From Acinetobacter piscicola (GTDB taxonomy: Bacteria; Pseudomonadota; Gammaproteobacteria; Pseudomonadales; Moraxellaceae), in contig NZ_CP048659.1 of NCBI RefSeq assembly GCF_015218165.1, positions 2,232,001 through 2,296,000 on the forward strand: 64,000 nucleotides of DNA, given 5' to 3'. The notes beneath the pieces were generated by a model. The model saw only the letters and a list, made by a program, of their open reading frames with translations, was not told where the DNA came from and ran no database searches. A program made the translations under genes and the position numbers. Below are positions 1 through 64,000 of the stretch, piece by piece; within the stretch, counting starts at the first letter, position 1; each line of letters opens with the position of its first letter.

Positions 1-640
1 CTTTATTCATCACTGCGACACGGTCAGAAATACTCAAAGCTTCCTCTTGATCATGCGTAACCATAATGGCAGGTAGATTCAACCACCGTTGAATATTTCG
101 AATTTTTTGACGTAAGTTTAAACGTACCAAGGCATCCAAAGCAGACAAAGGCTCATCCAACAATAACAAATCAGGTTTTGGTGCAATCGCGCGTGCTAAA
201 GCAACACGCTGTTGCTGCCCACCTGACAATTGATTGGGATACTTCTCAGCAATGTTTGGTAACTCAATCAAATCGAGCATTTCAGTGATCCTTGCCTGAA
301 TTTGCGGTTTAGACCATTGTTTTTTATGCAAACCAAATGCAATATTTTCCGTGACTGTTAAGTTTGGAAATAACGCATAATTTTGAAAAACAATACCACA
401 TTTACGTTTTGCCGTATTAAAATGAGTAATATCAATCTTTTGCTTAATGACTTTTCCATAATCAGGCTGTTCTAGCCCCGCAATAATGCGTAATAATGTG
501 GTTTTCCCACAGCCCGAAGGTCCTAAAAAACTAACAAATTCACCTGCTTTTAAATCTAAATTAATATGTTCTAAAACTCTGGTTTTCCCAAAAGATTTTT
601 GAATATCAACCGCTTCAAGCACTGTTTTTGATTCTGTCAT
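1..640 (-). CDS. ABC transporter ATP-binding subunit, phosphonate (PhnT-like) type, C-terminus beyond the edge
   Basis: The frame is open from an ATG at 640 to the left edge (213 codons seen). It shows a full ATPase core: Walker A GPSGCGKTT (about residues 40-48), Q-loop FQNYALFPN, signature LSGGQQQRVALARA (about 138-151), Walker B LLLLDEPLSALD and H-loop VTHDQEEAL. It powers import from the cytoplasmic side. The PotA/PhnT-like sequence and the neighbouring binding protein and GntR regulator suggest a 2-aminoethylphosphonate-type importer; a polyamine or iron importer is the alternative. The C-terminal regulatory domain and any permease would lie to the left. The 137 bp up to the binding-protein gene hold nothing recognised. 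Confidence 0.85.
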   Translation of the reverse strand, partial: MTESKTVLEAVDIQKSFGKTRVLEHINLDLKAGEFVSFLGPSGCGKTTLLRIIAGLEQPDYGKVIKQKIDITHFNTAKRKCGIVFQNYALFPNLTVTENIAFGLHKKQWSKPQIQARITEMLDLIELPNIAEKYPNQLSGGQQQRVALARAIAPKPDLLLLDEPLSALDALVRLNLRQKIRNIQRWLNLPAIMVTHDQEEALSISDRVAVMNK

Positions 641-777
641 TTTAAATGTTCTAAGCGTTGCAAGCAGATGTCCTGCTGTGTTTGGCATAACATGCCCTGT
701 TTGACTCTTTTGTAAATGCGATGGGATTTGCATATTGCACCTAAGACTGAAGACCTTATTTTGTATCAATGGTTCAA

Positions 778-1821
778 TTACTTTTCAAATTGTGCTGACC
801 ATTGTTTTAGAATGGATTCACGTTGCTCAGCTGCCCAATAAAAATCATTTTTCACCAACTGCTGAGCAAGATTTTTAGGGAAATCTTGGTTTTGACTGTG
901 CACATTTTGATGTGCAACCATGGAGAAATTTTGTGCATAGGCTTCATTTGCTGCTTGGCTCACTGTCCAATCCATAAATTTTTCTGCACTGCTACGGTTT
1001 TTCGTCCCTTTCACAATCGCTGAAGCTTCCATTTCCCAACCTAAACCCTCCTTTGGATAGACAATTTCTAAGGGTGCTCCACGAGATTTGAGTTTAAAAC
1101 CGGGATAGCCAAACGAAATACCGATGACCGTTTCACCTTGTGCAGCCATCTTGCAAGGCTTAGAGCCTGAATGTACATATTGGGAAATATTTTTATCGAG
1201 CGCTTGCATATAGTGCCACGCTTGTTTTTCACCGAAAATTTGCATCCATGCAGTTACATCTAAATAACCTGTCCCACTTGATGCAGGATTTGGCATGACG
1301 ATTAAACCTTTATAGATCGGTTTGGTTAAATCTTGCCATGTATATGGAATCGGTAATTTTTTCTTGGCAAGCTCAACGGTATTGACACATACTGCCGACT
1401 CCCAAGCTGTCATTCCTGTCCATGTTGGAATCTCTTTTTGGCTATAAAAATCTGTTTTTAATTGTTCGACATTTTTAGGGCGATAAGGCTGTAATAAGTC
1501 ATTTTTTTCCATAACCAATAAACTGGTCAATGCCAAACCCATGACCACATCAGCTTGTGGATTTTTTTGTTCAGCTAATAATTTAGCCGTAATAACACCT
1601 GTAGAATCGCGCACCCATTTTACTTTTAATTCGGGATGTGCCTTGCGTAATTCCCATTGATAACGCTTAAGCTGATCCGCTTCCACTGCGGTATAAACGG
1701 TAATTTGCTCAACCTCATTTGAGCTTGATGAGGTAGTACAAGCAACCGACAAACACGCTGCTGTAAGACTCATCGTTAAGCTAAAAAAGTTTTTTTGATG
1801 CTGTTTGAAATACTGAATCAT
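778..1821 (-). CDS. Periplasmic solute-binding lipoprotein, 2-aminoethylphosphonate type
   Basis: A 347-residue extracellular solute-binding protein of the bacterial SBP_1/Fbp-like class. The N-terminus has a basic stretch, a hydrophobic segment and a lipobox ending LSVAC (about residues 24-28), so it is predicted to be lipidated and held facing the periplasm. The mature part starts with the usual beta strand (EQITVYTAVEADQ) and keeps the YPKEG and SSGTGY motifs seen in iron and phosphonate binding proteins. It lies just upstream of the ABC ATPase on the same strand and downstream of a GntR-type regulator, which supports one regulated importer. Phosphonate specificity is inferred from context; the fold assignment is firm. 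Confidence 0.8.
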   Translation of the reverse strand: MIQYFKQHQKNFFSLTMSLTAACLSVACTTSSSSNEVEQITVYTAVEADQLKRYQWELRKAHPELKVKWVRDSTGVITAKLLAEQKNPQADVVMGLALTSLLVMEKNDLLQPYRPKNVEQLKTDFYSQKEIPTWTGMTAWESAVCVNTVELAKKKLPIPYTWQDLTKPIYKGLIVMPNPASSGTGYLDVTAWMQIFGEKQAWHYMQALDKNISQYVHSGSKPCKMAAQGETVIGISFGYPGFKLKSRGAPLEIVYPKEGLGWEMEASAIVKGTKNRSSAEKFMDWTVSQAANEAYAQNFSMVAHQNVHSQNQDFPKNLAQQLVKNDFYWAAEQRESILKQWSAQFEK

Positions 1822-1884
1822 GTGACATTCCTAACGAATGCTGCTTCTTGATAATACGTATTTCAACAAAAGTTTATGACAGTT

Positions 1885-1914
1885 TAATTAATCTGGTTTA
1901 AACCAGATTAATTA
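1885..1914. promoter_or_regulatory. Perfect 30-bp palindrome, probable GntR/PhnR operator
   Basis: The two 15-base arms are exact complements around a centre between 1899 and 1900, with core CTGGTTTAAACCAG. The core fits the GntR/HutC operator pattern (GGT-N4-ACC). It lies about 65 bp upstream of the binding-protein start and just after the regulator's stop codon. There is no loop and no T-run, so it is a poor terminator and a good candidate operator for the adjacent regulator. Confidence 0.65.
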
Positions 1915-1923
1915 TTTTATATA

Positions 1924-2661
1924 TTATTCTGATGCTTCAAAATGCAAATCAAGCACATCATGTAACCAATATTCTTGATCGACATCCGTAATTACACCAT
2001 TTTGATCACAATTGGTACGGCAAATATATAAGCCCATACTGCCGACATTGACATGCAAAGCTTTTGCTTGCTGCTCTGAAAATGCGGTTGGATATAGGTT
2101 AATATGCGCACGTGTTAATTGACGCTGATAATGTTCAGCCATCAAGATGGTGATTGAATCTTCTAATGATTGTGTTAAAAAATCAGGAAATAAACGCGCA
2201 TTTACACGCAAATGCTCAACAACAACAGGACGACCATTGATACTACGTCGACGCCAAATGGAATAGATCTCATCACCAACTGCGATATCCAAATGGGTTG
2301 CATCCCACTGTGTTGCTGGTAATAACTCTGCTGAAATCAACTCAGTACTTGGTATGCCGCCTTGCTCTGTCACATATTGGTTAAAACTTTTAGTCGATTG
2401 TGGACGATAAATAATTCGTGGTGCACGTACAAACCAACCACGGCGGTCTAAACGATAAATTAAACCATCCATTTCTAAAGCTAAAAGTGCTTCCCGAACT
2501 GCAACACGTGTCGTTACAAACTGTTCAGAAAGCGCACGCTCAGAAGTGAGTTTAGTATTAGCAGTTAATTGCCCAGACTCAATTTCATGGGCAATTGCAT
2601 CTCGAATGGCAATGTACTTAGGAATACGTGCAGCAGTGTTTTCACGAACAGACATAAACAT
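1924..2661 (-). CDS. GntR-family (HutC/UTRA) transcriptional regulator, PhnR-like
   Basis: A 245-residue regulator. The N-terminal winged helix (about residues 13-80) has the GntR pattern KYIAIRDAIAHEIESGQL, LTSERALSEQF and VREALLALEMDGLIYR. The rest matches a UTRA effector domain (SIWRRRSINGRPVVVEHLRVN and a C-terminal DQEYWLHD). It probably senses a phosphonate-like ligand and controls the downstream import genes through the palindrome at 1885-1914. A second in-frame ATG lies six bases inside the first, and neither has a strong Shine-Dalgarno sequence, so the start is uncertain by two codons. PhnR identity is inferred from the neighbours. Confidence 0.8.
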   Translation of the reverse strand: MFMSVRENTAARIPKYIAIRDAIAHEIESGQLTANTKLTSERALSEQFVTTRVAVREALLALEMDGLIYRLDRRGWFVRAPRIIYRPQSTKSFNQYVTEQGGIPSTELISAELLPATQWDATHLDIAVGDEIYSIWRRRSINGRPVVVEHLRVNARLFPDFLTQSLEDSITILMAEHYQRQLTRAHINLYPTAFSEQQAKALHVNVGSMGLYICRTNCDQNGVITDVDQEYWLHDVLDLHFEASE

Positions 2662-2764
2662 TTATTTTTTGAAAATTTCTTCTAATATACTCAAATATCA
2701 TGTCCAAGCGATGAAATTCTCAAAATATTTATTTTAGATTTTAAGGCTATAGTGAATATAAAAA

Positions 2765-3265
2765 TTAATACATTCCCATCGTGAGATCATCACGTTTAAA
2801 ACTTTGATTAAATACATCTACAATCCGTTGTAGTTGCAATTCATCTTGCGTTGGCACCACCAACCAATACGGATTTTCTCGAAAAATAACCAGTAATGAC
2901 AATTGTTTTTGCTCAGCAAAAAGTTTGATTTGATCAAATAAGATTGCTTCAACTTTTTGTTGCTGTACTTCAATATCATCTGCATCATCATCTTCGTCTT
3001 CATATTCAAATGACTCAAAAAAGATATCAATCTCATTTTCAATCGCTTGATTTAAAGCTTCTGCATCCACTTGTTTTTGTTGAAATACAGTACTTTCATT
3101 AATACCATTGTCCTCATATTCTTTGATTTCAACATATTGAATAAACGAATGATCTTGATTGAGCCAATCTCTAAACGTAGTAAATTCAGTTAGATCATCG
3201 GGTAAATCTTGCTGTTTTAATTCAGGAAAAATCTCTTGAAAAATTTCATAAATATTTTGAGTCAT
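2765..3265 (-). CDS. Hypothetical protein, acidic, paralogue of the adjacent gene
   Basis: A 166-residue protein without signal peptide or membrane segment. It has a very acidic central stretch (about residues 97-107, EDEDDDADDIE). The C-terminal part resembles that of the next gene: both carry YWL(V/L)VP followed by an acidic spacer and FNQ(S/Q)FK. Both begin with a similar block, (N/K)IY(E/K)I(F/L)Q..FP.LK. No known domain is recognised. The pair looks like an old tandem duplication of a cytoplasmic protein. Confidence 0.7.
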   Translation of the reverse strand: MTQNIYEIFQEIFPELKQQDLPDDLTEFTTFRDWLNQDHSFIQYVEIKEYEDNGINESTVFQQKQVDAEALNQAIENEIDIFFESFEYEDEDDDADDIEVQQQKVEAILFDQIKLFAEQKQLSLLVIFRENPYWLVVPTQDELQLQRIVDVFNQSFKRDDLTMGMY

Positions 3266-3369
3266 ATTTTTAAGCTTCAGTTTGTTATAAAAATGAAAGA
3301 TGATTTAAACAAAATTATTTCTTAAATACCATTATTTTTTGTAAAATACTCATTTTAATACAGTTTATA

Positions 3370-3909
3370 TTAGGTTGAACGGCTACAGACATAACGCTCG
3401 TAATGTTCAATCAGAATATTGTGATCTTTAAATTGCTGATTGAATGACTTACAAAATTTTTCTATTTTAGCTTCATCATTCGGTACCAATAACCAATAAT
3501 AAGCTTCGGCATACACCAATAAAAGTTGGTAATCAATCTGTTCTGCGACCGTGAGAACTTCCTCTAACACAATATCTAAAATTTGTTCATTTACATCATA
3601 ATAGCGCCCAATCACCGCTTTATGCTGTTCAAAATACGCTAAAATTGGATCTGCTTTGGCTGCAATGTTGTCTTTTAATACAGTTAAATCGATCTGAAAA
3701 TCTTGTAAAACAGCAGATTGTTCCATTTCATTTTCAAACAAACAATCAGGCTGCATTTTCATCATATACAATAGCGTGGCAAAATTTTCCTCTTTGATCC
3801 ATTGTAGAAAATCAGAAAAATTTTTCCGATATTTTTTCTTGGGAATCTCAGCATTTTTAAGTAATGGAAACCAATGTTGTAGAATTTTATAAATTTTTTT
3901 ATCATCCAT
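3370..3909 (-). CDS. Hypothetical protein, second member of a tandem paralogous pair
   Basis: A 179-residue soluble protein with no signal peptide. It shares with its downstream neighbour the N-terminal pattern KIYKILQHWFPLLK and the C-terminal block YYWLLVPNDE..IEKFCKSFNQQFK, with a divergent middle. It is separated from the neighbour by 104 AT-rich bases on the same strand. An ATG at 3909 is preceded by few purines, so translation may be weak. No function can be assigned; the conserved aromatic/proline block YWLLVP might be a binding surface (inference). Confidence 0.7.
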   Translation of the reverse strand: MDDKKIYKILQHWFPLLKNAEIPKKKYRKNFSDFLQWIKEENFATLLYMMKMQPDCLFENEMEQSAVLQDFQIDLTVLKDNIAAKADPILAYFEQHKAVIGRYYDVNEQILDIVLEEVLTVAEQIDYQLLLVYAEAYYWLLVPNDEAKIEKFCKSFNQQFKDHNILIEHYERYVCSRST

Positions 3910-4229
3910 GGCAAAAACTCTAGTCTTTTTCGTGCTTGAATTTTATGACAAATGCATTTAACTCTGATGACATGATGTCGATTTTAAGCCGCAAAGCGTT
4001 GTTTTTCTGTAGCCACATGAATGCTATTTAAAAAATAGAAATAAAAATATAATATTGAATTTAATCATCTTTTTCATTTAAAAACAATTAAATTACTGTT
4101 TTTTAAAGTTTAAATCCTGAATTCATTGGCTCAATCTCGCTTTAACGATAAAATAGCCCGAGAAAATACCAGATCAACACTTTTAAGCATGCAAATTGAT
4201 TGATCTATAAGCGTAAGGATAAATTCATT
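3910..4229. other. AT-rich intergenic region upstream of ktrA
   Basis: About 320 bases between divergent genes, with many A and T runs and no open frame of note. It must hold promoters for the minus-strand hypothetical gene and for ktrAB. I see no strong palindrome or recognisable operator in it. Confidence 0.5.
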
Positions 4230-4883
4230 ATGGCACTATTTGCAGTCATTGGTTTAGGGAGTTTTGGCGGCACAGTAGCGCTAGAATTGACCCACTTAAA
4301 TCACGATGTGATTGGGATTGATACCCTAAAAAAGAATGTCGAAAATATCGCAGATCAAATCAGTCACGCCGTGATTGCTGATGCGACCGATGAACATGTC
4401 CTCGAAGAACTCAATATTCAAAATTGTGATGCTGTTGTCGTTGCCATTGGTGATGATATTGAAGCCAGTATTTTATGTGTTCTTCATTTAAAAAATTTAG
4501 GCATTCACCAAATCTTGGTCAAAGCCAAATCCAAAGCACACCACATGATTTTATCGCATTTGGGTGTAGATCAAATTATTCATCCTGAAGAAGACATGGG
4601 AATCCGTGTTGCACAGTCATTAAGTTATCCGATGGTACGCCGTTATATGGCACTTAATAATGAGCGTTATATTGTCAAAATTGAAATTGCATCCAATTTA
4701 CAAGGTGCACAATTCCAAACATTAATGGATGATAGCAATAATGAAATTCATACCTTGTTATTGCAACGTGGCTCGCATGTACTCTATCAGATTGCACCAG
4801 GTACCATTTTACAAGAAAAAGATATTTTGATTGTTGAAGGTCCTGTGGAACAATTACGACAACTTTCTAATCGCTTCTTATAG
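4230..4883 (+). CDS. ktrA: Potassium uptake regulatory subunit KtrA (RCK domain)
   Basis: A 217-residue cytoplasmic gating ring protein. The N-terminal RCK_N Rossmann fold has the nucleotide motif GLGSFGGTVA and the strand-end acidic residue in DVIGIDT; the C-terminal RCK_C domain begins near residue 135. It binds nucleotides and opens or closes the KtrB channel-like transporter. The start at 4230 is preferred over an upstream in-frame start because AAGGAT lies ten bases before it and the protein then begins MALFAVIG as in the family. The ktrB gene follows after eight bases, so the two form an operon. Confidence 0.92.
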   Translation: MALFAVIGLGSFGGTVALELTHLNHDVIGIDTLKKNVENIADQISHAVIADATDEHVLEELNIQNCDAVVVAIGDDIEASILCVLHLKNLGIHQILVKAKSKAHHMILSHLGVDQIIHPEEDMGIRVAQSLSYPMVRRYMALNNERYIVKIEIASNLQGAQFQTLMDDSNNEIHTLLLQRGSHVLYQIAPGTILQEKDILIVEGPVEQLRQLSNRFL

Positions 4884-4891
4884 AATGAATT

Positions 4892-6244
4892 ATGCGTTTA
4901 TCTAAAAAAGAATTGATCAATAAAAAGCATAATCGCATTAATCTCAGTCCGCCGAGTTTATTAGCCTTAGGTTTTTTAAGTTTCATTATCATTGGTACTT
5001 TGTTGCTGAAGCTTCCTTTTGCGCATCACGGGGAACTTTCTTGGATTAATGCCTTATTTACTGCAACGTCAGCCGTCACGATTACAGGTTTGTCAGTGGT
5101 CAATATTGGTGAGTCCTTCACGACTTTTGGCAAAGTGGTGGTTATGTTGCTGATCCAATGTGGTGGTTTAGGCTTTATGACCTTTGCTATTTTGGCTGCA
5201 CTCAGTTTGTCCTCACGTGTTGGTCTTAAACAACAAGTGATGGCACAAGAAATCATTGGGCAAACCAGCCTATCTAAAGCCACAACGACCATCAAAGGCG
5301 TACTGATTTATTCTTTGTTTTTTGAAGCCATTGGAACGATTATTTTAACCATTGCATGGTCAAATCACTACGATATTGAACATGCCTTTTTCTACGCCCT
5401 GTTTTATAGTATTTCCGCCTTTAATAATGGTGGATTTTCCTTATTCCCCAATAGTTTAATGAGTTTCTCTGATCAGTATATGGTCACGTTCACCATTAGT
5501 ATGTTGTATATGATTGGTGGGATTGGTTTTGTCGTATTAATGGATATTCGACGTGCTCAAAAATGGAAAAAACTCTCTGCCAACAGTAAGCTAGTGCTCT
5601 CCACCATTGCAGGATTAAACTTATTTGCTTTTGTAACGATTTGGTTAATTGAAGCATCCAACCCTCTAACGCTTGCCCCTATGTCGATAGGAGATCAAGC
5701 CTTAAATGCATGGTTCCACGCAACTGTACCTCGTTCTTCAGGCTTTAACAGTCTCGAAGTTGGCAACATGAGTAATGCATCCACCTTAGTGACCATGGTA
5801 CTCATGTTTATTGGTGGAGGCTCTTTAAGTACCGCAGGCGGTATTAAGGTGGGCACATTTATTATTATGATTTTAAGTGTGGTGACTTTCTTAAAGCGTT
5901 CAGATGAAATTAGGGTGTTTGGACATTCCATTTCACATCAAGCGACATTTAAAGCACTTGCCGTAATTGCCATCAATTCCTTATTGATTCTGATCGGTTT
6001 CTTTACCCTTTTGCTGCTTGAACCGAATAAAAAGTTCTTAGATTTATTATTTGAAGCCGTATCTGCGGCATGTACTGTCGGTTTATCTCGTGGTATTACA
6101 GAAGACTTACATACAGGTAGTTTAATTACATTAATGCTGCTGATGTTTGCAGGGCGATTAGGGCCTTTAACCTTGGCATATTTAATTGCAACACCCAATA
6201 AAAGCCGTGTTAGCCATCCTAATGCTGAAATTCAGGTGGGTTAA
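4892..6244 (+). CDS. ktrB: Potassium uptake transmembrane subunit KtrB (TrkH/Ktr family)
   Basis: A 450-residue polytopic inner-membrane protein with the fourfold M1-P-M2 repeat of the SKT superfamily. Filter loops are visible as TATSAVTITGLSVV, FNNGGFSLF, PRSSGFNSLEVG and AACTVGLSRG, each with the key glycine. It conducts potassium inward, usually together with sodium in Ktr systems, and is gated by KtrA, encoded immediately upstream. Its length agrees with KtrB (about 450) rather than the longer TrkH. A bidirectional terminator hairpin follows the stop codon. Confidence 0.93.
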   Translation: MRLSKKELINKKHNRINLSPPSLLALGFLSFIIIGTLLLKLPFAHHGELSWINALFTATSAVTITGLSVVNIGESFTTFGKVVVMLLIQCGGLGFMTFAILAALSLSSRVGLKQQVMAQEIIGQTSLSKATTTIKGVLIYSLFFEAIGTIILTIAWSNHYDIEHAFFYALFYSISAFNNGGFSLFPNSLMSFSDQYMVTFTISMLYMIGGIGFVVLMDIRRAQKWKKLSANSKLVLSTIAGLNLFAFVTIWLIEASNPLTLAPMSIGDQALNAWFHATVPRSSGFNSLEVGNMSNASTLVTMVLMFIGGGSLSTAGGIKVGTFIIMILSVVTFLKRSDEIRVFGHSISHQATFKALAVIAINSLLILIGFFTLLLLEPNKKFLDLLFEAVSAACTVGLSRGITEDLHTGSLITLMLLMFAGRLGPLTLAYLIATPNKSRVSHPNAEIQVG

Positions 6245-6270
6245 AATATCAACTTTTGTTCTTAATCAAT

Positions 6271-6300
6271 AAAAAACCGCTCAATTTTGAACGGTTTTCT
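6271..6300. terminator. Bidirectional rho-independent terminator between ktrB and pldA
   Basis: The arms AAAACCGCTCAA and TTGAACGGTTTT pair with one mismatch, flanked by an A-run on one side and a T-run on the other. It sits between convergent genes and can end transcription from both. Confidence 0.8.
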
Positions 6301-6314
6301 TTATGCTGTATCTT

Positions 6315-7466
6315 TTAATACGCATTCATCAATGAAACACCTAAACCAACATAAGTTGCACGATGATTATAATCAATCAAGCTTTCACCATAACCATCAA
6401 ACAGTTGGAAATGTCCACGTAATTTGCCTTTAATTGGAAATGCCCAATCAAACTGTGCTGCACCATGTGAATCATCACCACCTTTGAGCGAATGACGCAA
6501 CATCAAAGAAAACTCATTGTCTTTCCAGCGATAAAATGCAGTGACATCACCACGTCCAACATAGTCTTCAATATCAGCATTATTATCATCTTTGGCATCT
6601 TCATCTAAACGATACCAAGGACGAATCATCAAAGCAAAGTTATCTTTTTCAAAACCAAGATTCATGATCACTCGGTTCCAACTACGCGACAATGGATCTG
6701 AGCGCCCGTTAGATTGGTGATTTAATGTCAGTCCCAATAAACGTCCATTGAGTCCCAACACTTCATAATTGGTTCTAAAAATTAAGCTCGCTTCAGGCTC
6801 ATAATTGGTTTCACGAAATGGACGCGACTCGTCTTCATTATAAACTTGCCAACGTGATGACTGAGTATAGCCTACCCATAAATCACCATTATCACCGATT
6901 ATATTTTCAACCGCTTTGGTTTTTAACGAGATTTGGAATTTCGCTTCGGTTGATTTTAAATCTTGTGCTTCTTCCACGGTATTCTGTGGATTTGGACTGT
7001 GTGGAAATTCATTTTTATTACTTGTCCAATAAGCAGGTAATAAATACACAGGTTGGTGTGCACGAATGTTCCATGTTCCGAGTTTACTGTCTGGCGAAAG
7101 TTCCCAACGCTTATCTAAAAGTGAGGTATTCGGATCAATCTTTGCCCCATGTACTGAGAATAAATTTTCTACTTTATCTTCAATTTTAGCTTTGATGCCT
7201 TGTGGCTCAGCTTTTGGTGCTTCTAATTCTTTTGCAGCGCGTTGTTCCGAAACAATGATAGGAACTGGCTCAGATGTCCCCACTTTAAAAAGTGCATCAT
7301 AACATGCCAAACGATCTGCATTTGATTCTAAAGCCACACAGGCTTGTGTGCTTGCAGGATTAACAGATGCTGTATCCTCAGCATGTGTCGCTGTCACCCA
7401 ACCAAAACTGAGCATCATTAAGATGCTCAGATTCAATGGTGTGCGTTCAAAATTTTTGAACGACAT
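6315..7466 (-). CDS. pldA: Outer-membrane phospholipase A (OMPLA)
   Basis: A 383-residue outer-membrane beta-barrel lipase with an N-terminal signal peptide (hydrophobic stretch ending in ATHA). After it comes a cysteine-containing motif, CVALESNADRLACYDALF, common in this family's N-terminus. The catalytic region reads TLNHQSNGRSDPLSRSWNR, giving the His, Ser and Asn of the OMPLA triad. It hydrolyses phospholipids that reach the outer leaflet. The start at 7466 is chosen because GGAGAA lies four bases upstream; the in-frame TTG at 7478 lacks such a site. The M16 protease gene ends 20 bases upstream, so the two may be co-transcribed. Confidence 0.88.
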   Translation of the reverse strand: MSFKNFERTPLNLSILMMLSFGWVTATHAEDTASVNPASTQACVALESNADRLACYDALFKVGTSEPVPIIVSEQRAAKELEAPKAEPQGIKAKIEDKVENLFSVHGAKIDPNTSLLDKRWELSPDSKLGTWNIRAHQPVYLLPAYWTSNKNEFPHSPNPQNTVEEAQDLKSTEAKFQISLKTKAVENIIGDNGDLWVGYTQSSRWQVYNEDESRPFRETNYEPEASLIFRTNYEVLGLNGRLLGLTLNHQSNGRSDPLSRSWNRVIMNLGFEKDNFALMIRPWYRLDEDAKDDNNADIEDYVGRGDVTAFYRWKDNEFSLMLRHSLKGGDDSHGAAQFDWAFPIKGKLRGHFQLFDGYGESLIDYNHRATYVGLGVSLMNAY

Positions 7467-7486
7467 AGTCTTCTCCAAAAAGGGTT

Positions 7487-10426
7487 TTAATTGACTTTTT
7501 TGATTTCAAAACCTAACTGTTCTAAAGCCTCTTTTTTGGCGAATGGTGCAACCACTGCTTTTGTTGGCTTTTGACCGATTAAGTAAGTTTGTGCAACACG
7601 TTTTAAATCTTCCAAGCTCACTTTCAGTAAACGTTCACGCATTTGACGTCTAAATGCAGGTGTACGTCCATGCAATAACGCATAACAAGCCGTAATTGCT
7701 TCACCCGCAGGTGAACCTGGTTTATCCATACTTGAAACTAAACCTAAAATGGCCTCTTCCAGCTGATGTGGTTTTTGTTCTTCATTCATCAACCAGTTTA
7801 AACTTGCTTCAAAGTCGGCAAATGTTTCTGCTAAGCGAGGGTCACGATAGCTATAGAAACGGAATGCACAGGCATTGCCATCATAGCTTGCTCCACCACC
7901 ATAGGCACCGCCTTTCTCACGAATCGCACTATGCAAGAAACCATTGCGTAAGTATGCTGCCAAAATCATGAGTGGCGCAGCATCAGGATGTGACACTTCT
8001 ACTGCTTGATAAGCCGAGGCGCAGAATTGTACATTGGCTTGAATCAGCCAAGCTTCATCTGCATCACTGGATGAACGCTCAACTTCTGTCAATAAAACAG
8101 GGGTCTGATCTACATCTAATTTATCCCAAACATTTTGAATTTCTTCAAGTAAACGTTCAGAATGATGTTCTTCACACACCAACAAAAATTGTTTTGGCGC
8201 CAACATTAAACCGCGATGAATTGCTTTTAACTCATCAATTAAAGCATCAAACTCAGCTGCATCATTTTCGATTTTAGTCACAAGTTCAGCTAACCAATTT
8301 AATGCCCCTAAACCTGTATTTTGGTAATCACGCTGTGCCAAAGCACTGCTGTTACGAGAGGCAATTTGCATCGCATAACTATGACCTGAACCTGACAAAC
8401 GAGATGCCCAACGGGTTTTACGTTGCTGCAATAGCTCTAAAATACGGTCTTTTTCATCGAAACGTAATTGCTCAAATGCCAACTTTAATAAGCCAATTGC
8501 ATCAAGTTTGTCGGATAAAGACTTAGTGGTTAATGTCAACCAAGCCGTAATTTTGCCTTTATCATCAGTTTTTGAACGTAAAGATGCCCCCATACCTAAG
8601 CCGCCACTAACTGCTGTTTGCAGTTGTTGTAACTCAAGATAATCATATTGGCCTGCACCCACTTCACCCATCAAAATCGACAGTAAATTAAAATATGGTG
8701 ACTTCACAATTTGATCAGGAATTTGAATCAACACTTGTTGATAGTAAATACCATTAGTTCCTGCATGGTACAGATTTAAAGGTGTATCCACCTGATTTGA
8801 AATGATTTCACGCAATTGACCTTGTACGATGGTCAAGTCTGCAGGAATATCTTCTAACCCGACTTTTGGCAATAAATTTAAATCATCAGGTGTTTCTTGA
8901 CGGATTTTTAACGCTTCAGTTTGTGCAATAATTTCTGCTTTTTCAGCTTCTGTTAATGCTGCACCGATTTTCGCTAAACGTGCCTTTTCATCTGCTGCTT
9001 CTTGTGCTGATTTATGTGCATCAGGCACTAAAGTCAGTTGTACACGATGTGGGTTGTCCAAAAGATAAGTTTGAATCAAGTTTGACAACCACATTGGGTC
9101 TTTAAGCTCTTCTTTTACTTCAGCAATGGCGGTATCGACATCCCAAACATGCACGGGGTCATTATGGTGAATCGCACTGCCTAAACCATTTAAAATCAAA
9201 GACAAACCATACGGTGTACCATCGCCATTGATTTCACGTTGATGCAATTCGATTTGATGTAAAATTGCTTCAACAATCTCAGGATCGGCAGGTTTAGACG
9301 CAGCCTGTTGTAAAATATTCAACACACCATTTTTAAATTCTTCCGCATGTTCAGGGTTTGAACCTTGTACCGCACAGTAGAATGTCATTTCAAAATTAGA
9401 ATCATCCACCCCCATAAACGGACCTGTAGACTGTGCATAACCACACGTTTCTAAATAATGACGTAGTGGTGAAGCCGAATTTTCTAGCAAAACTCCTTCA
9501 ACTAAACGCATACCTAAACGCACTTTGATGTTGCTTGCCTCAGGTAATAACCAAGACAAAACATGATAGGTTTTATCTTTTAAATCATCACCATCAAGTG
9601 CATAAGTCTCTTGTACGGCAATCGGTGCAGTCAAACGTTGTTCAGGTTTTGAATATAAAGTCTCACCTTTTTCAAATTTTGATAAGGCTAAAGTTTCAAA
9701 TTGCGCTTGTAAATCATAAGCAGTTTGATTACCAAAGGTCATAAAGACCGCATTACTTGGATGATAGTGAGATTTATAGAAACTTACCAATTCATCATAA
9801 GTTAGGTCAGGAATATCTTTTGGGTCACCGCCTGAGTTGTAGTGATAAGTCGTTTTGGGAAATAAATGATGAGCCAATTGGTGATAAAGCTGATCTGAAG
9901 GAGAACTCATAGCCCCTTTCATTTCATTAAAAACCACGCCTTTATACACAGGTTCGCCATTTTCCAGCTCAATGCGAATGCCTTCTTGGGCAAAATCTAA
10001 TGGATTCAAATTCGCTGCAAATGCTGCATCCATATACACTTCTAAAAGGTTTTGGAAGTCCTTTTTATTTTGTGTTGCAAATGGATAAGCTGTCCAATCC
10101 GCTGCGGTAAACGCATTCATGAACGTATTCAGTGAACGGCGAATCATCAAGAAAAATGGATCACGTACAGGGAATTTTTCAGACCCACATAATGCAGTAT
10201 GCTCTAAAATATGCGCTTCGCCTTTAGAGTCCATTGGCTGTGTACGGAAGGCAACTAAGAATACATTCTCATCATGTTCAGTTGCCAGATGAAAATGTAC
10301 AGCACCTGTCACTTTATGCTTATATTCTGAAACTAAAATATCTAAAGCTTCAACATGGTGTTGACGTACCAACTGAAACGCAGGATGAACAGGTTGGGCT
10401 AAGGTTTCAGTGACATCTACAGTCAT
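7487..10426 (-). CDS. M16C zinc metallopeptidase (presequence protease/insulinase family)
   Basis: A 979-residue protein with the inverted zinc motif HILEH (about residues 72-76) followed downstream by the distal glutamate in VFNEMKGA. The order is M16 N-terminal catalytic domain, inactive M16 domain, M16C-associated domain and a C-terminal M16 domain, as in PreP-type two-part clamshell proteases. It degrades unfolded peptides in a closed chamber. No signal peptide is seen, so a cytoplasmic site is likely. AGGAG precedes the ATG at 10426. It is the first gene of a likely pair with pldA. Confidence 0.9.
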   Translation of the reverse strand: MTVDVTETLAQPVHPAFQLVRQHHVEALDILVSEYKHKVTGAVHFHLATEHDENVFLVAFRTQPMDSKGEAHILEHTALCGSEKFPVRDPFFLMIRRSLNTFMNAFTAADWTAYPFATQNKKDFQNLLEVYMDAAFAANLNPLDFAQEGIRIELENGEPVYKGVVFNEMKGAMSSPSDQLYHQLAHHLFPKTTYHYNSGGDPKDIPDLTYDELVSFYKSHYHPSNAVFMTFGNQTAYDLQAQFETLALSKFEKGETLYSKPEQRLTAPIAVQETYALDGDDLKDKTYHVLSWLLPEASNIKVRLGMRLVEGVLLENSASPLRHYLETCGYAQSTGPFMGVDDSNFEMTFYCAVQGSNPEHAEEFKNGVLNILQQAASKPADPEIVEAILHQIELHQREINGDGTPYGLSLILNGLGSAIHHNDPVHVWDVDTAIAEVKEELKDPMWLSNLIQTYLLDNPHRVQLTLVPDAHKSAQEAADEKARLAKIGAALTEAEKAEIIAQTEALKIRQETPDDLNLLPKVGLEDIPADLTIVQGQLREIISNQVDTPLNLYHAGTNGIYYQQVLIQIPDQIVKSPYFNLLSILMGEVGAGQYDYLELQQLQTAVSGGLGMGASLRSKTDDKGKITAWLTLTTKSLSDKLDAIGLLKLAFEQLRFDEKDRILELLQQRKTRWASRLSGSGHSYAMQIASRNSSALAQRDYQNTGLGALNWLAELVTKIENDAAEFDALIDELKAIHRGLMLAPKQFLLVCEEHHSERLLEEIQNVWDKLDVDQTPVLLTEVERSSSDADEAWLIQANVQFCASAYQAVEVSHPDAAPLMILAAYLRNGFLHSAIREKGGAYGGGASYDGNACAFRFYSYRDPRLAETFADFEASLNWLMNEEQKPHQLEEAILGLVSSMDKPGSPAGEAITACYALLHGRTPAFRRQMRERLLKVSLEDLKRVAQTYLIGQKPTKAVVAPFAKKEALEQLGFEIKKVN

Positions 10427-10757
10427 GTGATCTCCTAAAATTTAAAAAAATATTACATTTAATATGGCATTATACATTCAGAATTCAATCTAATTCATCT
10501 ATTAAAGATGATGCCATTACAAAAATCCCTAGTTCTATGCTCGGAATTGTAAATGTAATTATTTTTCAGGTTATTGATCACACTTTTAAAATGACTGCTT
10601 TTAGCAAACTAACAGGTCAGATCAGCACATTTACAAAGTCTTATGGCTTTAAATTGAACCGAATATACAAATACCTCATATAAATGTTTTAAACCACAAA
10701 CGTAAAGCCTAATTACTTAGGCTAAATAAACGTCATTATGTACTTTTAAAAATCAGA
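10427..10757. other. Intergenic region without recognised features
   Basis: About 330 AT-rich bases between two minus-strand genes. It should contain the promoter of the M16 peptidase gene and the 3' end of nothing else. I find no clear terminator, repeat or small gene. Confidence 0.5.
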
Positions 10758-11522
10758 TTAGGATTGCTGTATTTGAGTCTGATTGAGTTTTTTTGATAGA
10801 AAAATACAGACTAAAATCGCAATTAACAGCACCGTAGATGCAGCGAAACGACTTAAATCCAAACCACCATGATCTAATGGTTTATCTAAGAAATCGCCAA
10901 CAACTGCACCTAAAGGACGTGTAAGTACAAAGGCTGCCCAAAACAATAAAGTTCGAGAGACTTTGGTGCAAAAATATAAAGCCACGATCACGGCCAATAA
11001 AGCCACGTATAAGAAAATACCACCTGTATATCCTAATCCTGCTGTATCTGATGACCAATCACCCAAAGCTGTACCTAAAGTCTGTGAAAAGGTAATGGTC
11101 AACCAATAAAACAATTCTGTACGAGGATGATCAATCGAATGCGGAGAAATTGTCCCTTCAACTTTGTACCAACTATATAATGAAATTAGCACCAAACTTA
11201 GTAATAATGTACTTCCTCCCAAATAACCAATGCCCAACGAACGGTCAACAAAGTCCGCTAAAGTCGTCCCCACTGTCGTACTGGCAATAATGGTAAACCA
11301 ATACAAATATGGCTGATAAGTTTTAGCCTTGACTTGAAAAAATACAAAAGCAATGAAAATAAATGCAAAAATAAAAGTACTGACCAAGTAGCCCAAATTC
11401 ATGGACATCGACACAGCATCACCTGCTGTTTCACCAAATGTTGTGGCAAATATTTTAGTGATCCAAAACAGCAAAGTAACTTGAGGAACTTTTGAAATAA
11501 GTTCGGATTTGAGATTTTCCAT
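10758..11522 (-). CDS. Uncharacterised polytopic membrane protein with four internal repeats (COG4705-like)
   Basis: A 254-residue inner-membrane protein with about eight hydrophobic segments. Four repeats are visible, each starting with an aromatic-Trp pair and ending in a T/S-x-G-x(3)-G/A-D element: FWITKIFATTFGETAGD, YWFTIIASTTVGTTLAD, YWLTITFSQTLGTALGD and FWAAFVLTRPLGAVVGD. Three of the repeats are followed by a GLGY/GIGY- or GGLD-like turn. This resembles proteins annotated only as membrane-anchored (COG4705). The regular acidic residues inside the membrane suggest a transporter, but that is inference. The AT-rich flanks give no operon context. Confidence 0.7.
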   Translation of the reverse strand: MENLKSELISKVPQVTLLFWITKIFATTFGETAGDAVSMSMNLGYLVSTFIFAFIFIAFVFFQVKAKTYQPYLYWFTIIASTTVGTTLADFVDRSLGIGYLGGSTLLLSLVLISLYSWYKVEGTISPHSIDHPRTELFYWLTITFSQTLGTALGDWSSDTAGLGYTGGIFLYVALLAVIVALYFCTKVSRTLLFWAAFVLTRPLGAVVGDFLDKPLDHGGLDLSRFAASTVLLIAILVCIFLSKKLNQTQIQQS

Positions 11523-12010
11523 GACAGTATGCTAAATATCGAAGAAAGTCTCATCATTCGCTGAACAACTTAATCTGAGCTTAAGATTTTCAAAGTACAA
11601 ATATTTTTTTATTTTTAACCTAATACACTCATCAAGACTTTATCCATTAAAAATCGCCCTCAATCCCACCCCTCTCCCTGAGCCGTATCATGCTTGTTGT
11701 CAATTTTCTACACATAAAATATCGATCATTTGCACTTGATCACGATTTACAGCAACATCTAATTACATGATTTCATGCTCAAACCATTGTGTTGGTAAAA
11801 TACGCATTGGCTTTAATTGTGAACTTTGATTTATTTTTTGAGTTGTAGTTTAAATGTAAAATTTAAGTTTTTAGATTTAACTGCTTACTTCACAAATGAA
11901 TAAACCATCTGAACAATGCTGATTGAGCTGAATTTTCTTCAACAAACTATGGTAAAACTGAGCATTCGTGTAAACTTTAGCTTTTTAAAACCCTAGATGT
12001 GATGAATAAC
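11523..12010. other. Long intergenic region with a degraded CCCTC-type repeat
   Basis: About 490 bases between divergent genes. Near 11657-11682 a C-rich stretch (CACCCCTCTCCCTGAG) resembles part of the hairpin repeat at 40866-40955 and may be a remnant of it. The remainder is AT-rich and should hold the promoters of both flanking genes; no open frame stands out. Confidence 0.45.
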
Positions 12011-13015
12011 ATGGCTACAGTTGATCTTTTTGCAATTGGTAATGCACTCATTGACCAAGAATTTACAGTATCTGATACATTTTTAGCTGAACAAAATTTG
12101 CAAAAAGGCACCATGCAACTCACCGATGGTGAAACCCAAACTCAACTTTATAATAATTTAAAAGCCAGTCAAGTTTATAAAGGCCAAGCTTCAGGTGGTT
12201 CTGCTGCCAATACGACTGTGGCATTTAGTGCCTTAGGTGCTTCTGCATTTTATGCATGCCGTGTAGGAAATGATGAACTCGGTGCAATTTATTTAAATGG
12301 TTTAAATGAAGCAGGTATTCAAACCTCAGAAAAGTCTATCAGCGAAGGCATAACAGGAACCTGTATGGTTTTAGTGAGCGAAGACTCTGAACGCACCATG
12401 CATACGTATTTGGGTATTACAGCTGAATTGTCAGATGTACAAATGGATTTTGAACCCTTAAAAACAGCAAAATGGCTGTATATTGAAGGTTATTTATCAA
12501 CAAGTGACTCTGCACGTGCAGCAGTCAAAATTGCTCGACAAATTGCGCGTGAAAATGGTGTTAAAATCGCACTCACATTATCTGACCCTGCAATGGTGCA
12601 ATATGCACGTACAGGCTTAGACGAATTAATTGATGATGGTGTCGACCTCATTTTCTGTAATGAACAAGAAGCCATGATGTATACCGAAACTGATTCAGTT
12701 GAAGCAGCCTTGGCAAAATTGAAATTACTTAGCCATGACGTTGTCATTACACTCAGTGAAAAAGGTGCGCTTGTTGCTAATCAAGAACAACATTTCCATA
12801 TTCAAGGACGTAAAGTGGTGGCAGTAGATGCGAACGGTGCAGGTGATGCTTTCGCAGGTTCATTCTTATATGCGCTCAATGCGGGTGAATCTTTACAAAC
12901 AGCTGCACAATTGGCAATTTTAATCTCAAGTGAAGTGGTTTCTCAGTTTGGTCCTCGTTTAGCAGTTGCAGATTATGCAAACTTGCTTGCAAGCTTTAAA
13001 AAGGAATGTGCATAA
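12011..13015 (+). CDS. PfkB-family carbohydrate kinase, probable adenosine kinase
   Basis: A 334-residue ribokinase-fold enzyme. It has the N-terminal glycine motif FAIGNALIDQE, the substrate-side loop GGSAANTTVAFSALGA and the PfkB signature DANGAGDAFAGSFLYAL (about residues 271-287) with the catalytic Asp in GAGD. It likely phosphorylates adenosine or a related nucleoside; proteobacterial members are usually labelled adenosine kinase. In-frame starts also exist at 11999 (GTG) and 12002 (ATG); 12011 is preferred because the protein then starts MATVDLFAIG, but none has a clear Shine-Dalgarno site. The Rieske gene starts two bases after the stop. Confidence 0.82.
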   Translation: MATVDLFAIGNALIDQEFTVSDTFLAEQNLQKGTMQLTDGETQTQLYNNLKASQVYKGQASGGSAANTTVAFSALGASAFYACRVGNDELGAIYLNGLNEAGIQTSEKSISEGITGTCMVLVSEDSERTMHTYLGITAELSDVQMDFEPLKTAKWLYIEGYLSTSDSARAAVKIARQIARENGVKIALTLSDPAMVQYARTGLDELIDDGVDLIFCNEQEAMMYTETDSVEAALAKLKLLSHDVVITLSEKGALVANQEQHFHIQGRKVVAVDANGAGDAFAGSFLYALNAGESLQTAAQLAILISSEVVSQFGPRLAVADYANLLASFKKECA

Positions 13016-13016
13016 A

Positions 13017-13346
13017 ATGTCTGAAAAAATTGCCATGATGGAAGAAATTCCAGAACGTGAAGCACGTGCATTTGACACCATGACAGGTGATACGATTTTC
13101 ATTACTCAGCGTGATGGTGCATTCTATGCCTATCAAAATGTTTGCCCTCACCTACAAACTGAGCTTGAGTTTTTAGAAAATCAGTTTTTAGATCGTGATG
13201 GTGAATACATTGAATGTTCAACACATGGTGCTTTATTTAATGTTGAAACAGGCGAATGTATTTCTGGCCCTTGTTTGGGCGATACGCTTGAAAAAGTGAA
13301 TATCAAAGTACATTCTGACGGTGGCATTTACATCGTAGAAGAATAA
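13017..13346 (+). CDS. Rieske [2Fe-2S] ferredoxin-like protein
   Basis: A 109-residue soluble Rieske protein. Cluster ligands appear as CPHL (about residue 42) and CSTHGA (about residue 67), the C-x-H...C-x2-H pattern. It should carry electrons for an unknown oxygenase or reductase. The start at 13017 has AAGGA 11 bases upstream, overlapping the end of the kinase gene; one base separates the stop and this start, so the pair is translationally linked. Other in-frame starts further upstream would lie inside the kinase gene. Confidence 0.85.
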   Translation: MSEKIAMMEEIPEREARAFDTMTGDTIFITQRDGAFYAYQNVCPHLQTELEFLENQFLDRDGEYIECSTHGALFNVETGECISGPCLGDTLEKVNIKVHSDGGIYIVEE

Positions 13347-13365
13347 TTGATTCGCAGGGACCGCC

Positions 13366-13974
13366 ATGTTTGCATTTTTTTTAGAATATGACTTAATGCC
13401 TTTTCATTTAAGTGTACTCGCTTTAATTTTGCTAAGCATGGCGGAAACGATTGGTTATTATGTAGGCTTAAGACCCAGCACTTTTCTGAAACGTATTTTG
13501 CCACATTGGCTGTCCCGTGCCCCACTACTACAGGTAAAGTTTGCTAAAGTTCTGATTTTTGTATTTTTATTGATTAATTTCAGCTTTGCAGGCTATTTTT
13601 TACAACTGTGTATTTTTGCTAGTCAACAACAGTTTTTCCCTTGGTATTATGTCATTTTACCTGCCTCAGTCATCGCCATTTTCTTTACGGTGTTTATGAT
13701 TCACTGTTTAGATCAGGTGATCAAGCCCAAGTTCAGTTCAACAACCGTCAATTTGTTAGGTCGTTTAGCAACCGTATCGAGTGGCAATGCTCGCCCTGGT
13801 TTTTCAGCACAAGCGCGTGTCCGTGACGAATTTGGTCAACTGCACTATGTACAAGTTGAACCTGAATTTGGTGAATTAGAGTTTCAGTCGCAAATTATTT
13901 TGATCCGTTTTCGTAAATCACATTACATTGCCAAAAAAATCTCAGTCTCTAATGATTTATTTAGCTTAGAATAA
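13366..13974 (+). CDS. OB-fold inner-membrane protein, YqiJ-like
   Basis: A 202-residue protein with three hydrophobic segments (about residues 10-30, 55-80 and 90-112) and a C-terminal beta-rich part (LLGRLATVSSGNARPGFSAQ onward) resembling the NfeD/YqiJ OB fold. YqiJ-type proteins normally act with a flotillin-like partner (YqiK) in membrane domain organisation. Here the next gene is an insertion sequence, and no flotillin gene lies in the window. It follows the Rieske gene by 19 bases and probably shares its transcript. The family call is moderate. Confidence 0.6.
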   Translation: MFAFFLEYDLMPFHLSVLALILLSMAETIGYYVGLRPSTFLKRILPHWLSRAPLLQVKFAKVLIFVFLLINFSFAGYFLQLCIFASQQQFFPWYYVILPASVIAIFFTVFMIHCLDQVIKPKFSSTTVNLLGRLATVSSGNARPGFSAQARVRDEFGQLHYVQVEPEFGELEFQSQIILIRFRKSHYIAKKISVSNDLFSLE

Positions 13975-14031
13975 TTTTCAATCAACACAGCGCTTCAGTA
14001 TCCATTGCTCTAAAAAATCTTAAGTTAAATT

Positions 14032-14056
14032 TAAATTTTCCCAGAAAAATTTAAAT
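14032..14056. terminator. AT-rich hairpin after the YqiJ-like gene
   Basis: The arms ATTTAAATTTT and AAAATTTAAAT face each other across a short CCCAGA loop about 55 bases after the stop codon. The stem has almost no G or C and no clean T-run follows, so termination would be weak. Coordinates are approximate by a few bases. The rest of 13975-14248 is AT-rich with no gene seen. Confidence 0.35.
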
Positions 14057-14248
14057 CTTGTCTTTGGCAAACCCGTTAGAGGATTTAATCCTGGTGATGT
14101 TGTACTCAATTTTTTAGAAACCAACAATCAATGAATTTAATATAACAATCTTTATAAGATCAATTATCATTATTTATTTAATTACACTTAATTTTCAAAT
14201 TATCCCAGTGTAAATTAATCGACTTAAATTTAAATCCATACCATTTTA

Positions 14249-14262
14249 GTTTGATTTAAAAT
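14249..14262. repeat. Left direct repeat (14 bp) flanking the IS5-family element
   Basis: GTTTGATTTAAAAT lies immediately outside the left inverted repeat and is repeated exactly at 15302-15315 outside the right end. It is the target duplication of the insertion, longer than the 4 or 9 bp usually given for this family. Confidence 0.85.
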
Positions 14263-15301
14263 GGCTTTGTTGCACAAAGATTTGAAATGCAAAGCGCCCC
14301 TAATTGAGCCAAATTTAAGGCGTAACTTGGGTAAGTGGTCGACCTAATTCCGTAAATCTGTTGAGGACTGCTACACGTGCATGAATCTCATTCACCTGAC
14401 TAGGAAAGCTTCTTGCCATTAATTTATCGCCTAATAATTTGATGCAATGCATCTTGGTTTCCACCAAACTGCGGCGATGATAGCCTGACCATTTTTTCCA
14501 TAGTGTCCTGCCTAAACGTTTAACTGTTCGAAGTAATTCATTTCGCGCTAGCGAGCTACTCTTTGTATCTTTCCATGGTTTCGCATTTTTTCTAGGTGGA
14601 ATCACTGCATGCGCTTGCCGATCTGCAATGACCTGACGGCATTGCTTGGTGTCATAAGCTCCATCGGTATAAACAGAGTCAATCTGCTCATCTTGTGGAA
14701 TTTGATCGAGTAAATCACCAAGCACTTGTGAATCACTCACATTATTTGTAGTGAGTTGAATAGCGCGTATTTGAAGGGTTTTAGCATCTATACCAATATG
14801 AAGTTTACGCCATTGGCGACGATATTCAGGTCCATGTTTCTTGCGTTTCCATTCGCCCTCACCTAGAAACTTCATGCCTGTAGAGTCTATGAGTAGATGC
14901 AGCCCATCGCTACTTTTTTGGTAGCTGATTGCAATATCAATATGCTTTTGTCTTCTACAAAGCGTACTGTAATCTGGTGCGGTCCAATTTAATCCACAAA
15001 GTTTAATCAGACTTTGCACAAAGCCAGTGACCATACGTAAAGATAGACGGAATAAGGATTTAATCATTAAGCAGCATTGGATAGCTGCGTCGGAGTAGGT
15101 TTGATTTCGCCCTTGTTTGCCTTTTGATGGAGCATACCATTGCGTAGCAGGATCAAACCAAATGGCAATATTTCCGCGACTCATGAGTGCTCGGTTATAT
15201 GCGGGCCAATTGGTTGTACGGTAGATTTTGTGTGTAGGCTTCTTCATTTGAAAATTATATCGCTGAAAAAGCCTTTACAGATAGGTTTGTGCAACAAAGC
15301 C
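14263..15301 (-). mobile_element. Complete IS5-family insertion sequence (IS903-like group), 1039 bp
   Basis: The ends are perfect 16-bp inverted repeats, GGCTTTGTTGCACAAA at 14263-14278 and its complement at 15286-15301. One intact transposase gene fills the element on the minus strand. Exact 14-bp direct repeats flank it, which indicates a recent, undecayed insertion. It lies between the YqiJ-like gene and the cyd operon, about 220 bases upstream of cydP, and could alter cyd expression. Confidence 0.93.
14315..15247 (-). CDS. IS5-family transposase (DDE)
   Basis: A 310-residue transposase that appears complete. DDE residues are visible in LLIDSTGMKFLG (first Asp), SVYTDGAYD (second Asp) and RRSLVETKMHCIK (Glu in the Y-(2)-R-(3)-E-(6)-K signature). 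It cuts and joins the element ends seen at 14263 and 15301. The N-terminal part has the usual YSDAAIQCCLMIKSLF helix region of IS903-like enzymes. There is no internal stop or frameshift, so the element may still be active. Confidence 0.93.
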   Translation of the reverse strand: MKKPTHKIYRTTNWPAYNRALMSRGNIAIWFDPATQWYAPSKGKQGRNQTYSDAAIQCCLMIKSLFRLSLRMVTGFVQSLIKLCGLNWTAPDYSTLCRRQKHIDIAISYQKSSDGLHLLIDSTGMKFLGEGEWKRKKHGPEYRRQWRKLHIGIDAKTLQIRAIQLTTNNVSDSQVLGDLLDQIPQDEQIDSVYTDGAYDTKQCRQVIADRQAHAVIPPRKNAKPWKDTKSSSLARNELLRTVKRLGRTLWKKWSGYHRRSLVETKMHCIKLLGDKLMARSFPSQVNEIHARVAVLNRFTELGRPLTQVTP

Positions 15302-15315
15302 GTTTGATTTAAAAT
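15302..15315. repeat. Right direct repeat (14 bp) flanking the IS5-family element
   Basis: Exact copy of the 14 bases at 14249-14262. Removing the element and one copy restores a continuous AT-rich cyd upstream region. Confidence 0.85.
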
Positions 15316-15318
15316 ATG

Positions 15319-15343
15319 AATTTAGACTATTTTAGTCTACTTT
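15319..15343. promoter_or_regulatory. Palindrome with the IscR-site core, upstream of cydP
   Basis: The palindrome TAGACTA-TTT-TAGTCTA (15323-15339) contains GACTATTTTAGTC, identical in all 13 bases to the core of the IscR site at 50636-50660. By eye 19 of 25 positions fit the type 1 IscR consensus; the flanks are weaker. It lies about 180 bases before cydP and four bases beyond the right direct repeat. The stretch from here to cydP is extremely AT-rich with no gene. Confidence 0.5.
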
Positions 15344-15524
15344 ATTTTTTAATTCTAAGTATTTTAATCAACTTTATTTTTTAGTTTATTTTTTAATTAA
15401 TTAAAATACAAACCATTGTTTATATTGAAAATAATAATATATTTTTATTTTAATTATTTTATCTATTTATTTTCTGTTGTGTTTTGTTTAATAATATAAA
15501 CAGAGTTTAAAAATAGGCTTTGTT

Positions 15525-15716
15525 ATGAGCTTTAAACGCACTGATATAAATCGTCGTCTAGTCAGAGAAATTACGATCATTTTAATAATTAAGGTCATTC
15601 TTTTACTTATCATCAAACATATTTGGTTTGATGCTCCGACGATTCCTAAAGATTTTGATAACCAAGTTGCTGAGCGTATTGCTGGCAGTCCTTCCCAAAC
15701 TAAGGAGACACGTTGA
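15525..15716 (+). CDS. cydP: Cytochrome bd oxidase small subunit CydP
   Basis: A 63-residue protein with one hydrophobic segment (about residues 16-34) preceded by the basic motif NRRLVREI and followed by WFDAPTIP. This matches the small CydP proteins encoded upstream of cydA in Moraxellaceae and related groups. It probably stabilises the bd oxidase in the inner membrane. Its TGA stop overlaps the cydA ATG (TGATG at 15714-15718), so translation is coupled. Confidence 0.78.
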
Positions 15717-17302
15717 TGATTTCTGAAAGCGTGGTCGATCTTTCGCGGTTCCAATTTGCAATGACCGCGTTGTATCACTTTATTTTTGTGCCTTTAACTC
15801 TAGGTTTAGCTTTTATTCTTGCCATTATGGAAACCACATACGTGATTTCTGGTAAAGAAATTTATAAAGACATGACTAAATTCTGGGGAAAACTCTTTGG
15901 TATTAACTTTGCCTTAGGTGTAACTACAGGCTTAACCATGGAGTTTCAATTCGGTACAAACTGGGCGTATTACTCACATTATGTGGGCGATATTTTCGGT
16001 GCGCCGCTTGCTATTGAAGGATTAATGGCATTCTTTTTGGAATCAACTTTTATTGGTTTGTTCTTTTTTGGCTGGGATCGCCTCTCTAAAGTTCAACATT
16101 TAGCCGTGACATGGCTCGTCGCCCTAGGCTCCAACATGTCGGCATTGTGGATTTTAGTCGCTAATGGATGGATGCAAAACCCTGTCGGGGCTGCATTTAA
16201 CTATGAAACTATGCGTATGGAACTTGTAGACTTCGGTGCGTTGATTTTCAACCCGGTTGCCCAAGTCAAATTTGTTCATACGGTTTCTTCTGGTTATGTG
16301 ACTGGTGCAATTTTCGTTTTAGCTATTTCAAGTTTTTACTTGCTGAAAAAACGTGACATGCCTTTTGCACGCCGTTCTTTTGCCATTGCTGCCATCTTCG
16401 GTTTAGCATCGACATTGTCTGTGATCTTACTGGGTGACGAGTCTGGTTATGAGTTGGGTGATGTTCAAAAAACTAAACTTGCAGCCATTGAAGCTGAATG
16501 GGATACCCATCCTGCGCCTGCACCATTTACTTTGTTTGGTATTCCAAACCAAGAAGAACAGCGTACTGATTATGCTATCCGTATTCCATATGTGATGGGG
16601 ATCATTGCGACACGTTCTTTAGACAAAGAAGTGATGGGCATTAAAGATTTGATGGTTCAACATGAAGCACGTATCCGTAACGGTATGGTGGCATATAGTG
16701 AACTTGAAAAATTACGTGCGGGTGATCGCTCTCCTGAGTTGTTGGCATCATTTGAACAAAATCAAAAAGACTTAGGTTACGGCTTACTTCTTAAAAAATA
16801 CACACCCACTGTTGTAGATGCGTCTGAAGATCATATTAAAGCAGCAACAAAAGATACGATTCCAAATGTCACTGCATTGTTCTTCTCATTCCGTGCGATG
16901 GTCGCTTCTGGTTTCTTAATGTTATTACTGTTCATTCTGGCAACATATGCAGTGGCTAAACGTAATGCAGAAAATAAACCGTGGTTGCTTAAATTTGCAC
17001 TGTATGCATTGCCTTTACCCTGGATCGCAACTCAAACAGGTTGGTATGTGGCTGAAGGTGGTCGTCAACCATGGACCATTGGTGAAGTATTACCAACACA
17101 TTTATCAGCATCTAGCTTAAGTACAGGTGACGTTTGGGGTTCAATCATTGCACTTGCAGCGTTCTATACTGTTCTTCTCATCATCGAAATGTACTTAATG
17201 ATCAAATTTGCGCGCTTAGGACCAAGTTCTTTGCATACAGGTAAATATCATTTTGAAAAATTAGAAGCTCAAAACCAAGCTGTTGGGGAGGCTCAATCAT
17301 GA
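15716..17302 (+). CDS. cydA: Cytochrome bd ubiquinol oxidase subunit I
   Basis: A 528-residue polytopic subunit carrying haems b558, b595 and d, which oxidises ubiquinol and reduces oxygen to water. Visible motifs are the N-terminal [14 protein letters not shown] with the haem-ligand His, the [13 protein letters not shown] block near the C-terminus and a long periplasmic Q-loop between them, so it is the long-Q-loop type. AAGGAG lies eight bases before the ATG at 15716, which is preferred to the TTG three bases upstream. The stop overlaps cydB by four bases. Confidence 0.96.
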
Positions 17303-18444
17303 TCGAATATGAATTACTGAAAATCATTTGGTGGGTGCTTGTTGGTGTTCTACTGATTGGCTTTGCCCTCACCGATGGTTTCGACATGGGTTCTATGGCC
17401 ATCATGCCATTTGTAGGCAAAACAGATGACGAACGTCGTGCGGCAATCAATACGATTGCCCCACACTGGGACGGCAACCAAGTCTGGTTCATTACCGCAG
17501 GTGGTGCCTTATTCGCTGCATGGCCGATGGTTTATGCAACTGCCTTTTCAGGTATGTATTGGGCATTATTACTCGTACTGTTTGCCCTGTTCTTACGACC
17601 AGTAGGCTTTGACTACCGTTCTAAACTTGAAAATACCCAATGGCGTACATCTTGGGATTGGGGTTTAGCCATCGGTGGTGCTGTTCCTGCACTGGTATTT
17701 GGTGTTGCATTTGGTAATATGTTCCTAGGCGTACCGTTCACTTTAGATGAAACTGTACGTTCAACTTACACAGGTAGCTTCTTTGCACTCTTAAACCCAT
17801 TTGCTTTAATTTGTGGTTTAGTCAGCCTTTCTATGCTGAATGCCCACGGCGGTGCGTGGCTTATGCTCCGTACAGATGGTGCATTACGCCAACGTTCTGC
17901 GAAAGCAACACAATTAATGGGTATCGTATTCCTCGTATGTTTCTTAGGTGCGGGGGCATGGTTATACTTTGGTAATATCGAAGGTTATACACTTGCTCAA
18001 CCTTTTGATACCAATGGCGTTGCTAATCCTTTGGCTAAAGAAGTCATTACCAACAACAACCACGGTTGGATGAATAATTATTCAACTTATCCAATTACCA
18101 TGATTGCACCGATTATGGCAATTTTGGGTAGCTTAATCGTGATTGCCTCAGCGGCTAAAGGCAAAGCAGGCTTGAGTTTCACAGGTACTTCACTCATGAT
18201 TGTGGGTGCAATCCTCACTGCTGGTTTTGCATTGTTCCCATTCCTTATGCCATCAAGCATCAACCCAGTTGCAAGCTTGACCATGTGGGATGCTGTTTCA
18301 AGTAAAAATACTTTAACTGTCATGACTGTTGCTGCATGTATCTTTGTACCGATCATTTTGTGTTATACCACTTGGTGTTATTACAAAATGTGGGGTGTGA
18401 TCACCAACAAACATGTACAAGAAAATTCACACAGTCTTTACTAA
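17299..18444 (+). CDS. cydB: Cytochrome bd ubiquinol oxidase subunit II
   Basis: A 381-residue integral membrane subunit that pairs with CydA. It opens with the family motif [11 protein letters not shown] and [13 protein letters not shown], followed by eight or more hydrophobic segments. The ATG overlaps the cydA stop (ATGA), which indicates coupled translation. Length and motifs are standard. The cydX gene follows after 23 bases, with its own AAGGAG. Confidence 0.96.
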
Positions 18445-18467
18445 GTTAAAGTCGAAGGAGAACAAAT

Positions 18468-18569
18468 ATGTGGTATTTTGCTTGGATTCTTGGGATTTTG
18501 ATGGCATGTTTTGCAGGTGTGCTCAGTGCGCTCTACATTGAACATCATCAAGATTTAGATGAGGAATAA
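18468..18569 (+). CDS. cydX: Cytochrome bd oxidase small subunit CydX
   Basis: A 33-residue single-span protein starting MWYFAWILGI and ending in acidic residues (HHQDLDEE), the typical CydX pattern. AAGGAG at 18455-18460 is spaced seven bases from the ATG. CydX binds the CydA subunit and stabilises the haems. The next gene starts four bases after its stop. Confidence 0.92.
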   Translation: MWYFAWILGILMACFAGVLSALYIEHHQDLDEE

Positions 18570-18573
18570 CAAC

Positions 18574-18870
18574 ATGACAGAAATCGCAATGACAACAGAA
18601 GAAAGTAAGCCTAACAAATTTGCTATGGCAGTTTCATTTTTAATGGCATTGCCTTTAGCTGCGGTTTTATTACTCCATCCTGCAATGATGCTCGATGCCA
18701 ATGGTCACTATAACCATACGGTTTTAATGTTGGTGATGATCGGGATCTCAGGTGGATTTATTCATGGCGTAGGATTTCTGCCACGGTTTTGGTTATGGAA
18801 ATGGTTATTTAGCCCTTATGTTGCATGGCCACTCATGCTTTGGGGCTATTACACGTGGTTCTTGACCTGA
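18574..18870 (+). CDS. ybgE: Cyd operon protein YbgE
   Basis: A 98-residue membrane protein with three hydrophobic segments, including ISGGFIHGVGFLP and a C-terminal WPLMLWGYY span. It is the usual last gene of cydABX operons; its role is poorly defined. The start at 18574 has AGGA nine bases upstream and is preferred to an in-frame ATG at 18559 lying inside cydX. A strong terminator follows. Confidence 0.85.
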   Translation: MTEIAMTTEESKPNKFAMAVSFLMALPLAAVLLLHPAMMLDANGHYNHTVLMLVMIGISGGFIHGVGFLPRFWLWKWLFSPYVAWPLMLWGYYTWFLT

Positions 18871-18881
18871 TCCTTTAAAAG

Positions 18882-18914
18882 AAAACCCTGATTTATTCAG
18901 GGTTTTTTATTTTT
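18882..18914 (+). terminator. Rho-independent terminator of the cyd operon
   Basis: A ten-base perfect stem, AAAACCCTGA with TCAGGGTTTT, encloses a five-base loop and is followed by a T-rich run. It lies 11 bases after the ybgE stop. Confidence 0.93.
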
Positions 18915-19010
18915 GATAATCATTAAGATTGTAAGCTGGCTTAATATTCGCGTTATGAAAGTTCATGTACTAAAAAGTATTTTATACAATTTATATAAAA
19001 ATGGATATTA

Positions 19011-19578
19011 GGTCTCTTTCATAAATCATTTTTTAGCCAATTGAAAGTTGTAAATTCCAGCAATTAAATTGAATCTCAATCCTAAACGTTTATCTCTATT
19101 TCTGTATCTTTCACATAGAATTTTGAATGTTTTTAATTTCCCAAATACATGTTCAATCCCTATACGTCTTTTATTGATTTCTCAGTTATAAAACTTCAGC
19201 TCTTCTGCTAACTTTTGTCCCTTTTTTGCCTTCACTGGAATTAGGCTATTCTCATAAATATCGTAAATCCCTTGATAGCCTTTATCTGCTAATATAAATG
19301 AATCTTTTGGTATCAATTTCAAGTTTTTCTTAAACAATTCAAAATCATGTTGACTACCTTTGCACATACTCAAGCTTAATATTTCTTGTGTTTTATAATG
19401 AATTATTGCTTGAACTTTAAACGTATGGGCTTTTTTCTTACCACTATAGCTTATTTTCTGTTTTTTTAGGGCGTTGAATTGGAATTTCTGTTGCATCGAC
19501 AATAATAACATTCCAATCGAATCCTTCTCCCTTAGGTAATTTTTTCTGTAAATCAAATGGTAATACCCCCATTATTAA
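19011..19578 (-). mobile_element. 3' part of a second IS5-type element, interrupted by an IS3-family element
   Basis: The outer end is GGTCTCTTTCATAAATCA at 19011-19028, repeated in the same orientation at 21063. Inside it is the C-terminal part of a transposase on the minus strand. The 5' part is missing here because an IS3-family element begins at about 19556-19580. Confidence 0.8.
19026..19578 (-). pseudogene. IS5-type transposase, C-terminal part, broken
   Basis: Reading the minus strand, the frame shows FDWNVIIVDATEIPIQRPKK, then a run of seven A (plus strand about 19461-19467) where the frame changes to YSGKKKAHTFKVQAIIHY. A TGA at 19182-19184 interrupts FYN-EINKRRIGIEHVFGK, where Arg (CGA) is expected, and the frame then runs to its natural end at 19026. 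The A7 run could be a decayed homopolymer or a programmed frameshift site known in some IS5 subgroups. The internal stop and the lost N-terminus make it inactive either way. Confidence 0.8.
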
Positions 19579-19614
19579 TTGAGGTCAAAAATAGAAAGTT
19601 CTAAGCCATTGTTA

Positions 19615-20429
19615 TCATTTAAAGTTAGGTGGCCTACCATCAATCGCCATATGAGGTCTTTCATGATTATAGAAGTACTGCCACGCTGTTGTACAGTTTT
19701 GAACCTCCTCAATATTTTCAAATAAATGCTGATTTAAGCATTCATAACGTACTGTTCGATTAAAACGTTCAACATAAGCATTCTGCTGTGGATTACCTGG
19801 TTGGGTAAAGACATGCTCAATTTCATGCTGTTTACACCACTCATCCATTAATTCGCTAATGTATTCTGGACCATTATCGCTACGTATTCGCTTAGGCTTA
19901 CCTCGCCATTCGATCAATTGATCCAAGTCTCTCAGAACTCTTTGGGCAGGCATAGAAAAGTCTACTGCCATGATCAAAGACTCACGATATAGTCATCAAT
20001 GACATTGTGGACACGATAACTTCGTCCATCACTCAACTGATCATACATAAAATCCATCGACCATGATTCATTCTGAACAACAGGCACCGTAAGCTTCTCA
20101 GGGATTTCACGTTGTATTCGTTCGTTTGGTTTGATTCTTAAATTTAGCTGAAGCTCCTTATATATTCGATAAACTCGCTTATGGTTCCATTTGTACTGCT
20201 TAACGTTGCATAAATATAGAAAGCACAGTTTAAAACCCCATGTTTTATGAGTATTCGTCAGTTGTATTAAGTATTCCGCAATCTGCTGATTCTCATCATC
20301 CAAACGAGCCTGATAACGATAGCAGGTTTGACTCACGTTGAAGACCAAACAGGCCATGCAGACTGAAATATTAAATTGCTCAATGGCTTGCTGAGCAAGT
20401 AATTTGCGCTGTCGTGGCCTTAAAACTTT
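19615..20429 (-). pseudogene. IS3-family orfB (DDE integrase-like transposase), frameshifted
   Basis: The reading frame enters from orfA through -1 slippage, then shows VLRPRQRKLLAQQAIEQF, the first DDE Asp in SWSMDFMYDQL and NVIDDY. There it fails: the bases read TATATCGTGAG where a Tyr-Asn-Arg-Glu reading needs one more A (deletion near 19987-19991). The other frame continues with LIMAVDFSMPAQRV, the second Asp in IRSDNGPEY and the Glu in VERFNR. Restoring one base would join the two halves into one full orfB. Confidence 0.85.
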
Positions 20430-20653
20430 TTTGATAATGCATCTTGTAGTACATCTGATTTAAGTCGCTCATCAGCATACATTCTTTTTAAACGTGCATT
20501 TTCAGCTTCGAGCTCTTTCAAACGGGTCATCAATGAGAGATCCATACCACTGTATTTCGTCTTCCATTTATAAAATGTTGCTGTACTCATTCCATGCTCT
20601 CGGCAAAGATTGGGTACAGGTGTGCCTGCTTCAGCTTGTTTTAGAATGCTCAT
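20420..20653 (-). pseudogene. IS3-family orfA, N-terminus lost
   Basis: The remaining 77 codons give SILKQAEAGTPVPNLCREHG, a helix-turn-helix with YKWKTKY, and the leucine-zipper-like LKELEAENARLKRMY. Members normally start about 12 residues earlier; that part is replaced by unrelated sequence upstream of 20653. Near its end A-AAA-AAG (20432 to 20426 on the minus strand) is the classic -1 slippery site used to make the OrfAB transposase. Confidence 0.8.
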
Positions 20654-20677
20654 GATTAAATATAAAAATAATGATAT

Positions 20678-21058
20678 TTAAATCAAATCATAAATATACA
20701 CCCTCCGACTATTTAAAATATCAACTTCAATATATTTTATAGGGTAACATTTCACACTACTTTTAATATTTTTATAAAAATAAAAACTTTTCTTTGAAAA
20801 AGGGAAATTAATTGAACTTACATCCAAATAATAATAAACTTTTCCATCAATATTTACATCATACTCTTTAAAAGAATTTTTATAAAAATAGACTTTCTGT
20901 AGTGACAAACACCCATGTATAAAGTACTCTTTCTCAGCCAAATACATAGCCTTTTTCTTGAAAAAATAATTTTCACCAAATTCGGAAATACAAAAAATAA
21001 CGACTATTAAAATAAATAAAATCGCCATCTTTTTATCTGATATATTTTTTATATTCAC
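20678..21058 (-). CDS. Orphan small membrane-anchored hypothetical protein between mobile-element remnants
   Basis: Up to 126 residues, with an N-terminal membrane span (MAILFILIVVIFCIS) and a Tyr/Phe/Lys-rich extracytoplasmic part with several aromatic doublets. The first possible start is a GTG at 21058, three bases from the end of an IS5-type element; an ATG at 21028 just before the span is more natural. The upstream part may have been lost to the rearrangement. Base composition is even richer in A and T than the neighbours. No function is recognised. Confidence 0.45.
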   Translation of the reverse strand: MNIKNISDKKMAILFILIVVIFCISEFGENYFFKKKAMYLAEKEYFIHGCLSLQKVYFYKNSFKEYDVNIDGKVYYYLDVSSINFPFSKKSFYFYKNIKSSVKCYPIKYIEVDILNSRRVYIYDLI

Positions 21059-21062
21059 AATA

Positions 21063-21300
21063 GGTCTCTTTCATAAATCAAAAAATGCTCAGTTAATTGC
21101 TTATTTTTAAATCACAATATTTCTTAAATTTCATGCATAATTTAAGAATGAGATATATTGATATTCAAAAGCTTACAGATATTCAATTTAAGAGACTAAC
21201 AGGCATTTCTTGGTCAACTTTTAATGTCATGTTAAATGAACTCAAATTACATGTTCCTATAAAAGGTAGACCATGTATTTTGAACTTAGATGAAGACATT
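21063..21300 (+). mobile_element. 5' part of the second IS5-type element, plus orientation
   Basis: It starts with GGTCTCTTTCATAAATCA, the same terminal sequence as at 19011, and continues into the N-terminal part of a transposase. Homology to a transposase ends near 21300 and is followed by the 3' part of another gene. It could be the missing half of the element at 19011. Confidence 0.7.
21148..21300 (+). pseudogene. IS5-type transposase, N-terminal fragment
   Basis: About 50 codons from the ATG at 21148: MRYIDIQKLTDIQFKRLTG, a helix-turn-helix-like WSTFNVMLNEL and KGRPCILNLDEDI. The catalytic domain is absent and the frame then runs through unrelated sequence to a stop at 21337-21339. The fragment begins where the family's transposases begin, so the 5' end is intact. 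Confidence 0.7.
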
Positions 21301-21625
21301 TTTTATAGATCTTATATAAGAGCCAAAATACTATTTTAAAAAATACGACATAACAACCAAATAACGCCAAATAAATTAATTCACTATTTTGTGTAGCATG
21401 ACAACGTTCACCCATAAAACATCTAAATACGATATGGAAATATGTCTTTGCCCAAAAAACAATATAAAAGCCTACAGCAATGGTTAAGCCCAACTTCAAT
21501 AGAATTGGATCGTTATTTTTAAGATTTTTTAGAATTTGAAAAGTGCGAATCTGAGCCAAAGCAAAACCCCACAGACCACAAAAAACCAAACTAAAAATCA
21601 AAATTTGAACTAGAGCGAATTTCAT
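21257..21625 (-). pseudogene. Hypothetical membrane protein with 3' end replaced by IS sequence
   Basis: An ATG at 21625 opens a frame with an N-terminal hydrophobic segment (LVQILIFSLVFCGLWGFALA), a second one (LGLTIAVGFYIVFWAKTYF) and a third (LIYLALFGCYVVFFKIVFWL). The last 15 or so codons (after about 21300) are antisense to the IS5-type transposase fragment, so the natural C-terminus was lost. It may still be translated as a chimera. Family unknown. Confidence 0.5.
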
Positions 21626-21846
21626 TCACTGTTTAAACCTCTGTCAAAGCTCATAACTAATCTTGTTTTATATCATCACTGATGTGCAGGCGGATATTTT
21701 AGGAACTTTTATTCTGAATTAACATACATATTTATATTTTTAAAATTGTCTAACAAAATCTTTGATAATTCTTTCAATCTAAGCTTAACACCTCCCCCAG
21801 TTCTGCTATGCTTAGGGTTATAAATAATTAAACACGGAAGAATCGC

Positions 21847-23052
21847 ATGAGCGTAACTATTGGTACTCCACTCCAATCTTCTGCTTTTAAAGTACTCCTT
21901 TTGGGTTCAGGAGAATTGGGCAAAGAAGTCGTGATTTCATTACAACGCCTAGGTGTCGAAGTACATGCAGCAGATCGTTATGAAAATGCGCCCGCAATGC
22001 AAGTTGCACATTTTGCTTATGCCTTAAATATAGCAGACCCTGAACAATTAAAACAACTCATCGAAAAAGTAAAACCAAACTTGATCGTGCCAGAAATTGA
22101 AGCCATTGCGACACAAGTCCTCATTGAAATCGAAGAACAAAATATTGCAACCGTCATTCCTTCTGCCAAAGCGGTCAATCTCACCATGAACCGTGAAGGA
22201 ATCCGTCGTTTGGCTGCTGAAGAACTCGGTTTACCGACGTCTGCTTATCGTTTTGCAAATAGTTTAGAAAGTTTCCGTGCAGCATGTGATGATATTGGCT
22301 ATCCAAACTTCGTTAAACCTGTCATGTCTTCATCAGGTAAAGGTCAATCACGCGTTAAAGCATTTGCTGAAGTTGATGCTGCTTGGGAATATGCACAAAC
22401 TGGTGGTCGTGTTAACCAAGGTACCGTCATTGTTGAATCACAGATTGATTTTGACTTTGAAATCACCCTACTGACTGTACGTGCTAAAAATCCAGAAACA
22501 GGCGAAGTTGAAACCCATTTTTGCGATGCAATTGGACACCGCCAAGATGCAGGTGACTATGTAGAAAGTTGGCAACCGCAACCCATGACGGATGCTGCCT
22601 TAACTGAAGCCAAGCGTATTGCCGATAAAGTGACTGTTGCACTCGGTGGTTGTGGTATTTTTGGGGTAGAACTATTTGTCAAAGGTGACAAAGTATGGTT
22701 TAGTGAAGTATCACCACGCCCGCATGATACTGGTTTAGTCACGCTTGCTTCACAATTCCAAAGTGAGTTTGAACTTCATGCACGCGCAATTTTGGGCTTA
22801 CCTGTCAATACAGCACGTCATAGCGTTGCAGCAAGTGCTGTGATTTATGCAGGTGTCGATGCGAAAAATTTAGAATTTTCTGGCTTAAATCTTGCTTTAG
22901 AAAATCCAAATACAGATTTAAGACTGTTTGGTAAACCTGAAGGTTTTAAACGTCGCCGCATGGGTGTGGCAACAGCACGTGCTGAAACAACAGAACAAGC
23001 ACGTGAGTTAGCATTTGAAACGGCTTCAAAAGTCACAGTGCAACAGAACTAA
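21847..23052 (+). CDS. purT: Formate-dependent phosphoribosylglycinamide formyltransferase
   Basis: A 401-residue ATP-grasp enzyme that uses formate and ATP to make formyl-GAR in purine synthesis, independent of folate. Visible parts are the N-terminal Rossmann-like [20 protein letters not shown], the ATP-grasp loop [13 protein letters not shown] and the metal/nucleotide block [25 protein letters not shown]. The ATG at 21847 follows GGAAGAA. Length is close to the usual 392. It is followed by glnD after 31 bases. Confidence 0.95.
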
Positions 23053-23083
23053 TGTTTTAGAAAAATTTACGGACAATAATTTT

Positions 23084-25750
23084 ATGATCAACACGTCTCC
23101 TCTGTTGAATTACGTCAGTAGTAATCATGATATTCAAGCCATTAACCAATGGCGTACCGATGTAGAACAACAACTGCAGGAGGCGTTTGAACAAGGACAG
23201 CCCATTCGTGAGGTGATCCATACCCGTTCTAATTTTATTGATGAAGCGCTGATTTTTTTATGGCAACATGCAGGACTCGATCAAACAGATTTGAGTCTTT
23301 TTGCGGTCGGTGGCTATGGTCGCCGTGAGATGTTACCCTACTCTGACGTAGACATTATGATCTTGTCAGAAAATGATTTAACCGCTGAACAAGAACACAT
23401 TGTTTCGAGTTTTATTTCCTCTTTATGGGACGTTGGTAACTTTAAACCAGGAGTTAGCGTTCGTAGCATTCAAACTTGTTTTGAACAAGCTGCCAATGAT
23501 CTCACAGTCGCGACGGCATTAATCGAAGCGCGTTTGATTACAGGCAATCAGCACTTGATCAAATGGCCACGCCGTGTGGTTTCACAGACATGGACAGATA
23601 AAACCTTCTTTGATGCAAAGATGGATGAACAAGCTCGCCGTTATGCGCAACATAATAATACTGAAAGTAATTTAGAACCCGATATTAAAAATGCACCAGG
23701 CGGCATTCGCGACATCAACCAAATTGGTTGGATTGCAAAACGTCATTTCCGTGTCAATCGCATTTATGACCTCGTCCATTTAGGGTTTATTTCAGAGTTT
23801 GAACTTGGTGTTTTAGAAGAATCTGAAAATTTCCTTTGGGAAATTCGCCACCATTTACACCGTTTAACCAAACGTGATGAAAATCGTTTATTGTTTGATT
23901 ATCAACGTGAAATTGCAGGTATTTTCGGCTATAAAAAAGAAGAAGGTAAACATATCAATTATCCAATTGAACAGTTTATGAAACGCTATTATCGGACTGC
24001 GCAGCAAGTGTCTACCTTAAATGAAATGCTACTTGCCTATTTTAATGAGTCAGTCATTACACCACGTTTGCCCAATTATGAACGTAATATTGAAATCATC
24101 AATGAACATTTTAAATTGGTCGATGGCAAACTTGCCGTACAACATCACAAGATATTTTCTGAAAATCCGAGTGCCATTTTAGAAATTTTCTATCTGTTGG
24201 CAAATCGCCCTGAGATTCAAGGGATTCGTGCAAGAACCTTACGTTTATTGACTTTGGCGGCTAAACGTATCGACCAAAATTATCGTAGTAATCCTACTCA
24301 TCAAGCCTTATTTATGGCAATTATTCGTTCACCTTATCGTTTGTATGACACGATGGTCGCGATGAAACGCTATGGTGTTTTAGGAAATTATATTCCAGCA
24401 TTTGGACAAATTATGGGCTTGATGCAATATGATTTATTCCATATTTATACCGTTGATGCACATACATTATTGTTGCTCCGTAATTTAAATCGTTTTAAAG
24501 AACCTGAATTCGCTAAAGATTATCCTGTGGTCAGCTCGGTGTTCCAACGTTTAAACCGCCGAGATATTGTATTCCTTGCAGCCTTATTCCATGACATTGC
24601 CAAAGGTCGTGGTGGTGATCATAGTGAATTGGGTGCAGTCGATGCGATTGAGTTCTGTCGTGCACATGGTTTTACTGAACGTGAATGTAACCTTGTGGCT
24701 TACCTGATTCAAAATCATTTATTGATGTCTATCACAGCACAGAAAAAAGATATTTCAGACCCTGATGTGGTAAAAGAATTCGCTGAAAAAATTGGCGACA
24801 TGGAACATCTGGATTATTTATATACCTTAACTGTTGCCGATATTAACGCAACCAATCCAAAGCTTTGGAATACTTGGCGTTCATCATTAATGCGTCAACT
24901 CTACACACATGCGCGCGATGTGATTCGCTCAGGTTTAGGGCGTCCTGTCGATTATCAAATGCTGATCGAAGACAGTAAATTTGCAGCCAGTGAAATTTTA
25001 GTCGATGAATTTGCCTTAGATGAAGTTGAAAAAGTATGGCAAGAACTGGGCGATGAGTATTTCCTTAAAGAATCAGCCGATGAAATTGCATGGCACACAC
25101 GCGCCATTTTGCAGCATGGTGATAATCCTGCACCATTAGTGCTCTTACGTGCGCACCGAAAAGCAGCACAAGATGCTGTGCAGCTGTTTATTTATACACG
25201 TGATCAACCAAATTTATTTGCAACCACGGTGGCTGTACTTGATCGTATGAATTTAGATGTACAAGATGCGCGGATTATCACTGCGACCAAAGCATTTAGT
25301 TTAGATACTTATGTGGTTCTAGACCGTTTCGGAACTTTATTAACAGATCCTGATCGTGAAGAAACAGTCAAAGAAGCGCTGGTGAAAGCCTTAAGTCAGT
25401 CAGATAAATATCCTGGGGTAATGCAACGCCGTATTCCACGCCAACTGCGTCACTTTGACATTGAAAATACTGTGGATGTCAGCTTGAATGAAGCCTTACA
25501 GCAAAATATGGTTGAAATTGCAACCTTAGACCACCCAGGTTTACTTGCCAAAGTAGGTGGTCTATTTATGATGCAAGGTTTGGACATTCACTCTGCTAGA
25601 ATTGCAACCTTAGGTGAACGTGCAGAAGATATTTTCTTTGTCACCAAAAAAGATGGCTCACCTTTAAATGAGGAGGAAGCTGAATTGTTTGCCTCACAGT
25701 TAAAGGCAGCTTTAGATGAAGCTTCTCATCAAGTTTCACACCCACACTAA
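23084..25750 (+). CDS. glnD: Bifunctional PII uridylyltransferase/uridylyl-removing enzyme
   Basis: An 888-residue nitrogen sensor that uridylylates PII when glutamine is low and removes UMP when it is high. Domains in order: nucleotidyltransferase ([18 protein letters not shown]), GlnD helical region, HD hydrolase ([18 protein letters not shown]) and two C-terminal ACT domains (about residues 690-880). The start at 23084 gives [10 protein letters not shown]; the frame extends 23 codons upstream into purT but those lack support. Length matches the family (about 890). Confidence 0.95.
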
Positions 25751-25761
25751 TGTTTAGTGTG
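25743..25761 (+). other. Hairpin across the glnD stop codon
   Basis: CACACTAA and TTAGTGTG form an eight-base perfect stem with a three-base loop that includes the glnD TAA. No T-run follows, so it is more likely an mRNA stability or translation element than a terminator. Its function is unknown. Confidence 0.4.
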
Positions 25762-25799
25762 ATCATTTAATTTTATTTTCACATCATGGTAATTGTTTC

Positions 25800-26969
25800 A
25801 TGAACTCAAGTTTGTCTTTATTACATCCTTATCCATTTGAAAAACTTAATCAGTTATTTCAGGATGTACAACCCGCAGCAATGCCTTTGATTCCTCTTTC
25901 CATCGGTGAACCAAAGCATCCTGCACCTGAGTTTGTGAAACAAGCGATTATTGATAATTTTAAGCATCTTTCCACTTATCCAAATAGTAAAGGTTTGCCT
26001 GAATTACGCCAAAGCATTGCGCATTGGTTAACGCGCCGCTTTAAACTCAATACAATCAGTGCTGAATCTCAAATTTTGCCTGTTTCAGGCACACGTGAAG
26101 GGATTTTCTCTTTTGTACAAGCATTAATTAACCGAGATGAAAACCCATATGTGGTGATGCCCAATCCGTTTTATCAAATTTATGAAGGCGCAACGCTACT
26201 TGCAGGTGCAACTCCTTATTTCATTAATTGTACTGAAGAAAATGGTTATTTAGGTGACTTTGATGCTGTACCTGCCGAAGTATGGCAAAAAACAGCACTT
26301 TTATTTGTCTGTACACCGGGCAATCCAACAGGTGCAGTACTGTCAAAAGAACAATTTAAAAAACTCATTGCATTGTCTGATCAATATAATTTTGTCATTG
26401 CATCGGATGAATGTTATTCAGAATTATGGTTCGATGAAGCTCCTGTAGGGTTACTTGAAGTCTGTGCTGAAATAGGGCGTGATAATTACAAAAATTGTAT
26501 CGTGTTCCACTCTTTGTCTAAACGTTCAAATTTACCTGGGATGCGCTCAGGCTTTGTGGCAGGTGATGCCAACTTACTACAACCTTATTTAAAATTCCGT
26601 ACTTATCACGGTGCAGCATTGCCTGTACAACATCAGTTAGCATCCATCGCTGCTTGGGATGACGAGCAACACGTCGAAGAAAACCGTCAATTGTACCGTG
26701 CCAAATTTGAATTATTTCAAAATGAATTAGGTCACCTTTTACCTTTACAAAAACCTGATGCAGGCTTTTATTATTGGCTAAAAGTCGACAATGATGAACA
26801 TTTTGCCAAAATGTTGATGGAAAAAGCGCATATCAAAGTGCTGCCGGGACGTTATTTATCTCGTGATACAGCACAGGGGAATCCAGGTGAAAATCATGTC
26901 CGTATGGCATTAGTTGCTGACATTGCACAGTGTGAACAAGTCATTCAGCGCTTAAAAGCCATTTTGTAA
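25800..26969 (+). CDS. dapC: Succinyldiaminopimelate transaminase (DapC), class I/II aminotransferase
   Basis: A 389-residue PLP enzyme. The N-terminus SIGEPKHPAPEFVKQAI and the block YPNSKGLPELRQSIAHWL match DapC-type aminotransferases. The PLP lysine lies in SLSKRSNLPGMRSGF (about residue 240), and NPTGAV and SDECYSELWF supply the cofactor contacts. It makes an intermediate of lysine and peptidoglycan synthesis. It follows glnD by 49 bases, an order common in gammaproteobacteria. A terminator hairpin follows. Confidence 0.88.
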   Translation: MNSSLSLLHPYPFEKLNQLFQDVQPAAMPLIPLSIGEPKHPAPEFVKQAIIDNFKHLSTYPNSKGLPELRQSIAHWLTRRFKLNTISAESQILPVSGTREGIFSFVQALINRDENPYVVMPNPFYQIYEGATLLAGATPYFINCTEENGYLGDFDAVPAEVWQKTALLFVCTPGNPTGAVLSKEQFKKLIALSDQYNFVIASDECYSELWFDEAPVGLLEVCAEIGRDNYKNCIVFHSLSKRSNLPGMRSGFVAGDANLLQPYLKFRTYHGAALPVQHQLASIAAWDDEQHVEENRQLYRAKFELFQNELGHLLPLQKPDAGFYYWLKVDNDEHFAKMLMEKAHIKVLPGRYLSRDTAQGNPGENHVRMALVADIAQCEQVIQRLKAIL

Positions 26970-27022
26970 GCGTGTCATTTTAGAAACACCTTACATCTTT
27001 AAATTTCAGTAGATCAAGCGTT

Positions 27023-27056
27023 AAAAAATCTTCGACCTGTCGGGGATTTTTTTATT
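27023..27056 (+). terminator. Rho-independent terminator after dapC
   Basis: AAAAATC-TT-CGAC pairs with GTCG-GG-GATTTTT, with G-T wobbles in the middle, and the T-run extends to 27053. It lies about 55 bases after the stop. Confidence 0.75.
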
Positions 27057-27138
27057 TCCAAAACGATTACACGATACATCAACATTTTTCATAAATTTGT
27101 CTATACTGCTTAAATGTAAATAACTCTGAAAAAACACA

Positions 27139-28335
27139 ATGAATCATTCAGAACCTTCTTCTCATCAAGGTTTTAGTCGTAAACATTGGCTTATTTTAGC
27201 TGTTCTTATTCTTGTCATTTTAGTGACAATTTGGTGGTGGCAATCTCAAGCTAAAAAGTCAGAACAAACGCTTGTCACGCAACCTGCTGAAAAAAGTCAA
27301 CCTAAAGCAGCTTTAACCGTTACCGTCATTCAACCTGAACGTCAAAATTGGCAACAAACACTCACAGCCAATGGCAATATTGCCGCTTGGCAAGAAGTTG
27401 TCATCGGCAGTGAGCTGTCTGGACAACGTATTACCAAAGTGTATGTCAATGTAGGTGATCAAGTAAAACGTGGTCAAGTGCTTGCTGAAATCAATAGTGA
27501 TACGATTCGTGCAGAATTAGCCACAGCCAAAGCCAATTATAAAGAAGCACAAGCTGTACTGAATGATGCAGTGATTAACAATAAACGTATTCAACAACTG
27601 CGCAATACAGGTGCGATTTCAGCCCAAGAGTCAACCCAATACCAAACTTCTCAAGCCACCGCGCAAGCACGCTTAGAAGCTTCAGATGCACAAATTAAAA
27701 GTAATGAACTGCGCTTAGCTCAAACTCGTGTCATCGCGCCTGACAATGGTGTGATTTCAGCACGCTCAGCAACGGTAGGTTCATTGGCACAAACCGGACA
27801 AGAACTTTTTCGTCTTATCCGTGATCATCGTCTTGAATGGCGTGCAGAAATTACCACAACAGATTTGTATAAACTTAAACAAGGCATGAAGGCGAAAATC
27901 ATTTCTCCTGATCCCAACCAAAATGCGGTTACAGGAACAGTCCGAATGATCGCTCCTGTGATCGACCCACAAACACGTTATGGTTTAGTTTATGTGGATT
28001 TACCCCTCACGCAAGCGGTACGTATGGGTATGTTTGTTAAAGGAGAATTTGAACTCGGTGAACAATCTGCACTGACCATTCCACAGTCGGCTTTGTTACT
28101 GCGTGATGGTTTTTCTTATGTATTTGTCGTGCAGCAAAACAACCGTGTGAAACAGCAAAAAGTGACCGTTGGACGTCGTCAAAATGATTTGGTTGAAATT
28201 CTAGATTTGCCTGAAAATGTCAAATTGGTGTCTTCAGGTACAGGCTTTCTTAGCGATGGTGACTTAGTCAAAGTGGCTGCCAATATTCCTGAAACACCTC
28301 TCAGCAAACAACTGATGACTCAGCAGGAGAATTAA
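27139..28335 (+). CDS. RND efflux periplasmic adaptor (membrane fusion protein)
   Basis: A 398-residue HlyD-like adaptor with one N-terminal membrane anchor (HWLILAVLILVILVTIWWW) and no lipobox. The mature part has the biotinyl-lipoyl halves (VIGSELSGQRITKVYVNVGDQVKRGQ and RVIAPDNGVISARSATVGSL), a coiled-coil hairpin between them and a beta-barrel. It links the inner-membrane RND pump to an outer-membrane channel. The pump gene starts two bases after the stop. A possible -10 box TATACT lies at 27102-27107. Confidence 0.9.
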   Translation: MNHSEPSSHQGFSRKHWLILAVLILVILVTIWWWQSQAKKSEQTLVTQPAEKSQPKAALTVTVIQPERQNWQQTLTANGNIAAWQEVVIGSELSGQRITKVYVNVGDQVKRGQVLAEINSDTIRAELATAKANYKEAQAVLNDAVINNKRIQQLRNTGAISAQESTQYQTSQATAQARLEASDAQIKSNELRLAQTRVIAPDNGVISARSATVGSLAQTGQELFRLIRDHRLEWRAEITTTDLYKLKQGMKAKIISPDPNQNAVTGTVRMIAPVIDPQTRYGLVYVDLPLTQAVRMGMFVKGEFELGEQSALTIPQSALLLRDGFSYVFVVQQNNRVKQQKVTVGRRQNDLVEILDLPENVKLVSSGTGFLSDGDLVKVAANIPETPLSKQLMTQQEN

Positions 28336-28336
28336 C

Positions 28337-31300
28337 ATGAATTTTTCTGCATGGTCAATCCGAAATCCAATTCCTGCGATTTTACTGTTTATCATGTTGG
28401 GACTAGCGGGATTGATGTGTTTTCATTGGATGAAAATACAACAATTCCCCGACATTGAACTCCCCATGGTCACAGTGACTGCGAGTTTACCAGGTGCAGC
28501 TCCACCACAACTTGAAACAGAAGTGGCGCGTAAAATTGAAAACTCGATTGCCACCATTCAAGGTTTAAAGAACCAATATGCCAATATTCAAGATGGTGTC
28601 GTGGTCATCACCGCAGAGTTTCAGCTTGAAAAACCCTTACAAGAAGCTGTCGATGACGTACGTAATGCCGTTTCACAAATACGTTCTGACTTACCGACAG
28701 ATGTACGTGATCCGATTGTCAGTAAAATCAATCTATCAGGGTCACCAATCTTAACCTACACCATTCAGTCACCCCGTATGGATGAAGAGGCACTGTCATG
28801 GTTTGTCGATTACGACGTTACACGCGCCATGCTGCAAGTCAAAGGTGTCGGTGCTGTGGCACGTGTCGGTGGTGTAACACGTCAAGTTGACGTCGAAATT
28901 CAACCTGAAAAATTATTGGCACTGAATGCTACAGCCACCGAAATTACTCGACAGCTACGCCTAACCCAACAGGATGCCTCTGGTGGTCAAACGAAAATTG
29001 GCGGTAGTGAACAATCAATTCGTACCATTGCCACCGTCAAGACTGCAGATGAAATTGCAGCGATGGACATTGCACTCAATGATGGACGACATATTCGTTT
29101 AGACCAAGTTGCCACAGTAAAAGACAGCTTTGCCGAACGGCGTTCAGCCGCTTTGCTCAATGGTCAACCTGTGATTGGTTTTGAAATTACCCGAAGCAAA
29201 GGCGCAAGTGAAGTTGATGTTGAAAAAGGCGTTATAGTAGCCTTAGACAAGTTAAAAGCTGCGCATCCGGACATTAAAATCACTGAAGCATTTAACTTTG
29301 TCACACCTGTTGCTGACAATTATAAAGGCTCAATGTCCTTACTGTATGAAGGTGCAATTTTAGCGATTTTAGTGGTGTGGTTATTTTTACGCGATTGGCG
29401 AGCAACCATTATTGCCGCAACTGCACTCCCCTTGTCGATTTTACCTGCTTTGATTGGCATGTATTATTTGGGGTTTACTTTAAATGTCGTCACATTATTG
29501 GCAATGTCTTTGGTCGTCGGAATCTTGGTCGACGATGCGATTGTTGAAATTGAAAATATCATACGGCATCTACGAATGGGCAAAACGCCCTATGAAGCAG
29601 CCATGGAAGCGGCGGATGAAATTGGCTTAGCTGTGATTGCGACAACATTTACCCTGATTGCTGTCTTTTTACCAACAGCCTTTATGAGTGGAATCGCAGG
29701 TCGTTTCTTTGTTCAGTTTGGTTGGACAGCCGCTCTAGCCATCTTTGCCTCATTATTGGTTGCCCGTTTACTCACCCCCATGATGTCAGCTTATATTTTA
29801 AAACCGTGGGTACATAAAGTCGAAGATGCACAAATAGCCACTGAAGATTCTTCAATCGATCAAGGTCAAGCTGCGCTTGCAAAAGACCGAAAAAAAGATG
29901 GTCGTGTCATGCAAGGCTATATGCAGATGGTGACATGGTGTCTACATCATCGGTGGTTAACGTTATCGGCTGCTATTTTATTTTTTATTGGTTCTCTTTC
30001 CTTAATTGGTCTATTACCGACGGGTTTTATGCCACCGCCAGATACAGGACAAACCCAAGTCCGTTTGGAGTTAACACCGGGTTCTCAGTTTAATGAAACT
30101 TTAAAAACAGCAGAATATGCACGACAGTTAATTCAGAATCATCCCGAAATCAAAAGTATTTATACCACTATTGGTGGCGGTGCTGCGGGTACAGATCCCT
30201 TTTCAGGTGGTGCATCCTCTGAGCCACGCAAAGCAACCTTAACGATTCAAATCACACCACGTAGTGATCGTTCTACAAGTTTACAAAGCATTGAAGAGCA
30301 AATTCGGCAACGTCTTGCACCCATTCCCGGTGCACGTATTCAAGTCGGCTTAGCAGGAAATAATAGTCAATATCAGTTGGCGCTTTCAGGTGATGATTCA
30401 GAAAGCCTCATGGCAACGGCATTAAAACTAGAACGTGAATTACGCACTATTCCCAATATCGGCAGTATTACTTCGAGTGCAGCCTTAGTGCGCCCCGAAC
30501 TGGTGATTCGTCCTGATTTTGCCAAAGCAGCAGATTTAGGTGTAACCACACAAGATATTGCAGAAACTTTGCGTATTGCAACAGCAGGAGATTTTGATCA
30601 AAACCTTGCCAAAATGAATTTATCACAACGACAAATTCCTGTGGTCATCAAACTCAGCCTCGAAGCACGCCAAGACCAAGACCTGATTAAACGGCTTATG
30701 GTCAAAGGCAGTCATGGCCCTGTCATGCTCGGCACGATTGCTGACATTAATATTGAAAGTGGTCCATCACAAATTGATCGATTTAACCGTATGCGCAATA
30801 TTAATTTTAATATTGAATTGAATAATCAACCTTTGGGCGACATCACGGCTAAAGTTGATCAACTCCCGACCATGCAAAATTTACCACCAACAGTGAAACG
30901 TACAGACATTGGTGATGCTGAAGTCATGCAGGAGTTATTCTCTAGTTTTGGCTTAGCCATGCTCACAGGTATTTTATGTATCTATGTTGTCTTGGTTCTT
31001 TTATTTAAAGACTTTTTACAGCCCATCACCATTTTGGTGGCATTACCACTCTCTTTAGGTGGTGCATTTGTGTTGTTGATTTTAACTAAAAGTAGTTTAT
31101 CCATGCCGAGTCTTATTGGTCTGATTATGCTGATGGGCATTGCCAGTAAAAACTCAATTTTATTGGTCGATTATGCCATTATTGCGAGAAGTGAAAAAAA
31201 TTACTCTCGTTTTAATGCCTTATTGGATGCGTGTCATAAACGTGCACGTCCTATCATCATGACAACCTTGGCAATGGGTGCAGGTATGTTACCGATTGCG

Positions 31301-31465
31301 CTTGGTATCGGCACAGATCCAAGTTTTCGTGCACCCATGGCAATTTCTGTCATTGGTGGACTCATTACTAGTACATTCTTGTCTCTCTTGGTCATCCCTG
31401 TGATTTATACCTTTATTGATGATCTTTACCGCATCATCAAAGGCTTTAAAAAGTCCAAAGCCTGA
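28337..31465 (+). CDS. RND multidrug/solute efflux pump, HAE1 family
   Basis: A 1042-residue proton-driven transporter. The N-terminus MNFSAWSIRNPIPA, the porter-domain start LPGAAPPQLETEVARKIE, and TM4 LVVGILVDDAIVEIENI with the paired Asp of the proton relay are all present. The usual TM6-12 pattern ends with ASKNSILLVDYAI and TTLAMGAGMLPIALGIG. It forms a trimer and expels substrates from the periplasm. Substrate unknown. No TolC-type gene lies nearby, so it must use a channel encoded elsewhere. No regulator is adjacent either. Confidence 0.92.
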   Translation: MNFSAWSIRNPIPAILLFIMLGLAGLMCFHWMKIQQFPDIELPMVTVTASLPGAAPPQLETEVARKIENSIATIQGLKNQYANIQDGVVVITAEFQLEKPLQEAVDDVRNAVSQIRSDLPTDVRDPIVSKINLSGSPILTYTIQSPRMDEEALSWFVDYDVTRAMLQVKGVGAVARVGGVTRQVDVEIQPEKLLALNATATEITRQLRLTQQDASGGQTKIGGSEQSIRTIATVKTADEIAAMDIALNDGRHIRLDQVATVKDSFAERRSAALLNGQPVIGFEITRSKGASEVDVEKGVIVALDKLKAAHPDIKITEAFNFVTPVADNYKGSMSLLYEGAILAILVVWLFLRDWRATIIAATALPLSILPALIGMYYLGFTLNVVTLLAMSLVVGILVDDAIVEIENIIRHLRMGKTPYEAAMEAADEIGLAVIATTFTLIAVFLPTAFMSGIAGRFFVQFGWTAALAIFASLLVARLLTPMMSAYILKPWVHKVEDAQIATEDSSIDQGQAALAKDRKKDGRVMQGYMQMVTWCLHHRWLTLSAAILFFIGSLSLIGLLPTGFMPPPDTGQTQVRLELTPGSQFNETLKTAEYARQLIQNHPEIKSIYTTIGGGAAGTDPFSGGASSEPRKATLTIQITPRSDRSTSLQSIEEQIRQRLAPIPGARIQVGLAGNNSQYQLALSGDDSESLMATALKLERELRTIPNIGSITSSAALVRPELVIRPDFAKAADLGVTTQDIAETLRIATAGDFDQNLAKMNLSQRQIPVVIKLSLEARQDQDLIKRLMVKGSHGPVMLGTIADINIESGPSQIDRFNRMRNINFNIELNNQPLGDITAKVDQLPTMQNLPPTVKRTDIGDAEVMQELFSSFGLAMLTGILCIYVVLVLLFKDFLQPITILVALPLSLGGAFVLLILTKSSLSMPSLIGLIMLMGIASKNSILLVDYAIIARSEKNYSRFNALLDACHKRARPIIMTTLAMGAGMLPIALGIGTDPSFRAPMAISVIGGLITSTFLSLLVIPVIYTFIDDLYRIIKGFKKSKA

Positions 31466-31491
31466 GACAGGTCATTTTTGATCTACATCGT

Positions 31492-31528
31492 ATAAACGCC
31501 TTCTTCATTTTTTAAGAAGGCGTTTATT
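31492..31528. terminator. Terminator hairpin after the RND pump gene
   Basis: A 14-base perfect stem, ATAAACGCCTTCTT with AAGAAGGCGTTTAT, encloses an eight-base loop. It lies between the plus-strand RND gene and the minus-strand trpA and can serve both. Confidence 0.85.
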
Positions 31529-31572
31529 GTTTATATGCTTTAGATCTTTTGGCAATGGTAGGGGGGCTCGGT

Positions 31573-32352
31573 CTAATCCCTTAAAACTTTTGCAAATTTC
31601 TGGACTTTTTGCAAAGTTGCAGCTACACCTGATTGTGCCAAACACTCTACAAGCGTTGTTCCTACAATCACCAAATCTGCCTTATTTTTTAATGCTGCAA
31701 TATCCTGTTCGGTTTTAATACCAAAACCAATACCAATTGGAATCGTAAAATATTGCTTTAACTGAGCAATTTTTTCATCCAAGTTTTGCTGCTGCCGCTG
31801 CATACCTGTGACCCCATTTTCTGCCACGTGATACAAAAATCCTTGTGCATTTTGAGCAATCAGTGCCAAACGTTCTTTGGGGGTTGAAGGTGCAGTTAAA
31901 CAAATAAAGTGGATTTGATTCTGTTCTACATCATGTAAATATTCACTTTGATATTCATAAGGTAAATCTACAATCAAAAGCCCATCAATCAAGCCTTTGG
32001 CATCTTGTAAAAATTGTTGAAAGCCATATTGCAAAATTGGGTTGACATAGCCCATGAGCACAATTGGTGTTTGCTCATCTTTCAGACGAATTTCTTTGAC
32101 CAATTGTAAGGTTTTTGCCAATGTATGTCCTTGTGAAATCGCCTGATGATGTGCCGCTTCAATCACTTCACCATCAGCAACAGGATCTGAAAATGGCATA
32201 CCTAATTCAATAATATCTGCGCCTGCTTGCCCAATTTGGGTTAGTAATGCGACATTACTTGAATAGTCAGGCGCCCCTGCCGTGAAATAACACACCAAAC
32301 CACTACGTTGTTGCTGCTTTAATTGCGCTAAACGAACATCTAAACGATTCAT
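31573..32352 (-). CDS. trpA: Tryptophan synthase alpha chain
   Basis: A 259-residue TIM-barrel subunit that cleaves indole-3-glycerol phosphate to indole and passes it to TrpB. The catalytic Glu and Asp are in DIIELGMPFSDPVADG (about residues 46-61), and GIGFGIKTEQD and VIVGTTLVE form the phosphate site. The start is one base after the trpB stop, so the two are co-translated. Length is normal. Confidence 0.95.
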   Translation of the reverse strand: MNRLDVRLAQLKQQQRSGLVCYFTAGAPDYSSNVALLTQIGQAGADIIELGMPFSDPVADGEVIEAAHHQAISQGHTLAKTLQLVKEIRLKDEQTPIVLMGYVNPILQYGFQQFLQDAKGLIDGLLIVDLPYEYQSEYLHDVEQNQIHFICLTAPSTPKERLALIAQNAQGFLYHVAENGVTGMQRQQQNLDEKIAQLKQYFTIPIGIGFGIKTEQDIAALKNKADLVIVGTTLVECLAQSGVAATLQKVQKFAKVLRD

Positions 32353-32353
32353 C

Positions 32354-33568
32354 TTATACTTCCTTATTGTTATTGTCGTAATTTTTCACGCTATGCATGT
32401 CTTTATCACCACGACCACTCAAATTGACAATAATGACCTGTTCGGAATGCATGCTTTTCGCCAATTTACATGCAAAAGCAATGGCATGTGAACTTTCTAA
32501 TGCAGGAATAATACCTTCTTTTTGCGTGAGTAATTTAAAGGCAGCAATGGCTTCGTCATCGGTTGCACTGACATAATTAACTCGTCCTGTTTCCTTTAAT
32601 AAAGCATGTTCAGGACCTACACCTGGATAATCTAAACCAGCTGAAATAGAGTGTGCCTCAATAATTTGACCATCCTCATCTTGTAATAAATAGGTCAAAT
32701 TTCCATGTAAAACACCGGGCTTGCCCCCTGACAATGAAGCTGCATGATAAGCAGTATCTAAACCTTTACCGCCAGCTTCAACACCAAAACATTGCACCTG
32801 TTCATCTTTTAAAAAGGCATGCATTAAACCAATTGCATTTGAACCCCCACCAATACATGCCACTAAAGCATCCGGAAGTTTTTGTTCTTTTAGTAAAATT
32901 TGCTCACGGGCTTCTTTTCCAATAATTTTTTGAAATTCACGTACCATCATCGGATAGGGATGCGGCCCCGCGCCTGTCCCGAGCAGATAATAAGTACTGT
33001 CTACATGACGAATCCAATCCTGTAAGGCTTCATTCATGGCATCTTTTAAGGTTGCATTGCCTTTTTTCACACTGTGGACTTCTGCACCTAACAATTTCAT
33101 CCGCTCAACATTCATCTGTTGACGCTGTACATCTGTCTCCCCCATAAAAATGACACATTTCATGTTAAATAAGGCACATACTGTCGCCGTTGCTACGCCA
33201 TGCTGCCCTGCACCTGTTTCAGCAATGATGCGGCTTTTCCCCATTTTGCGTGCCAATAAAATCTGTCCAATACAATTATTGATTTTATGTGCACCTGTAT
33301 GATTTAAATCTTCACGCTTTAAATAAATTTTTGCACCACCACACAAAGCTGTTAGATTTTTTGCATAAAATAATGGACTTGGACGCCCGACAAAATCATT
33401 TAATAATTGCTGATATTCAGCCCAAAATTGAGGATCATGTTTGATTTCATTAAATGCAGTTTCAAGTTGATTAATTGCTAACATCAAGCTTTCAGGCATA
33501 TATTTACCACCAAACTGCCCAAAACGCCCAAGTTCATCTGGTCCATCGCCTGTATATAAATCTGTCAT
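32354..33568 (-). CDS. trpB: Tryptophan synthase beta chain
   Basis: A 404-residue PLP enzyme that condenses indole and serine. It starts [25 protein letters not shown] in pattern, has the PLP lysine in [14 protein letters not shown] and the phosphate loop [10 protein letters not shown]. The ATG at 33568 has AGGA nine bases upstream, so it is chosen over the GTG at 33574. It leads the trpBA pair, transcribed away from a LysR-type gene. Confidence 0.95.
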
Positions 33569-33666
33569 TACCACGATCCTATAACTTTATGATGGTTATT
33601 TTATGGATTTTGTAGAATATTAAAATTGATATAAACTCAGATCATTATGTGAAAAAAACTAACATC

Positions 33667-34572
33667 ATGCCTAAATATCAACTTCCACCACTCAACGCAC
33701 TACGCATGTTTGAAGCTGTAGCACGTCATAGTAGTTTTAGCATGGCGGCAGATGAATTATGTGTCACACATAGCGCAGTGAGTCATCAAATCAAACAACT
33801 TGAGGCTTGGGTTGGAAAAAAATTACTGATTCGTCATGCACATGGTGCAGCCTTAACTGTAGATGGGCAGGCATTATTTAGTAGCTGTGTACAACTTTTT
33901 AGCGGATTAGATCAGTGCCTTGAACAAATCCGTCAACAACCCACACAACATGAGTTAGTTTTAGCTACGCCCACAAGCTTTATGGCACATTGGCTAATTC
34001 CTAAATTAGAAAATTTTGAAGCGCAATATCCTGAAATTTGCATCAAACTGATGAGTAGTAATGATCTAAAATTATTCGAAAAAAATCAAATTGATGCGTT
34101 AATTCTTAGCCATAGCCAACTGGATAAACTCCCAGAACATATTCAAAATATTACTTTATTTCAAGACCGGATCGGACCTGTATGTACACCACAACGTGCA
34201 CGAAAATTACATCACATTTCCGATATTTTTCAGCATACGCTATTACACACCCAATCCAACCAACAGGCTTGGCAACTGTGGGCGACACAACATAAACTCG
34301 ATATTTCGCAAGCCAAACAACAACGCTATTTTGAACATCTCAATTTGATGATTGAAGCGGCGGCATCCGATCTTGGCATTGCCATCGCACCGCAGAGTTT
34401 AGTGGAAAAAGAACTTTTAAGCGGACGGTTGATTGCTCCATTTGGCTTTGTCGAATGTGGTTTATTATTTTCTTTATGCTACCTAAAAAAATCAATAAAA
34501 AATGAGCATATTCAATCGCTACAACATTGGCTGATCACGCAAAATTCAAGCGCATGTTCTGCTTCATTATAG
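33667..34572 (+). CDS. trpI: LysR-family regulator, TrpI-like activator of trpBA
   Basis: A 301-residue LysR regulator with the GcvA/TrpI-type N-terminus LPPLNALRMFEAVARHSSF and helix-turn-helix ELCVTHSAVSHQIKQLE (about residues 29-45). The rest is a type 2 periplasmic-binding-like effector domain. It is divergent from trpBA, the arrangement of Pseudomonas TrpI, which activates trpBA in response to indoleglycerol phosphate. Function is inferred from family and position. A GTG start six codons upstream (33649) is also possible; neither has a clear ribosome-binding site. The stop overlaps the convergent next gene by six bases. Confidence 0.72.
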   Translation: MPKYQLPPLNALRMFEAVARHSSFSMAADELCVTHSAVSHQIKQLEAWVGKKLLIRHAHGAALTVDGQALFSSCVQLFSGLDQCLEQIRQQPTQHELVLATPTSFMAHWLIPKLENFEAQYPEICIKLMSSNDLKLFEKNQIDALILSHSQLDKLPEHIQNITLFQDRIGPVCTPQRARKLHHISDIFQHTLLHTQSNQQAWQLWATQHKLDISQAKQQRYFEHLNLMIEAAASDLGIAIAPQSLVEKELLSGRLIAPFGFVECGLLFSLCYLKKSIKNEHIQSLQHWLITQNSSACSASL

Positions 34573-34878
34573 TTGCCATCCCATTTTTATATGCAACCAT
34601 ACAACTAAAATACCGCCCACAACAGTTGAGCAAATCCATAAACATAATGCGAGTAATATTCTATAAAAAATACGCTCAATTTTATCGTATTTTTGAAACA
34701 AGTCTAATGTCGCACATAGCCATATTAAATACATCACCACAAAGAAAATGACGTTAAAAATGAGATTAAAAATACCTGAAAAATGAGGAATGATTTCATA
34801 TACAGTCATAAAATCAACCGCAAACCAAATCAGCAAAATCAGGTTTGCAACCCCAAAAAATCTCAACGTCATTTTCAT
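34567..34878 (-). CDS. Small hypothetical membrane protein
   Basis: A 103-residue protein with three hydrophobic segments (about residues 8-27, 35-58 and 71-96). No known domain is recognised. It is convergent with the LysR gene, overlapping its end by six bases, and co-directional with the Lrp gene upstream, separated by 26 bases. The two could share a transcript. Confidence 0.6.
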   Translation of the reverse strand: MKMTLRFFGVANLILLIWFAVDFMTVYEIIPHFSGIFNLIFNVIFFVVMYLIWLCATLDLFQKYDKIERIFYRILLALCLWICSTVVGGILVVWLHIKMGWQL

Positions 34879-34904
34879 CTTATTTTTCTTATCATGTTAA
34901 GGTG

Positions 34905-35375
34905 TTAAACACGACTTAATAAGCCGCTACAGTTAAAAACATTATATTCTTTAATCACAAAACTCGAGTGCAGTGCCACGACAAACTCAATTTTACCAAT
35001 CCTTTTCAGTAAAATTTCACTATAGTTTTCCATATCTTTTGCAACGACTTCGACTAAAAAGTCCGCCGACTGACCTGTCACTAAAAATGCATTAATGACT
35101 TCGGGAATATTTTCTAATTCTTCTAAAAATTTTGCAAAAGTATCGGTGTCATGTTTACTGAGTGAGACTTGCAAAATCACATGTAATTTAAAACCTAATT
35201 TCTCGTAATTAATATCACGTTTTAAATTGGTCATAATATCTGTTTCGATTAAATGCTTAATACGACGATGTACAGAACTGACCGATAAATTGATCCGCTC
35301 AGATAGCTCATTTAGATTAATATCTTCATGCGTCAAAATTTCTAAAATTTGCTTATCGTAACGATCTAGTTCCAT
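34905..35375 (-). CDS. Lrp/AsnC-family transcriptional regulator
   Basis: A 156-residue regulator. The N-terminal helix-turn-helix reads LDRYDKQILEIL, INLNELSERINLSVSSVHRRIKHL, and the C-terminal ligand (RAM) domain has DFLVEVVAKDMENYSE. Such proteins sense amino acids and bind DNA as multimers. Target genes are not evident from the neighbours. The ATG at 35375 follows a long AT-rich leader. Confidence 0.85.
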   Translation of the reverse strand: MELDRYDKQILEILTHEDINLNELSERINLSVSSVHRRIKHLIETDIMTNLKRDINYEKLGFKLHVILQVSLSKHDTDTFAKFLEELENIPEVINAFLVTGQSADFLVEVVAKDMENYSEILLKRIGKIEFVVALHSSFVIKEYNVFNCSGLLSRV

Positions 35376-35757
35376 TATTGACTCCAGCTTAGCCCGTATT
35401 TAATCATCTGTATTTTTGAATCTAATCGTCTTTTTGGATTGATTTAAAATTCATTCTGATCTTCAGTATATCGCAATGTTTCTGAGAATTTTTTTCTTAT
35501 TATGGTCTTTTTAAGATAATTTTTTCCAAATTTTAATGTTTATATCTCGGATACCATCGTCATAAAACAAAATATGTATATGAAAAAATCAATCATGAAT
35601 ATTTGTGGTAAATCAAAATAAGCTTAATTCAATAATGTCATACTCAAAATAAAATGATCATTTTTCAAATCATCTAGTCCTGTAAGCAAAAATGCATAAC
35701 TCGATTCTACGCAATTCACCCTCATATTGTTCACTAACTGACATGATGATGTAACGA
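35376..35757. other. AT-rich intergenic region upstream of the Lrp gene
   Basis: About 380 bases with several A and T runs, which suit Lrp binding in general. It should contain the Lrp gene promoter and the end of the GST-like transcript. I see no strong hairpin or small gene. Confidence 0.45.
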
Positions 35758-36522
35758 TTAGATCCCGCGCCAATCGACTCGTGCGTTCCGCTCAGTCATA
35801 TAAATACGCTGTACATATTGCCCTATTGGCAAATTCAGCAACTCATTTTTATAATTTTTAACCTCTTCCGATACACTTTGCTCAGACTCAACTTCCCACG
35901 GTGTTCCATTTAAAAATAACAAGGGTGCAAGCATAGAACAGACGGCAATGTCTGCCAAACCTAAGCGGTCGCCCACCAAATAGCGACATTGATTTTCAAC
36001 AAGTTTACTATTAAGTTGTTGCGTAATTTCATCGATTTTACGTTTAGATTCAGCAACTTTTTCCACATCCAATTGATAGCTTTTTGAAACCAACGTTTTT
36101 AAAATAGGTTTGGAAAATTTTTCGAATTGGCGTAAATAACCTTTTTCACCCAACATAATCTCTAAAGGTTCATCACTGGTCGATAAAGCCTGTGCTAAAC
36201 CCCAACGGCGTACATGTAATCCCAATTCATTGGCAATCGCATTGATTTCTAATGCGTGTTGACGAAGTTGCGTATCTAAACGAAGCAAAGTATGTTCTGG
36301 ATACTGATCATCTAAATACAATGCAATTTGGGTAGAGTCGGCAATCCAGCGCTCACCATCTTTTAAAATCGGTAGTTTATTTTGCCCTGTTTTCAATTGA
36401 GCAAATGCTCGATGCACCCCAGGCATCATATTTTGTGCTACAAAATCGATTTCTTTATGATCAAGTAACCAACGTGCTTTTTCACAGTAATGCGACAAAG
36501 GAAATTGGTAAAGGGTGCGCAT
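35758..36522 (-). CDS. Glutathione S-transferase-like protein
   Basis: A 254-residue cytoplasmic protein. The thioredoxin-fold N-terminus reads TLYQFPLSHYCEKARWLLDH, with NKLPILKDGERWIADSTQIALYL giving the cis-Pro and gamma-glutamyl contact motifs. A helical C-terminal domain follows, with GDRLGLADIAVCSML as the N-capping box. The position of Ser/Cys in SHYC suggests a thiol-active site. Substrate unknown. It is divergent from the organosulfur genes. Confidence 0.8.
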   Translation of the reverse strand: MRTLYQFPLSHYCEKARWLLDHKEIDFVAQNMMPGVHRAFAQLKTGQNKLPILKDGERWIADSTQIALYLDDQYPEHTLLRLDTQLRQHALEINAIANELGLHVRRWGLAQALSTSDEPLEIMLGEKGYLRQFEKFSKPILKTLVSKSYQLDVEKVAESKRKIDEITQQLNSKLVENQCRYLVGDRLGLADIAVCSMLAPLLFLNGTPWEVESEQSVSEEVKNYKNELLNLPIGQYVQRIYMTERNARVDWRGI

Positions 36523-36899
36523 ATAATCTCCAAATTATTTTTTTAATCAAAGCTTTAGAATAATACCAAGCGATTACATCTACTTTAACTTTTCACTTAA
36601 AAAATTACAATGTACTTTTTGTTCAAAAAAATGGGCAATTATTCAAATTGTCATCATCAATTTATATGAGTTTAATCAATCTTTATTCTTAAATTGAATA
36701 TGAGTTTCTCAACGCGACCCACTTTAATCGCTTGAAATTAATTTTCATCATACTAAACAAATACTTAACTTATAATTAAAAAATATTTTTTATGCAATTT
36801 TAATTTTAAAACTTTATTCATATAAGAATAGCATAATAGTTCGTTTAATTTTTCATGCTTTTGTGCTTAGCGTTTTGATATCTATTGAAAGGTATCGAT
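36523..36899. other. Intergenic region upstream of the organosulfur gene cluster
   Basis: About 375 very AT-rich bases between divergent genes, likely holding both promoters. AAAGG at 36888-36892 serves the first oxidoreductase gene. No clear operator palindrome was found. Confidence 0.45.
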
Positions 36900-38120
36900 A
36901 TGACTCATATTAATTCAGCACAACTCGCACATCACATTGAAAATGATCAACAAGCGATTAACTCTGCTTTTCAAGTGGCTGATTTTGCATTGGTTGAAAG
37001 AAATATTCGTGATCAACAACGTATTTTGCCCGTTGATGTTATTGAGCAATTTAGTCAAAAAGGGCTAGGTGGAATTCGCATTGCAAAAAAATATGGCGGT
37101 GCTGAAGTTTCTAATAAAACTTTGGCGCATGTTTTTCGTATTTTAAGCAAAGCTGATGCAAATGTTGGACAGATTCCTCAGAATCAATTTGGTTTACTCA
37201 ATGCCATTGAAAGTATTGCAAGTGAAACGCAAAAACAGTTTATATACAGCGAAATTTTAAAAGGTAAACGCATTGCTAACGGTGGGCCTGAACGTTATAG
37301 CAAAGACACAAAAACCATCGAAACGCGTTTAAGTTTTGAAAATGGTCAGTACCTTTTAAATGGTGAAAAGTTCTATTCCACGGGTTCATATTTTGCTGAT
37401 TATTTAGCCATTCGCGCCCTCCATCCTGAAGGGCATATTGTATTAATTATTATTGATGCCAAATCTCAAGGAGTTGAAATTGTCGATGACTGGGATGGTT
37501 TTGGTCAGCGTACTACAGCGAGTGGCACAGTTCGCCTTAAAAATGTCGTGGTCAATCCTGAACTGATCATGAATGAACACGTATTAGCAGATGCAACAAA
37601 ATACCGTGGGGCCTATTCACAGCTCATCCAAGTCGCAATTGATGTCGGGATCGCAGAAGCCGCATTTGCTGAAACTATTTCTACCATTCATAAAGCACGC
37701 CCAATTGTTGATGCTAATGTCGAAAAAGCCAGTTTTGAAGCCTATACCTTACAAGAAGTTGGCAAGTTAAATGTGTTATTGGATGCTGCCATTTTACTAC
37801 TCGATGAAGCCGCTGACTATCTTGATGAACTGGATTTCCTGTCACAAAGTACTGAAACAGGTATTAGTGTAGAACAAGCCAGTAAAGCCTCAATCATCGT
37901 GGCAGAAGCTAAAGTCTATGCCAATAATGCGGCACTGATCATTTCAGAAAAATTGATCGAACTCGGTGGCAGTCGCTCAAGTTTAGAAACACATAATCTC
38001 GATCAACATTGGCGTAATGCCCGTGTTCATACCTTACATGACCCTGTGCGTTGGAAATTTTATGCAATTGGTAACTACTACTTAAATGGCATCCAAAACC
38101 AACGTCATGCATGGATTTAA
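36900..38120 (+). CDS. SfnB/DszC-type flavin-dependent oxidoreductase (acyl-CoA dehydrogenase fold), first copy
   Basis: A 406-residue protein of the acyl-CoA dehydrogenase superfamily, SfnB-like branch. It has IRIAKKYGGAEVSN near residue 55, the flavin/substrate block LNGEKFYSTGSYFADYL and the C-terminal LGGSRSSLETHNLDQHWRN followed by HTLHDPVRWK. Such enzymes use reduced flavin to oxygenate organosulfur compounds rather than acyl-CoA. The ATG at 36900 has AAAGG upstream and is preferred to an in-frame TTG at 36885. It heads a seven-gene run and is followed by a paralogue after 24 bases. Confidence 0.82.
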   Translation: MTHINSAQLAHHIENDQQAINSAFQVADFALVERNIRDQQRILPVDVIEQFSQKGLGGIRIAKKYGGAEVSNKTLAHVFRILSKADANVGQIPQNQFGLLNAIESIASETQKQFIYSEILKGKRIANGGPERYSKDTKTIETRLSFENGQYLLNGEKFYSTGSYFADYLAIRALHPEGHIVLIIIDAKSQGVEIVDDWDGFGQRTTASGTVRLKNVVVNPELIMNEHVLADATKYRGAYSQLIQVAIDVGIAEAAFAETISTIHKARPIVDANVEKASFEAYTLQEVGKLNVLLDAAILLLDEAADYLDELDFLSQSTETGISVEQASKASIIVAEAKVYANNAALIISEKLIELGGSRSSLETHNLDQHWRNARVHTLHDPVRWKFYAIGNYYLNGIQNQRHAWI

Positions 38121-38144
38121 TGGTTAAAAATCAGGGAGAATCAA

Positions 38145-39389
38145 ATGACCACATTTCAAAATATTAACAAAACTTTAGAAGCTCAAAACCAACCTTTTGG
38201 CAAAGCACACATCATCAAAACGGATGCAGAAGCGTTGGAAATTGCGCAACAACTCAGCCAACAATTTAAACAAAATGCGGTACTCCGTGATGCTAATCGT
38301 ATTTTACCTTTTGATGAAATTGAAGCCTTTAGCCAGTCTGGTTTATGGGCGATTACTGTGCCAAAACAATATGGCGGTGCTGAGGTCTCAAGTCTTACGG
38401 TTGCAAAAATCATTGCATTATTCAGCGGTGTTGATGGTTCGATTGGGCAAATTCCGCAAAACCATTTTTATGCTTTAGAAGTATTGCGCAATAATGGTAC
38501 AGAACAACAAAAGCAGAAATTTTATGCAGAGGTTCTTGCAGGTGCACGTTATGGTAATGCTTTAGCAGAATTTAAAACAAAAACGGCAGCCCAAAAGCAT
38601 ACCCAAATCACGCAAACTCAAAGTAAAAATCAGCATGGATACCTTGTAAATGGTGAAAAATTTTATTGCACAGGGAGCTTATTTGCCCATCGTATCCCGA
38701 CATTGGTGCGTGATGATCAAGAGCGTGAGTTTTTAGCCTTTATTTCATCGGATGCTCAAGGCGTACAACGCATCAATGATTGGACGGGTTTCGGGCAAAA
38801 AACTACAGGTAGTGGCACGGTTAAATTCAACCAAGTCTTTGTCGAAGCCGAAGATGTAGTTCGTTTTGATACTGCCTTTACGACTCCAACCTTAGTTGGC
38901 CCATTTGCGCAAATCATGCATGCTGCCATTGAAACAGGCATTGCCCGAGCTGCATTTGAAGAAACCATTGAACGTGTCAAAAAAGCGCGCGCTTGGATCG
39001 ATTCCAATGTTGAACGTGCTGACCAAGACCCACTGACCATTTATGAAATTGGTCGCATTGCTGCGGATGTACGTGCCAGTGAAGTTCTATTAAAACAAGC
39101 GGCTCAGTCCATAGATGCAGCCAAGCCCCATCCAACAGATGAAAACATTGCCAAAGCTTCAATTGATGTTGCAAAAGTACGTGCGCACAGCACTGAAACA
39201 GCGCTCAAAGCATCGTCAAAATTGATTGAACTTGCAGGTAGCCGCGGTAGCCAACGTACCGATGGTTTAGATCGTCATTGGCGTAATGCCCGTGTGCATA
39301 CCCTACATGATGCATCACGTTGGAAATATTATTTTATTGGGAACTATGCCTTAAACAATATCCTTCCACCACGTAGAGGGACATTGTAA
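38145..39389 (+). CDS. SfnB/DszC-type flavin-dependent oxidoreductase, second copy
   Basis: A 414-residue paralogue of the preceding gene: TVPKQYGGAEVSSLTVAK, VNGEKFYCTGSLFAHRI and RGSQRTDGLDRHWRN...HTLHDASRWKYYFIGN match block by block. AGGGAGAA precedes the ATG. Two copies in a row suggest two successive oxygenations or two substrates. The downstream monooxygenase gene overlaps its stop (TAATG). The reduced-flavin supplier is not encoded in this run. Confidence 0.83.
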   Translation: MTTFQNINKTLEAQNQPFGKAHIIKTDAEALEIAQQLSQQFKQNAVLRDANRILPFDEIEAFSQSGLWAITVPKQYGGAEVSSLTVAKIIALFSGVDGSIGQIPQNHFYALEVLRNNGTEQQKQKFYAEVLAGARYGNALAEFKTKTAAQKHTQITQTQSKNQHGYLVNGEKFYCTGSLFAHRIPTLVRDDQEREFLAFISSDAQGVQRINDWTGFGQKTTGSGTVKFNQVFVEAEDVVRFDTAFTTPTLVGPFAQIMHAAIETGIARAAFEETIERVKKARAWIDSNVERADQDPLTIYEIGRIAADVRASEVLLKQAAQSIDAAKPHPTDENIAKASIDVAKVRAHSTETALKASSKLIELAGSRGSQRTDGLDRHWRNARVHTLHDASRWKYYFIGNYALNNILPPRRGTL

Positions 39390-40837
39390 TGACGCAATTA
39401 AATCAGACTCCCGAAAATCATAACTCGAAAAAACAGATCCTACTCAATGCATTTGATATGAACTGTGTAGGTCATATCAATCATGGACTATGGACACATC
39501 CACGAGATGAATCACATCGTTTTAATGAACTGAATTATTGGACTGATCTTGCTAAAACTTTAGAAGATGGTTTATTTGATGGCTTGTTTATCGCTGATAT
39601 TACAGGAGTTTATGATGTCTATCAGCATGGCATTGATTTAACTTTAAAAGAATCGATTCAATTACCAAGCCACGATCCTTCCACCCTGATTTCGGCAATG
39701 GCAAGCATCACTCAAAATCTTGGTTTTGGTGTTACGGTGAATTTAAGTTATGAATCGCCTTATCAATTTGCACGGCGCTTTGCGAGCTTAGATCATCTTA
39801 CACAAGGTCGTATTGGTTGGAACATTGTCACAGGTTATTTAGACAGCGCCGAACGATTAATTGGTCAAAAAGGTTTAAAAGACCATGATCTACGTTATGA
39901 ACAGGCTGAGGAATTTTTAGAGCTTTGCTATAAGTTTTGGGAAGGTTCTTGGGAAAATGATGCTGTTTTAAAAGATAAAACCAATCGTATTTTCACTGAC
40001 CCTAGTAAAGTTCATCAAATTCAACATCATGGCAAGTTTTACCAAAGTGAAGGCGTATTCCAAGTTTCACCATCTCCACAACGTACGCCTGTTTTATTCC
40101 AAGCAGGTGCTTCACCACGTGGCTTGGCATTTTCAACCCGTCATGCGGAATGTGTATTTATTGGCGGTGATCAACCTGAAAAGATTAAACAGCAAGTCGA
40201 TAAAATCCGTGAATTGACGGTACAGCAAGGGCGAAATCCTGAAGATATTAAAATCTTTGTTGGTATCACCGTAGTTACGGCAGAAACTGATCAATTGGCG
40301 CAAGAAAAATTAGCAGAATATGCAAGCTATGCAAGTCCTGAAGCAGGTTTGGCTCATTTTTCAAGTTCTGTGGGTATTGATCTTTCCAAATATGCAGATG
40401 ATGAAGCCATTCCCTATCAACAAACCAATAGCATTGCGTCAGTAAATAACAAGTTTAAGGAAAATAAGATCACGCCCAATGATCTAAAAGCACAGCATAA
40501 ACTTGGTGGTCGTTATCCTTTGATCGTTGGCAGTGGTGAAACTGTAGCAAAACGCCTAATCCAACTGATTGATGAAACTGGGATTGATGGCTTTAACCTA
40601 ACACGAACTGTCGCACCTGAATCTCACCATGATTTTATTCGATTGGTGATTCCTGAACTTCAACAACGTGGCAGATTTAAAACTGAATACGCCAGCGGAA
40701 CATTAAGAAGCAAAATTTTCAATCACGGCGATCATTTAACAGCACAACACCCTGCCTCACACTTTCGATGTCAAAGCTCAACCGATAAACAAAACACCGA
40801 GCCAAATTCGGTAAATGTGCATAAGCAAAGTGCTTAA
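39389..40837 (+). CDS. NtaA/SnaA/DszA-family FMN-dependent monooxygenase
   Basis: A 482-residue bacterial luciferase-like (LLM) flavoenzyme. It shows QILLNAFDMNCVGHINHGLW, LFIADITGVYDVY, GRIGWNIVTGYLDSAER and VLFQAGASPRGLAFSTRHAE, the family's TIM-barrel and flavin signatures. Members cleave C-S or C-N bonds using reduced flavin, for example in sulfone or nitrilotriacetate breakdown. The ATG overlaps the upstream stop, so it is coupled to the second SfnB-like gene. The last 45 residues are polar and lack clear conservation. Confidence 0.87.
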   Translation: MTQLNQTPENHNSKKQILLNAFDMNCVGHINHGLWTHPRDESHRFNELNYWTDLAKTLEDGLFDGLFIADITGVYDVYQHGIDLTLKESIQLPSHDPSTLISAMASITQNLGFGVTVNLSYESPYQFARRFASLDHLTQGRIGWNIVTGYLDSAERLIGQKGLKDHDLRYEQAEEFLELCYKFWEGSWENDAVLKDKTNRIFTDPSKVHQIQHHGKFYQSEGVFQVSPSPQRTPVLFQAGASPRGLAFSTRHAECVFIGGDQPEKIKQQVDKIRELTVQQGRNPEDIKIFVGITVVTAETDQLAQEKLAEYASYASPEAGLAHFSSSVGIDLSKYADDEAIPYQQTNSIASVNNKFKENKITPNDLKAQHKLGGRYPLIVGSGETVAKRLIQLIDETGIDGFNLTRTVAPESHHDFIRLVIPELQQRGRFKTEYASGTLRSKIFNHGDHLTAQHPASHFRCQSSTDKQNTEPNSVNVHKQSA

Positions 40838-40865
40838 TTTAAATGAAATATGAGTAAGTAATGAG

Positions 40866-40955
40866 CGTTCCTTCTCCCTTTGGGAGAAGGCTAGGATGAG
40901 GGGTATTTATAAAATGAACCTCTCCCCAACCCTCTCCTTTGAGGAGAGGGAATAT
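40866..40955. repeat. Intergenic double-hairpin repeat (CTTCTCCC/CCCTCTCC type)
   Basis: Two hairpins: 40870-40890 (CCTTCTCCC with GGGAGAAGG) and 40930-40950 (CCCTCTCCT with AGGAGAGGG), joined by about 40 bases that include GATGAGGGG and CCTCTCCCCAAC. This resembles dispersed intergenic repeats in many gammaproteobacteria. A partial relative may lie at 11657-11682. It could modulate transcript level between the oxygenase and transporter genes. Confidence 0.7.
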
Positions 40956-41027
40956 CCATTATTTAAAAAACTTTAAAGCGAGTTTATACATTTTATATCG
41001 CAGATTTAACAGATTTCGGGAAACTTT

Positions 41028-41894
41028 ATGACTCAAACAAATTCTTCTATACACAATAATGCATCCAAGAATAAATTTATTATTCTCGGCATTATCATCA
41101 TCGCAGTGATTGCAGGGCTTTTCTATTGGAAGCATCATAAAAAAGCAGGCTCAGAAGAAATCACTATTGGTATTAGCCCGCCTTTTGCTGTGCCTTTACA
41201 AGTTGCTGTAGATGAAGCAAAACAAAAAGGGATTAATGTCAAACTGGTTGAATTTTCAGATTGGAATACACCCAATATTACGCTGAATCATGGCGATATT
41301 GATGCCAATTATTTCCAACACCAACCCTTTTTAAGCAATGCGCTGAAAGAAACAGGTTTTAAACTCAAACCGATTGCAACAGGTGTTGCAACCCATGTCG
41401 GTTTATATTCTAAAAAGTACAATTCTTTAGATGCCGTACCTGAAAATGCACGTGTGGTTATTCCAAATGATCCAGTGAACCAAGGTCGAGCATTGTTACT
41501 TTTACAACAAGCAAAGCTGATTACACTCAAAGATCCTGAAAATCATTTGTCTAATCTTCAAGATATTACAGCGAACCCTAAACATTTCAATTTTATTGAA
41601 GTCGAAGGTCCACAAACTGCCCGTGCCGTAGACGATGCAGACCTAGTATTTAGCTACCCGCTTTATTTACGTCTTGCTAAAACCATTGATCCAAATAAAG
41701 CACTGCTTTTGGATGACAACACTAATACCCGTTATGCCATCTTGTTTGTTGTTAAAGATGATTATGAACAAACCCATCCTGAAAAAGCCAAACAACTGAA
41801 AGAGTTTATTCACATTTACCAAACTTCAGACAAAGTTAAAAAAGCGCTGAACGATGATATTGGTGAAAAACTTTGGTTTGCAGGTTGGAAATAA
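41028..41894 (+). CDS. MetQ/NlpA-family substrate-binding protein, membrane-anchored, first copy
   Basis: A 288-residue binding protein. The mature part has IGISPPFAVPLQVAVDEAKQ, VKLVEFSDW and NARVVIPNDPVNQGRALLLL, the NlpA-type methionine/organosulfur pocket. The N-terminus has one hydrophobic segment (FIILGIIIIAVIAGLFYW) but no cysteine at its end, so it would be anchored by an uncleaved helix rather than lipid. It is followed after four bases by a paralogue and then MetN and MetI. Methionine is one possible ligand; a sulfonate or sulfone-related compound fits the upstream enzymes. Confidence 0.82.
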   Translation: MTQTNSSIHNNASKNKFIILGIIIIAVIAGLFYWKHHKKAGSEEITIGISPPFAVPLQVAVDEAKQKGINVKLVEFSDWNTPNITLNHGDIDANYFQHQPFLSNALKETGFKLKPIATGVATHVGLYSKKYNSLDAVPENARVVIPNDPVNQGRALLLLQQAKLITLKDPENHLSNLQDITANPKHFNFIEVEGPQTARAVDDADLVFSYPLYLRLAKTIDPNKALLLDDNTNTRYAILFVVKDDYEQTHPEKAKQLKEFIHIYQTSDKVKKALNDDIGEKLWFAGWK

Positions 41895-41898
41895 GATC

Positions 41899-42735
41899 AT
41901 GTCGCAAACATCTAAAGCAAATTTAAAGAAAATCCTGATTGGCGTTGCTGTCGTAGTTGTTATATTGGGTTTAGCTGCCTATCGCTATACCCAAAAGACG
42001 CAGCAAGATAACGTACTTAGCATTGGTATTAGCCCGCCTTATGCAGAGCTTTTACAAACCGTTGCTAATGAAGTTGAAAAAGATGGTATCCATGTCAAAT
42101 TGGTAGAGTTTTCAGATTGGCAAGCGCCCAATATCGCGGTTCAAAACCGAGATATTGACGCTAATTTTTTCCAACAAAGTGTATTTTTAAAAAATGCCAT
42201 TAAACAAACCAATTATGACTTGCACGCTTTTGGTATAGGTAGTGGTAGCCATGTCGGTTTATATTCAAAACAATATAAATCTTTAGATGCATTGCCACAA
42301 AATGCACGTGTGGTGATTCCAAGTGACCCTGTAAATTCTGCACGAGCACTGATTTTGCTAGATCGAGCTGGACTTATAAAAATCAAAGATGTAAATAACG
42401 AACTTTCAACCCTACAAGATATTGTATCCAATCCTAAACAATTGAAATTTTTAGAAGTTGAAGGTCCTCAAACCGCTTTGGCTTATGACGATGCAGATTT
42501 AATTTTCGGCTTTCCTCACTATTTAAATATGGCAAAAAAAGCTGATCCACATAGCGCATTATTTTTAGACCCTATTGATAAAAAATACGCCATTCTTTTT
42601 GTAACGCGTACCGATTATCAAGACCAAAATCAAAAGTTAGAAAAATTTATTCATGCTTTCCAAAATTCACAAAAAGTCCGTGAAATCTTAGATAAAGATT
42701 TCGGAAAAGATATGTGGTTTGCAGGCTGGAAATAA
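41899..42735 (+). CDS. MetQ/NlpA-family substrate-binding protein, second copy
   Basis: A 278-residue paralogue of the preceding gene. It keeps IGISPPYAELLQTVANEVE, VKLVEFSDW, NARVVIPSDPVN and the end WFAGWK. It too has a single N-terminal hydrophobic helix (ILIGVAVVVVILGLAAY) and no lipobox cysteine. The ATG at 41899 is four bases after the first copy's stop; upstream in-frame starts lie within that gene. The duplicated receptors could widen the ligand range of one transporter. Confidence 0.82.
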   Translation: MSQTSKANLKKILIGVAVVVVILGLAAYRYTQKTQQDNVLSIGISPPYAELLQTVANEVEKDGIHVKLVEFSDWQAPNIAVQNRDIDANFFQQSVFLKNAIKQTNYDLHAFGIGSGSHVGLYSKQYKSLDALPQNARVVIPSDPVNSARALILLDRAGLIKIKDVNNELSTLQDIVSNPKQLKFLEVEGPQTALAYDDADLIFGFPHYLNMAKKADPHSALFLDPIDKKYAILFVTRTDYQDQNQKLEKFIHAFQNSQKVREILDKDFGKDMWFAGWK

Positions 42736-42746
42736 GGAGAAATAAG

Positions 42747-43817
42747 ATGGTGAGTTTCGGTTCACAGGTGGATATTTCAATCCCACATATTAAAATCCGT
42801 AACTTAAATAAATATTATGACGGACAAGATCAACAGATCCATGCGCTAAAAAATATTAATCTCGATATTCCCCAAGGAAAGATTTTCGGCATCATCGGTA
42901 AAAGTGGTGCTGGGAAATCCTCACTCATTCGCACATTAAATGGTTTAGAACGTATTTCTGAAGGCAGTATTCATATTCATCAACAGAGTTTATCTGAGCT
43001 GAGTCATGCTGAACTCATTCAAACGCGACAAAAAATTGGCATGATTTTCCAGCATTTCAATCTCATGTCAGCTAAAACAGTGTGGGAAAATGTTGCACTG
43101 CCTTTGAAAATTTCAGGTGTAAATAAAGTTGAAATCGAAACACGTGTCAATGAAGTTTTAAAACTGGTTGGCTTGGAAAATAAGGCACATAACTACCCTG
43201 CTCAATTATCTGGTGGTCAAAAGCAACGTGTTGGTATTGCACGGGCACTGGTACATCACCCTGAAATTTTACTTTGTGATGAAGCCACCTCCGCACTTGA
43301 TCCTGAAAGTACTTCGGTGGTTTTAGCTTTATTGAAAAAAATCAATCGTGAACTCGGTATTACCATCGTTTTAATTACCCATGAAATGCAGGTGATTCGT
43401 GAAATCTGTGACCAAGTTGTGGTGATTGAACATGGTGAAATTGTGGAATCAGGTCAGGTCTGGTCAGTATTTTCAAAACCACAGCAAAAAATCACACAAG
43501 AACTGCTCAATCTTGAACAATTGGATTTACCCTTCCAAGTGAGTCGTGACTTACAAGAAGATTCAACACATCGCATTTTAAAACTACGTTATGAAACCGA
43601 TCCAAAGCATTCACCCGATTTAACCAAATTGTTTCAAGTTTTTGAAAGTTCAGTACATTTGTATCAAAGCCATATTGACAACATACAAGGACATTTGATT
43701 GGCACACTCATCGTGGGTATTGCTCAAACCGATCTCGATCTTGAATATTTACAAGAAAAATTAAAACATGACATCGCACAAATAGAGGGACTTGGCTATG
43801 CACGACCAACTCATTGA
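42747..43817 (+). CDS. metN: MetN-type ABC transporter ATP-binding protein
   Basis: A 356-residue ATPase. It has Walker A GKSGAGKSS (about 49-57), Q-loop FQHFNLMSAKTVWENVALPL, signature LSGGQKQRVGIARAL, Walker B ILLCDEATSALDPEST and H-loop LITHEMQVI. The C-terminal NIL domain (about residues 270-350) is the MetN regulatory domain that binds the imported substrate and inhibits transport. AAGGAGA precedes the ATG. Its end overlaps metI by 20 bases. Confidence 0.9.
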   Translation: MVSFGSQVDISIPHIKIRNLNKYYDGQDQQIHALKNINLDIPQGKIFGIIGKSGAGKSSLIRTLNGLERISEGSIHIHQQSLSELSHAELIQTRQKIGMIFQHFNLMSAKTVWENVALPLKISGVNKVEIETRVNEVLKLVGLENKAHNYPAQLSGGQKQRVGIARALVHHPEILLCDEATSALDPESTSVVLALLKKINRELGITIVLITHEMQVIREICDQVVVIEHGEIVESGQVWSVFSKPQQKITQELLNLEQLDLPFQVSRDLQEDSTHRILKLRYETDPKHSPDLTKLFQVFESSVHLYQSHIDNIQGHLIGTLIVGIAQTDLDLEYLQEKLKHDIAQIEGLGYARPTH

Positions 43818-44457
43818 TTTATTGCTCACAGGTACGATTGATACCTTAATTATGGTCGGTGTTTCTGCATTGGTTGCCTTTTTAATCGGCTTGCCTTTGG
43901 CTGTGATTTTGGTCAATACCTCTGAACAAGGCATTTATCCATCAAAAAAAATTAATCATGCTTTAGGAACTGTGATTAATATTACTCGTTCAGTGCCATT
44001 CTTAATCTTAATGGTGGCTTTAATCCCTTTGACCCGTTGGATTGTCGGTACAAGTTATGGGGTTTGGGCGGCGGTTGTTCCACTGACTTTAGCAGCAACA
44101 CCTTTCTTTGCGCGTATTGCAGAAGTGAGTTTGCGTGAAGTTGATCAGGGTTTGATTGAAGCAGCTCAAGCCATGGGATGTAACCGCAAACAAATCATTT
44201 GGCATGTCCTTCTTCCTGAAGCTTTACCAGGAATTGTCGCAGGCTTTACCGTGACCATCGTCACCATGATTAACTCCTCAGCGATTGCAGGTGCAATTGG
44301 TGCAGGTGGTTTGGGTGATATTGCCTATCGTTATGGCTACCAACGTTTTGACATGCAAATAATGGTTGCAGTGATTGTCGTATTAGTCGCGCTGGTCATG
44401 TTGGTTCAAGCGTTTGGGGATCATTTGGCGGGTCAGTTGGATAAAAGGAAGGTTTGA
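43798..44457 (+). CDS. metI: MetI-type ABC transporter permease
   Basis: A 219-residue permease with five or six membrane segments and the cytoplasmic coupling (EAA) loop EAAQAMGCNRKQIIWHVLLPEALPG. It forms the channel for the binding proteins and MetN encoded just upstream. The ATG at 43798 follows AGAGGGA and lies within the end of metN. The next TTG upstream at 43792 is not needed. A terminator-like hairpin follows the stop. Confidence 0.9.
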   Translation: MHDQLIDLLLTGTIDTLIMVGVSALVAFLIGLPLAVILVNTSEQGIYPSKKINHALGTVINITRSVPFLILMVALIPLTRWIVGTSYGVWAAVVPLTLAATPFFARIAEVSLREVDQGLIEAAQAMGCNRKQIIWHVLLPEALPGIVAGFTVTIVTMINSSAIAGAIGAGGLGDIAYRYGYQRFDMQIMVAVIVVLVALVMLVQAFGDHLAGQLDKRKV

Positions 44458-44464
44458 TTTTAGA

Positions 44465-44512
44465 TTGCTCATCTATTTGTTTAAAGATACATTAGATGAG
44501 CAACTATTTTGA
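44465..44512 (+). terminator. Hairpin after metI
   Basis: TTGCTCATCTA and TAGATGAGCAA form an 11-base perfect stem with a 17-base loop, followed by CTATTTTG. The T-run is short, so termination may be moderate. Confidence 0.6.
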
Positions 44513-44650
44513 TTAAAAAATAACGCAATCTTTGAATATAAATGACGATTACCCTATTCAAATAGGTTTCTCCTCCTTATACAGACAATGATTTATATGC
44601 AACGGATTTATTAGATCGAGTTTGTCAGTTAACATAAAAGATAAACGTGA

Positions 44651-45025
44651 TCATTCATCAATATTTCCCGTTGAGTTTTTGATGATCGGCTCTAAATAAT
44701 AGTTCAGCAAATCCAATTTCGAATCATCTAAATGTGTTTTGATTTGATCAACAACCTCAATAAATTCAGCCAACGGAATCACTTTTAAAAGCTTCAAATA
44801 ATATTGATCAGATGCATGCGGAAGTGTTTGTAAATAATATTCCAAAATCGCCTTACGTTCGAATTTCTTCCATGTATCACTAGCAATTAAAAAATAGGCA
44901 ATATAATAATCTTTGGCACTGATTGGGTAATGCTCAAAAAGCCACTGCAAACGTGAAGAACGCTCTACTTTGCGAAACTCCAATTTTATTTGTTCGATGT
45001 ATTCCTGCAAATTGAAAGTCGCCAT
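44651..45025 (-). CDS. Hypothetical soluble protein
   Basis: A 124-residue, charged, helical-looking protein with no signal peptide or membrane segment. Features include EYIEQIKLEFRKVERS and repeated YY pairs (KDYYIAYF, EYYLQTL, DQYYLKLL). No family is recognised. It is convergent with the metI end and divergent from ychF, so it stands alone. Confidence 0.6.
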   Translation of the reverse strand: MATFNLQEYIEQIKLEFRKVERSSRLQWLFEHYPISAKDYYIAYFLIASDTWKKFERKAILEYYLQTLPHASDQYYLKLLKVIPLAEFIEVVDQIKTHLDDSKLDLLNYYLEPIIKNSTGNIDE

Positions 45026-45149
45026 TTTTATATACGCAGCCCTGTGTCATTTTTTGAATGCTTTAAATCTTAAGTCTTAGACCTGACTTTGTCATGGCTT
45101 TCATGTAAAATCATCCACAATTTTTAGATAACACTTTGTGAGTCATTTC

Positions 45150-46241
45150 ATGGGTTTTAATTGCGGTATTGTCGGCTTGCCGAACGTTGGTAAATCTACA
45201 CTTTTCAATGCATTGACTAAAGCTGCTATTGCTGCGGAAAACTTCCCATTCTGTACCATTGAACCGAACACAGGCATCGTACCTGTACCAGATCCACGTT
45301 TAGACAAATTAACAGCGATTGTAAAACCTCAACGTGTCATTCCTACCACAATGGAATTCGTTGATATTGCAGGTTTAGTTGCAGGCGCATCTAAAGGTGA
45401 AGGCTTAGGTAACCAATTCCTTGCCAACATCCGTGAAACAGATGCCATTGCACACGTCGTTCGTTGTTTTGAAGATGAAAATGTGATTCATGTCAATGGT
45501 AAAATTGATCCATTAGATGATATTGCAACCATTAACACAGAGCTTGCACTTGCTGACTTAGACACAATTACCAAAGCAATCACACGTTTAGCAAAATCTG
45601 CAAAAGGTGGCGATAAAGAAGCAATCGCGACTAAAGCTGTTTTAGACAAAATCTTACCTTTACTAGAAGAAGGTAAACCAGCACGCGCAGCTGACTTAGA
45701 TGACGATGAGCGTAAACTTGTGCGTGGTTTTGGTTTAATGACTTTAAAACCGACCATGTACATCGCTAACGTTGCAGAAGATGGTTTTGAAAATAACCCA
45801 CATTTAGACGCTGTTAAAAAATTAGCTGCTGAAGAAAATGCAATTGTGGTTCCACTTTGTAACCAAATCGAAGCTGAAATTTCACTTCTTGAAGATGAAG
45901 ATCGTGCTGAGTTCCTTGAAGCTTTAGGTATGGAAGAGCCTGGATTAAATGTCGTGATTCGTGCAGGTTATGGTCTTCTTGGCTTACAAACCTACTTCAC
46001 AGCAGGTGTACAAGAAGTCCGTGCTTGGACTGTAAAAATTGGTGCAACAGCACCTCAAGCGGCAGGTGTGATTCACACTGATTTTGAAAAAGGCTTCATC
46101 CGTGCTGAATGTGTCGCTTATGATGACTTCGTTCAATACAACGGTGAAAACGGCGCGAAAGAAGCAGGTAAATGGCGTTTAGAAGGTAAAACATATATCG
46201 TTCAAGACGGTGATGTATTACACTTCCGCTTCAACGTTTAA
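45150..46241 (+). CDS. ychF: Ribosome-associated Obg-family ATPase YchF
   Basis: A 363-residue P-loop NTPase. G1 is [16 protein letters not shown]3 is [20 protein letters not shown], and the G4 position reads NVAED rather than the guanine-binding NKxD, consistent with its preference for ATP. A helical insert and a C-terminal TGS domain follow (about 278-361). It acts near the ribosome in stress and redox responses. The start at 45150 gives the normal MGFNCGIVG and 363 length; a GTG four codons upstream is less likely. Confidence 0.95.
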
Positions 46242-46266
46242 TTGCCCAAGCGCTCATTTTGTCTTT

Positions 46267-46296
46267 AAAGCATCCTTCATGGATGCTTTAATTTTT
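46267..46296 (+). terminator. Rho-independent terminator of ychF
   Basis: AAAGCATCC and GGATGCTTT form a nine-base perfect stem with a five-base loop, followed by TAATTTTT, 25 bases after the stop. Confidence 0.88.
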
Positions 46297-46437
46297 AAAT
46301 CCTTAAAACAAACTTAAGCAACTGTAATATATAAAATTTTCAATATAATTAAACAACAATATATAGCTAATACCCTACATTCATTTATCTTATATTTGCT
46401 TTAAGGTACTTTCACCTTATTTCATGCAGGTCTAATA

Positions 46438-46650
46438 ATGAAAAAACTCACACAACTTTGTTCAGTCGGCATTCTTGCTACTTTATTAAGTGCTACCGCA
46501 TTTGCCTGCCCCAAAGGAACAACACTCTCAGGTGGCACAGGACCTAAACATAAAGGAGGAAAATGCGTTCTTATTCAAAATAATCAGCATTCAACCAAAC
46601 AACAAATCACTCATAAAACAACAGCACAACCGCCTGTTCATAAAGTATGA
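46438..46650 (+). CDS. Small secreted protein, hypothetical
   Basis: A 70-residue precursor with a signal peptide ending at ATAFA-CPKG, leaving about 46 residues. The mature part has two cysteines (CPKGTTLSGGTG and GGKCVLI) that could form a disulfide, and a Gln/His/Thr-rich tail. No known domain is seen. It is alone between two terminators. Confidence 0.6.
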   Translation: MKKLTQLCSVGILATLLSATAFACPKGTTLSGGTGPKHKGGKCVLIQNNQHSTKQQITHKTTAQPPVHKV

Positions 46651-46750
46651 AAATACGCTACATCCGCAAACAAAAAATACACATACACCAACTTAATACC
46701 TAAGCTATGTTTCATTGCTGAAAAGCATGACTTATTATCATAAATCAAAT

Positions 46751-46781
46751 AAAAAACCCCAGTTGAAACTGAGGTTTTTTT
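46751..46781. terminator. Terminator at the end of ppiD
   Basis: AAAAAACCCCAGTT and AACTGAGGTTTTTT pair with one mismatch, flanked by A and T runs on either side, so it can end transcription in both directions. ppiD (minus strand) ends 21 bases away. Confidence 0.82.
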
Positions 46782-46801
46782 GTTTAAATTAAAGTATAAA
46801 A

Positions 46802-48667
46802 TTACTTAATTTTTGCTTTCGATTTTAAATATTGCGTATAGTCATCCAATAATTGCTGACCACGCATTCTTTGATAAAGCTGTGTTAACTCTTTCGCTTC
46901 TGTAGGATCTAAACTATCTATAGATGCTTTTTTCACTTCAGCCACTGCAACCACCACCATTTCATTAGACAATGATGTCGTCGTTACAGACCACATACCT
47001 GCTTTCGGTGCAGGTACACTAAAGGCAGCACGCTCAATTTCACGTTTTAAACCCTGAGAACGAGTAAATGTTCCCGCAGATTCAAAATGAAATGGATATT
47101 TTGCTAAAACTTGCTGTGCAGGTAATTTTTTGAAATCCTCAAGCATTGCTGCAATTTTCGCTTTTGCAGCTTGTGCTGCTTTCTCTTGGATCAATTTCGC
47201 TTTTACACGTGCTGTTGCTTGTGCTAAAGGCTGTACACCTGCTGCATGATACTCACGTACTTTCACCCAAACCGTATTACCATCTTTTAATTGGATACTA
47301 CTTGATACGTTTTTATCACCATTCTTCACGTCATCGCTAAATATTTTTGCTTTGACACTTGGATCAGCCAATACCGCATTGGTGGTTGCAATCGTCACTG
47401 CTTTTGCAGATTCTATTTTTGCAGCTTTCACTTCGCTTGGAATAATGTCTAAAGCATCATTACTCACCACTTGCTCATTTAGGCTATTCACTGTATCTGC
47501 AAATAAATTCGCAGATTTAGACTTTAATACTTCTGCTGTTAAGTCCGCTTTTTTCGCTTCAAATGATGGAATTTGACCTACAGTAGAGTGTACTTCAATC
47601 AGATGATAACCATATTGCGTTTTTACAGGACGCGTAATTTCAGCATTTTTTGCAGATTTCACCGCATTATCAAAGCTACTGCCAAAAGCACCTTCGATAT
47701 AATCTAATGTACCACCATTGGTTTTAGATGAAGGATCTTCAGAATATTGTGCAGCAGCTTGCGCAAATGTCATGCCACCTTTAATTTTTGCATACACATC
47801 ATTGGCTAATTTTTCAGCTTGCTGTGCATCACGATTATCTGTGGTAATTAAAATATGCTTCACATCACGTTTTGCATTTTTCTTTTGCTGCTCGACAAAT
47901 GCTGCATATGCTTTATCTAACTCAACTGCAGAAACCTCTGTGCTCGCTTGTGGCAACATTGCAGGCGTTAAAAGTACATAATCCACATCAACAGATGCCA
48001 CCTGTTTAAATTTATTTTGATGTTTATTGTAGTAATCTGCAATTTCTTGATTTGAGACTTTTACATTTTGCTTATATTCATCAAGATTTACGCTTGCCAA
48101 ATAAAGGTTGCGTTGCTCAGTCTGTAAATTGGCAATTTGTGCTAAGTCTAATTTACTGACTAAGGCATTGTCTGTAAATGTACTCATCAACATTCTTAAT
48201 GCATGATCTTGACGAAGATTTGCAATCAAGCCTGCACTTGTTGTGCCTACAGAACGTAGATAGTTTTCATACAAAGCTTTAGAAAATTGACCATTTTCTT
48301 GAAAACTCGGTTGTTGTGCCAACATCTGTTCAATTTGCGCATCACTTAACGAGATGCCCAATTTTTCAGCTTGCTGAACCAACAAAGTACGTGCAATTAA
48401 ACTATCTAAAGCTGTATTTTGAATGAAAGAATTATTTAATAAAGACTCATCCCCATTGACCATTGTCAAATATTGGTCTTTTAAACCTTTGGTCTGTGCT
48501 TCTAAATCTTTTTTAGATATTTCTTGACCATTTACAGTCTTCGCCACATCTGCTTTATTTCCCCCACTAAAATAACCTTCGATACCAACTAATGCTAATG
48601 GAGTTAAAAATAAAACGAGTAGGACTTTTCCGAGCCAACCTCTTATGACTTTACGAAACGATTCCAT
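46802..48667 (-). CDS. ppiD: Periplasmic folding chaperone / peptidyl-prolyl isomerase PpiD
   Basis: A 621-residue protein anchored by an N-terminal helix (WLGKVLLVLFLTPLALVGIEGYF). A SurA/PpiD N-terminal chaperone region follows (NGQEISKKDLEAQTKGL), then a parvulin domain at about residues 260-360 with VKHILITTDNRDAQQAEKLA and GGTLDYIEG, and a C-terminal chaperone part. It helps fold secreted proteins near the Sec translocon. The upstream gene is hup, the order found in E. coli (hupB-ppiD). Confidence 0.92.
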   Translation of the reverse strand: MESFRKVIRGWLGKVLLVLFLTPLALVGIEGYFSGGNKADVAKTVNGQEISKKDLEAQTKGLKDQYLTMVNGDESLLNNSFIQNTALDSLIARTLLVQQAEKLGISLSDAQIEQMLAQQPSFQENGQFSKALYENYLRSVGTTSAGLIANLRQDHALRMLMSTFTDNALVSKLDLAQIANLQTEQRNLYLASVNLDEYKQNVKVSNQEIADYYNKHQNKFKQVASVDVDYVLLTPAMLPQASTEVSAVELDKAYAAFVEQQKKNAKRDVKHILITTDNRDAQQAEKLANDVYAKIKGGMTFAQAAAQYSEDPSSKTNGGTLDYIEGAFGSSFDNAVKSAKNAEITRPVKTQYGYHLIEVHSTVGQIPSFEAKKADLTAEVLKSKSANLFADTVNSLNEQVVSNDALDIIPSEVKAAKIESAKAVTIATTNAVLADPSVKAKIFSDDVKNGDKNVSSSIQLKDGNTVWVKVREYHAAGVQPLAQATARVKAKLIQEKAAQAAKAKIAAMLEDFKKLPAQQVLAKYPFHFESAGTFTRSQGLKREIERAAFSVPAPKAGMWSVTTTSLSNEMVVVAVAEVKKASIDSLDPTEAKELTQLYQRMRGQQLLDDYTQYLKSKAKIK

Positions 48668-48754
48668 AAATCTTCCAATATTTTATTTGCTAGGGAGTTT
48701 AACTGATATTCAGATCTGAATGAATGTGCTCAGCCCAATTAATTGGTTTATTCC

Positions 48755-48784
48755 ATAAAAAAACGCGCCCTACGGCGCGTTTTG
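48755..48784 (-). terminator. Strong terminator of the hup gene
   Basis: AAAACGCGCC and GGCGCGTTTT form a ten-base perfect stem with a four-base loop. On the minus strand it is followed by seven T. It separates hup from ppiD. Confidence 0.93.
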
Positions 48785-48796
48785 GAGCATCAAAGA

Positions 48797-49069
48797 TTAA
48801 GCAACTGAATCTTTAAGCCCTTTACCAGCTTTGAAGCTTGGTACTTTACTTGCTTTAATTTGAAGCTCTTCACCAGTTTTCGGGTTACGACCAGTACGCG
48901 CTGCGCGCTCTTTTACACTGAACGTTCCAAAGCCAACTAGAGTTACAGTATCACCGCCTTTTAACGCTTCACCAATTGAAGCAATAGTCGCATCCAATGC
49001 TTTACCAGCATCAGTCTTAGACAATCCCCCTTTTTCTGCAATCGCGTCAATTAATTCTGATTTATTCAT
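48797..49069 (-). CDS. hup: HU-family histone-like DNA-binding protein
   Basis: A 90-residue nucleoid protein. It has the N-terminal [18 protein letters not shown], the [18 protein letters not shown] arm with the intercalating Pro, and the C-terminal [11 protein letters not shown]. It bends DNA as a dimer and shapes the nucleoid. Codon use looks more biased than in nearby hypothetical genes, as expected for a highly expressed gene. A strong terminator follows. Confidence 0.96.
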
Positions 49070-49217
49070 GAAGATTAAGTCCTCTTATATCGTTCGTTTA
49101 AGATCTAAGGTTGTGGTTTCAAAGGCCATGCAGACTTTATAGCAATGCTTTGGGGGAAAACGCAAGACTACAACAACGCTTTTCATCAAAATAATCTGCA
49201 AAAAATGCAAAATTAAT

Positions 49218-49709
49218 TTATTCAACTCTCTGACTGACCATTTTTTGTATCTGATCTGACAATTTTTGGTTTTCTTCCACCAAACTATCGACCTTCTTAT
49301 GCAATTGTAAGATCAAAGTCTCTAAATGCTGCATATCTTTAACAGTCACTAGACCAATACGATTTAATGAATGATTTAAGTGCTGATCTAAAGTTTTTTC
49401 AACTTTTTCTTTGGTTTCAGTCACTGTTTCTTTGGTTTTTTCAACCACATTTTTGCTAGATTGATCAGAATCTTGATCTTCAACACTTTTTGATTCTAAT
49501 TCCTCACCCACCTTGACTAGGGAGTCAAAGAGTTTATTTCCTTCTTCTTCAGCACGTGAAAAAGCGCCTAAACCTGCAAGCCAAATTTGTTTAGTATATT
49601 TTCTAAAATCAAGTGGAGATTTACGTAAAGATTTTTCTTTTATCGACATTTTTTCTTTTGCAACCAATGTATTTAGATCGCCTTTCGATCTCTGCTGCTC
49701 CAAATCCAT
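49218..49709 (-). CDS. Phasin-like (PhaI/PhaF-type) granule-associated protein
   Basis: A 163-residue protein with the phasin segment KYTKQIWLAGLGAFSRAEEEGNKLFDSLVKVGE in pattern (about residues 38-70), followed by a Lys/Glu/Thr-rich coiled coil (VVEKTKETVTETKEKVEKTL) and a C-terminal heptad helix. Phasins coat polyhydroxyalkanoate granules or act as chaperone-like proteins. No PHA synthase lies in the window. AGGAGA precedes the ATG at 49709 by nine bases. Confidence 0.72.
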   Translation of the reverse strand: MDLEQQRSKGDLNTLVAKEKMSIKEKSLRKSPLDFRKYTKQIWLAGLGAFSRAEEEGNKLFDSLVKVGEELESKSVEDQDSDQSSKNVVEKTKETVTETKEKVEKTLDQHLNHSLNRIGLVTVKDMQHLETLILQLHKKVDSLVEENQKLSDQIQKMVSQRVE

Positions 49710-49907
49710 TCTATTTTTCTCCTGTATACTTTGATATACAATATCATCATTAAAATGTGAAATATCGTTATAATAACAAATAAATTACTTGAACCTTTTG
49801 CAAAACTGTTCTACAAAGCAAAGTAATTTATTTAATTTAAATGTGAACCAGTTCTCCATACATATAACACGAGATCGGATTGTCTGTATCAATTATAGGA
49901 TTTCTTT

Positions 49908-50561
49908 ATGAGCGAATCGCAACAAAATCAAGGCCAAAGTCGTTTGTTGCTTAATACATTGATGATTATTTTAGAAACATTCTATTCATTTGTATTAAAA
50001 CACGACCGCGTGGTTCGCTTGCATGCTAAACATTTTGTAGCACAACAAATCACCATTAAAATAAATAGCTACATCCCATACATAGACTTTTATATTCAAT
50101 TTACCGACAAAGGTATTTTATTTGACCTAAAAGAACCTGAAAAACCTGTAGATTTAACTGTAAGCAGTACCGTCTTAGACCTCATTCAAATTTTTGTATT
50201 TGCCAACCGCCGCAGTATGAAAAAATTACGCATTGAAGGCAATGAGCTACTCAAAGACCAATTTCGTGATTTAATTCTGCCTTTTACAATTCCTAAATTA
50301 TTGGCTGATTGGAAACAATGGCTTACAAATCCAAAGCATGACGAAACAGGTGTTGGTTCTAGAAAACGTATTGCCCCACTTTTAGAAAAAATTGATCAAC
50401 AACGCTCTAAAATCAATACACTACAAGTTGAAGTTAAGCAGTATCAAAATCGTATTCGCCGCATGGAACAAAAACAAAAAACAGTAAATATATTGTTATC
50501 TGTAATTTCGGTTCTTTTTATTACGTTAATTGTGTATAATTTATGGCAGATATTTTCCTAA
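49908..50561 (+). CDS. UbiJ-like SCP2-type protein with C-terminal coiled coil and membrane anchor
   Basis: A 217-residue protein. The middle (about residues 25-140) resembles an SCP2 lipid-binding domain: a KPVDLTVSSTVLDLIQ strand-helix and KKLRIEGNELLKDQFRDLI. A coiled coil follows (LLEKIDQQRSKINTLQVEV) and then a C-terminal hydrophobic span (VNILLSVISVLFITLIVY). UbiJ, a ubiquinone-synthesis accessory factor, has an SCP2 domain plus coiled coil but no such span. The call is tentative. Confidence 0.45.
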   Translation: MSESQQNQGQSRLLLNTLMIILETFYSFVLKHDRVVRLHAKHFVAQQITIKINSYIPYIDFYIQFTDKGILFDLKEPEKPVDLTVSSTVLDLIQIFVFANRRSMKKLRIEGNELLKDQFRDLILPFTIPKLLADWKQWLTNPKHDETGVGSRKRIAPLLEKIDQQRSKINTLQVEVKQYQNRIRRMEQKQKTVNILLSVISVLFITLIVYNLWQIFS

Positions 50562-50635
50562 TAAGTCTATTGAAACAATAAATTATAAGTTCGTGTAAAA
50601 ATACCTTACCAAATTAGTCTGAATTAAACTTAAAA

Positions 50636-50660
50636 ATACTTGACTATTTTAGTCAGGATT
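50636..50660 (+). promoter_or_regulatory. Type 1 IscR binding site
   Basis: The 25 bases starting ATACTTGACTATTTTAG and ending TCAGGATT fit the E. coli type 1 IscR consensus (ATASYYGACTRWWWYAGTCRRSTAT) at 23 of 25 positions by eye. It overlaps the -35 box of the isc promoter, so [2Fe-2S]-IscR would repress its own operon. Confidence 0.85.
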
Positions 50661-50668
50661 CATAAAAT
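50640..50668 (+). promoter_or_regulatory. Sigma-70 promoter of the isc operon
   Basis: -35 TTGACT (50640-50645) and -10 TAAAAT (50663-50668) are 17 bases apart, 35 bases before the iscR start. The -35 box lies inside the IscR site. Confidence 0.78.
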
Positions 50669-50703
50669 CGGTATATCTAGTCTAATAACATGTGTATCGA
50701 ATC

Positions 50704-51177
50704 ATGCGCCTTACTACTCGCGGTCGCTACGCAGTGACTGCTCTACTTGATCTAGCTTTGCAGCCAACTGAAAAAACGATCACGCTTGCTGAAATTGCAG
50801 CTCGCCAAACTATCTCTGTCGCTTATCTTGAGCAATTATTTGCCAAACTAAAACGCCATGGTTTAGTTTCTAGTGTTCGTGGTGCCAACGGTGGTTATCT
50901 TCTTGCGCGCAATGCTGAAGAAATTACAGTATTAGAAATCATTGAAGCCGTAAATGAAACCGTTGACGCGACGCGTTGTGACCACAAAGGCAACTGCCAA
51001 AATGGTGCAATGTGTTTAACACACGATTTATGGCAAGAACTCTCCCATCATATCGCCGATTATTTAGCGAATATTACACTTGCCGATCTCGTTTCACGAG
51101 ACAACGTACAAACTGTTGCTCTACGCCAAAACACTCCAAGTTTAGATTCAGCCCTTTTATCGGCTACAGGTATTTGA
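50704..51177 (+). CDS. iscR: Iron-sulfur cluster regulator IscR
   Basis: A 157-residue Rrf2-family regulator. It has [19 protein letters not shown], a winged helix with [18 protein letters not shown], and the cluster ligands Cys92, Cys98, Cys104 and His107 ([17 protein letters not shown]), the same numbering as E. coli. The holo form represses the isc promoter. The start at 50704 is preferred to an in-frame codon at 50692 because it gives the conserved N-terminus. iscS begins one base after its stop. Confidence 0.96.
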
Positions 51178-51178
51178 C

Positions 51179-52396
51179 ATGAAACGTCCTATTTATCTTG
51201 ACTATGCAGCAACTACTCCTGTCGACCCTCAAGTTGCTGAGCGTATGATGGAATGCTTAACCTTTGATGGTATCTTTGGTAATGCAGCATCTCGTTCACA
51301 TGCTTATGGATGGCAAGCAGAAGAAAAAGTTGAATATGCACGTGAACAAGTCGCAAACTTGATCAAAGCTGACCCACGTGAAATCGTGTGGACATCAGGT
51401 GCAACTGAGTCAGACAACCTTGCACTTAAAGGTATTGCGCAGTTCTATGCATCGAAAGGCAAACACATCATCACTTCTAAAATTGAGCATAAAGCGATTT
51501 TAGATACTTGTCGTGAGCTTGAAGAAGAAGGTTTTGAGATTACTTATCTAGAGCCTGAAGAACGTACAGGTTTAATTACACCTGAAATGGTACAAGCCGC
51601 TTTACGTCCTGACACGATTCTTGTTTCACTGATGATGGTTAACAACGAAATTGGTACAGTTACTGACGTTGCTGCAATCGGCGAATTGACCCGTGCAAAT
51701 AAAACATATTTCCACGTAGATGCTGCACAAGCTGCGGGTAAAGTTGAAATTGACCTTTCAACCATGAAAGTTGATTTGATGAGTTTCTCTGGTCATAAAG
51801 TATATGGTCCTAAAGGCATCGGTGCACTTTATGTTCGTCGCCAACCACGTGTTCGTATCAAAGCACAAATGCATGGTGGTGGTCATGAACGTGGCATGCG
51901 TTCAGGCACATTAGCTACTCACCAAATCGTGGGTATGGGCGAAGCTTTTGAACTTGCAGGTAAATCATTACACGCTGAACAAGCACGTTTACGTGTACTG
52001 CGTGACAAACTTTGGAATGGTTTACAAGACTTAGAGCAAGTATTCTTAAATGGTCACCCAGAATTTAATGTTGCTAACTATTTAAATGTAAGCTTCAACT
52101 TTGTTGAAGGTGAATCATTAATGATGGCACTAAAAGATGTTGCTGTGTCAAGTGGTTCAGCATGTACATCTGCAACTTTAGAACCTTCTTATGTTCTTCG
52201 TGCTTTAGGTCTTTCAGACGAACTTGCACATAGCTCAATTCGTTTCAGTTTCGGTCACTATACCACTGAAGAAGATATTGACCATGTCATTGAAATTACC
52301 AAAGCTGCAGTTGAAAAATTACGTGCCCTTTCACCACTTTGGGACATGTATAAAGAAGGTATTGACCTAAATTCAGTTGAATGGGCTGAACATTAA
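51179..52396 (+). CDS. iscS: Cysteine desulfurase IscS
   Basis: A 405-residue PLP enzyme supplying sulfur for cluster assembly and tRNA thiolation. It shows [14 protein letters not shown], the PLP lysine in [12 protein letters not shown] (about residue 206) and the mobile cysteine in [14 protein letters not shown] (about residue 328). Length equals that of E. coli IscS (404). A hairpin lies between it and iscU. Confidence 0.97.
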
Positions 52397-52414
52397 TTCC
52401 AGATATTATTGATC

Positions 52415-52455
52415 GCATCTTTTTGAGCTGTTCTGATTGAAAATCAAAAAGATGC
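52415..52455 (+). other. Intercistronic hairpin between iscS and iscU
   Basis: GCATCTTTTTGA and TCAAAAAGATGC form a 12-base perfect stem around a 17-base loop. It lacks a T-run, so mRNA processing or 3'-end protection of the iscRS part is more likely than full termination. Confidence 0.65.
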
Positions 52456-52504
52456 CCCAATATTATTTATTATCAACGCTGACCCCGAGGTTTGGAGAAG
52501 CATC

Positions 52505-52891
52505 ATGGCTTATAGTGAAAAAGTAATTGATCATTACGAAAACCCTCGTAATGTTGGTGTATTAGATAAAAATGCTGAAAACGTAGGTACAGGTATGGTC
52601 GGTGCACCAGCTTGTGGTGACGTTATGCGTCTACAAATTCAAGTAGATGACAATGGTGTTATTGAAGAAGCACGTTTTAAAACCTATGGTTGCGGCTCTG
52701 CAATTGCATCGAGTTCTTTAGTGACGGAGTGGCTTAAAGGTAAAACTTTAGACGAAGCACAAGCGATCAAAAATATTGACATCGCAACTGAACTTGCATT
52801 ACCACCAGTCAAAGTCCACTGCTCTGTACTTGCAGAAGATGCAATTAAAGCCGCTGTTGAAGACTATCGCAGCAAAAAATCTAAAGCTTAA
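52505..52891 (+). CDS. iscU: Iron-sulfur cluster scaffold IscU
   Basis: A 128-residue scaffold with the three cluster cysteines in GAPACGDVMRLQI, YGCGSAIASSS and VHCSVLAEDA, and the HscA-binding LPPVK motif. It receives sulfur from IscS and builds [2Fe-2S] clusters. GGAGAAGC precedes the ATG. Length is identical to E. coli IscU. Confidence 0.97.
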   Translation: MAYSEKVIDHYENPRNVGVLDKNAENVGTGMVGAPACGDVMRLQIQVDDNGVIEEARFKTYGCGSAIASSSLVTEWLKGKTLDEAQAIKNIDIATELALPPVKVHCSVLAEDAIKAAVEDYRSKKSKA

Positions 52892-52935
52892 CTTTGCTTT
52901 TGACCATTTACAGAAAATGAATTAACGGAGTTTTC

Positions 52936-53256
52936 ATGATCCATTTAACTGAAAATGCTGCAACTCATATCAGCAATTATTTAAAAAATCGCGGTAAGGG
53001 TGAAGGTATTCGTCTGGGCGTGAAGACTTCAGGCTGTTCTGGTTTGGCTTATGTACTTGAGTTTGTAGATGATGCAGACACACATGATCAAATGTTCGAG
53101 CAGTTTGGTGTAAAAGTTTTTGTAGACCCGAAAAGTTTGGTGTATTTGGATGGCATGGAAATGGACTATGTAAAAAATGGTCTCAATGAAGGCTTCGAAT
53201 TTAACAATCCAAACAAAAAAGGTGAATGTGGTTGCGGTGAATCTTTTACCGTTTAA
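52936..53256 (+). CDS. iscA: A-type iron-sulfur carrier IscA
   Basis: A 106-residue carrier with the conserved cysteines in [13 protein letters not shown] (about residue 35) and GECGCGESF (near residues 99 and 101). It transfers clusters or iron to target proteins. ACGGAG precedes the ATG. A perfect hairpin separates it from hscB. Confidence 0.96.
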
Positions 53257-53279
53257 AAGCATTTTCAGCTTTGTTTCGC

Positions 53280-53308
53280 ATTAAAACAGTGTCCTACACT
53301 GTTTTAAT
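53280..53308 (+). other. Intercistronic hairpin between iscA and hscB
   Basis: ATTAAAACAGTGT and ACACTGTTTTAAT form a 13-base perfect stem with a three-base loop. T bases lie in the stem but no run follows, so it may attenuate or stabilise rather than fully terminate. Confidence 0.65.
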
Positions 53309-53360
53309 CACATTTAATTCTGCTATTTTATGCAAACCCAATCGTGGATGAATATTTCCC

Positions 53361-53876
53361 ATGAGTCATTTTGAGCTGTTCGATCTCCCAGAAGCACTCG
53401 ATATTGATTTAGCAACATTAAAATCAAATTTTTTAAAATTGCAGCAACAATATCATCCTGATAAAGCCGAAGATAAAGACCAAGCCTTGATTAAATCGAG
53501 TGAGATTAACCAAGCTTATAAAGTCTTATCTAATGTTGACAGTCGTGCTGCTTATCTTCTCTCTTTGAAAAAGCAAGATCATCATTTAGACCAATCTATC
53601 AATGATTTTGAATTTCTACAATCAGCTTTAGAAATTCGTGAACAATTGGATGAGTCTCACGATATTGAACAATTACATTCACTCAAAAATGAAGTTCAGC
53701 AATGGATTGATGGTTTAGTACGTGAGTTCAAAATTGATTATGCCGATGAAGACTGGGCAGATGCTCGTGACACTGTACGCAAATTGCGCTTTTTCCAAAA
53801 AGTCATGAATGACATTGATAAAGCTGAGGATCGGCTTTTAGATGATGAAGATTTTGACTTAGATGATGATTTTTAA
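53361..53876 (+). CDS. hscB: Fe-S cluster co-chaperone HscB
   Basis: A 171-residue J-domain protein with the HPD motif in QQYHPDKAEDK (about residue 33) and a C-terminal three-helix IscU-binding domain. It brings IscU to HscA and stimulates its ATPase. The C-terminus is unusually acidic (DDEDFDLDDDF). The hscA gene follows after 32 bases. Confidence 0.95.
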   Translation: MSHFELFDLPEALDIDLATLKSNFLKLQQQYHPDKAEDKDQALIKSSEINQAYKVLSNVDSRAAYLLSLKKQDHHLDQSINDFEFLQSALEIREQLDESHDIEQLHSLKNEVQQWIDGLVREFKIDYADEDWADARDTVRKLRFFQKVMNDIDKAEDRLLDDEDFDLDDDF

Positions 53877-53908
53877 TTTATTTATTTTTTTATTAAGGAT
53901 GTAACACA

Positions 53909-55768
53909 ATGGCACTCTTGCAAATTGCAGAACCGGGACAATCAAGTGCGCCACATGAACACCGTATTGCCATTGGCATCGACTTAGGAACCACACATTC
54001 TTTAGTTGCAACGGTGCTTTCAGGCAAAGCTAAAGTTCTCAATGATGAACAGGGTCGCGTGTTACTTCCTTCTATCGTTCATTATTCAAAAAATTCAACA
54101 GAATATGGTGATGCAGCCAAACCATCCATCACCACCGACCCAAAAAACACCATTGTTTCAGTGAAACGTTTTATGGGTCGCTCAAAAGCAGATATTAAGT
54201 TTCAGCACCCGTACACCCTTGTTGGTGAAGACAATCAAATGCCTGCATTTGAAACAGCACAAGGTCGTAAAACACCTGTCGAAATTTCTGCTGAAATTTT
54301 ACAACAACTTAAAGAGCGTGCTGAATCTAGTTTAAAAAATCCTGTAAATGGTGCCGTCATTACAGTTCCTGCATATTTCGATGAAGCCCAGCGCCAAGCA
54401 ACACGTGATGCAGCACAGCTTGCAGGTTTAAATGTTTTACGTTTATTGAATGAACCTACTGCTGCTGCGGTTGCTTATGGCTTAGATCAAGAGACTAACC
54501 TTGCAACCAATCGTAATTATGTCATTTATGACTTAGGCGGTGGTACTTTTGACGTTTCCATTTTACGTTTTGCACAAGGTGTGTTTGAAGTTTTAGCTAC
54601 AGGTGGTCATACAGCATTGGGTGGTGATGATTTAGACCGCTTAATTGTCAAGTGGGCAAAAAAACAACTCAACATTGAAAAACTTGATGATACAGAATAC
54701 GCACATTTTGTTGTTGCCGCACGTAAAGCCAAAGAAGCACTGTCTGACAATACCACTGTTGAACTTAAACTTTTAGATCAAGTTCTCACACTTGACCGTG
54801 AAAATTTTGAACAGATCATTAAAGTTGCTTTAGATAAGACGATTAGCGTATGCAAGCGTGTATTGCGTGATGCCAAACTTGAACTTGATGATATTCAAAA
54901 TGTCGTTTTAGTGGGTGGCTCTACCCGTTCATACGCAGTACAAAAAGCTGTTGCAGAAGTATTTAACCAAGAACCATTGTGTACGATTAATCCTGATGAA
55001 GTAGTTGCCATTGGTGCAGCAATTACAGCAAATCAATTGATTGGCAATAGTCAAGATGGATCATTACTGTTAGATGTCACACCTCTTTCTCTTGGTTTAG
55101 AGACCATGGGCGGCCTGGTAGAGCGTTTAATTTCACGTAATACTGCAATCCCTGTTGCACGCCGTCAAGAATTCACCACATATCAAGATGGTCAAACAGC
55201 AATGCTCATCCATGTTGTACAAGGTGAACGTGATTTGGTGGAACATTGTCGTAGCCTAGGACGTTTTGTACTACGTGGCATTCCACCAATGACTGCGGGT
55301 CAAGCGCGTATTGAAGTCACTTTCCAAGTCGATGCAGATGGTCTACTCACTGTGTCTGCCAAAGAAACAACGTCAGGTGTACATGCTGAAATTGACATCA
55401 AACCATCTTATGGTTTGTCAGAGACAGATACTGAGCGTTTATTGTTAGATGGCTATAAGTTTGCCGAAGAAGACAAACATTTACGTCACTTACATGAAAC
55501 CAAAGTAGAAGCACAACGTGAAGTCGAAGCATTAACACAAGCACTAAAAGCGGATGCACAATTGCTGAGTAAGGAACAATTAAATGCGCTCACACAAGCT
55601 CAAGCTCATTTAATTGTTCAACTTGCAACAGATGATATTCAAGCCATCGAAGATGCTGTGGAAAAACTCAAAATTCATAGTGATGCTTTTGCTGCTGAAC
55701 GTATGAATCAACATATTGATCATGCACTCAAAGGCACAAAACTTGATGACTGGTCAAACTCAAACTAA
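53909..55768 (+). CDS. hscA: Fe-S cluster chaperone HscA (Hsp70 family)
   Basis: A 619-residue specialised Hsp70. The ATPase domain has [37 protein letters not shown] and [14 protein letters not shown]; the substrate domain starts near residue 390 ([16 protein letters not shown]). It releases clusters from IscU by recognising its LPPVK motif. Preceded by a T-rich spacer and AAGGATG. Confidence 0.96.
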
Positions 55769-55784
55769 TTTATAGGTAAAGACT

Positions 55785-56123
55785 ATGCCACGTATTAAAG
55801 TACTACCTCATGCAACAATTTGCCCAAATGGTGCTGAGTTTGAAGCTGAAGCAAATAGCAATCTTTGTCAGAGCTTGTTGGACAATGGAATCAAAATTGA
55901 ACATGCTTGTGATATGTCAAAAGCGTGTACAACCTGTCATGTTGTCGTACGTCAAGGCTTTGACAATCTTGAAGAAATGGATGATATTGAAGCTGATTTA
56001 CTTGACCGTGCTTGGGGGTTAGAACCCGACTCACGTCTGTCATGCCAAGTAAAAATTACTGATGAAGATATGGAAATCGAAATTCCAAAATATACACTCA
56101 ACCATGCTTCTGAAAATCACTGA
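55785..56123 (+). CDS. fdx: [2Fe-2S] ferredoxin of the isc operon
   Basis: A 112-residue adrenodoxin-type ferredoxin. Cluster ligands appear in HACDMSKACTTCHVVV (three Cys) and RLSCQVKI (fourth). It supplies electrons for cluster assembly. It is the last gene of the operon; no iscX follows. A terminator begins 13 bases later. Confidence 0.95.
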   Translation: MPRIKVLPHATICPNGAEFEAEANSNLCQSLLDNGIKIEHACDMSKACTTCHVVVRQGFDNLEEMDDIEADLLDRAWGLEPDSRLSCQVKITDEDMEIEIPKYTLNHASENH

Positions 56124-56135
56124 TTTTCCAAGATA

Positions 56136-56172
56136 AAAAAATAAGCTACCCTTTAAAGTAGCTTATTTTTTA
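56136..56172. terminator. Terminator of the isc operon
   Basis: AAATAAGCTAC and GTAGCTTATTT pair perfectly around an eight-base loop, with A-run before and T-run after. It can serve both this operon and the convergent cyclase gene. Confidence 0.9.
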
Positions 56173-56241
56173 TTCCACTTAATTCTGAGTTTGTAATTAA
56201 CTTAGCACTAAATCAATCAAATAATACAAACAACAAATAAA

Positions 56242-57690
56242 TTAATGAGGCGGAGCAATAATTTCATCTTCGCTATTTAATTGTGCAACACCCATAGAAT
56301 TCGTTAATTGTTGTTGTAACTGAATACGTTCGATCATTTTTTCTAAAACACTGACCAATTCTGTATATTCAAAATTCTGCACTTCCTGCATATTTAAAAC
56401 CAAATGAAAACCTTTATATTCATAATCAAACCATTGTTCATTTTCATTATGAATATTGCTATATTTTTCCATCACTTGCCAAGTTTTAACAGCATCTTGA
56501 ATGCCTTTCAGTTCCATTGGCTCTTTAGGTGCACATAAATAACTACTTTTGACCAACTTATAAGTTTCATCTGAAATTAAAATTTCATCTATTTCTGCAG
56601 CACTCTGTAAACGCGCAGCTAAATTTGCATCACGCCCAACAATAGTATATGCCATGCGATGCATTGCCCCATAATTCCCAACGTGACAATATCCTGTACT
56701 GATTCCCATACGAATATGTAATGGTGCATACCCCATTTTTTCCCAACGTGCACGCAAAAACTTCATCTGTTGACGCATAGCAAGTGCCATATCTAGACAA
56801 TTTTTCGCATCCTGCTCCACACCTTGCGAATCAGGATCACCAAAGAAAATTAAAATTGCATCACCCATGAACTTATCAATCGTTGCACCATATTGCTTAG
56901 CGATTTCTGTCATGTGACTTAAATAATCATTCAATACGAAGGCGAGATCATCAGGAATCAATGTTTCAGATAATTCAGTAAATCCTTGAATATCAGAGAA
57001 AAAAACTGTAATTTTTTTACGTTTATACTCAAGCTTCGCCTCAGTTTCACCTCGCATGATGGACTGCCAAAGTTGCAGAGGTGCATAACGACTCAACTGA
57101 TTAGATAACTGAATATAACGATTCATTTCATTAAAATAATTTTGACGCTGTGTATTTATACGCTTTATTCTTCTATTTTGATAATAATTAGCAATATTGA
57201 TAAAAATAATCAGCCCAATAAAACTAAAAATTGTTAATTCAATTGAAGTCTGTTGAAAATAATCATCAAAACCAAAAACAAAAATAATATTTAAATAGAA
57301 AACAATAATACTAATTAGAATCGCCAATGAACTAATCATCATTGAAATTTTATAATTAACAGCAATATAAATAATGACAAACAACAAGATAAAGGTAATC
57401 ACTAAACTTAAATATACAGCTGCCAAAACTGTTGAAATCACAATAATATCAATTAAAAAATAAACATTGCGGCGTACTAATGCACCATATTGATATTCCA
57501 ACCAGCGCGATAACCTTGGACTAATTAATAAAATAAAGAAAATAAAAATAGGCACATAAAGCTGATTATATGCATTCGGTGTAGTAAAACTATAAATAAC
57601 CAACAACATTGCAAGTATGCTATACCCCATCAACCGTTGGAATATTTCAAATTGCTTGGGTTGTTTATCCAACATACGATCTAATGGCAA
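56242..57690 (-). CDS. Membrane-bound class III adenylate cyclase
   Basis: A 482-residue protein. About six membrane spans fill residues 20-180; a class III cyclase domain follows (about 225-400). It has the metal-binding Asp in VFFSDIQGFTELSE and KFMGDAILIFFGD, the adenine-selecting Lys in TIDKFMGD, Thr in AYTIVGRDAN, and the transition-state Asn and Arg in ANLAARL. These residues predict ATP to cAMP conversion rather than GTP. The membrane part may sense a ligand or lipid state. It resembles cyclases of Pseudomonas and Acinetobacter that feed Vfr-type regulators. Confidence 0.88.
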   Translation of the reverse strand: MPLDRMLDKQPKQFEIFQRLMGYSILAMLLVIYSFTTPNAYNQLYVPIFIFFILLISPRLSRWLEYQYGALVRRNVYFLIDIIVISTVLAAVYLSLVITFILLFVIIYIAVNYKISMMISSLAILISIIVFYLNIIFVFGFDDYFQQTSIELTIFSFIGLIIFINIANYYQNRRIKRINTQRQNYFNEMNRYIQLSNQLSRYAPLQLWQSIMRGETEAKLEYKRKKITVFFSDIQGFTELSETLIPDDLAFVLNDYLSHMTEIAKQYGATIDKFMGDAILIFFGDPDSQGVEQDAKNCLDMALAMRQQMKFLRARWEKMGYAPLHIRMGISTGYCHVGNYGAMHRMAYTIVGRDANLAARLQSAAEIDEILISDETYKLVKSSYLCAPKEPMELKGIQDAVKTWQVMEKYSNIHNENEQWFDYEYKGFHLVLNMQEVQNFEYTELVSVLEKMIERIQLQQQLTNSMGVAQLNSEDEIIAPPH

Positions 57691-57739
57691 AAGAGAACCT
57701 CGAACGTTATTGATTATTTATATTCATATGCAATAGCGT

Positions 57740-58174
57740 TTAGTCCATACGCCAATCAAAAGGCATATCTCCTTGACCACGCAATGCCAACATCAAGGTT
57801 TGGCGCATGTGTGCTAAAACTTCGTTTGAATATGGCACCGCAGGTAAACCAAAGACTGGTTTTGGCCATGCCACATCATTTTGATAACGTACAACATGAT
57901 GAAAATGCAATTGTGGAACCATATTGCCAAGCGCCGCGACATTCATTTTATCTGCACGGAATACACGAGAAAGTTGGCTCGACAACCAGCTTGATTCACG
58001 TAAAAATTGTTCTTGGTCAGCTTGACTCAGCTCATATAGCTCTGTAATGCCCGGTACACGTGGAATCAGGATTAACCAAGGAAATTGCATATCATTCATT
58101 AAACGACATGTAGACAGCGGAAAATCGCCGACAAAAAAAGTATCTTGAGCAAGTTGAGGATGCAGACTAAACAT
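57740..58174 (-). CDS. HIT-domain protein
   Basis: A 144-residue histidine-triad nucleotide-binding protein. The triad region is NMVPQLHFHHVVRYQND (about residues 85-101), and ALGN before it is a family feature. Members hydrolyse dinucleotide polyphosphates or AMP conjugates. It is followed by the cyclase gene on the same strand after 49 bases, so the two may be co-expressed. Confidence 0.85.
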   Translation of the reverse strand: MFSLHPQLAQDTFFVGDFPLSTCRLMNDMQFPWLILIPRVPGITELYELSQADQEQFLRESSWLSSQLSRVFRADKMNVAALGNMVPQLHFHHVVRYQNDVAWPKPVFGLPAVPYSNEVLAHMRQTLMLALRGQGDMPFDWRMD

Positions 58175-58353
58175 ATCTTTATAAATGACATAAAATTAAA
58201 AAGGATGCCTAATACTAACACATCAGTTTTAACGTGAATATTGTTAGACTTGTGTTTTGGTACAAATAAATACAGTTTGTTTTGAACACAATCACAAATT
58301 TATGACAGGAAAAGTTATAAAAAATTTTCTTGATCCATTTTGCCTATTTCACC

Positions 58354-58392
58354 TTCTCGTTATTACACTTTTCAAAAATGTAACAACGAGAA
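58354..58392 (-). terminator. Hairpin after mfd
   Basis: TTCTCGTTATTACA and TGTAACAACGAGAA pair over 14 positions with one mismatch around an 11-base loop, nine bases past the mfd stop. No T-run follows, so termination may be partial. Confidence 0.5.
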
Positions 58393-58400
58393 ATCTAAGC

Positions 58401-61400
58401 TTATTTTAAATCACCTAAAAGCGTACTAAGTAGGTCTAAAATAAACTGAATCCTTTTTTGATTTTCTTCTAACATCACCATAACTTTAAGACGTTGTCCA
58501 CCTTCCATACGGAACCAAGTTGGATGTTTCTGCATCAATTGAATCATGGTAATGGCTTGTACAGGTGTGTCAGGTGAAAATTCAATCGCACCACCATTCG
58601 CCCCAATATCAATTTTAGTAATACCCAACTGTTCAGCTTGAATGCGAATTTGATGCACACTGAACAATTGTTTGACGGCAAGTGGTGGCATGCCAAAACG
58701 GTCTATCAACTCCATACGAATATTATCAAGTTTATCTTGGGTATCCGTATTACTAATGCGTTTATAGAACATCAAACGTTGATGCACATCACCTAAATAT
58801 TCATCAGGAATTAATGCAGGCATATGTAAGCTAATTTCAGAGGTTAGCGACAATGGTGCATCAAAATTTGGCGTTTTACCTTGTTGAATAGCTTTGGTCG
58901 CTTTTTCCAGCATTTCCATATATAGGCTATAACCTATTGCATTCATTGAACCACTTTGCTGTTCGCCAAGTAGCTCACCTGCACCACGAATTTCCAAATC
59001 TTCGGTTGCTAACATAAAGCCTGCACCCAAAGTTGAGGCACGTGAAATCGCATCCAGACGTTTTTCAGCATCACCTTTTAAGCCCTTGATTGAAGGCACC
59101 ATGAGGTAAGCATATGCTTGGTGATGTGATCGACCGACACGACCACGTAATTGATGTAACTGCGCCAAACCAAGCTTATCCGCACGTTCGATGATAATCG
59201 TATTGGCATTTGGTACGTCAATACCTGTTTCAATAATCGTTGAACACACCAAGACGTTATATTCTTTGTGATAAAACTGTTGCATGACTTGCTCAAGTTC
59301 ACGTTCACGCATTTGCCCATGCGCAACTGCCACACGTGCTTCAGGAACTAAATGACGAATATTTTCAGCAGCACGCTCAATGCTATCGACTTCATTATGT
59401 AAAATATAGACCTGACCACCACGCAGCAATTCACGTAGAATCGCCTCTTTCATCGTTTCATCAGTCTGTTCATTGACAAATGTTTTGACTGCCAAACGGC
59501 GTGCAGGGGGTGTCGCAATAATCGAAAGATCACGCATTCCAGAAAATGCCATATTCAAAGTACGTGGAATCGGCGTTGCTGTCAGCGTTAACATATCGAC
59601 ATCAGCTCGCATTGCTTTAATACGCTCTTTGTCACGCACACCAAAACGATGTTCTTCATCGACAATCATTAAACCCAAATTCTTAAATTGGACATTTTGT
59701 TGAAGAATTTTATGTGTACCAATGACAATATCAACTTTACCGTCGGCTAAATCTTCAATAGTTTTAGTATGGGTTTTACTTGTACCAAAACGGGATAACA
59801 CTTCAATTCGAATTGGCCAATCTGCAAAACGGTCTTTGAACGATTCATAATGTTGCTGTGCGAGCAAAGTCGTTGGCACTAAAACCGCGACCTGCTTATT
59901 ATTTTGCACTGCAACAAAAGCGGCTCGCATCGCCACCTCTGTTTTACCAAAGCCCACATCACCACAGACCAAGCGATCCATCGGTTTGGCTTGTTGCATA
60001 TCGTGTAAAGTCGCCTCAATGGCATTGGCCTGATCAAGCGTTTCTTCATAAGCAAAACCACTTGAAAATTGCATATAACTGCTTTGCTCAAGCTCAAAAC
60101 TGATGCCAGGCTTAGACTGACGGCGTGCCTGAATATGCAGTAATTCTGCTGCAACATCGTGAATTTGCTCAAGTGCTTTACGTTTGGCTTTACTCCATGC
60201 ATCTGCACCCAATTTATGCAGAGGTGCCAGATCAGGATCACCACCACTAAAACGGCTAATCAGGTGTAAATGTGTCACAGGCACATACACTTTAGCTTCA
60301 TCAGCATAATTGAGCTGTAAAAATTCATAGTCTTGCTCATCGATATTCAGCGTCACTAAACCAGCATAGCGCCCCACACCATGATCAATATGTACCACAG
60401 GTGCACCGATATTTAATTCAGTAAGACTTTTAATTAAAAATTCTTCTGAAACCTCTTGTTGACGTTTTTTACGACGCTGTACAACACGATGCTCATACAA
60501 CTGATTTTCTGAAATGACTGACAAATGATCAGTGATCAGCAAACCACGATCCAAAGGTGCATGGGTAATTGCAACTGAAAAATGAGATCGTTGAAATGCT
60601 GAAAAGCTTTCAACCACAGGAATTTCGCCCAAACTCGAACGTAACGCATCTTTTAAGGTTTCACGACGACCTGCACTTTCTGCAACCAACAACACAGGAT
60701 GATTCGCATGATCAATATACTGTTTAACAGCTTTAAAGGGTTGTTCCTGTTTAGGATCAACAGGAAGTTGAGCAGGTTGTTCTGTCGCTAAATTGATTGC
60801 ACCTGACTTCAAAGCATCTACAGATGCAACAGAAGCAATAATTCTCGGAAATTTATTGAGATATTCAAAAACCTGATTCGGTTGAATAAACAATTCTTCA
60901 GGTGCTAATAAAGGCTGATCAACATTGTGACGACGGTCTTCATAACGACGCGTCACATCTTTCCAAAATTGGGTTAATCCATCATCGAGATGCTCATCTG
61001 TAATGACAATGCAATGCTTTGGTAAGTACGCTATAAGGCTACTTTGCGACTGCATCGCCTCTTTACTAAAAAATAATGGAAAATAGAAATCCAAACCTGC
61101 TGAGGCAATACCATCTAAAACATCGGTATAAATTGGATTTTTCTTTGGATTTGCTGTGGGAAAACTTTCAGCATAACGGTCACGAAATGTAGAGCGTGCT
61201 TCTTTAAGTGGAAACTCTTTAGCAGGCAAAACCGTAAAATGATCCAACTTTGTTGTTGTTCTTTGTGTTTCAGGATCGAAAAATTTTAAGCTGTCAATTT
61301 CATCATCAAATAGATCGATACGAATCGGCGCATTTTGCCCTGAGGCATAAATATCCATGATGCTGCCTCGTACCGCAAACTCGCCATGATCATAAACGGT

Positions 61401-61862
61401 ATCAACCAAATGATAACCCGCTTGAATCAAACGCATTTTTTGTTGTTCTAAGTCAAATTTCTGCCCGACTTTGATATCAAAGTGTTCACCAAGCACCCAT
61501 GACGTTGGTGCGACCCGTTGTGCCAAAGTCGTTGCGGAAACAAGTAAAATACCTTTGCTTGGCATATTAGATAAAATTGAAAGTCGTTCAGATACAATAT
61601 CTTGATGTGGTGATAATCGATCGTATGGCAAAATTTCCCAGTCTGGAAATACGGTTGGTTTTATGCCATAAAACTCTAATTCGCTTTCAAGTTGGTTTAA
61701 ATGCTGATTGTTTCGAGCAACTAAAACATACAATTGCTCAGATTGCTCTGAAATCTCTTTGAATAATAGTGCTGCTGATGAACCCAACATTGAACCAATC
61801 CAACGTTTTTCACCCGCTTTCAGTTGTGTTAAATTAAGGTCTGAGATTTCTTGTTTAAACAT
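58401..61862 (-). CDS. mfd: Transcription-repair coupling factor Mfd
   Basis: A 1153-residue SF2 translocase that removes stalled RNA polymerase from lesions and recruits UvrA. Domains in order: UvrB-like N-terminus, RNA-polymerase-interacting domain (APVVHIDHGVGRYAGLV near residue 480), helicase motor with LVCGDVGFGKTEVAMRA and VDEEHRFGVRDKERIK, motif VI QLRGRVGRSHHQAYAYL and a C-terminal TRCF domain. Length is standard (E. coli 1148). Confidence 0.97.
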   Translation of the reverse strand: MFKQEISDLNLTQLKAGEKRWIGSMLGSSAALLFKEISEQSEQLYVLVARNNQHLNQLESELEFYGIKPTVFPDWEILPYDRLSPHQDIVSERLSILSNMPSKGILLVSATTLAQRVAPTSWVLGEHFDIKVGQKFDLEQQKMRLIQAGYHLVDTVYDHGEFAVRGSIMDIYASGQNAPIRIDLFDDEIDSLKFFDPETQRTTTKLDHFTVLPAKEFPLKEARSTFRDRYAESFPTANPKKNPIYTDVLDGIASAGLDFYFPLFFSKEAMQSQSSLIAYLPKHCIVITDEHLDDGLTQFWKDVTRRYEDRRHNVDQPLLAPEELFIQPNQVFEYLNKFPRIIASVASVDALKSGAINLATEQPAQLPVDPKQEQPFKAVKQYIDHANHPVLLVAESAGRRETLKDALRSSLGEIPVVESFSAFQRSHFSVAITHAPLDRGLLITDHLSVISENQLYEHRVVQRRKKRQQEVSEEFLIKSLTELNIGAPVVHIDHGVGRYAGLVTLNIDEQDYEFLQLNYADEAKVYVPVTHLHLISRFSGGDPDLAPLHKLGADAWSKAKRKALEQIHDVAAELLHIQARRQSKPGISFELEQSSYMQFSSGFAYEETLDQANAIEATLHDMQQAKPMDRLVCGDVGFGKTEVAMRAAFVAVQNNKQVAVLVPTTLLAQQHYESFKDRFADWPIRIEVLSRFGTSKTHTKTIEDLADGKVDIVIGTHKILQQNVQFKNLGLMIVDEEHRFGVRDKERIKAMRADVDMLTLTATPIPRTLNMAFSGMRDLSIIATPPARRLAVKTFVNEQTDETMKEAILRELLRGGQVYILHNEVDSIERAAENIRHLVPEARVAVAHGQMRERELEQVMQQFYHKEYNVLVCSTIIETGIDVPNANTIIIERADKLGLAQLHQLRGRVGRSHHQAYAYLMVPSIKGLKGDAEKRLDAISRASTLGAGFMLATEDLEIRGAGELLGEQQSGSMNAIGYSLYMEMLEKATKAIQQGKTPNFDAPLSLTSEISLHMPALIPDEYLGDVHQRLMFYKRISNTDTQDKLDNIRMELIDRFGMPPLAVKQLFSVHQIRIQAEQLGITKIDIGANGGAIEFSPDTPVQAITMIQLMQKHPTWFRMEGGQRLKVMVMLEENQKRIQFILDLLSTLLGDLK

Positions 61863-61950
61863 AATCGCATCAGGTCAAAAAGACATGGACGATAGTTTAA
61901 CATGCAAAATTTGCAATTTAGGCAATGATTGAATCACTTGTTAAATAAAA

Positions 61951-62712
61951 TTACTTGTTAAATAGGGCTGTCAATTTTCTCCACAAACTACTTTTAGAAT
62001 TTTGCTTAGCATGTGATTGTTTGCTTTGTTGGGGTCCAGACAATGTGCTATATAAAAATGTTTCACGATAAAGATTATCTAGCGTGTACTCCATCTGAAA
62101 CATTTCAAATAACAGTTCATTGAGTATGACGCCTGCCAGTCCAGACTCATGTACTGAATTTTCATAATCATCTAAATAACGACATTTATAATAATCTGCC
62201 CATTCTTCCATTTTTTCTTCATTAAATTCAGATTCAGGAATATTTTGGGTTTGCCACTCACCATATTCATCTTCAAATTCATGTACATAAAAAGCAGGAG
62301 CATTCAGCCATTGCTGTTCAAACGATAGCTCTTCACCTAATTGATAGGTTTTACCATCACTTTGTTCAAAACAACGAATTTGTTTAGCATTTTCATAAAC
62401 TGCATAGCCCACTGCATTAGCACTATCTACTCGTAGAAAAATAATCATTCGATCCATTAAACCTAACTGTTTAAATTTTTCTTGCCAAATTTCAGGTGTA
62501 TAAAACATGCTATGAACATAATAAGCATGATGTAATATTAAATACCCATTCACCAAACAAAAGCTAAAATACTCTTCACTTCCAGTATTGAAATCTGATG
62601 TCCAATGCTCTCTTTTGTATAAAACTTTCCCTTCTAATTGCTCAATAAACACAACCGCCTGTAATTCATTACCGCTAAATGGCAATATCATTCCACCAAC
62701 ATTCGTTCCCAT
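61951..62712 (-). CDS. Hypothetical protein, aromatic and acidic
   Basis: A 253-residue soluble protein rich in Tyr, Trp, Glu and Phe, with no signal peptide. Blocks such as HEFEDEYGEWQTQNIPE and EEWADYYKCRYLDDYE suggest an acidic surface; the last 30 residues are basic. No known family is recognised. It follows another hypothetical gene on the same strand, 72 bases away, and precedes mfd by 88 bases. Confidence 0.6.
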   Translation of the reverse strand: MGTNVGGMILPFSGNELQAVVFIEQLEGKVLYKREHWTSDFNTGSEEYFSFCLVNGYLILHHAYYVHSMFYTPEIWQEKFKQLGLMDRMIIFLRVDSANAVGYAVYENAKQIRCFEQSDGKTYQLGEELSFEQQWLNAPAFYVHEFEDEYGEWQTQNIPESEFNEEKMEEWADYYKCRYLDDYENSVHESGLAGVILNELLFEMFQMEYTLDNLYRETFLYSTLSGPQQSKQSHAKQNSKSSLWRKLTALFNK

Positions 62713-62784
62713 TACAACTCCCCAATATACTTCTTTATATGATTTTTGTTATTTGACAATTATTTACCTAACAATCACTTTTAC

Positions 62785-63141
62785 TTATCGCTCTCTTTTA
62801 AACGCTTTATAATAATCATTTAACTTTTGCACAATTAGCTTAAACTGTTTCAAATTTTCTTCAGTATTCCCCAATCTCGCGACATAGCGACCCGATGCAA
62901 TTTCCAAATCAATTTTTTCATTAATCAAAATAGCTTTATAAAACAACTCTTTTAAATCATCAAAATTTTTAAGCTTACGATTAGAAAAATACTCAAGGCG
63001 TTCTTTCAATTCAGTATTTAAAACGATGCCATCAACAATAAAACCCTGCTCAGGATCAATTTGAATATTATGTTTTTCTAAAAATTCAACTTCAGCTTTC
63101 GCCTCTTTACCTTTAAATAAATCAGCAATTTTGGCAAACAT
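62785..63141 (-). CDS. Hypothetical small soluble protein
   Basis: A 118-residue charged protein starting MFAKIADLFKGKEAKAEVEF, with helices predicted through ELKERLEYFSNRKLKNFDDL. The ATG at 63141 has GGAA eight bases upstream; the frame extends four codons further without an ATG. No family is recognised. It is co-directional with the 61951-62712 gene, and the two may be an operon of unknown role. Confidence 0.6.
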   Translation of the reverse strand: MFAKIADLFKGKEAKAEVEFLEKHNIQIDPEQGFIVDGIVLNTELKERLEYFSNRKLKNFDDLKELFYKAILINEKIDLEIASGRYVARLGNTEENLKQFKLIVQKLNDYYKAFKRER

Positions 63142-63235
63142 AATGTATTCCAACGTTTTAACAATCCATGTAGTTTAGTCAGATTTAGACCAAGATTAAA
63201 GTATCAAAGATCTTAGGCTATTTTAAATTCTATGA

Positions 63236-63262
63236 TAAAAAAGCATCCTTTCGGATGCTTCA
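63236..63262 (-). terminator. Terminator after the GST-N-like gene
   Basis: AAGCATCC (63241-63248) and GGATGCTT (63253-63260) form an eight-base perfect stem with a four-base loop. On the minus strand a T-run follows, 13 bases after the stop of the 63275 gene. Confidence 0.88.
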
Positions 63263-63274
63263 TTTTGTACTATT

Positions 63275-64000
63275 TCAACCATATTGCTTTTGTAGATAAT
63301 TTACGATTGATTCAGATTCAAATAGTTGAGCACCTGTATTTGGATCAACTAAATAAGGGACTTGAATATCCTTTTTGACCCGCCCCATCACAGGAACAAC
63401 TTTTTCACGCTTACCGCCCGCCAAAGGCACATATTTACCAGGCTTTAAACGCAATACTGATGGCCCTTGATCTTGCCAACGCTCTTTTGCCACATTATGA
63501 AAAATAAAAGGAATTTCTAGTTCAGTTAACACCCCACGTACCACACGGGTATATGGACTTGCCTCAAAGCCCCACAACTCTAAAAGTTGCTCAGGTGCTG
63601 CACGATGAATAATTTTTTTATTGATCCACACACCGCGTGCACCATTAATCAATGTACCCGCAAATGCTACAAGCGGTAATTTTGGATAATGTGCATATTT
63701 CTTGGGTATTTGACCATTTTTGCCATAATTTTTAAAAAGATAATGCACAATATCTTGCGATTCATACAACTTTTCGCCTGTATTTTCATCGACTAAAAAT
63801 GGAAATTGTGCTTTTCCACCTTGTTCTTTGACAATTTTACGGTATTTAGTTCCCCCTTTTGGACAAGGATATACCTCATAATCCAAGTTCAATAAAGTCA
63901 TCACCTCACGAACACGGCGACAAAATGGTGAACCTTCAAACTCGTACAGCTTTAACGCTTTTTCAGGCTGATTGGGAAATGGCGTACCATTTGCGCCACG
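63275..64000 (-). CDS. Tandem thioredoxin-fold (GST N-terminal-like) protein, 5' end beyond the edge
   Basis: At least 241 codons, open to the right edge. Two similar domains lie in tandem. The first has LYEFEGSPFCRRVREV, FPFLVDENTGEKLYESQDIV and YLFKNYG; the second has LELWGFEASPYTRVVRGV, VPYLVDPNTGAQLFESESIV and YLQKQYG. Both keep the cis-Pro and the ESxxIV contact typical of GST N-domains. Only the first has a cysteine in the SPFC position; the second has Thr. It may bind glutathione or act as a redox protein; function is not known. Confidence 0.75.
   Translation of the reverse strand, partial: RGANGTPFPNQPEKALKLYEFEGSPFCRRVREVMTLLNLDYEVYPCPKGGTKYRKIVKEQGGKAQFPFLVDENTGEKLYESQDIVHYLFKNYGKNGQIPKKYAHYPKLPLVAFAGTLINGARGVWINKKIIHRAAPEQLLELWGFEASPYTRVVRGVLTELEIPFIFHNVAKERWQDQGPSVLRLKPGKYVPLAGGKREKVVPVMGRVKKDIQVPYLVDPNTGAQLFESESIVNYLQKQYG

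Follow-up and report, generated by a model that had tools for sequence, protein, structure and literature searches.

A conserved seven-gene cluster of Acinetobacter piscicola with a putative role in the import and oxidation of organosulfur compounds

Introduction

In Bacillus subtilis, genes for an amino-acid-type importer lie near those of CmoO and CmoJ, and CmoO is a luciferase-like monooxygenase (LLM), not a DszC-type enzyme. CmoJ cuts the S-alkyl-cysteine sulfoxides made by CmoO (PMC10863075). A dimethyl sulfide (DMS) route was described in 2026 in Acinetobacter baylyi, where it comprises Dms1/2/3, MsuD, MsuC, SsuD and MsuE (PMC13352529). Oxidation of both DMS and DMSO has been proven there for Dms2, and a single reductase, MsuE, powers the enzymes tested (PMC13352529). 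Expression of msuE, dms1-3, msuD and ssuD was 405- to 3835-fold higher on DMS than on sulfate; the orthologs of the genes presented here are not among these six (PMC13352529). In methionine receptors, the substitution N229A (E. coli) or N238A (Neisseria) lowers L-Met affinity about 1e5-fold (PMC12357092, PMC6739813).

Results and discussion

Organisation of the locus

The window is a stretch of 64,000 nucleotides from the genome of A. piscicola. Between positions 36900 and 44457, seven co-directional ORFs were identified on the + strand in the order sfnB1, sfnB2, LLM, metQ1, metQ2, metN and metI, with 24, -1, 190, 4, 11 and -20 bases between successive ORFs. Start codons were assigned by the analyst; the mechanical ORF list opens at an earlier possible start for four of the seven. 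The features are:

36523..36899, + strand: upstream intergenic region; short blocks kept across Acinetobacter before sfnB1 (29-region alignment)
36900..38120, + strand: sfnB1 (A), group D flavin S-monooxygenase (TIGR04022)
38145..39389, + strand: sfnB2 (B), group D flavin S-monooxygenase (TIGR04022)
39389..40837, + strand: LLM (C), luciferase-like flavin monooxygenase of the NtaA/DmoA family, proposed C-S monooxygenase (TIGR03860)
40862..40955, + strand: dispersed hairpin-forming repeat in the LLM-metQ1 gap, outside the pathway
41028..41894, + strand: metQ1, membrane-anchored MetQ-fold receptor of the W69/H88/I229 type (Pfam PF03180)
41899..42735, + strand: metQ2, membrane-anchored MetQ-fold receptor of the W69/Q88/I229 type (Pfam PF03180)
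42747..43817, + strand: metN-like ABC ATPase with NIL domain (Pfam, TIGR02314 score)
43798..44457, + strand: metI-like ABC permease (PRK10782)

The ORFs and the profile matches (TIGR04022 twice, PF03180 twice) bear out the first-pass annotation of a seven-gene cluster with a doubled enzyme and a doubled receptor. The repeat in the 190-base gap has six matches in the genome including its own copy, some of them partial, and the fold of positions 40838-41027 gave a z-score of -3.55. In a promoter and terminator scan, sites were no more numerous than in shuffled sequence (13, shuffle mean 24.4, and 6 against 6.3).

Conservation in Acinetobacter

The cluster is a genuine unit, as demonstrated by the joint presence or absence of the LLM and the MetQ type and by an empty site where the cluster is missing. 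Among 175 genomes of the genus, 117 carry both, one the LLM only, two the MetQ type only and 55 neither (Fisher 6.6e-42, kinship among genomes being ignored). In roughly two out of three Acinetobacter species examined, the genes stand together as a single block, and the flanks close up round the empty site in 12/12 cluster-less genomes examined.

Gene order was read in the best 80 of 581 loci of LLM relatives; as these were chosen by their LLM, they inform on order and not on frequency. In all 27 Acinetobacter/Moraxellaceae loci of this sample, A, B, LLM, MetQ1, MetN and MetI follow in the same order, and MetQ2 is present in 19 of them. Broken reading frames were seen in one Acinetobacter/Moraxellaceae locus (L032).

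Receptors and transporter

The receptors were compared with E. coli MetQ, the numbering of which is used here. Of the three residues holding the head group of methionine (Asn202, Asn229 and Arg144), Arg144 alone is retained in MetQ1 and MetQ2. The same was observed in 50/50 Acinetobacter/Moraxellaceae receptor sequences, which display W69, R144 and I229 and have no Asn in the 202 stretch; in every one of the 50, column 202 falls in a gap of the alignment, and the loss there is placed less firmly than that at position 229. Y69, N202 and N229 are retained in 10/10 fully read MetQ matches from other genomes of the class. Residue 88 is His in 30/30 MetQ1 and Gln in 20/20 MetQ2. The two receptors diverge by one split in the sampled tree, where eight MetQ2 form a clade.

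An N-terminal hydrophobic stretch was detected in all 50 receptors, with a nearby Cys in one; the lipobox pattern was flagged in none of these sequences. The AlphaFold model of MetQ1 (mean pLDDT 88.7) displays an N-terminal helix at residues 13-38, and the first 31 Foldseek matches were all MetQ-type structures. The term MetQ-like used at first needs qualifying: the fold is that of MetQ, but two of the three residues gripping the methionine head group are missing.

Pfam assigned the transporter genes to NlpA/MetQ (twice), an ABC ATPase with NIL domain and an ABC permease, and the metI product passes PRK10782 (220.1, cut-off 212). MetQ1 and MetQ2 score 162.8 and 150.0 against TIGR00363 (cut-off 228.85), and the metN product 352.9 against TIGR02314 (cut-off 499.7). 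Elsewhere, the genome encodes a separate MetNIQ, the receptor of which has the lipobox and both Asn; since the MetQ (127.2) and MetN (365.5) of this other set also fall under these NCBIfam cut-offs, the latter were set aside for judging MetQ and MetN.

The loss of two head-group asparagines, the helix in place of the lipobox and the difference at residue 88 between the receptors suggest that methionine is an unlikely cargo, and a plain methionine importer is disfavoured by the same pocket residues. Uptake of methionine, its sulfoxide or S-alkyl cysteines, followed by oxidative salvage in the CmoO/CmoJ manner, would agree with the MetNIQ homologs in the cluster and with the match of YtnJ, presumably identical to CmoJ, to the LLM (213 bits). 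It is nevertheless rather improbable: neither receptor has the two Asn gripping the amino-acid head, the genome encodes the separate MetNIQ, and the CmoO/CmoJ set (acetylase, deacetylase and an LLM-type sulfoxidase with CmoJ) was not found among the seven genes.

The SfnB pair

Both paired enzymes exceed the cut-off of the SfnB equivalog model TIGR04022 (430.9), with 475.7 bits for sfnB1 and 569.6 bits for sfnB2. Against the DszC model NF043015 they reach 145.9 and 183.6, far under the cut-off of 850. Identities are 42-50% to Dms2 types (Dms2 itself and its ortholog in the same genome), 29-33% to Dms1 types and 29-30% to Dms3. In the tree, the sfnB1 and sfnB2 clades are distinct from Dms1/Dms2/Dms3. 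Moreover, Dms1 and Dms2 orthologs (72%) are present elsewhere in the genome, ruling out that sfnB1 and sfnB2 are Dms1 and Dms2. The active site of sfnB2 agrees with Dms2 at 8/8 compared positions, that of sfnB1 at 7/8, H97 being replaced by Q.

The A. baylyi orthologs share 70% (sfnB1) and 72% (sfnB2) identity and would correspond to ACIAD2064/2065, one each, the genome used (G007) having been matched to ADP1 gene numbers indirectly. Of the two receptors, G007 carries the MetQ1 type only. Purification of the ACIAD2064/2065 enzymes failed as they were insoluble when produced singly (PMC13352529). The genes sfnB1 and sfnB2 look like an old ordered pair, with strong support for the first and 86/93 for the second. 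This, the single MetQ split in the sampled tree and the consistent difference at residue 88 fit the original suggestion that the doubling reflects two substrates or two steps.

The pair could alternatively be a second copy of the DMS/DMSO pathway, taking DMS to DMSO and dimethyl sulfone, as A and B belong to the SfnB family like Dms2 and share the compared active-site residues with one change in A. The modest identity to Dms2 and the Dms1 and Dms2 orthologs at other sites make this improbable, as does the fact that a small neutral compound has no need of such an importer. In addition, an A. baylyi dms1-dms2-dms3 triple mutant almost lost growth on DMSO, although ACIAD2064/2065, the likely counterparts of the pair, were intact (PMC13352529).

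Related loci with other arrangements

Among seven non-Acinetobacter loci read, SsuD adjoins the cluster in Paracidovorax (L027) and Rhodopila (L033) and MsuE in Microvirga (L068), while SsuE lies about 8 kb from the LLM in Trinickia (L028). A MetQ match lies near the LLM in six loci outside Acinetobacter, and Trp69 was found in three of these, namely those of Paracidovorax, Rhodopila and Microvirga; at position 229, the Rhodopila receptor carries Leu, followed directly by an Asn. The receptors of Shinella (L030, Tyr69/Glu229), Trinickia (Tyr69/Asn229, on the opposite strand) and L043 (Phe69/Cys229) indicate that such enzymes are not always accompanied by the receptor type of the cluster. In Collimonas (L029) and G064, the three enzyme genes are present but the transporter is not, hence transporter cargo and enzyme substrate may differ.

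These last arrangements, together with the other receptor types in Shinella and Trinickia, would be expected if transporter and enzymes were merely co-regulated sulfur-starvation genes with different substrates, e.g. sulfonate import beside sulfone cleavage. Such an arrangement is doubtful given the joint presence or absence of the LLM and the MetQ type across the genus and the same gene mix in Paracidovorax, Rhodopila and Microvirga.

The LLM monooxygenase

The LLM scores 525 bits against TIGR03860 (NtaA/DmoA FMN monooxygenase subfamily, cut-off 279.7). Its PDB matches include LadA (478 bits, 48% identity), DmoA (441 bits, 46%) and DszA (256 bits), the chains named alkane monooxygenase and dimethyl-sulfide monooxygenase being taken to be LadA and DmoA. 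The first description as DszA/NtaA-like therefore stands for the NtaA/DmoA family but not for DszA, since LadA and DmoA score closer.

When carefully retested, LadA was inactive on hexadecane, a ketone and dibenzothiophene sulfone (PMC12449030), and nine A. baylyi enzymes of group C all failed to oxidise DMS (PMC13352529). Both results were counted against the explanation preferred below. A carbon or nitrogen pathway, i.e. oxidation of alkanes, aromatics or chelators by LadA/NtaA/acyl-CoA-dehydrogenase-like enzymes, is suggested by the 48% identity to LadA and is very improbable, as the alkane activity of LadA was not reproducible (PMC12449030), the SfnB model passed by A and B is one for sulfur acquisition, and SsuD or MsuE adjoin related clusters.

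Unlinked enzymes and regulation

MsuE, SfnG and SsuD were detected above their profile cut-offs in the same genome, all outside the cluster. Profile searches found neither a flavin reductase nor a sulfonatase among the seven genes; the earlier statement to this effect holds within the cluster but not genome-wide, as MsuE and SsuD are encoded elsewhere.

Regulation by sulfate starvation is suggested by literature on likely orthologs (PMC12892962, PMC12914303, PMC13344012). On vitamin B12, expression of the A. baumannii genes ABUW_2335/2336, the likely counterparts of sfnB1/sfnB2 and each bearing the name SfnB, rose along with that of sfnG, msuE and ssu genes (PMC12892962); in a gshA mutant, ABUW_2336 was down together with cys/tau/ssu genes (PMC12914303). 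In 29 aligned upstream regions, that of the window included, short blocks were conserved to which no regulator site was assignable, and no clear motif shared across six other sulfur-gene upstream stretches was seen by eye.

Proposed pathway

Family membership and genomic context argue well for organosulfur import and oxidation, as initially predicted. The cluster is probably, if with some reservation, a sulfur-starvation operon scavenging a non-volatile organosulfur compound; reactions, order of steps, ligand class and regulation are proposed as follows. MetQ1 and MetQ2, with their differing pockets, would pass to the MetNI-like importer a thioether, sulfoxide or sulfone that is anionic and probably not an amino acid. 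A methylthio-carboxylate may serve as example, the specific compound being a guess. In the cytoplasm, the SfnB pair would oxidise the sulfur in two non-redundant steps with FMNH2 from the unlinked MsuE. The LadA/DmoA-like LLM would then cut a C-S bond to yield an aldehyde together with a sulfinate or comparable product, from which the unlinked SsuD, with help from free FMNH2 or an enzyme like MsuC, would liberate sulfite for cysteine.

The pathway was initially considered undescribed. Its enzyme types and the finishing steps by MsuE and SsuD have been published for DMS in A. baylyi; the pair itself probably maps to ACIAD2064/2065, which were not purified there (PMC13352529). No printed description of the cluster was found in the open-licence literature searched, and the open-licence literature on Pseudomonas PP_0220-0224 held nothing relevant to it.

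More tentatively, the W69/I229 MetQs may represent a separate receptor subfamily for amino-group-free organosulfur acids (e.g. 3-methylthiopropanoate or its sulfoxide), with A-B-LLM as an undescribed 4S-like desulfurisation route. This extension is held to be possible at best because other receptor types also occur beside such enzymes. If this holds, oxidative C-S cleavage would be a physiological role for LadA-type enzymes, the alkane activity of which is disputed. A role for LadA/DmoA-like monooxygenases, the alkane function of which was not reproduced, becomes testable with the cluster, which may also add to the known means of sulfur scavenging in a genus with a recently solved DMS route and a laboratory strain amenable to mutant construction. 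With a conserved pocket change in two receptors, a binding screen could quickly identify the substrate.

Comparison with known systems

The A. baylyi ADP1 DMS pathway shares with the proposed system the group D SfnB-type S-oxygenases, the unlinked MsuE and SsuD and the sulfate-starvation logic. In contrast, the SfnBs of the cluster are other than Dms1-3, and a LadA/DmoA-like LLM and an ABC importer are added. CmoO/CmoJ salvage in B. subtilis likewise relies on S-oxidation followed by C-S cleavage by a flavoenzyme, whereas the cluster has no acetylase or deacetylase and its receptors lack the amino-acid head-group residues. The MetNIQ importer resembles the transporter in MetQ fold, NIL-domain ATPase, MetI permease and a pocket with Arg144 and aromatic residues; the cluster differs by the absence of N202/N229, by Y69W, by an uncleaved N-terminal helix replacing the lipobox and by its two receptors.

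The 4S dibenzothiophene pathway (DszC, DszA, DszB) follows the order of chemistry proposed here, two S-oxidations and then C-S cleavage by an LLM; the LLM of the cluster is nevertheless nearer to LadA/DmoA than to DszA, and DszB is absent from the seven genes. Finally, in LadA numbering, the LLM displays C14, H17, Y63, Q79, Y138 and H311: the first four are retained from LadA and DmoA, His138 of LadA is replaced by Tyr as in DmoA, and H311 is as in LadA, while the A. baylyi ortholog carries Ser at position 14 instead of the Cys of LadA and DmoA.

Composition of the cluster

The first-pass annotation had proposed a seven-gene organosulfur import and oxidation cluster with doubled enzyme and receptor. 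Seven co-directional genes of identified families were indeed found:

35758-36522, divergent from sfnB1: GST-like gene, flanking an intact, decayed or vacant cluster site in 15 of 15 genomes examined
36900-44457, + strand: sfnB1 and sfnB2, SfnB family (475.7 and 569.6 bits, cut-off 430.9); LLM, a luciferase-like flavin monooxygenase of the NtaA/DmoA family (525 bits, cut-off 279.7); metQ1 and metQ2, NlpA/MetQ receptors; metN, ATPase with a NIL domain; metI, MetI permease (all by family search)
40862-40955: GC-rich hairpin-forming repeat in the LLM/metQ1 gap (six genome matches including itself, 79-100% identity, some partial)

Intergenic gaps were at most 24 bases, with the single exception of 190 bases upstream of metQ1, where the dispersed repeat is located and might influence read-through to the transporter genes. 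The A. pittii cluster is tighter, the first possible start codon of metQ1 lying 2 bases past the monooxygenase. As the GST-like gene flanks cluster, remnant and empty site alike, it is a neighbour and probably lies outside the pathway.

Conservation as a unit

Named genomes were scanned with LLM and the best 80 of 581 relatives were kept, 27 of which were from Acinetobacter/Moraxellaceae. All of these 27 loci displayed sfnB1, sfnB2, LLM, metQ1, metN and metI in order, and 19 also metQ2. The window's Acinetobacter is close to A. guillouiae (L001, 83-95% protein identity across the seven genes). Locus L002, labelled A. baumannii ACIN00150, shows 83-95% identity to the window genes versus 72-89% for A. 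pittii (L013), so that its label looks doubtful.

Across 175 genomes of the genus, an LLM ortholog (at least 69% identity, full length) was present in 118, with an additional broken copy in G170, and the cluster MetQ type (E 1e-85 or better) in 119. Kinship ignored, 117 genomes carried both and 55 neither; LLM was without the MetQ type in one (G064) and the reverse was seen in two (G137, G170). Two MetQ-type copies were counted in 62 genomes, one in 56 and three in G004 (7% contaminated). The GST-like gene and ychF flank the cluster in the window; they adjoin each other in all 12 cluster-less genomes examined (of 55), with no cluster piece detected between them (tblastn, E 1e-15). In G137 (L169), an internal deletion left pieces of sfnB1 and metQ1 together with metQ2-metN-metI, and reading frames are broken in G170 (L181) and L032; these copies are decaying. 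Genome G064 (L168, 5760-10420) retained sfnB1-sfnB2-LLM with other genes in place of the transporter. By reading, the replacing ORFs resemble a ThiF/HesA-type protein, a HIT protein and an outer-membrane TonB-type receptor. The seven genes are a unit.

An unusual receptor pair

Fifty Acinetobacter/Moraxellaceae receptors (30 MetQ1, 20 MetQ2, window included) were aligned on E. coli MetQ, whose numbering is used; apart from N229, the E. coli equivalents of Neisseria MetQ residues are our assumption, mapped by counting. Trp69, Phe86, Phe91, Arg144 and Ile229 were found in 50 of 50, and none of them has an Asn in the 202 stretch, which is gapped in the alignment. Residue 88 is His in every MetQ1 and Gln in every MetQ2. 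MetQ2 forms one clade (support 100/100, 8 of the 20 placed in the tree). In Neisseria MetQ, the amino and carboxyl groups are gripped by R156, N213 and N238, the thioether is packed by Y81, F98, H100 and Y103, and an affinity drop of about 1e5-fold follows the loss of N238, which is N229 in E. coli (PMC6739813, PMC12357092). As a control, 369 genomes of the class gave 11 sequences at E 1e-60 or better, in ten genomes besides the window's. Y69, N202 and N229 were kept in all ten fully read sequences; the eleventh, of which a part was read, combines N202 with Thr229. Unlike the cluster receptors, the other MetQ of the window genome carries a lipobox and both Asn residues.

The AlphaFold model of MetQ1 (mean pLDDT 88.7, pTM 0.80, N-terminal helix 13-38) retrieved MetQ-type proteins in the first 31 Foldseek rows, headed by the E. 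coli MetQ integrative model, S. aureus PG110 and the E. coli MetQ crystal structure. MetQ1 is thus predicted to have the MetQ fold, though not the MetQ pocket.

Outside Acinetobacter, receptor types beside LLM are mixed. Trp69 receptors lie near LLM in three cases. Paracidovorax (L027) has four matches, three with Ile229 and the fourth, an over-long frame, with Met; Microvirga (L068) has Leu229, as does Rhodopila (L033), where an Asn follows at the next position. Trinickia (L028) has Tyr69/Asn229 on the opposite strand, and L043 Phe69/Cys229. In Paracidovorax wautersii (L027, 5386-16349), one MetQ match sits between sfnB2 and LLM, and SsuD is terminal. In Shinella pollutisoli (L030, 5068-8983), MetN, MetI and a Tyr69/Glu229 MetQ lie immediately upstream of SfnB and LLM, indicating that such clusters are served by more than one receptor type.

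The SfnB pair and the monooxygenase

A phylogeny of 35 group D enzymes placed Acinetobacter SfnB1 sequences with the first SfnB (support 99/96) and SfnB2 sequences with the second (86/93, under the usual mark) of Paracidovorax, Trinickia and Collimonas. The pair therefore probably has an ancient origin and a fixed order, as opposed to being a recent duplication for dosage. At eight DszC positions, which we take to be those that matter, SfnB2 equals Dms2, one of the published dimethyl sulfide (DMS) enzymes of A. baylyi, and SfnB1 differs at 97 alone (Gln for His). LLM shares 48% identity with LadA and 46% with DmoA. It matches LadA at five of six compared positions, presumably catalytic; Tyr replaces LadA His138, as in DmoA. 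LadA was inactive in a careful retest (PMC12449030), so family membership by itself does not give the LLM reaction.

Probable counterparts in A. baylyi and regulation

Genome G007 was taken as A. baylyi because it encodes a BenM that matches the solved structure exactly; G089 is equally good. We assume that this structure is from ADP1 and that benM is ACIAD1435. Seven SfnB/DszC-type enzymes above 260 bits were found in G007, at positions fitting published gene numbers: from benM, a single enzyme lies at 75 kb for 75 numbers (1510) and an LLM-type enzyme at 156 kb for 160 numbers (1595), and the window-type pair is 446 kb from another single enzyme for 472 numbers (2065 to 2537). From this spacing, we infer that ACIAD2064/2065 are the counterparts of the window pair and that the second adjacent pair represents Dms1/Dms2. 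The swapped assignment would leave number 2537 without a gene.

Dms1 (ACIAD0427), Dms2 (ACIAD0428) and Dms3 (ACIAD2537) oxidise DMS and DMSO in a 2026 study, all fed by the single reductase MsuE, and ACIAD2064 and ACIAD2065 formed inclusion bodies (PMC13352529). The triple dms mutant nearly stopped growing on DMSO despite intact ACIAD2064/2065 (PMC13352529), which speaks for a different role of this pair. Outside the cluster, the window genome encodes 72% orthologs of both Dms1 and Dms2. The Dms3 candidate is only 27-28% identical to Dms2 types, a loose fit to the P. putida gene that resembles both dms2 and dms3 (PMC13352529). In G007 (L141, 6590-9457), a LadA/DmoA-like LLM (TIGR03860, 552.7 bits) adjoins the putative Dms3, making this the second case of such an LLM beside an SfnB-like enzyme.

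In A. baumannii on vitamin B12, ABUW_2335 and ABUW_2336, both named SfnB, were up with sfnG, msuE and ssu genes (PMC12892962), and a gshA mutant showed lower expression of ABUW_2336 together with cys, tau and ssu genes (PMC12914303). SfnB and methionine-transport genes were up in a cysteine-synthesis mutant (PMC13344012). Two neighbouring genes that both bear the SfnB name would fit the window type, whose two members exceed the SfnB cut-off; Dms1 falls below it (275.7). ABUW_2335/2336 are thus putative counterparts of the window pair. The naming of ABUW_2337 as NAD(P)/FAD oxidoreductase in one A. baumannii paper neither confirms nor excludes this match.

Finishing enzymes and proposed pathway

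Outside the window, the genome encodes MsuE (235.8 over 212.5), SfnG (611 over 383) and SsuD (619.9 over 518.2). An IS30-like transposase ORF (L145, 8657-9637, about C1:220.7 kb) separates an msuC-like gene from sfnG-msuE there (named by eye). Among seven non-Acinetobacter loci, the cluster has SsuD as a neighbour at L027 of Paracidovorax (565.0) and L033 of Rhodopila (603.5), and MsuE at L068 of Microvirga (226.4); Trinickia L028 has SsuE about 8 kb off (196.5 over 164). The ORFs of L029, L030 and L031, inspected by eye, showed no such finishing enzyme.

Families and residues suggest the following scheme. The receptors would import a ligand that is anionic, as Arg144 is kept, and without an alpha-amino group, as both Asn are lost. 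The SfnB pair would oxidise its sulfur, LLM would cut the C-S bond and SsuD would yield sulfite. Candidate mechanisms for the LLM step are the flavin peroxide attack put forward for DszA (PMC11134501) and the Pummerer-type route put forward for CmoJ (PMC10863075). Since the sfnB1-sfnB2-LLM trio occurs without transporter in G064 and Collimonas, imported cargo and enzyme substrate may differ. The operon is real and conserved, probably serves sulfur starvation, carries an unusual receptor pair, and represents a variant of known organosulfur pathways.
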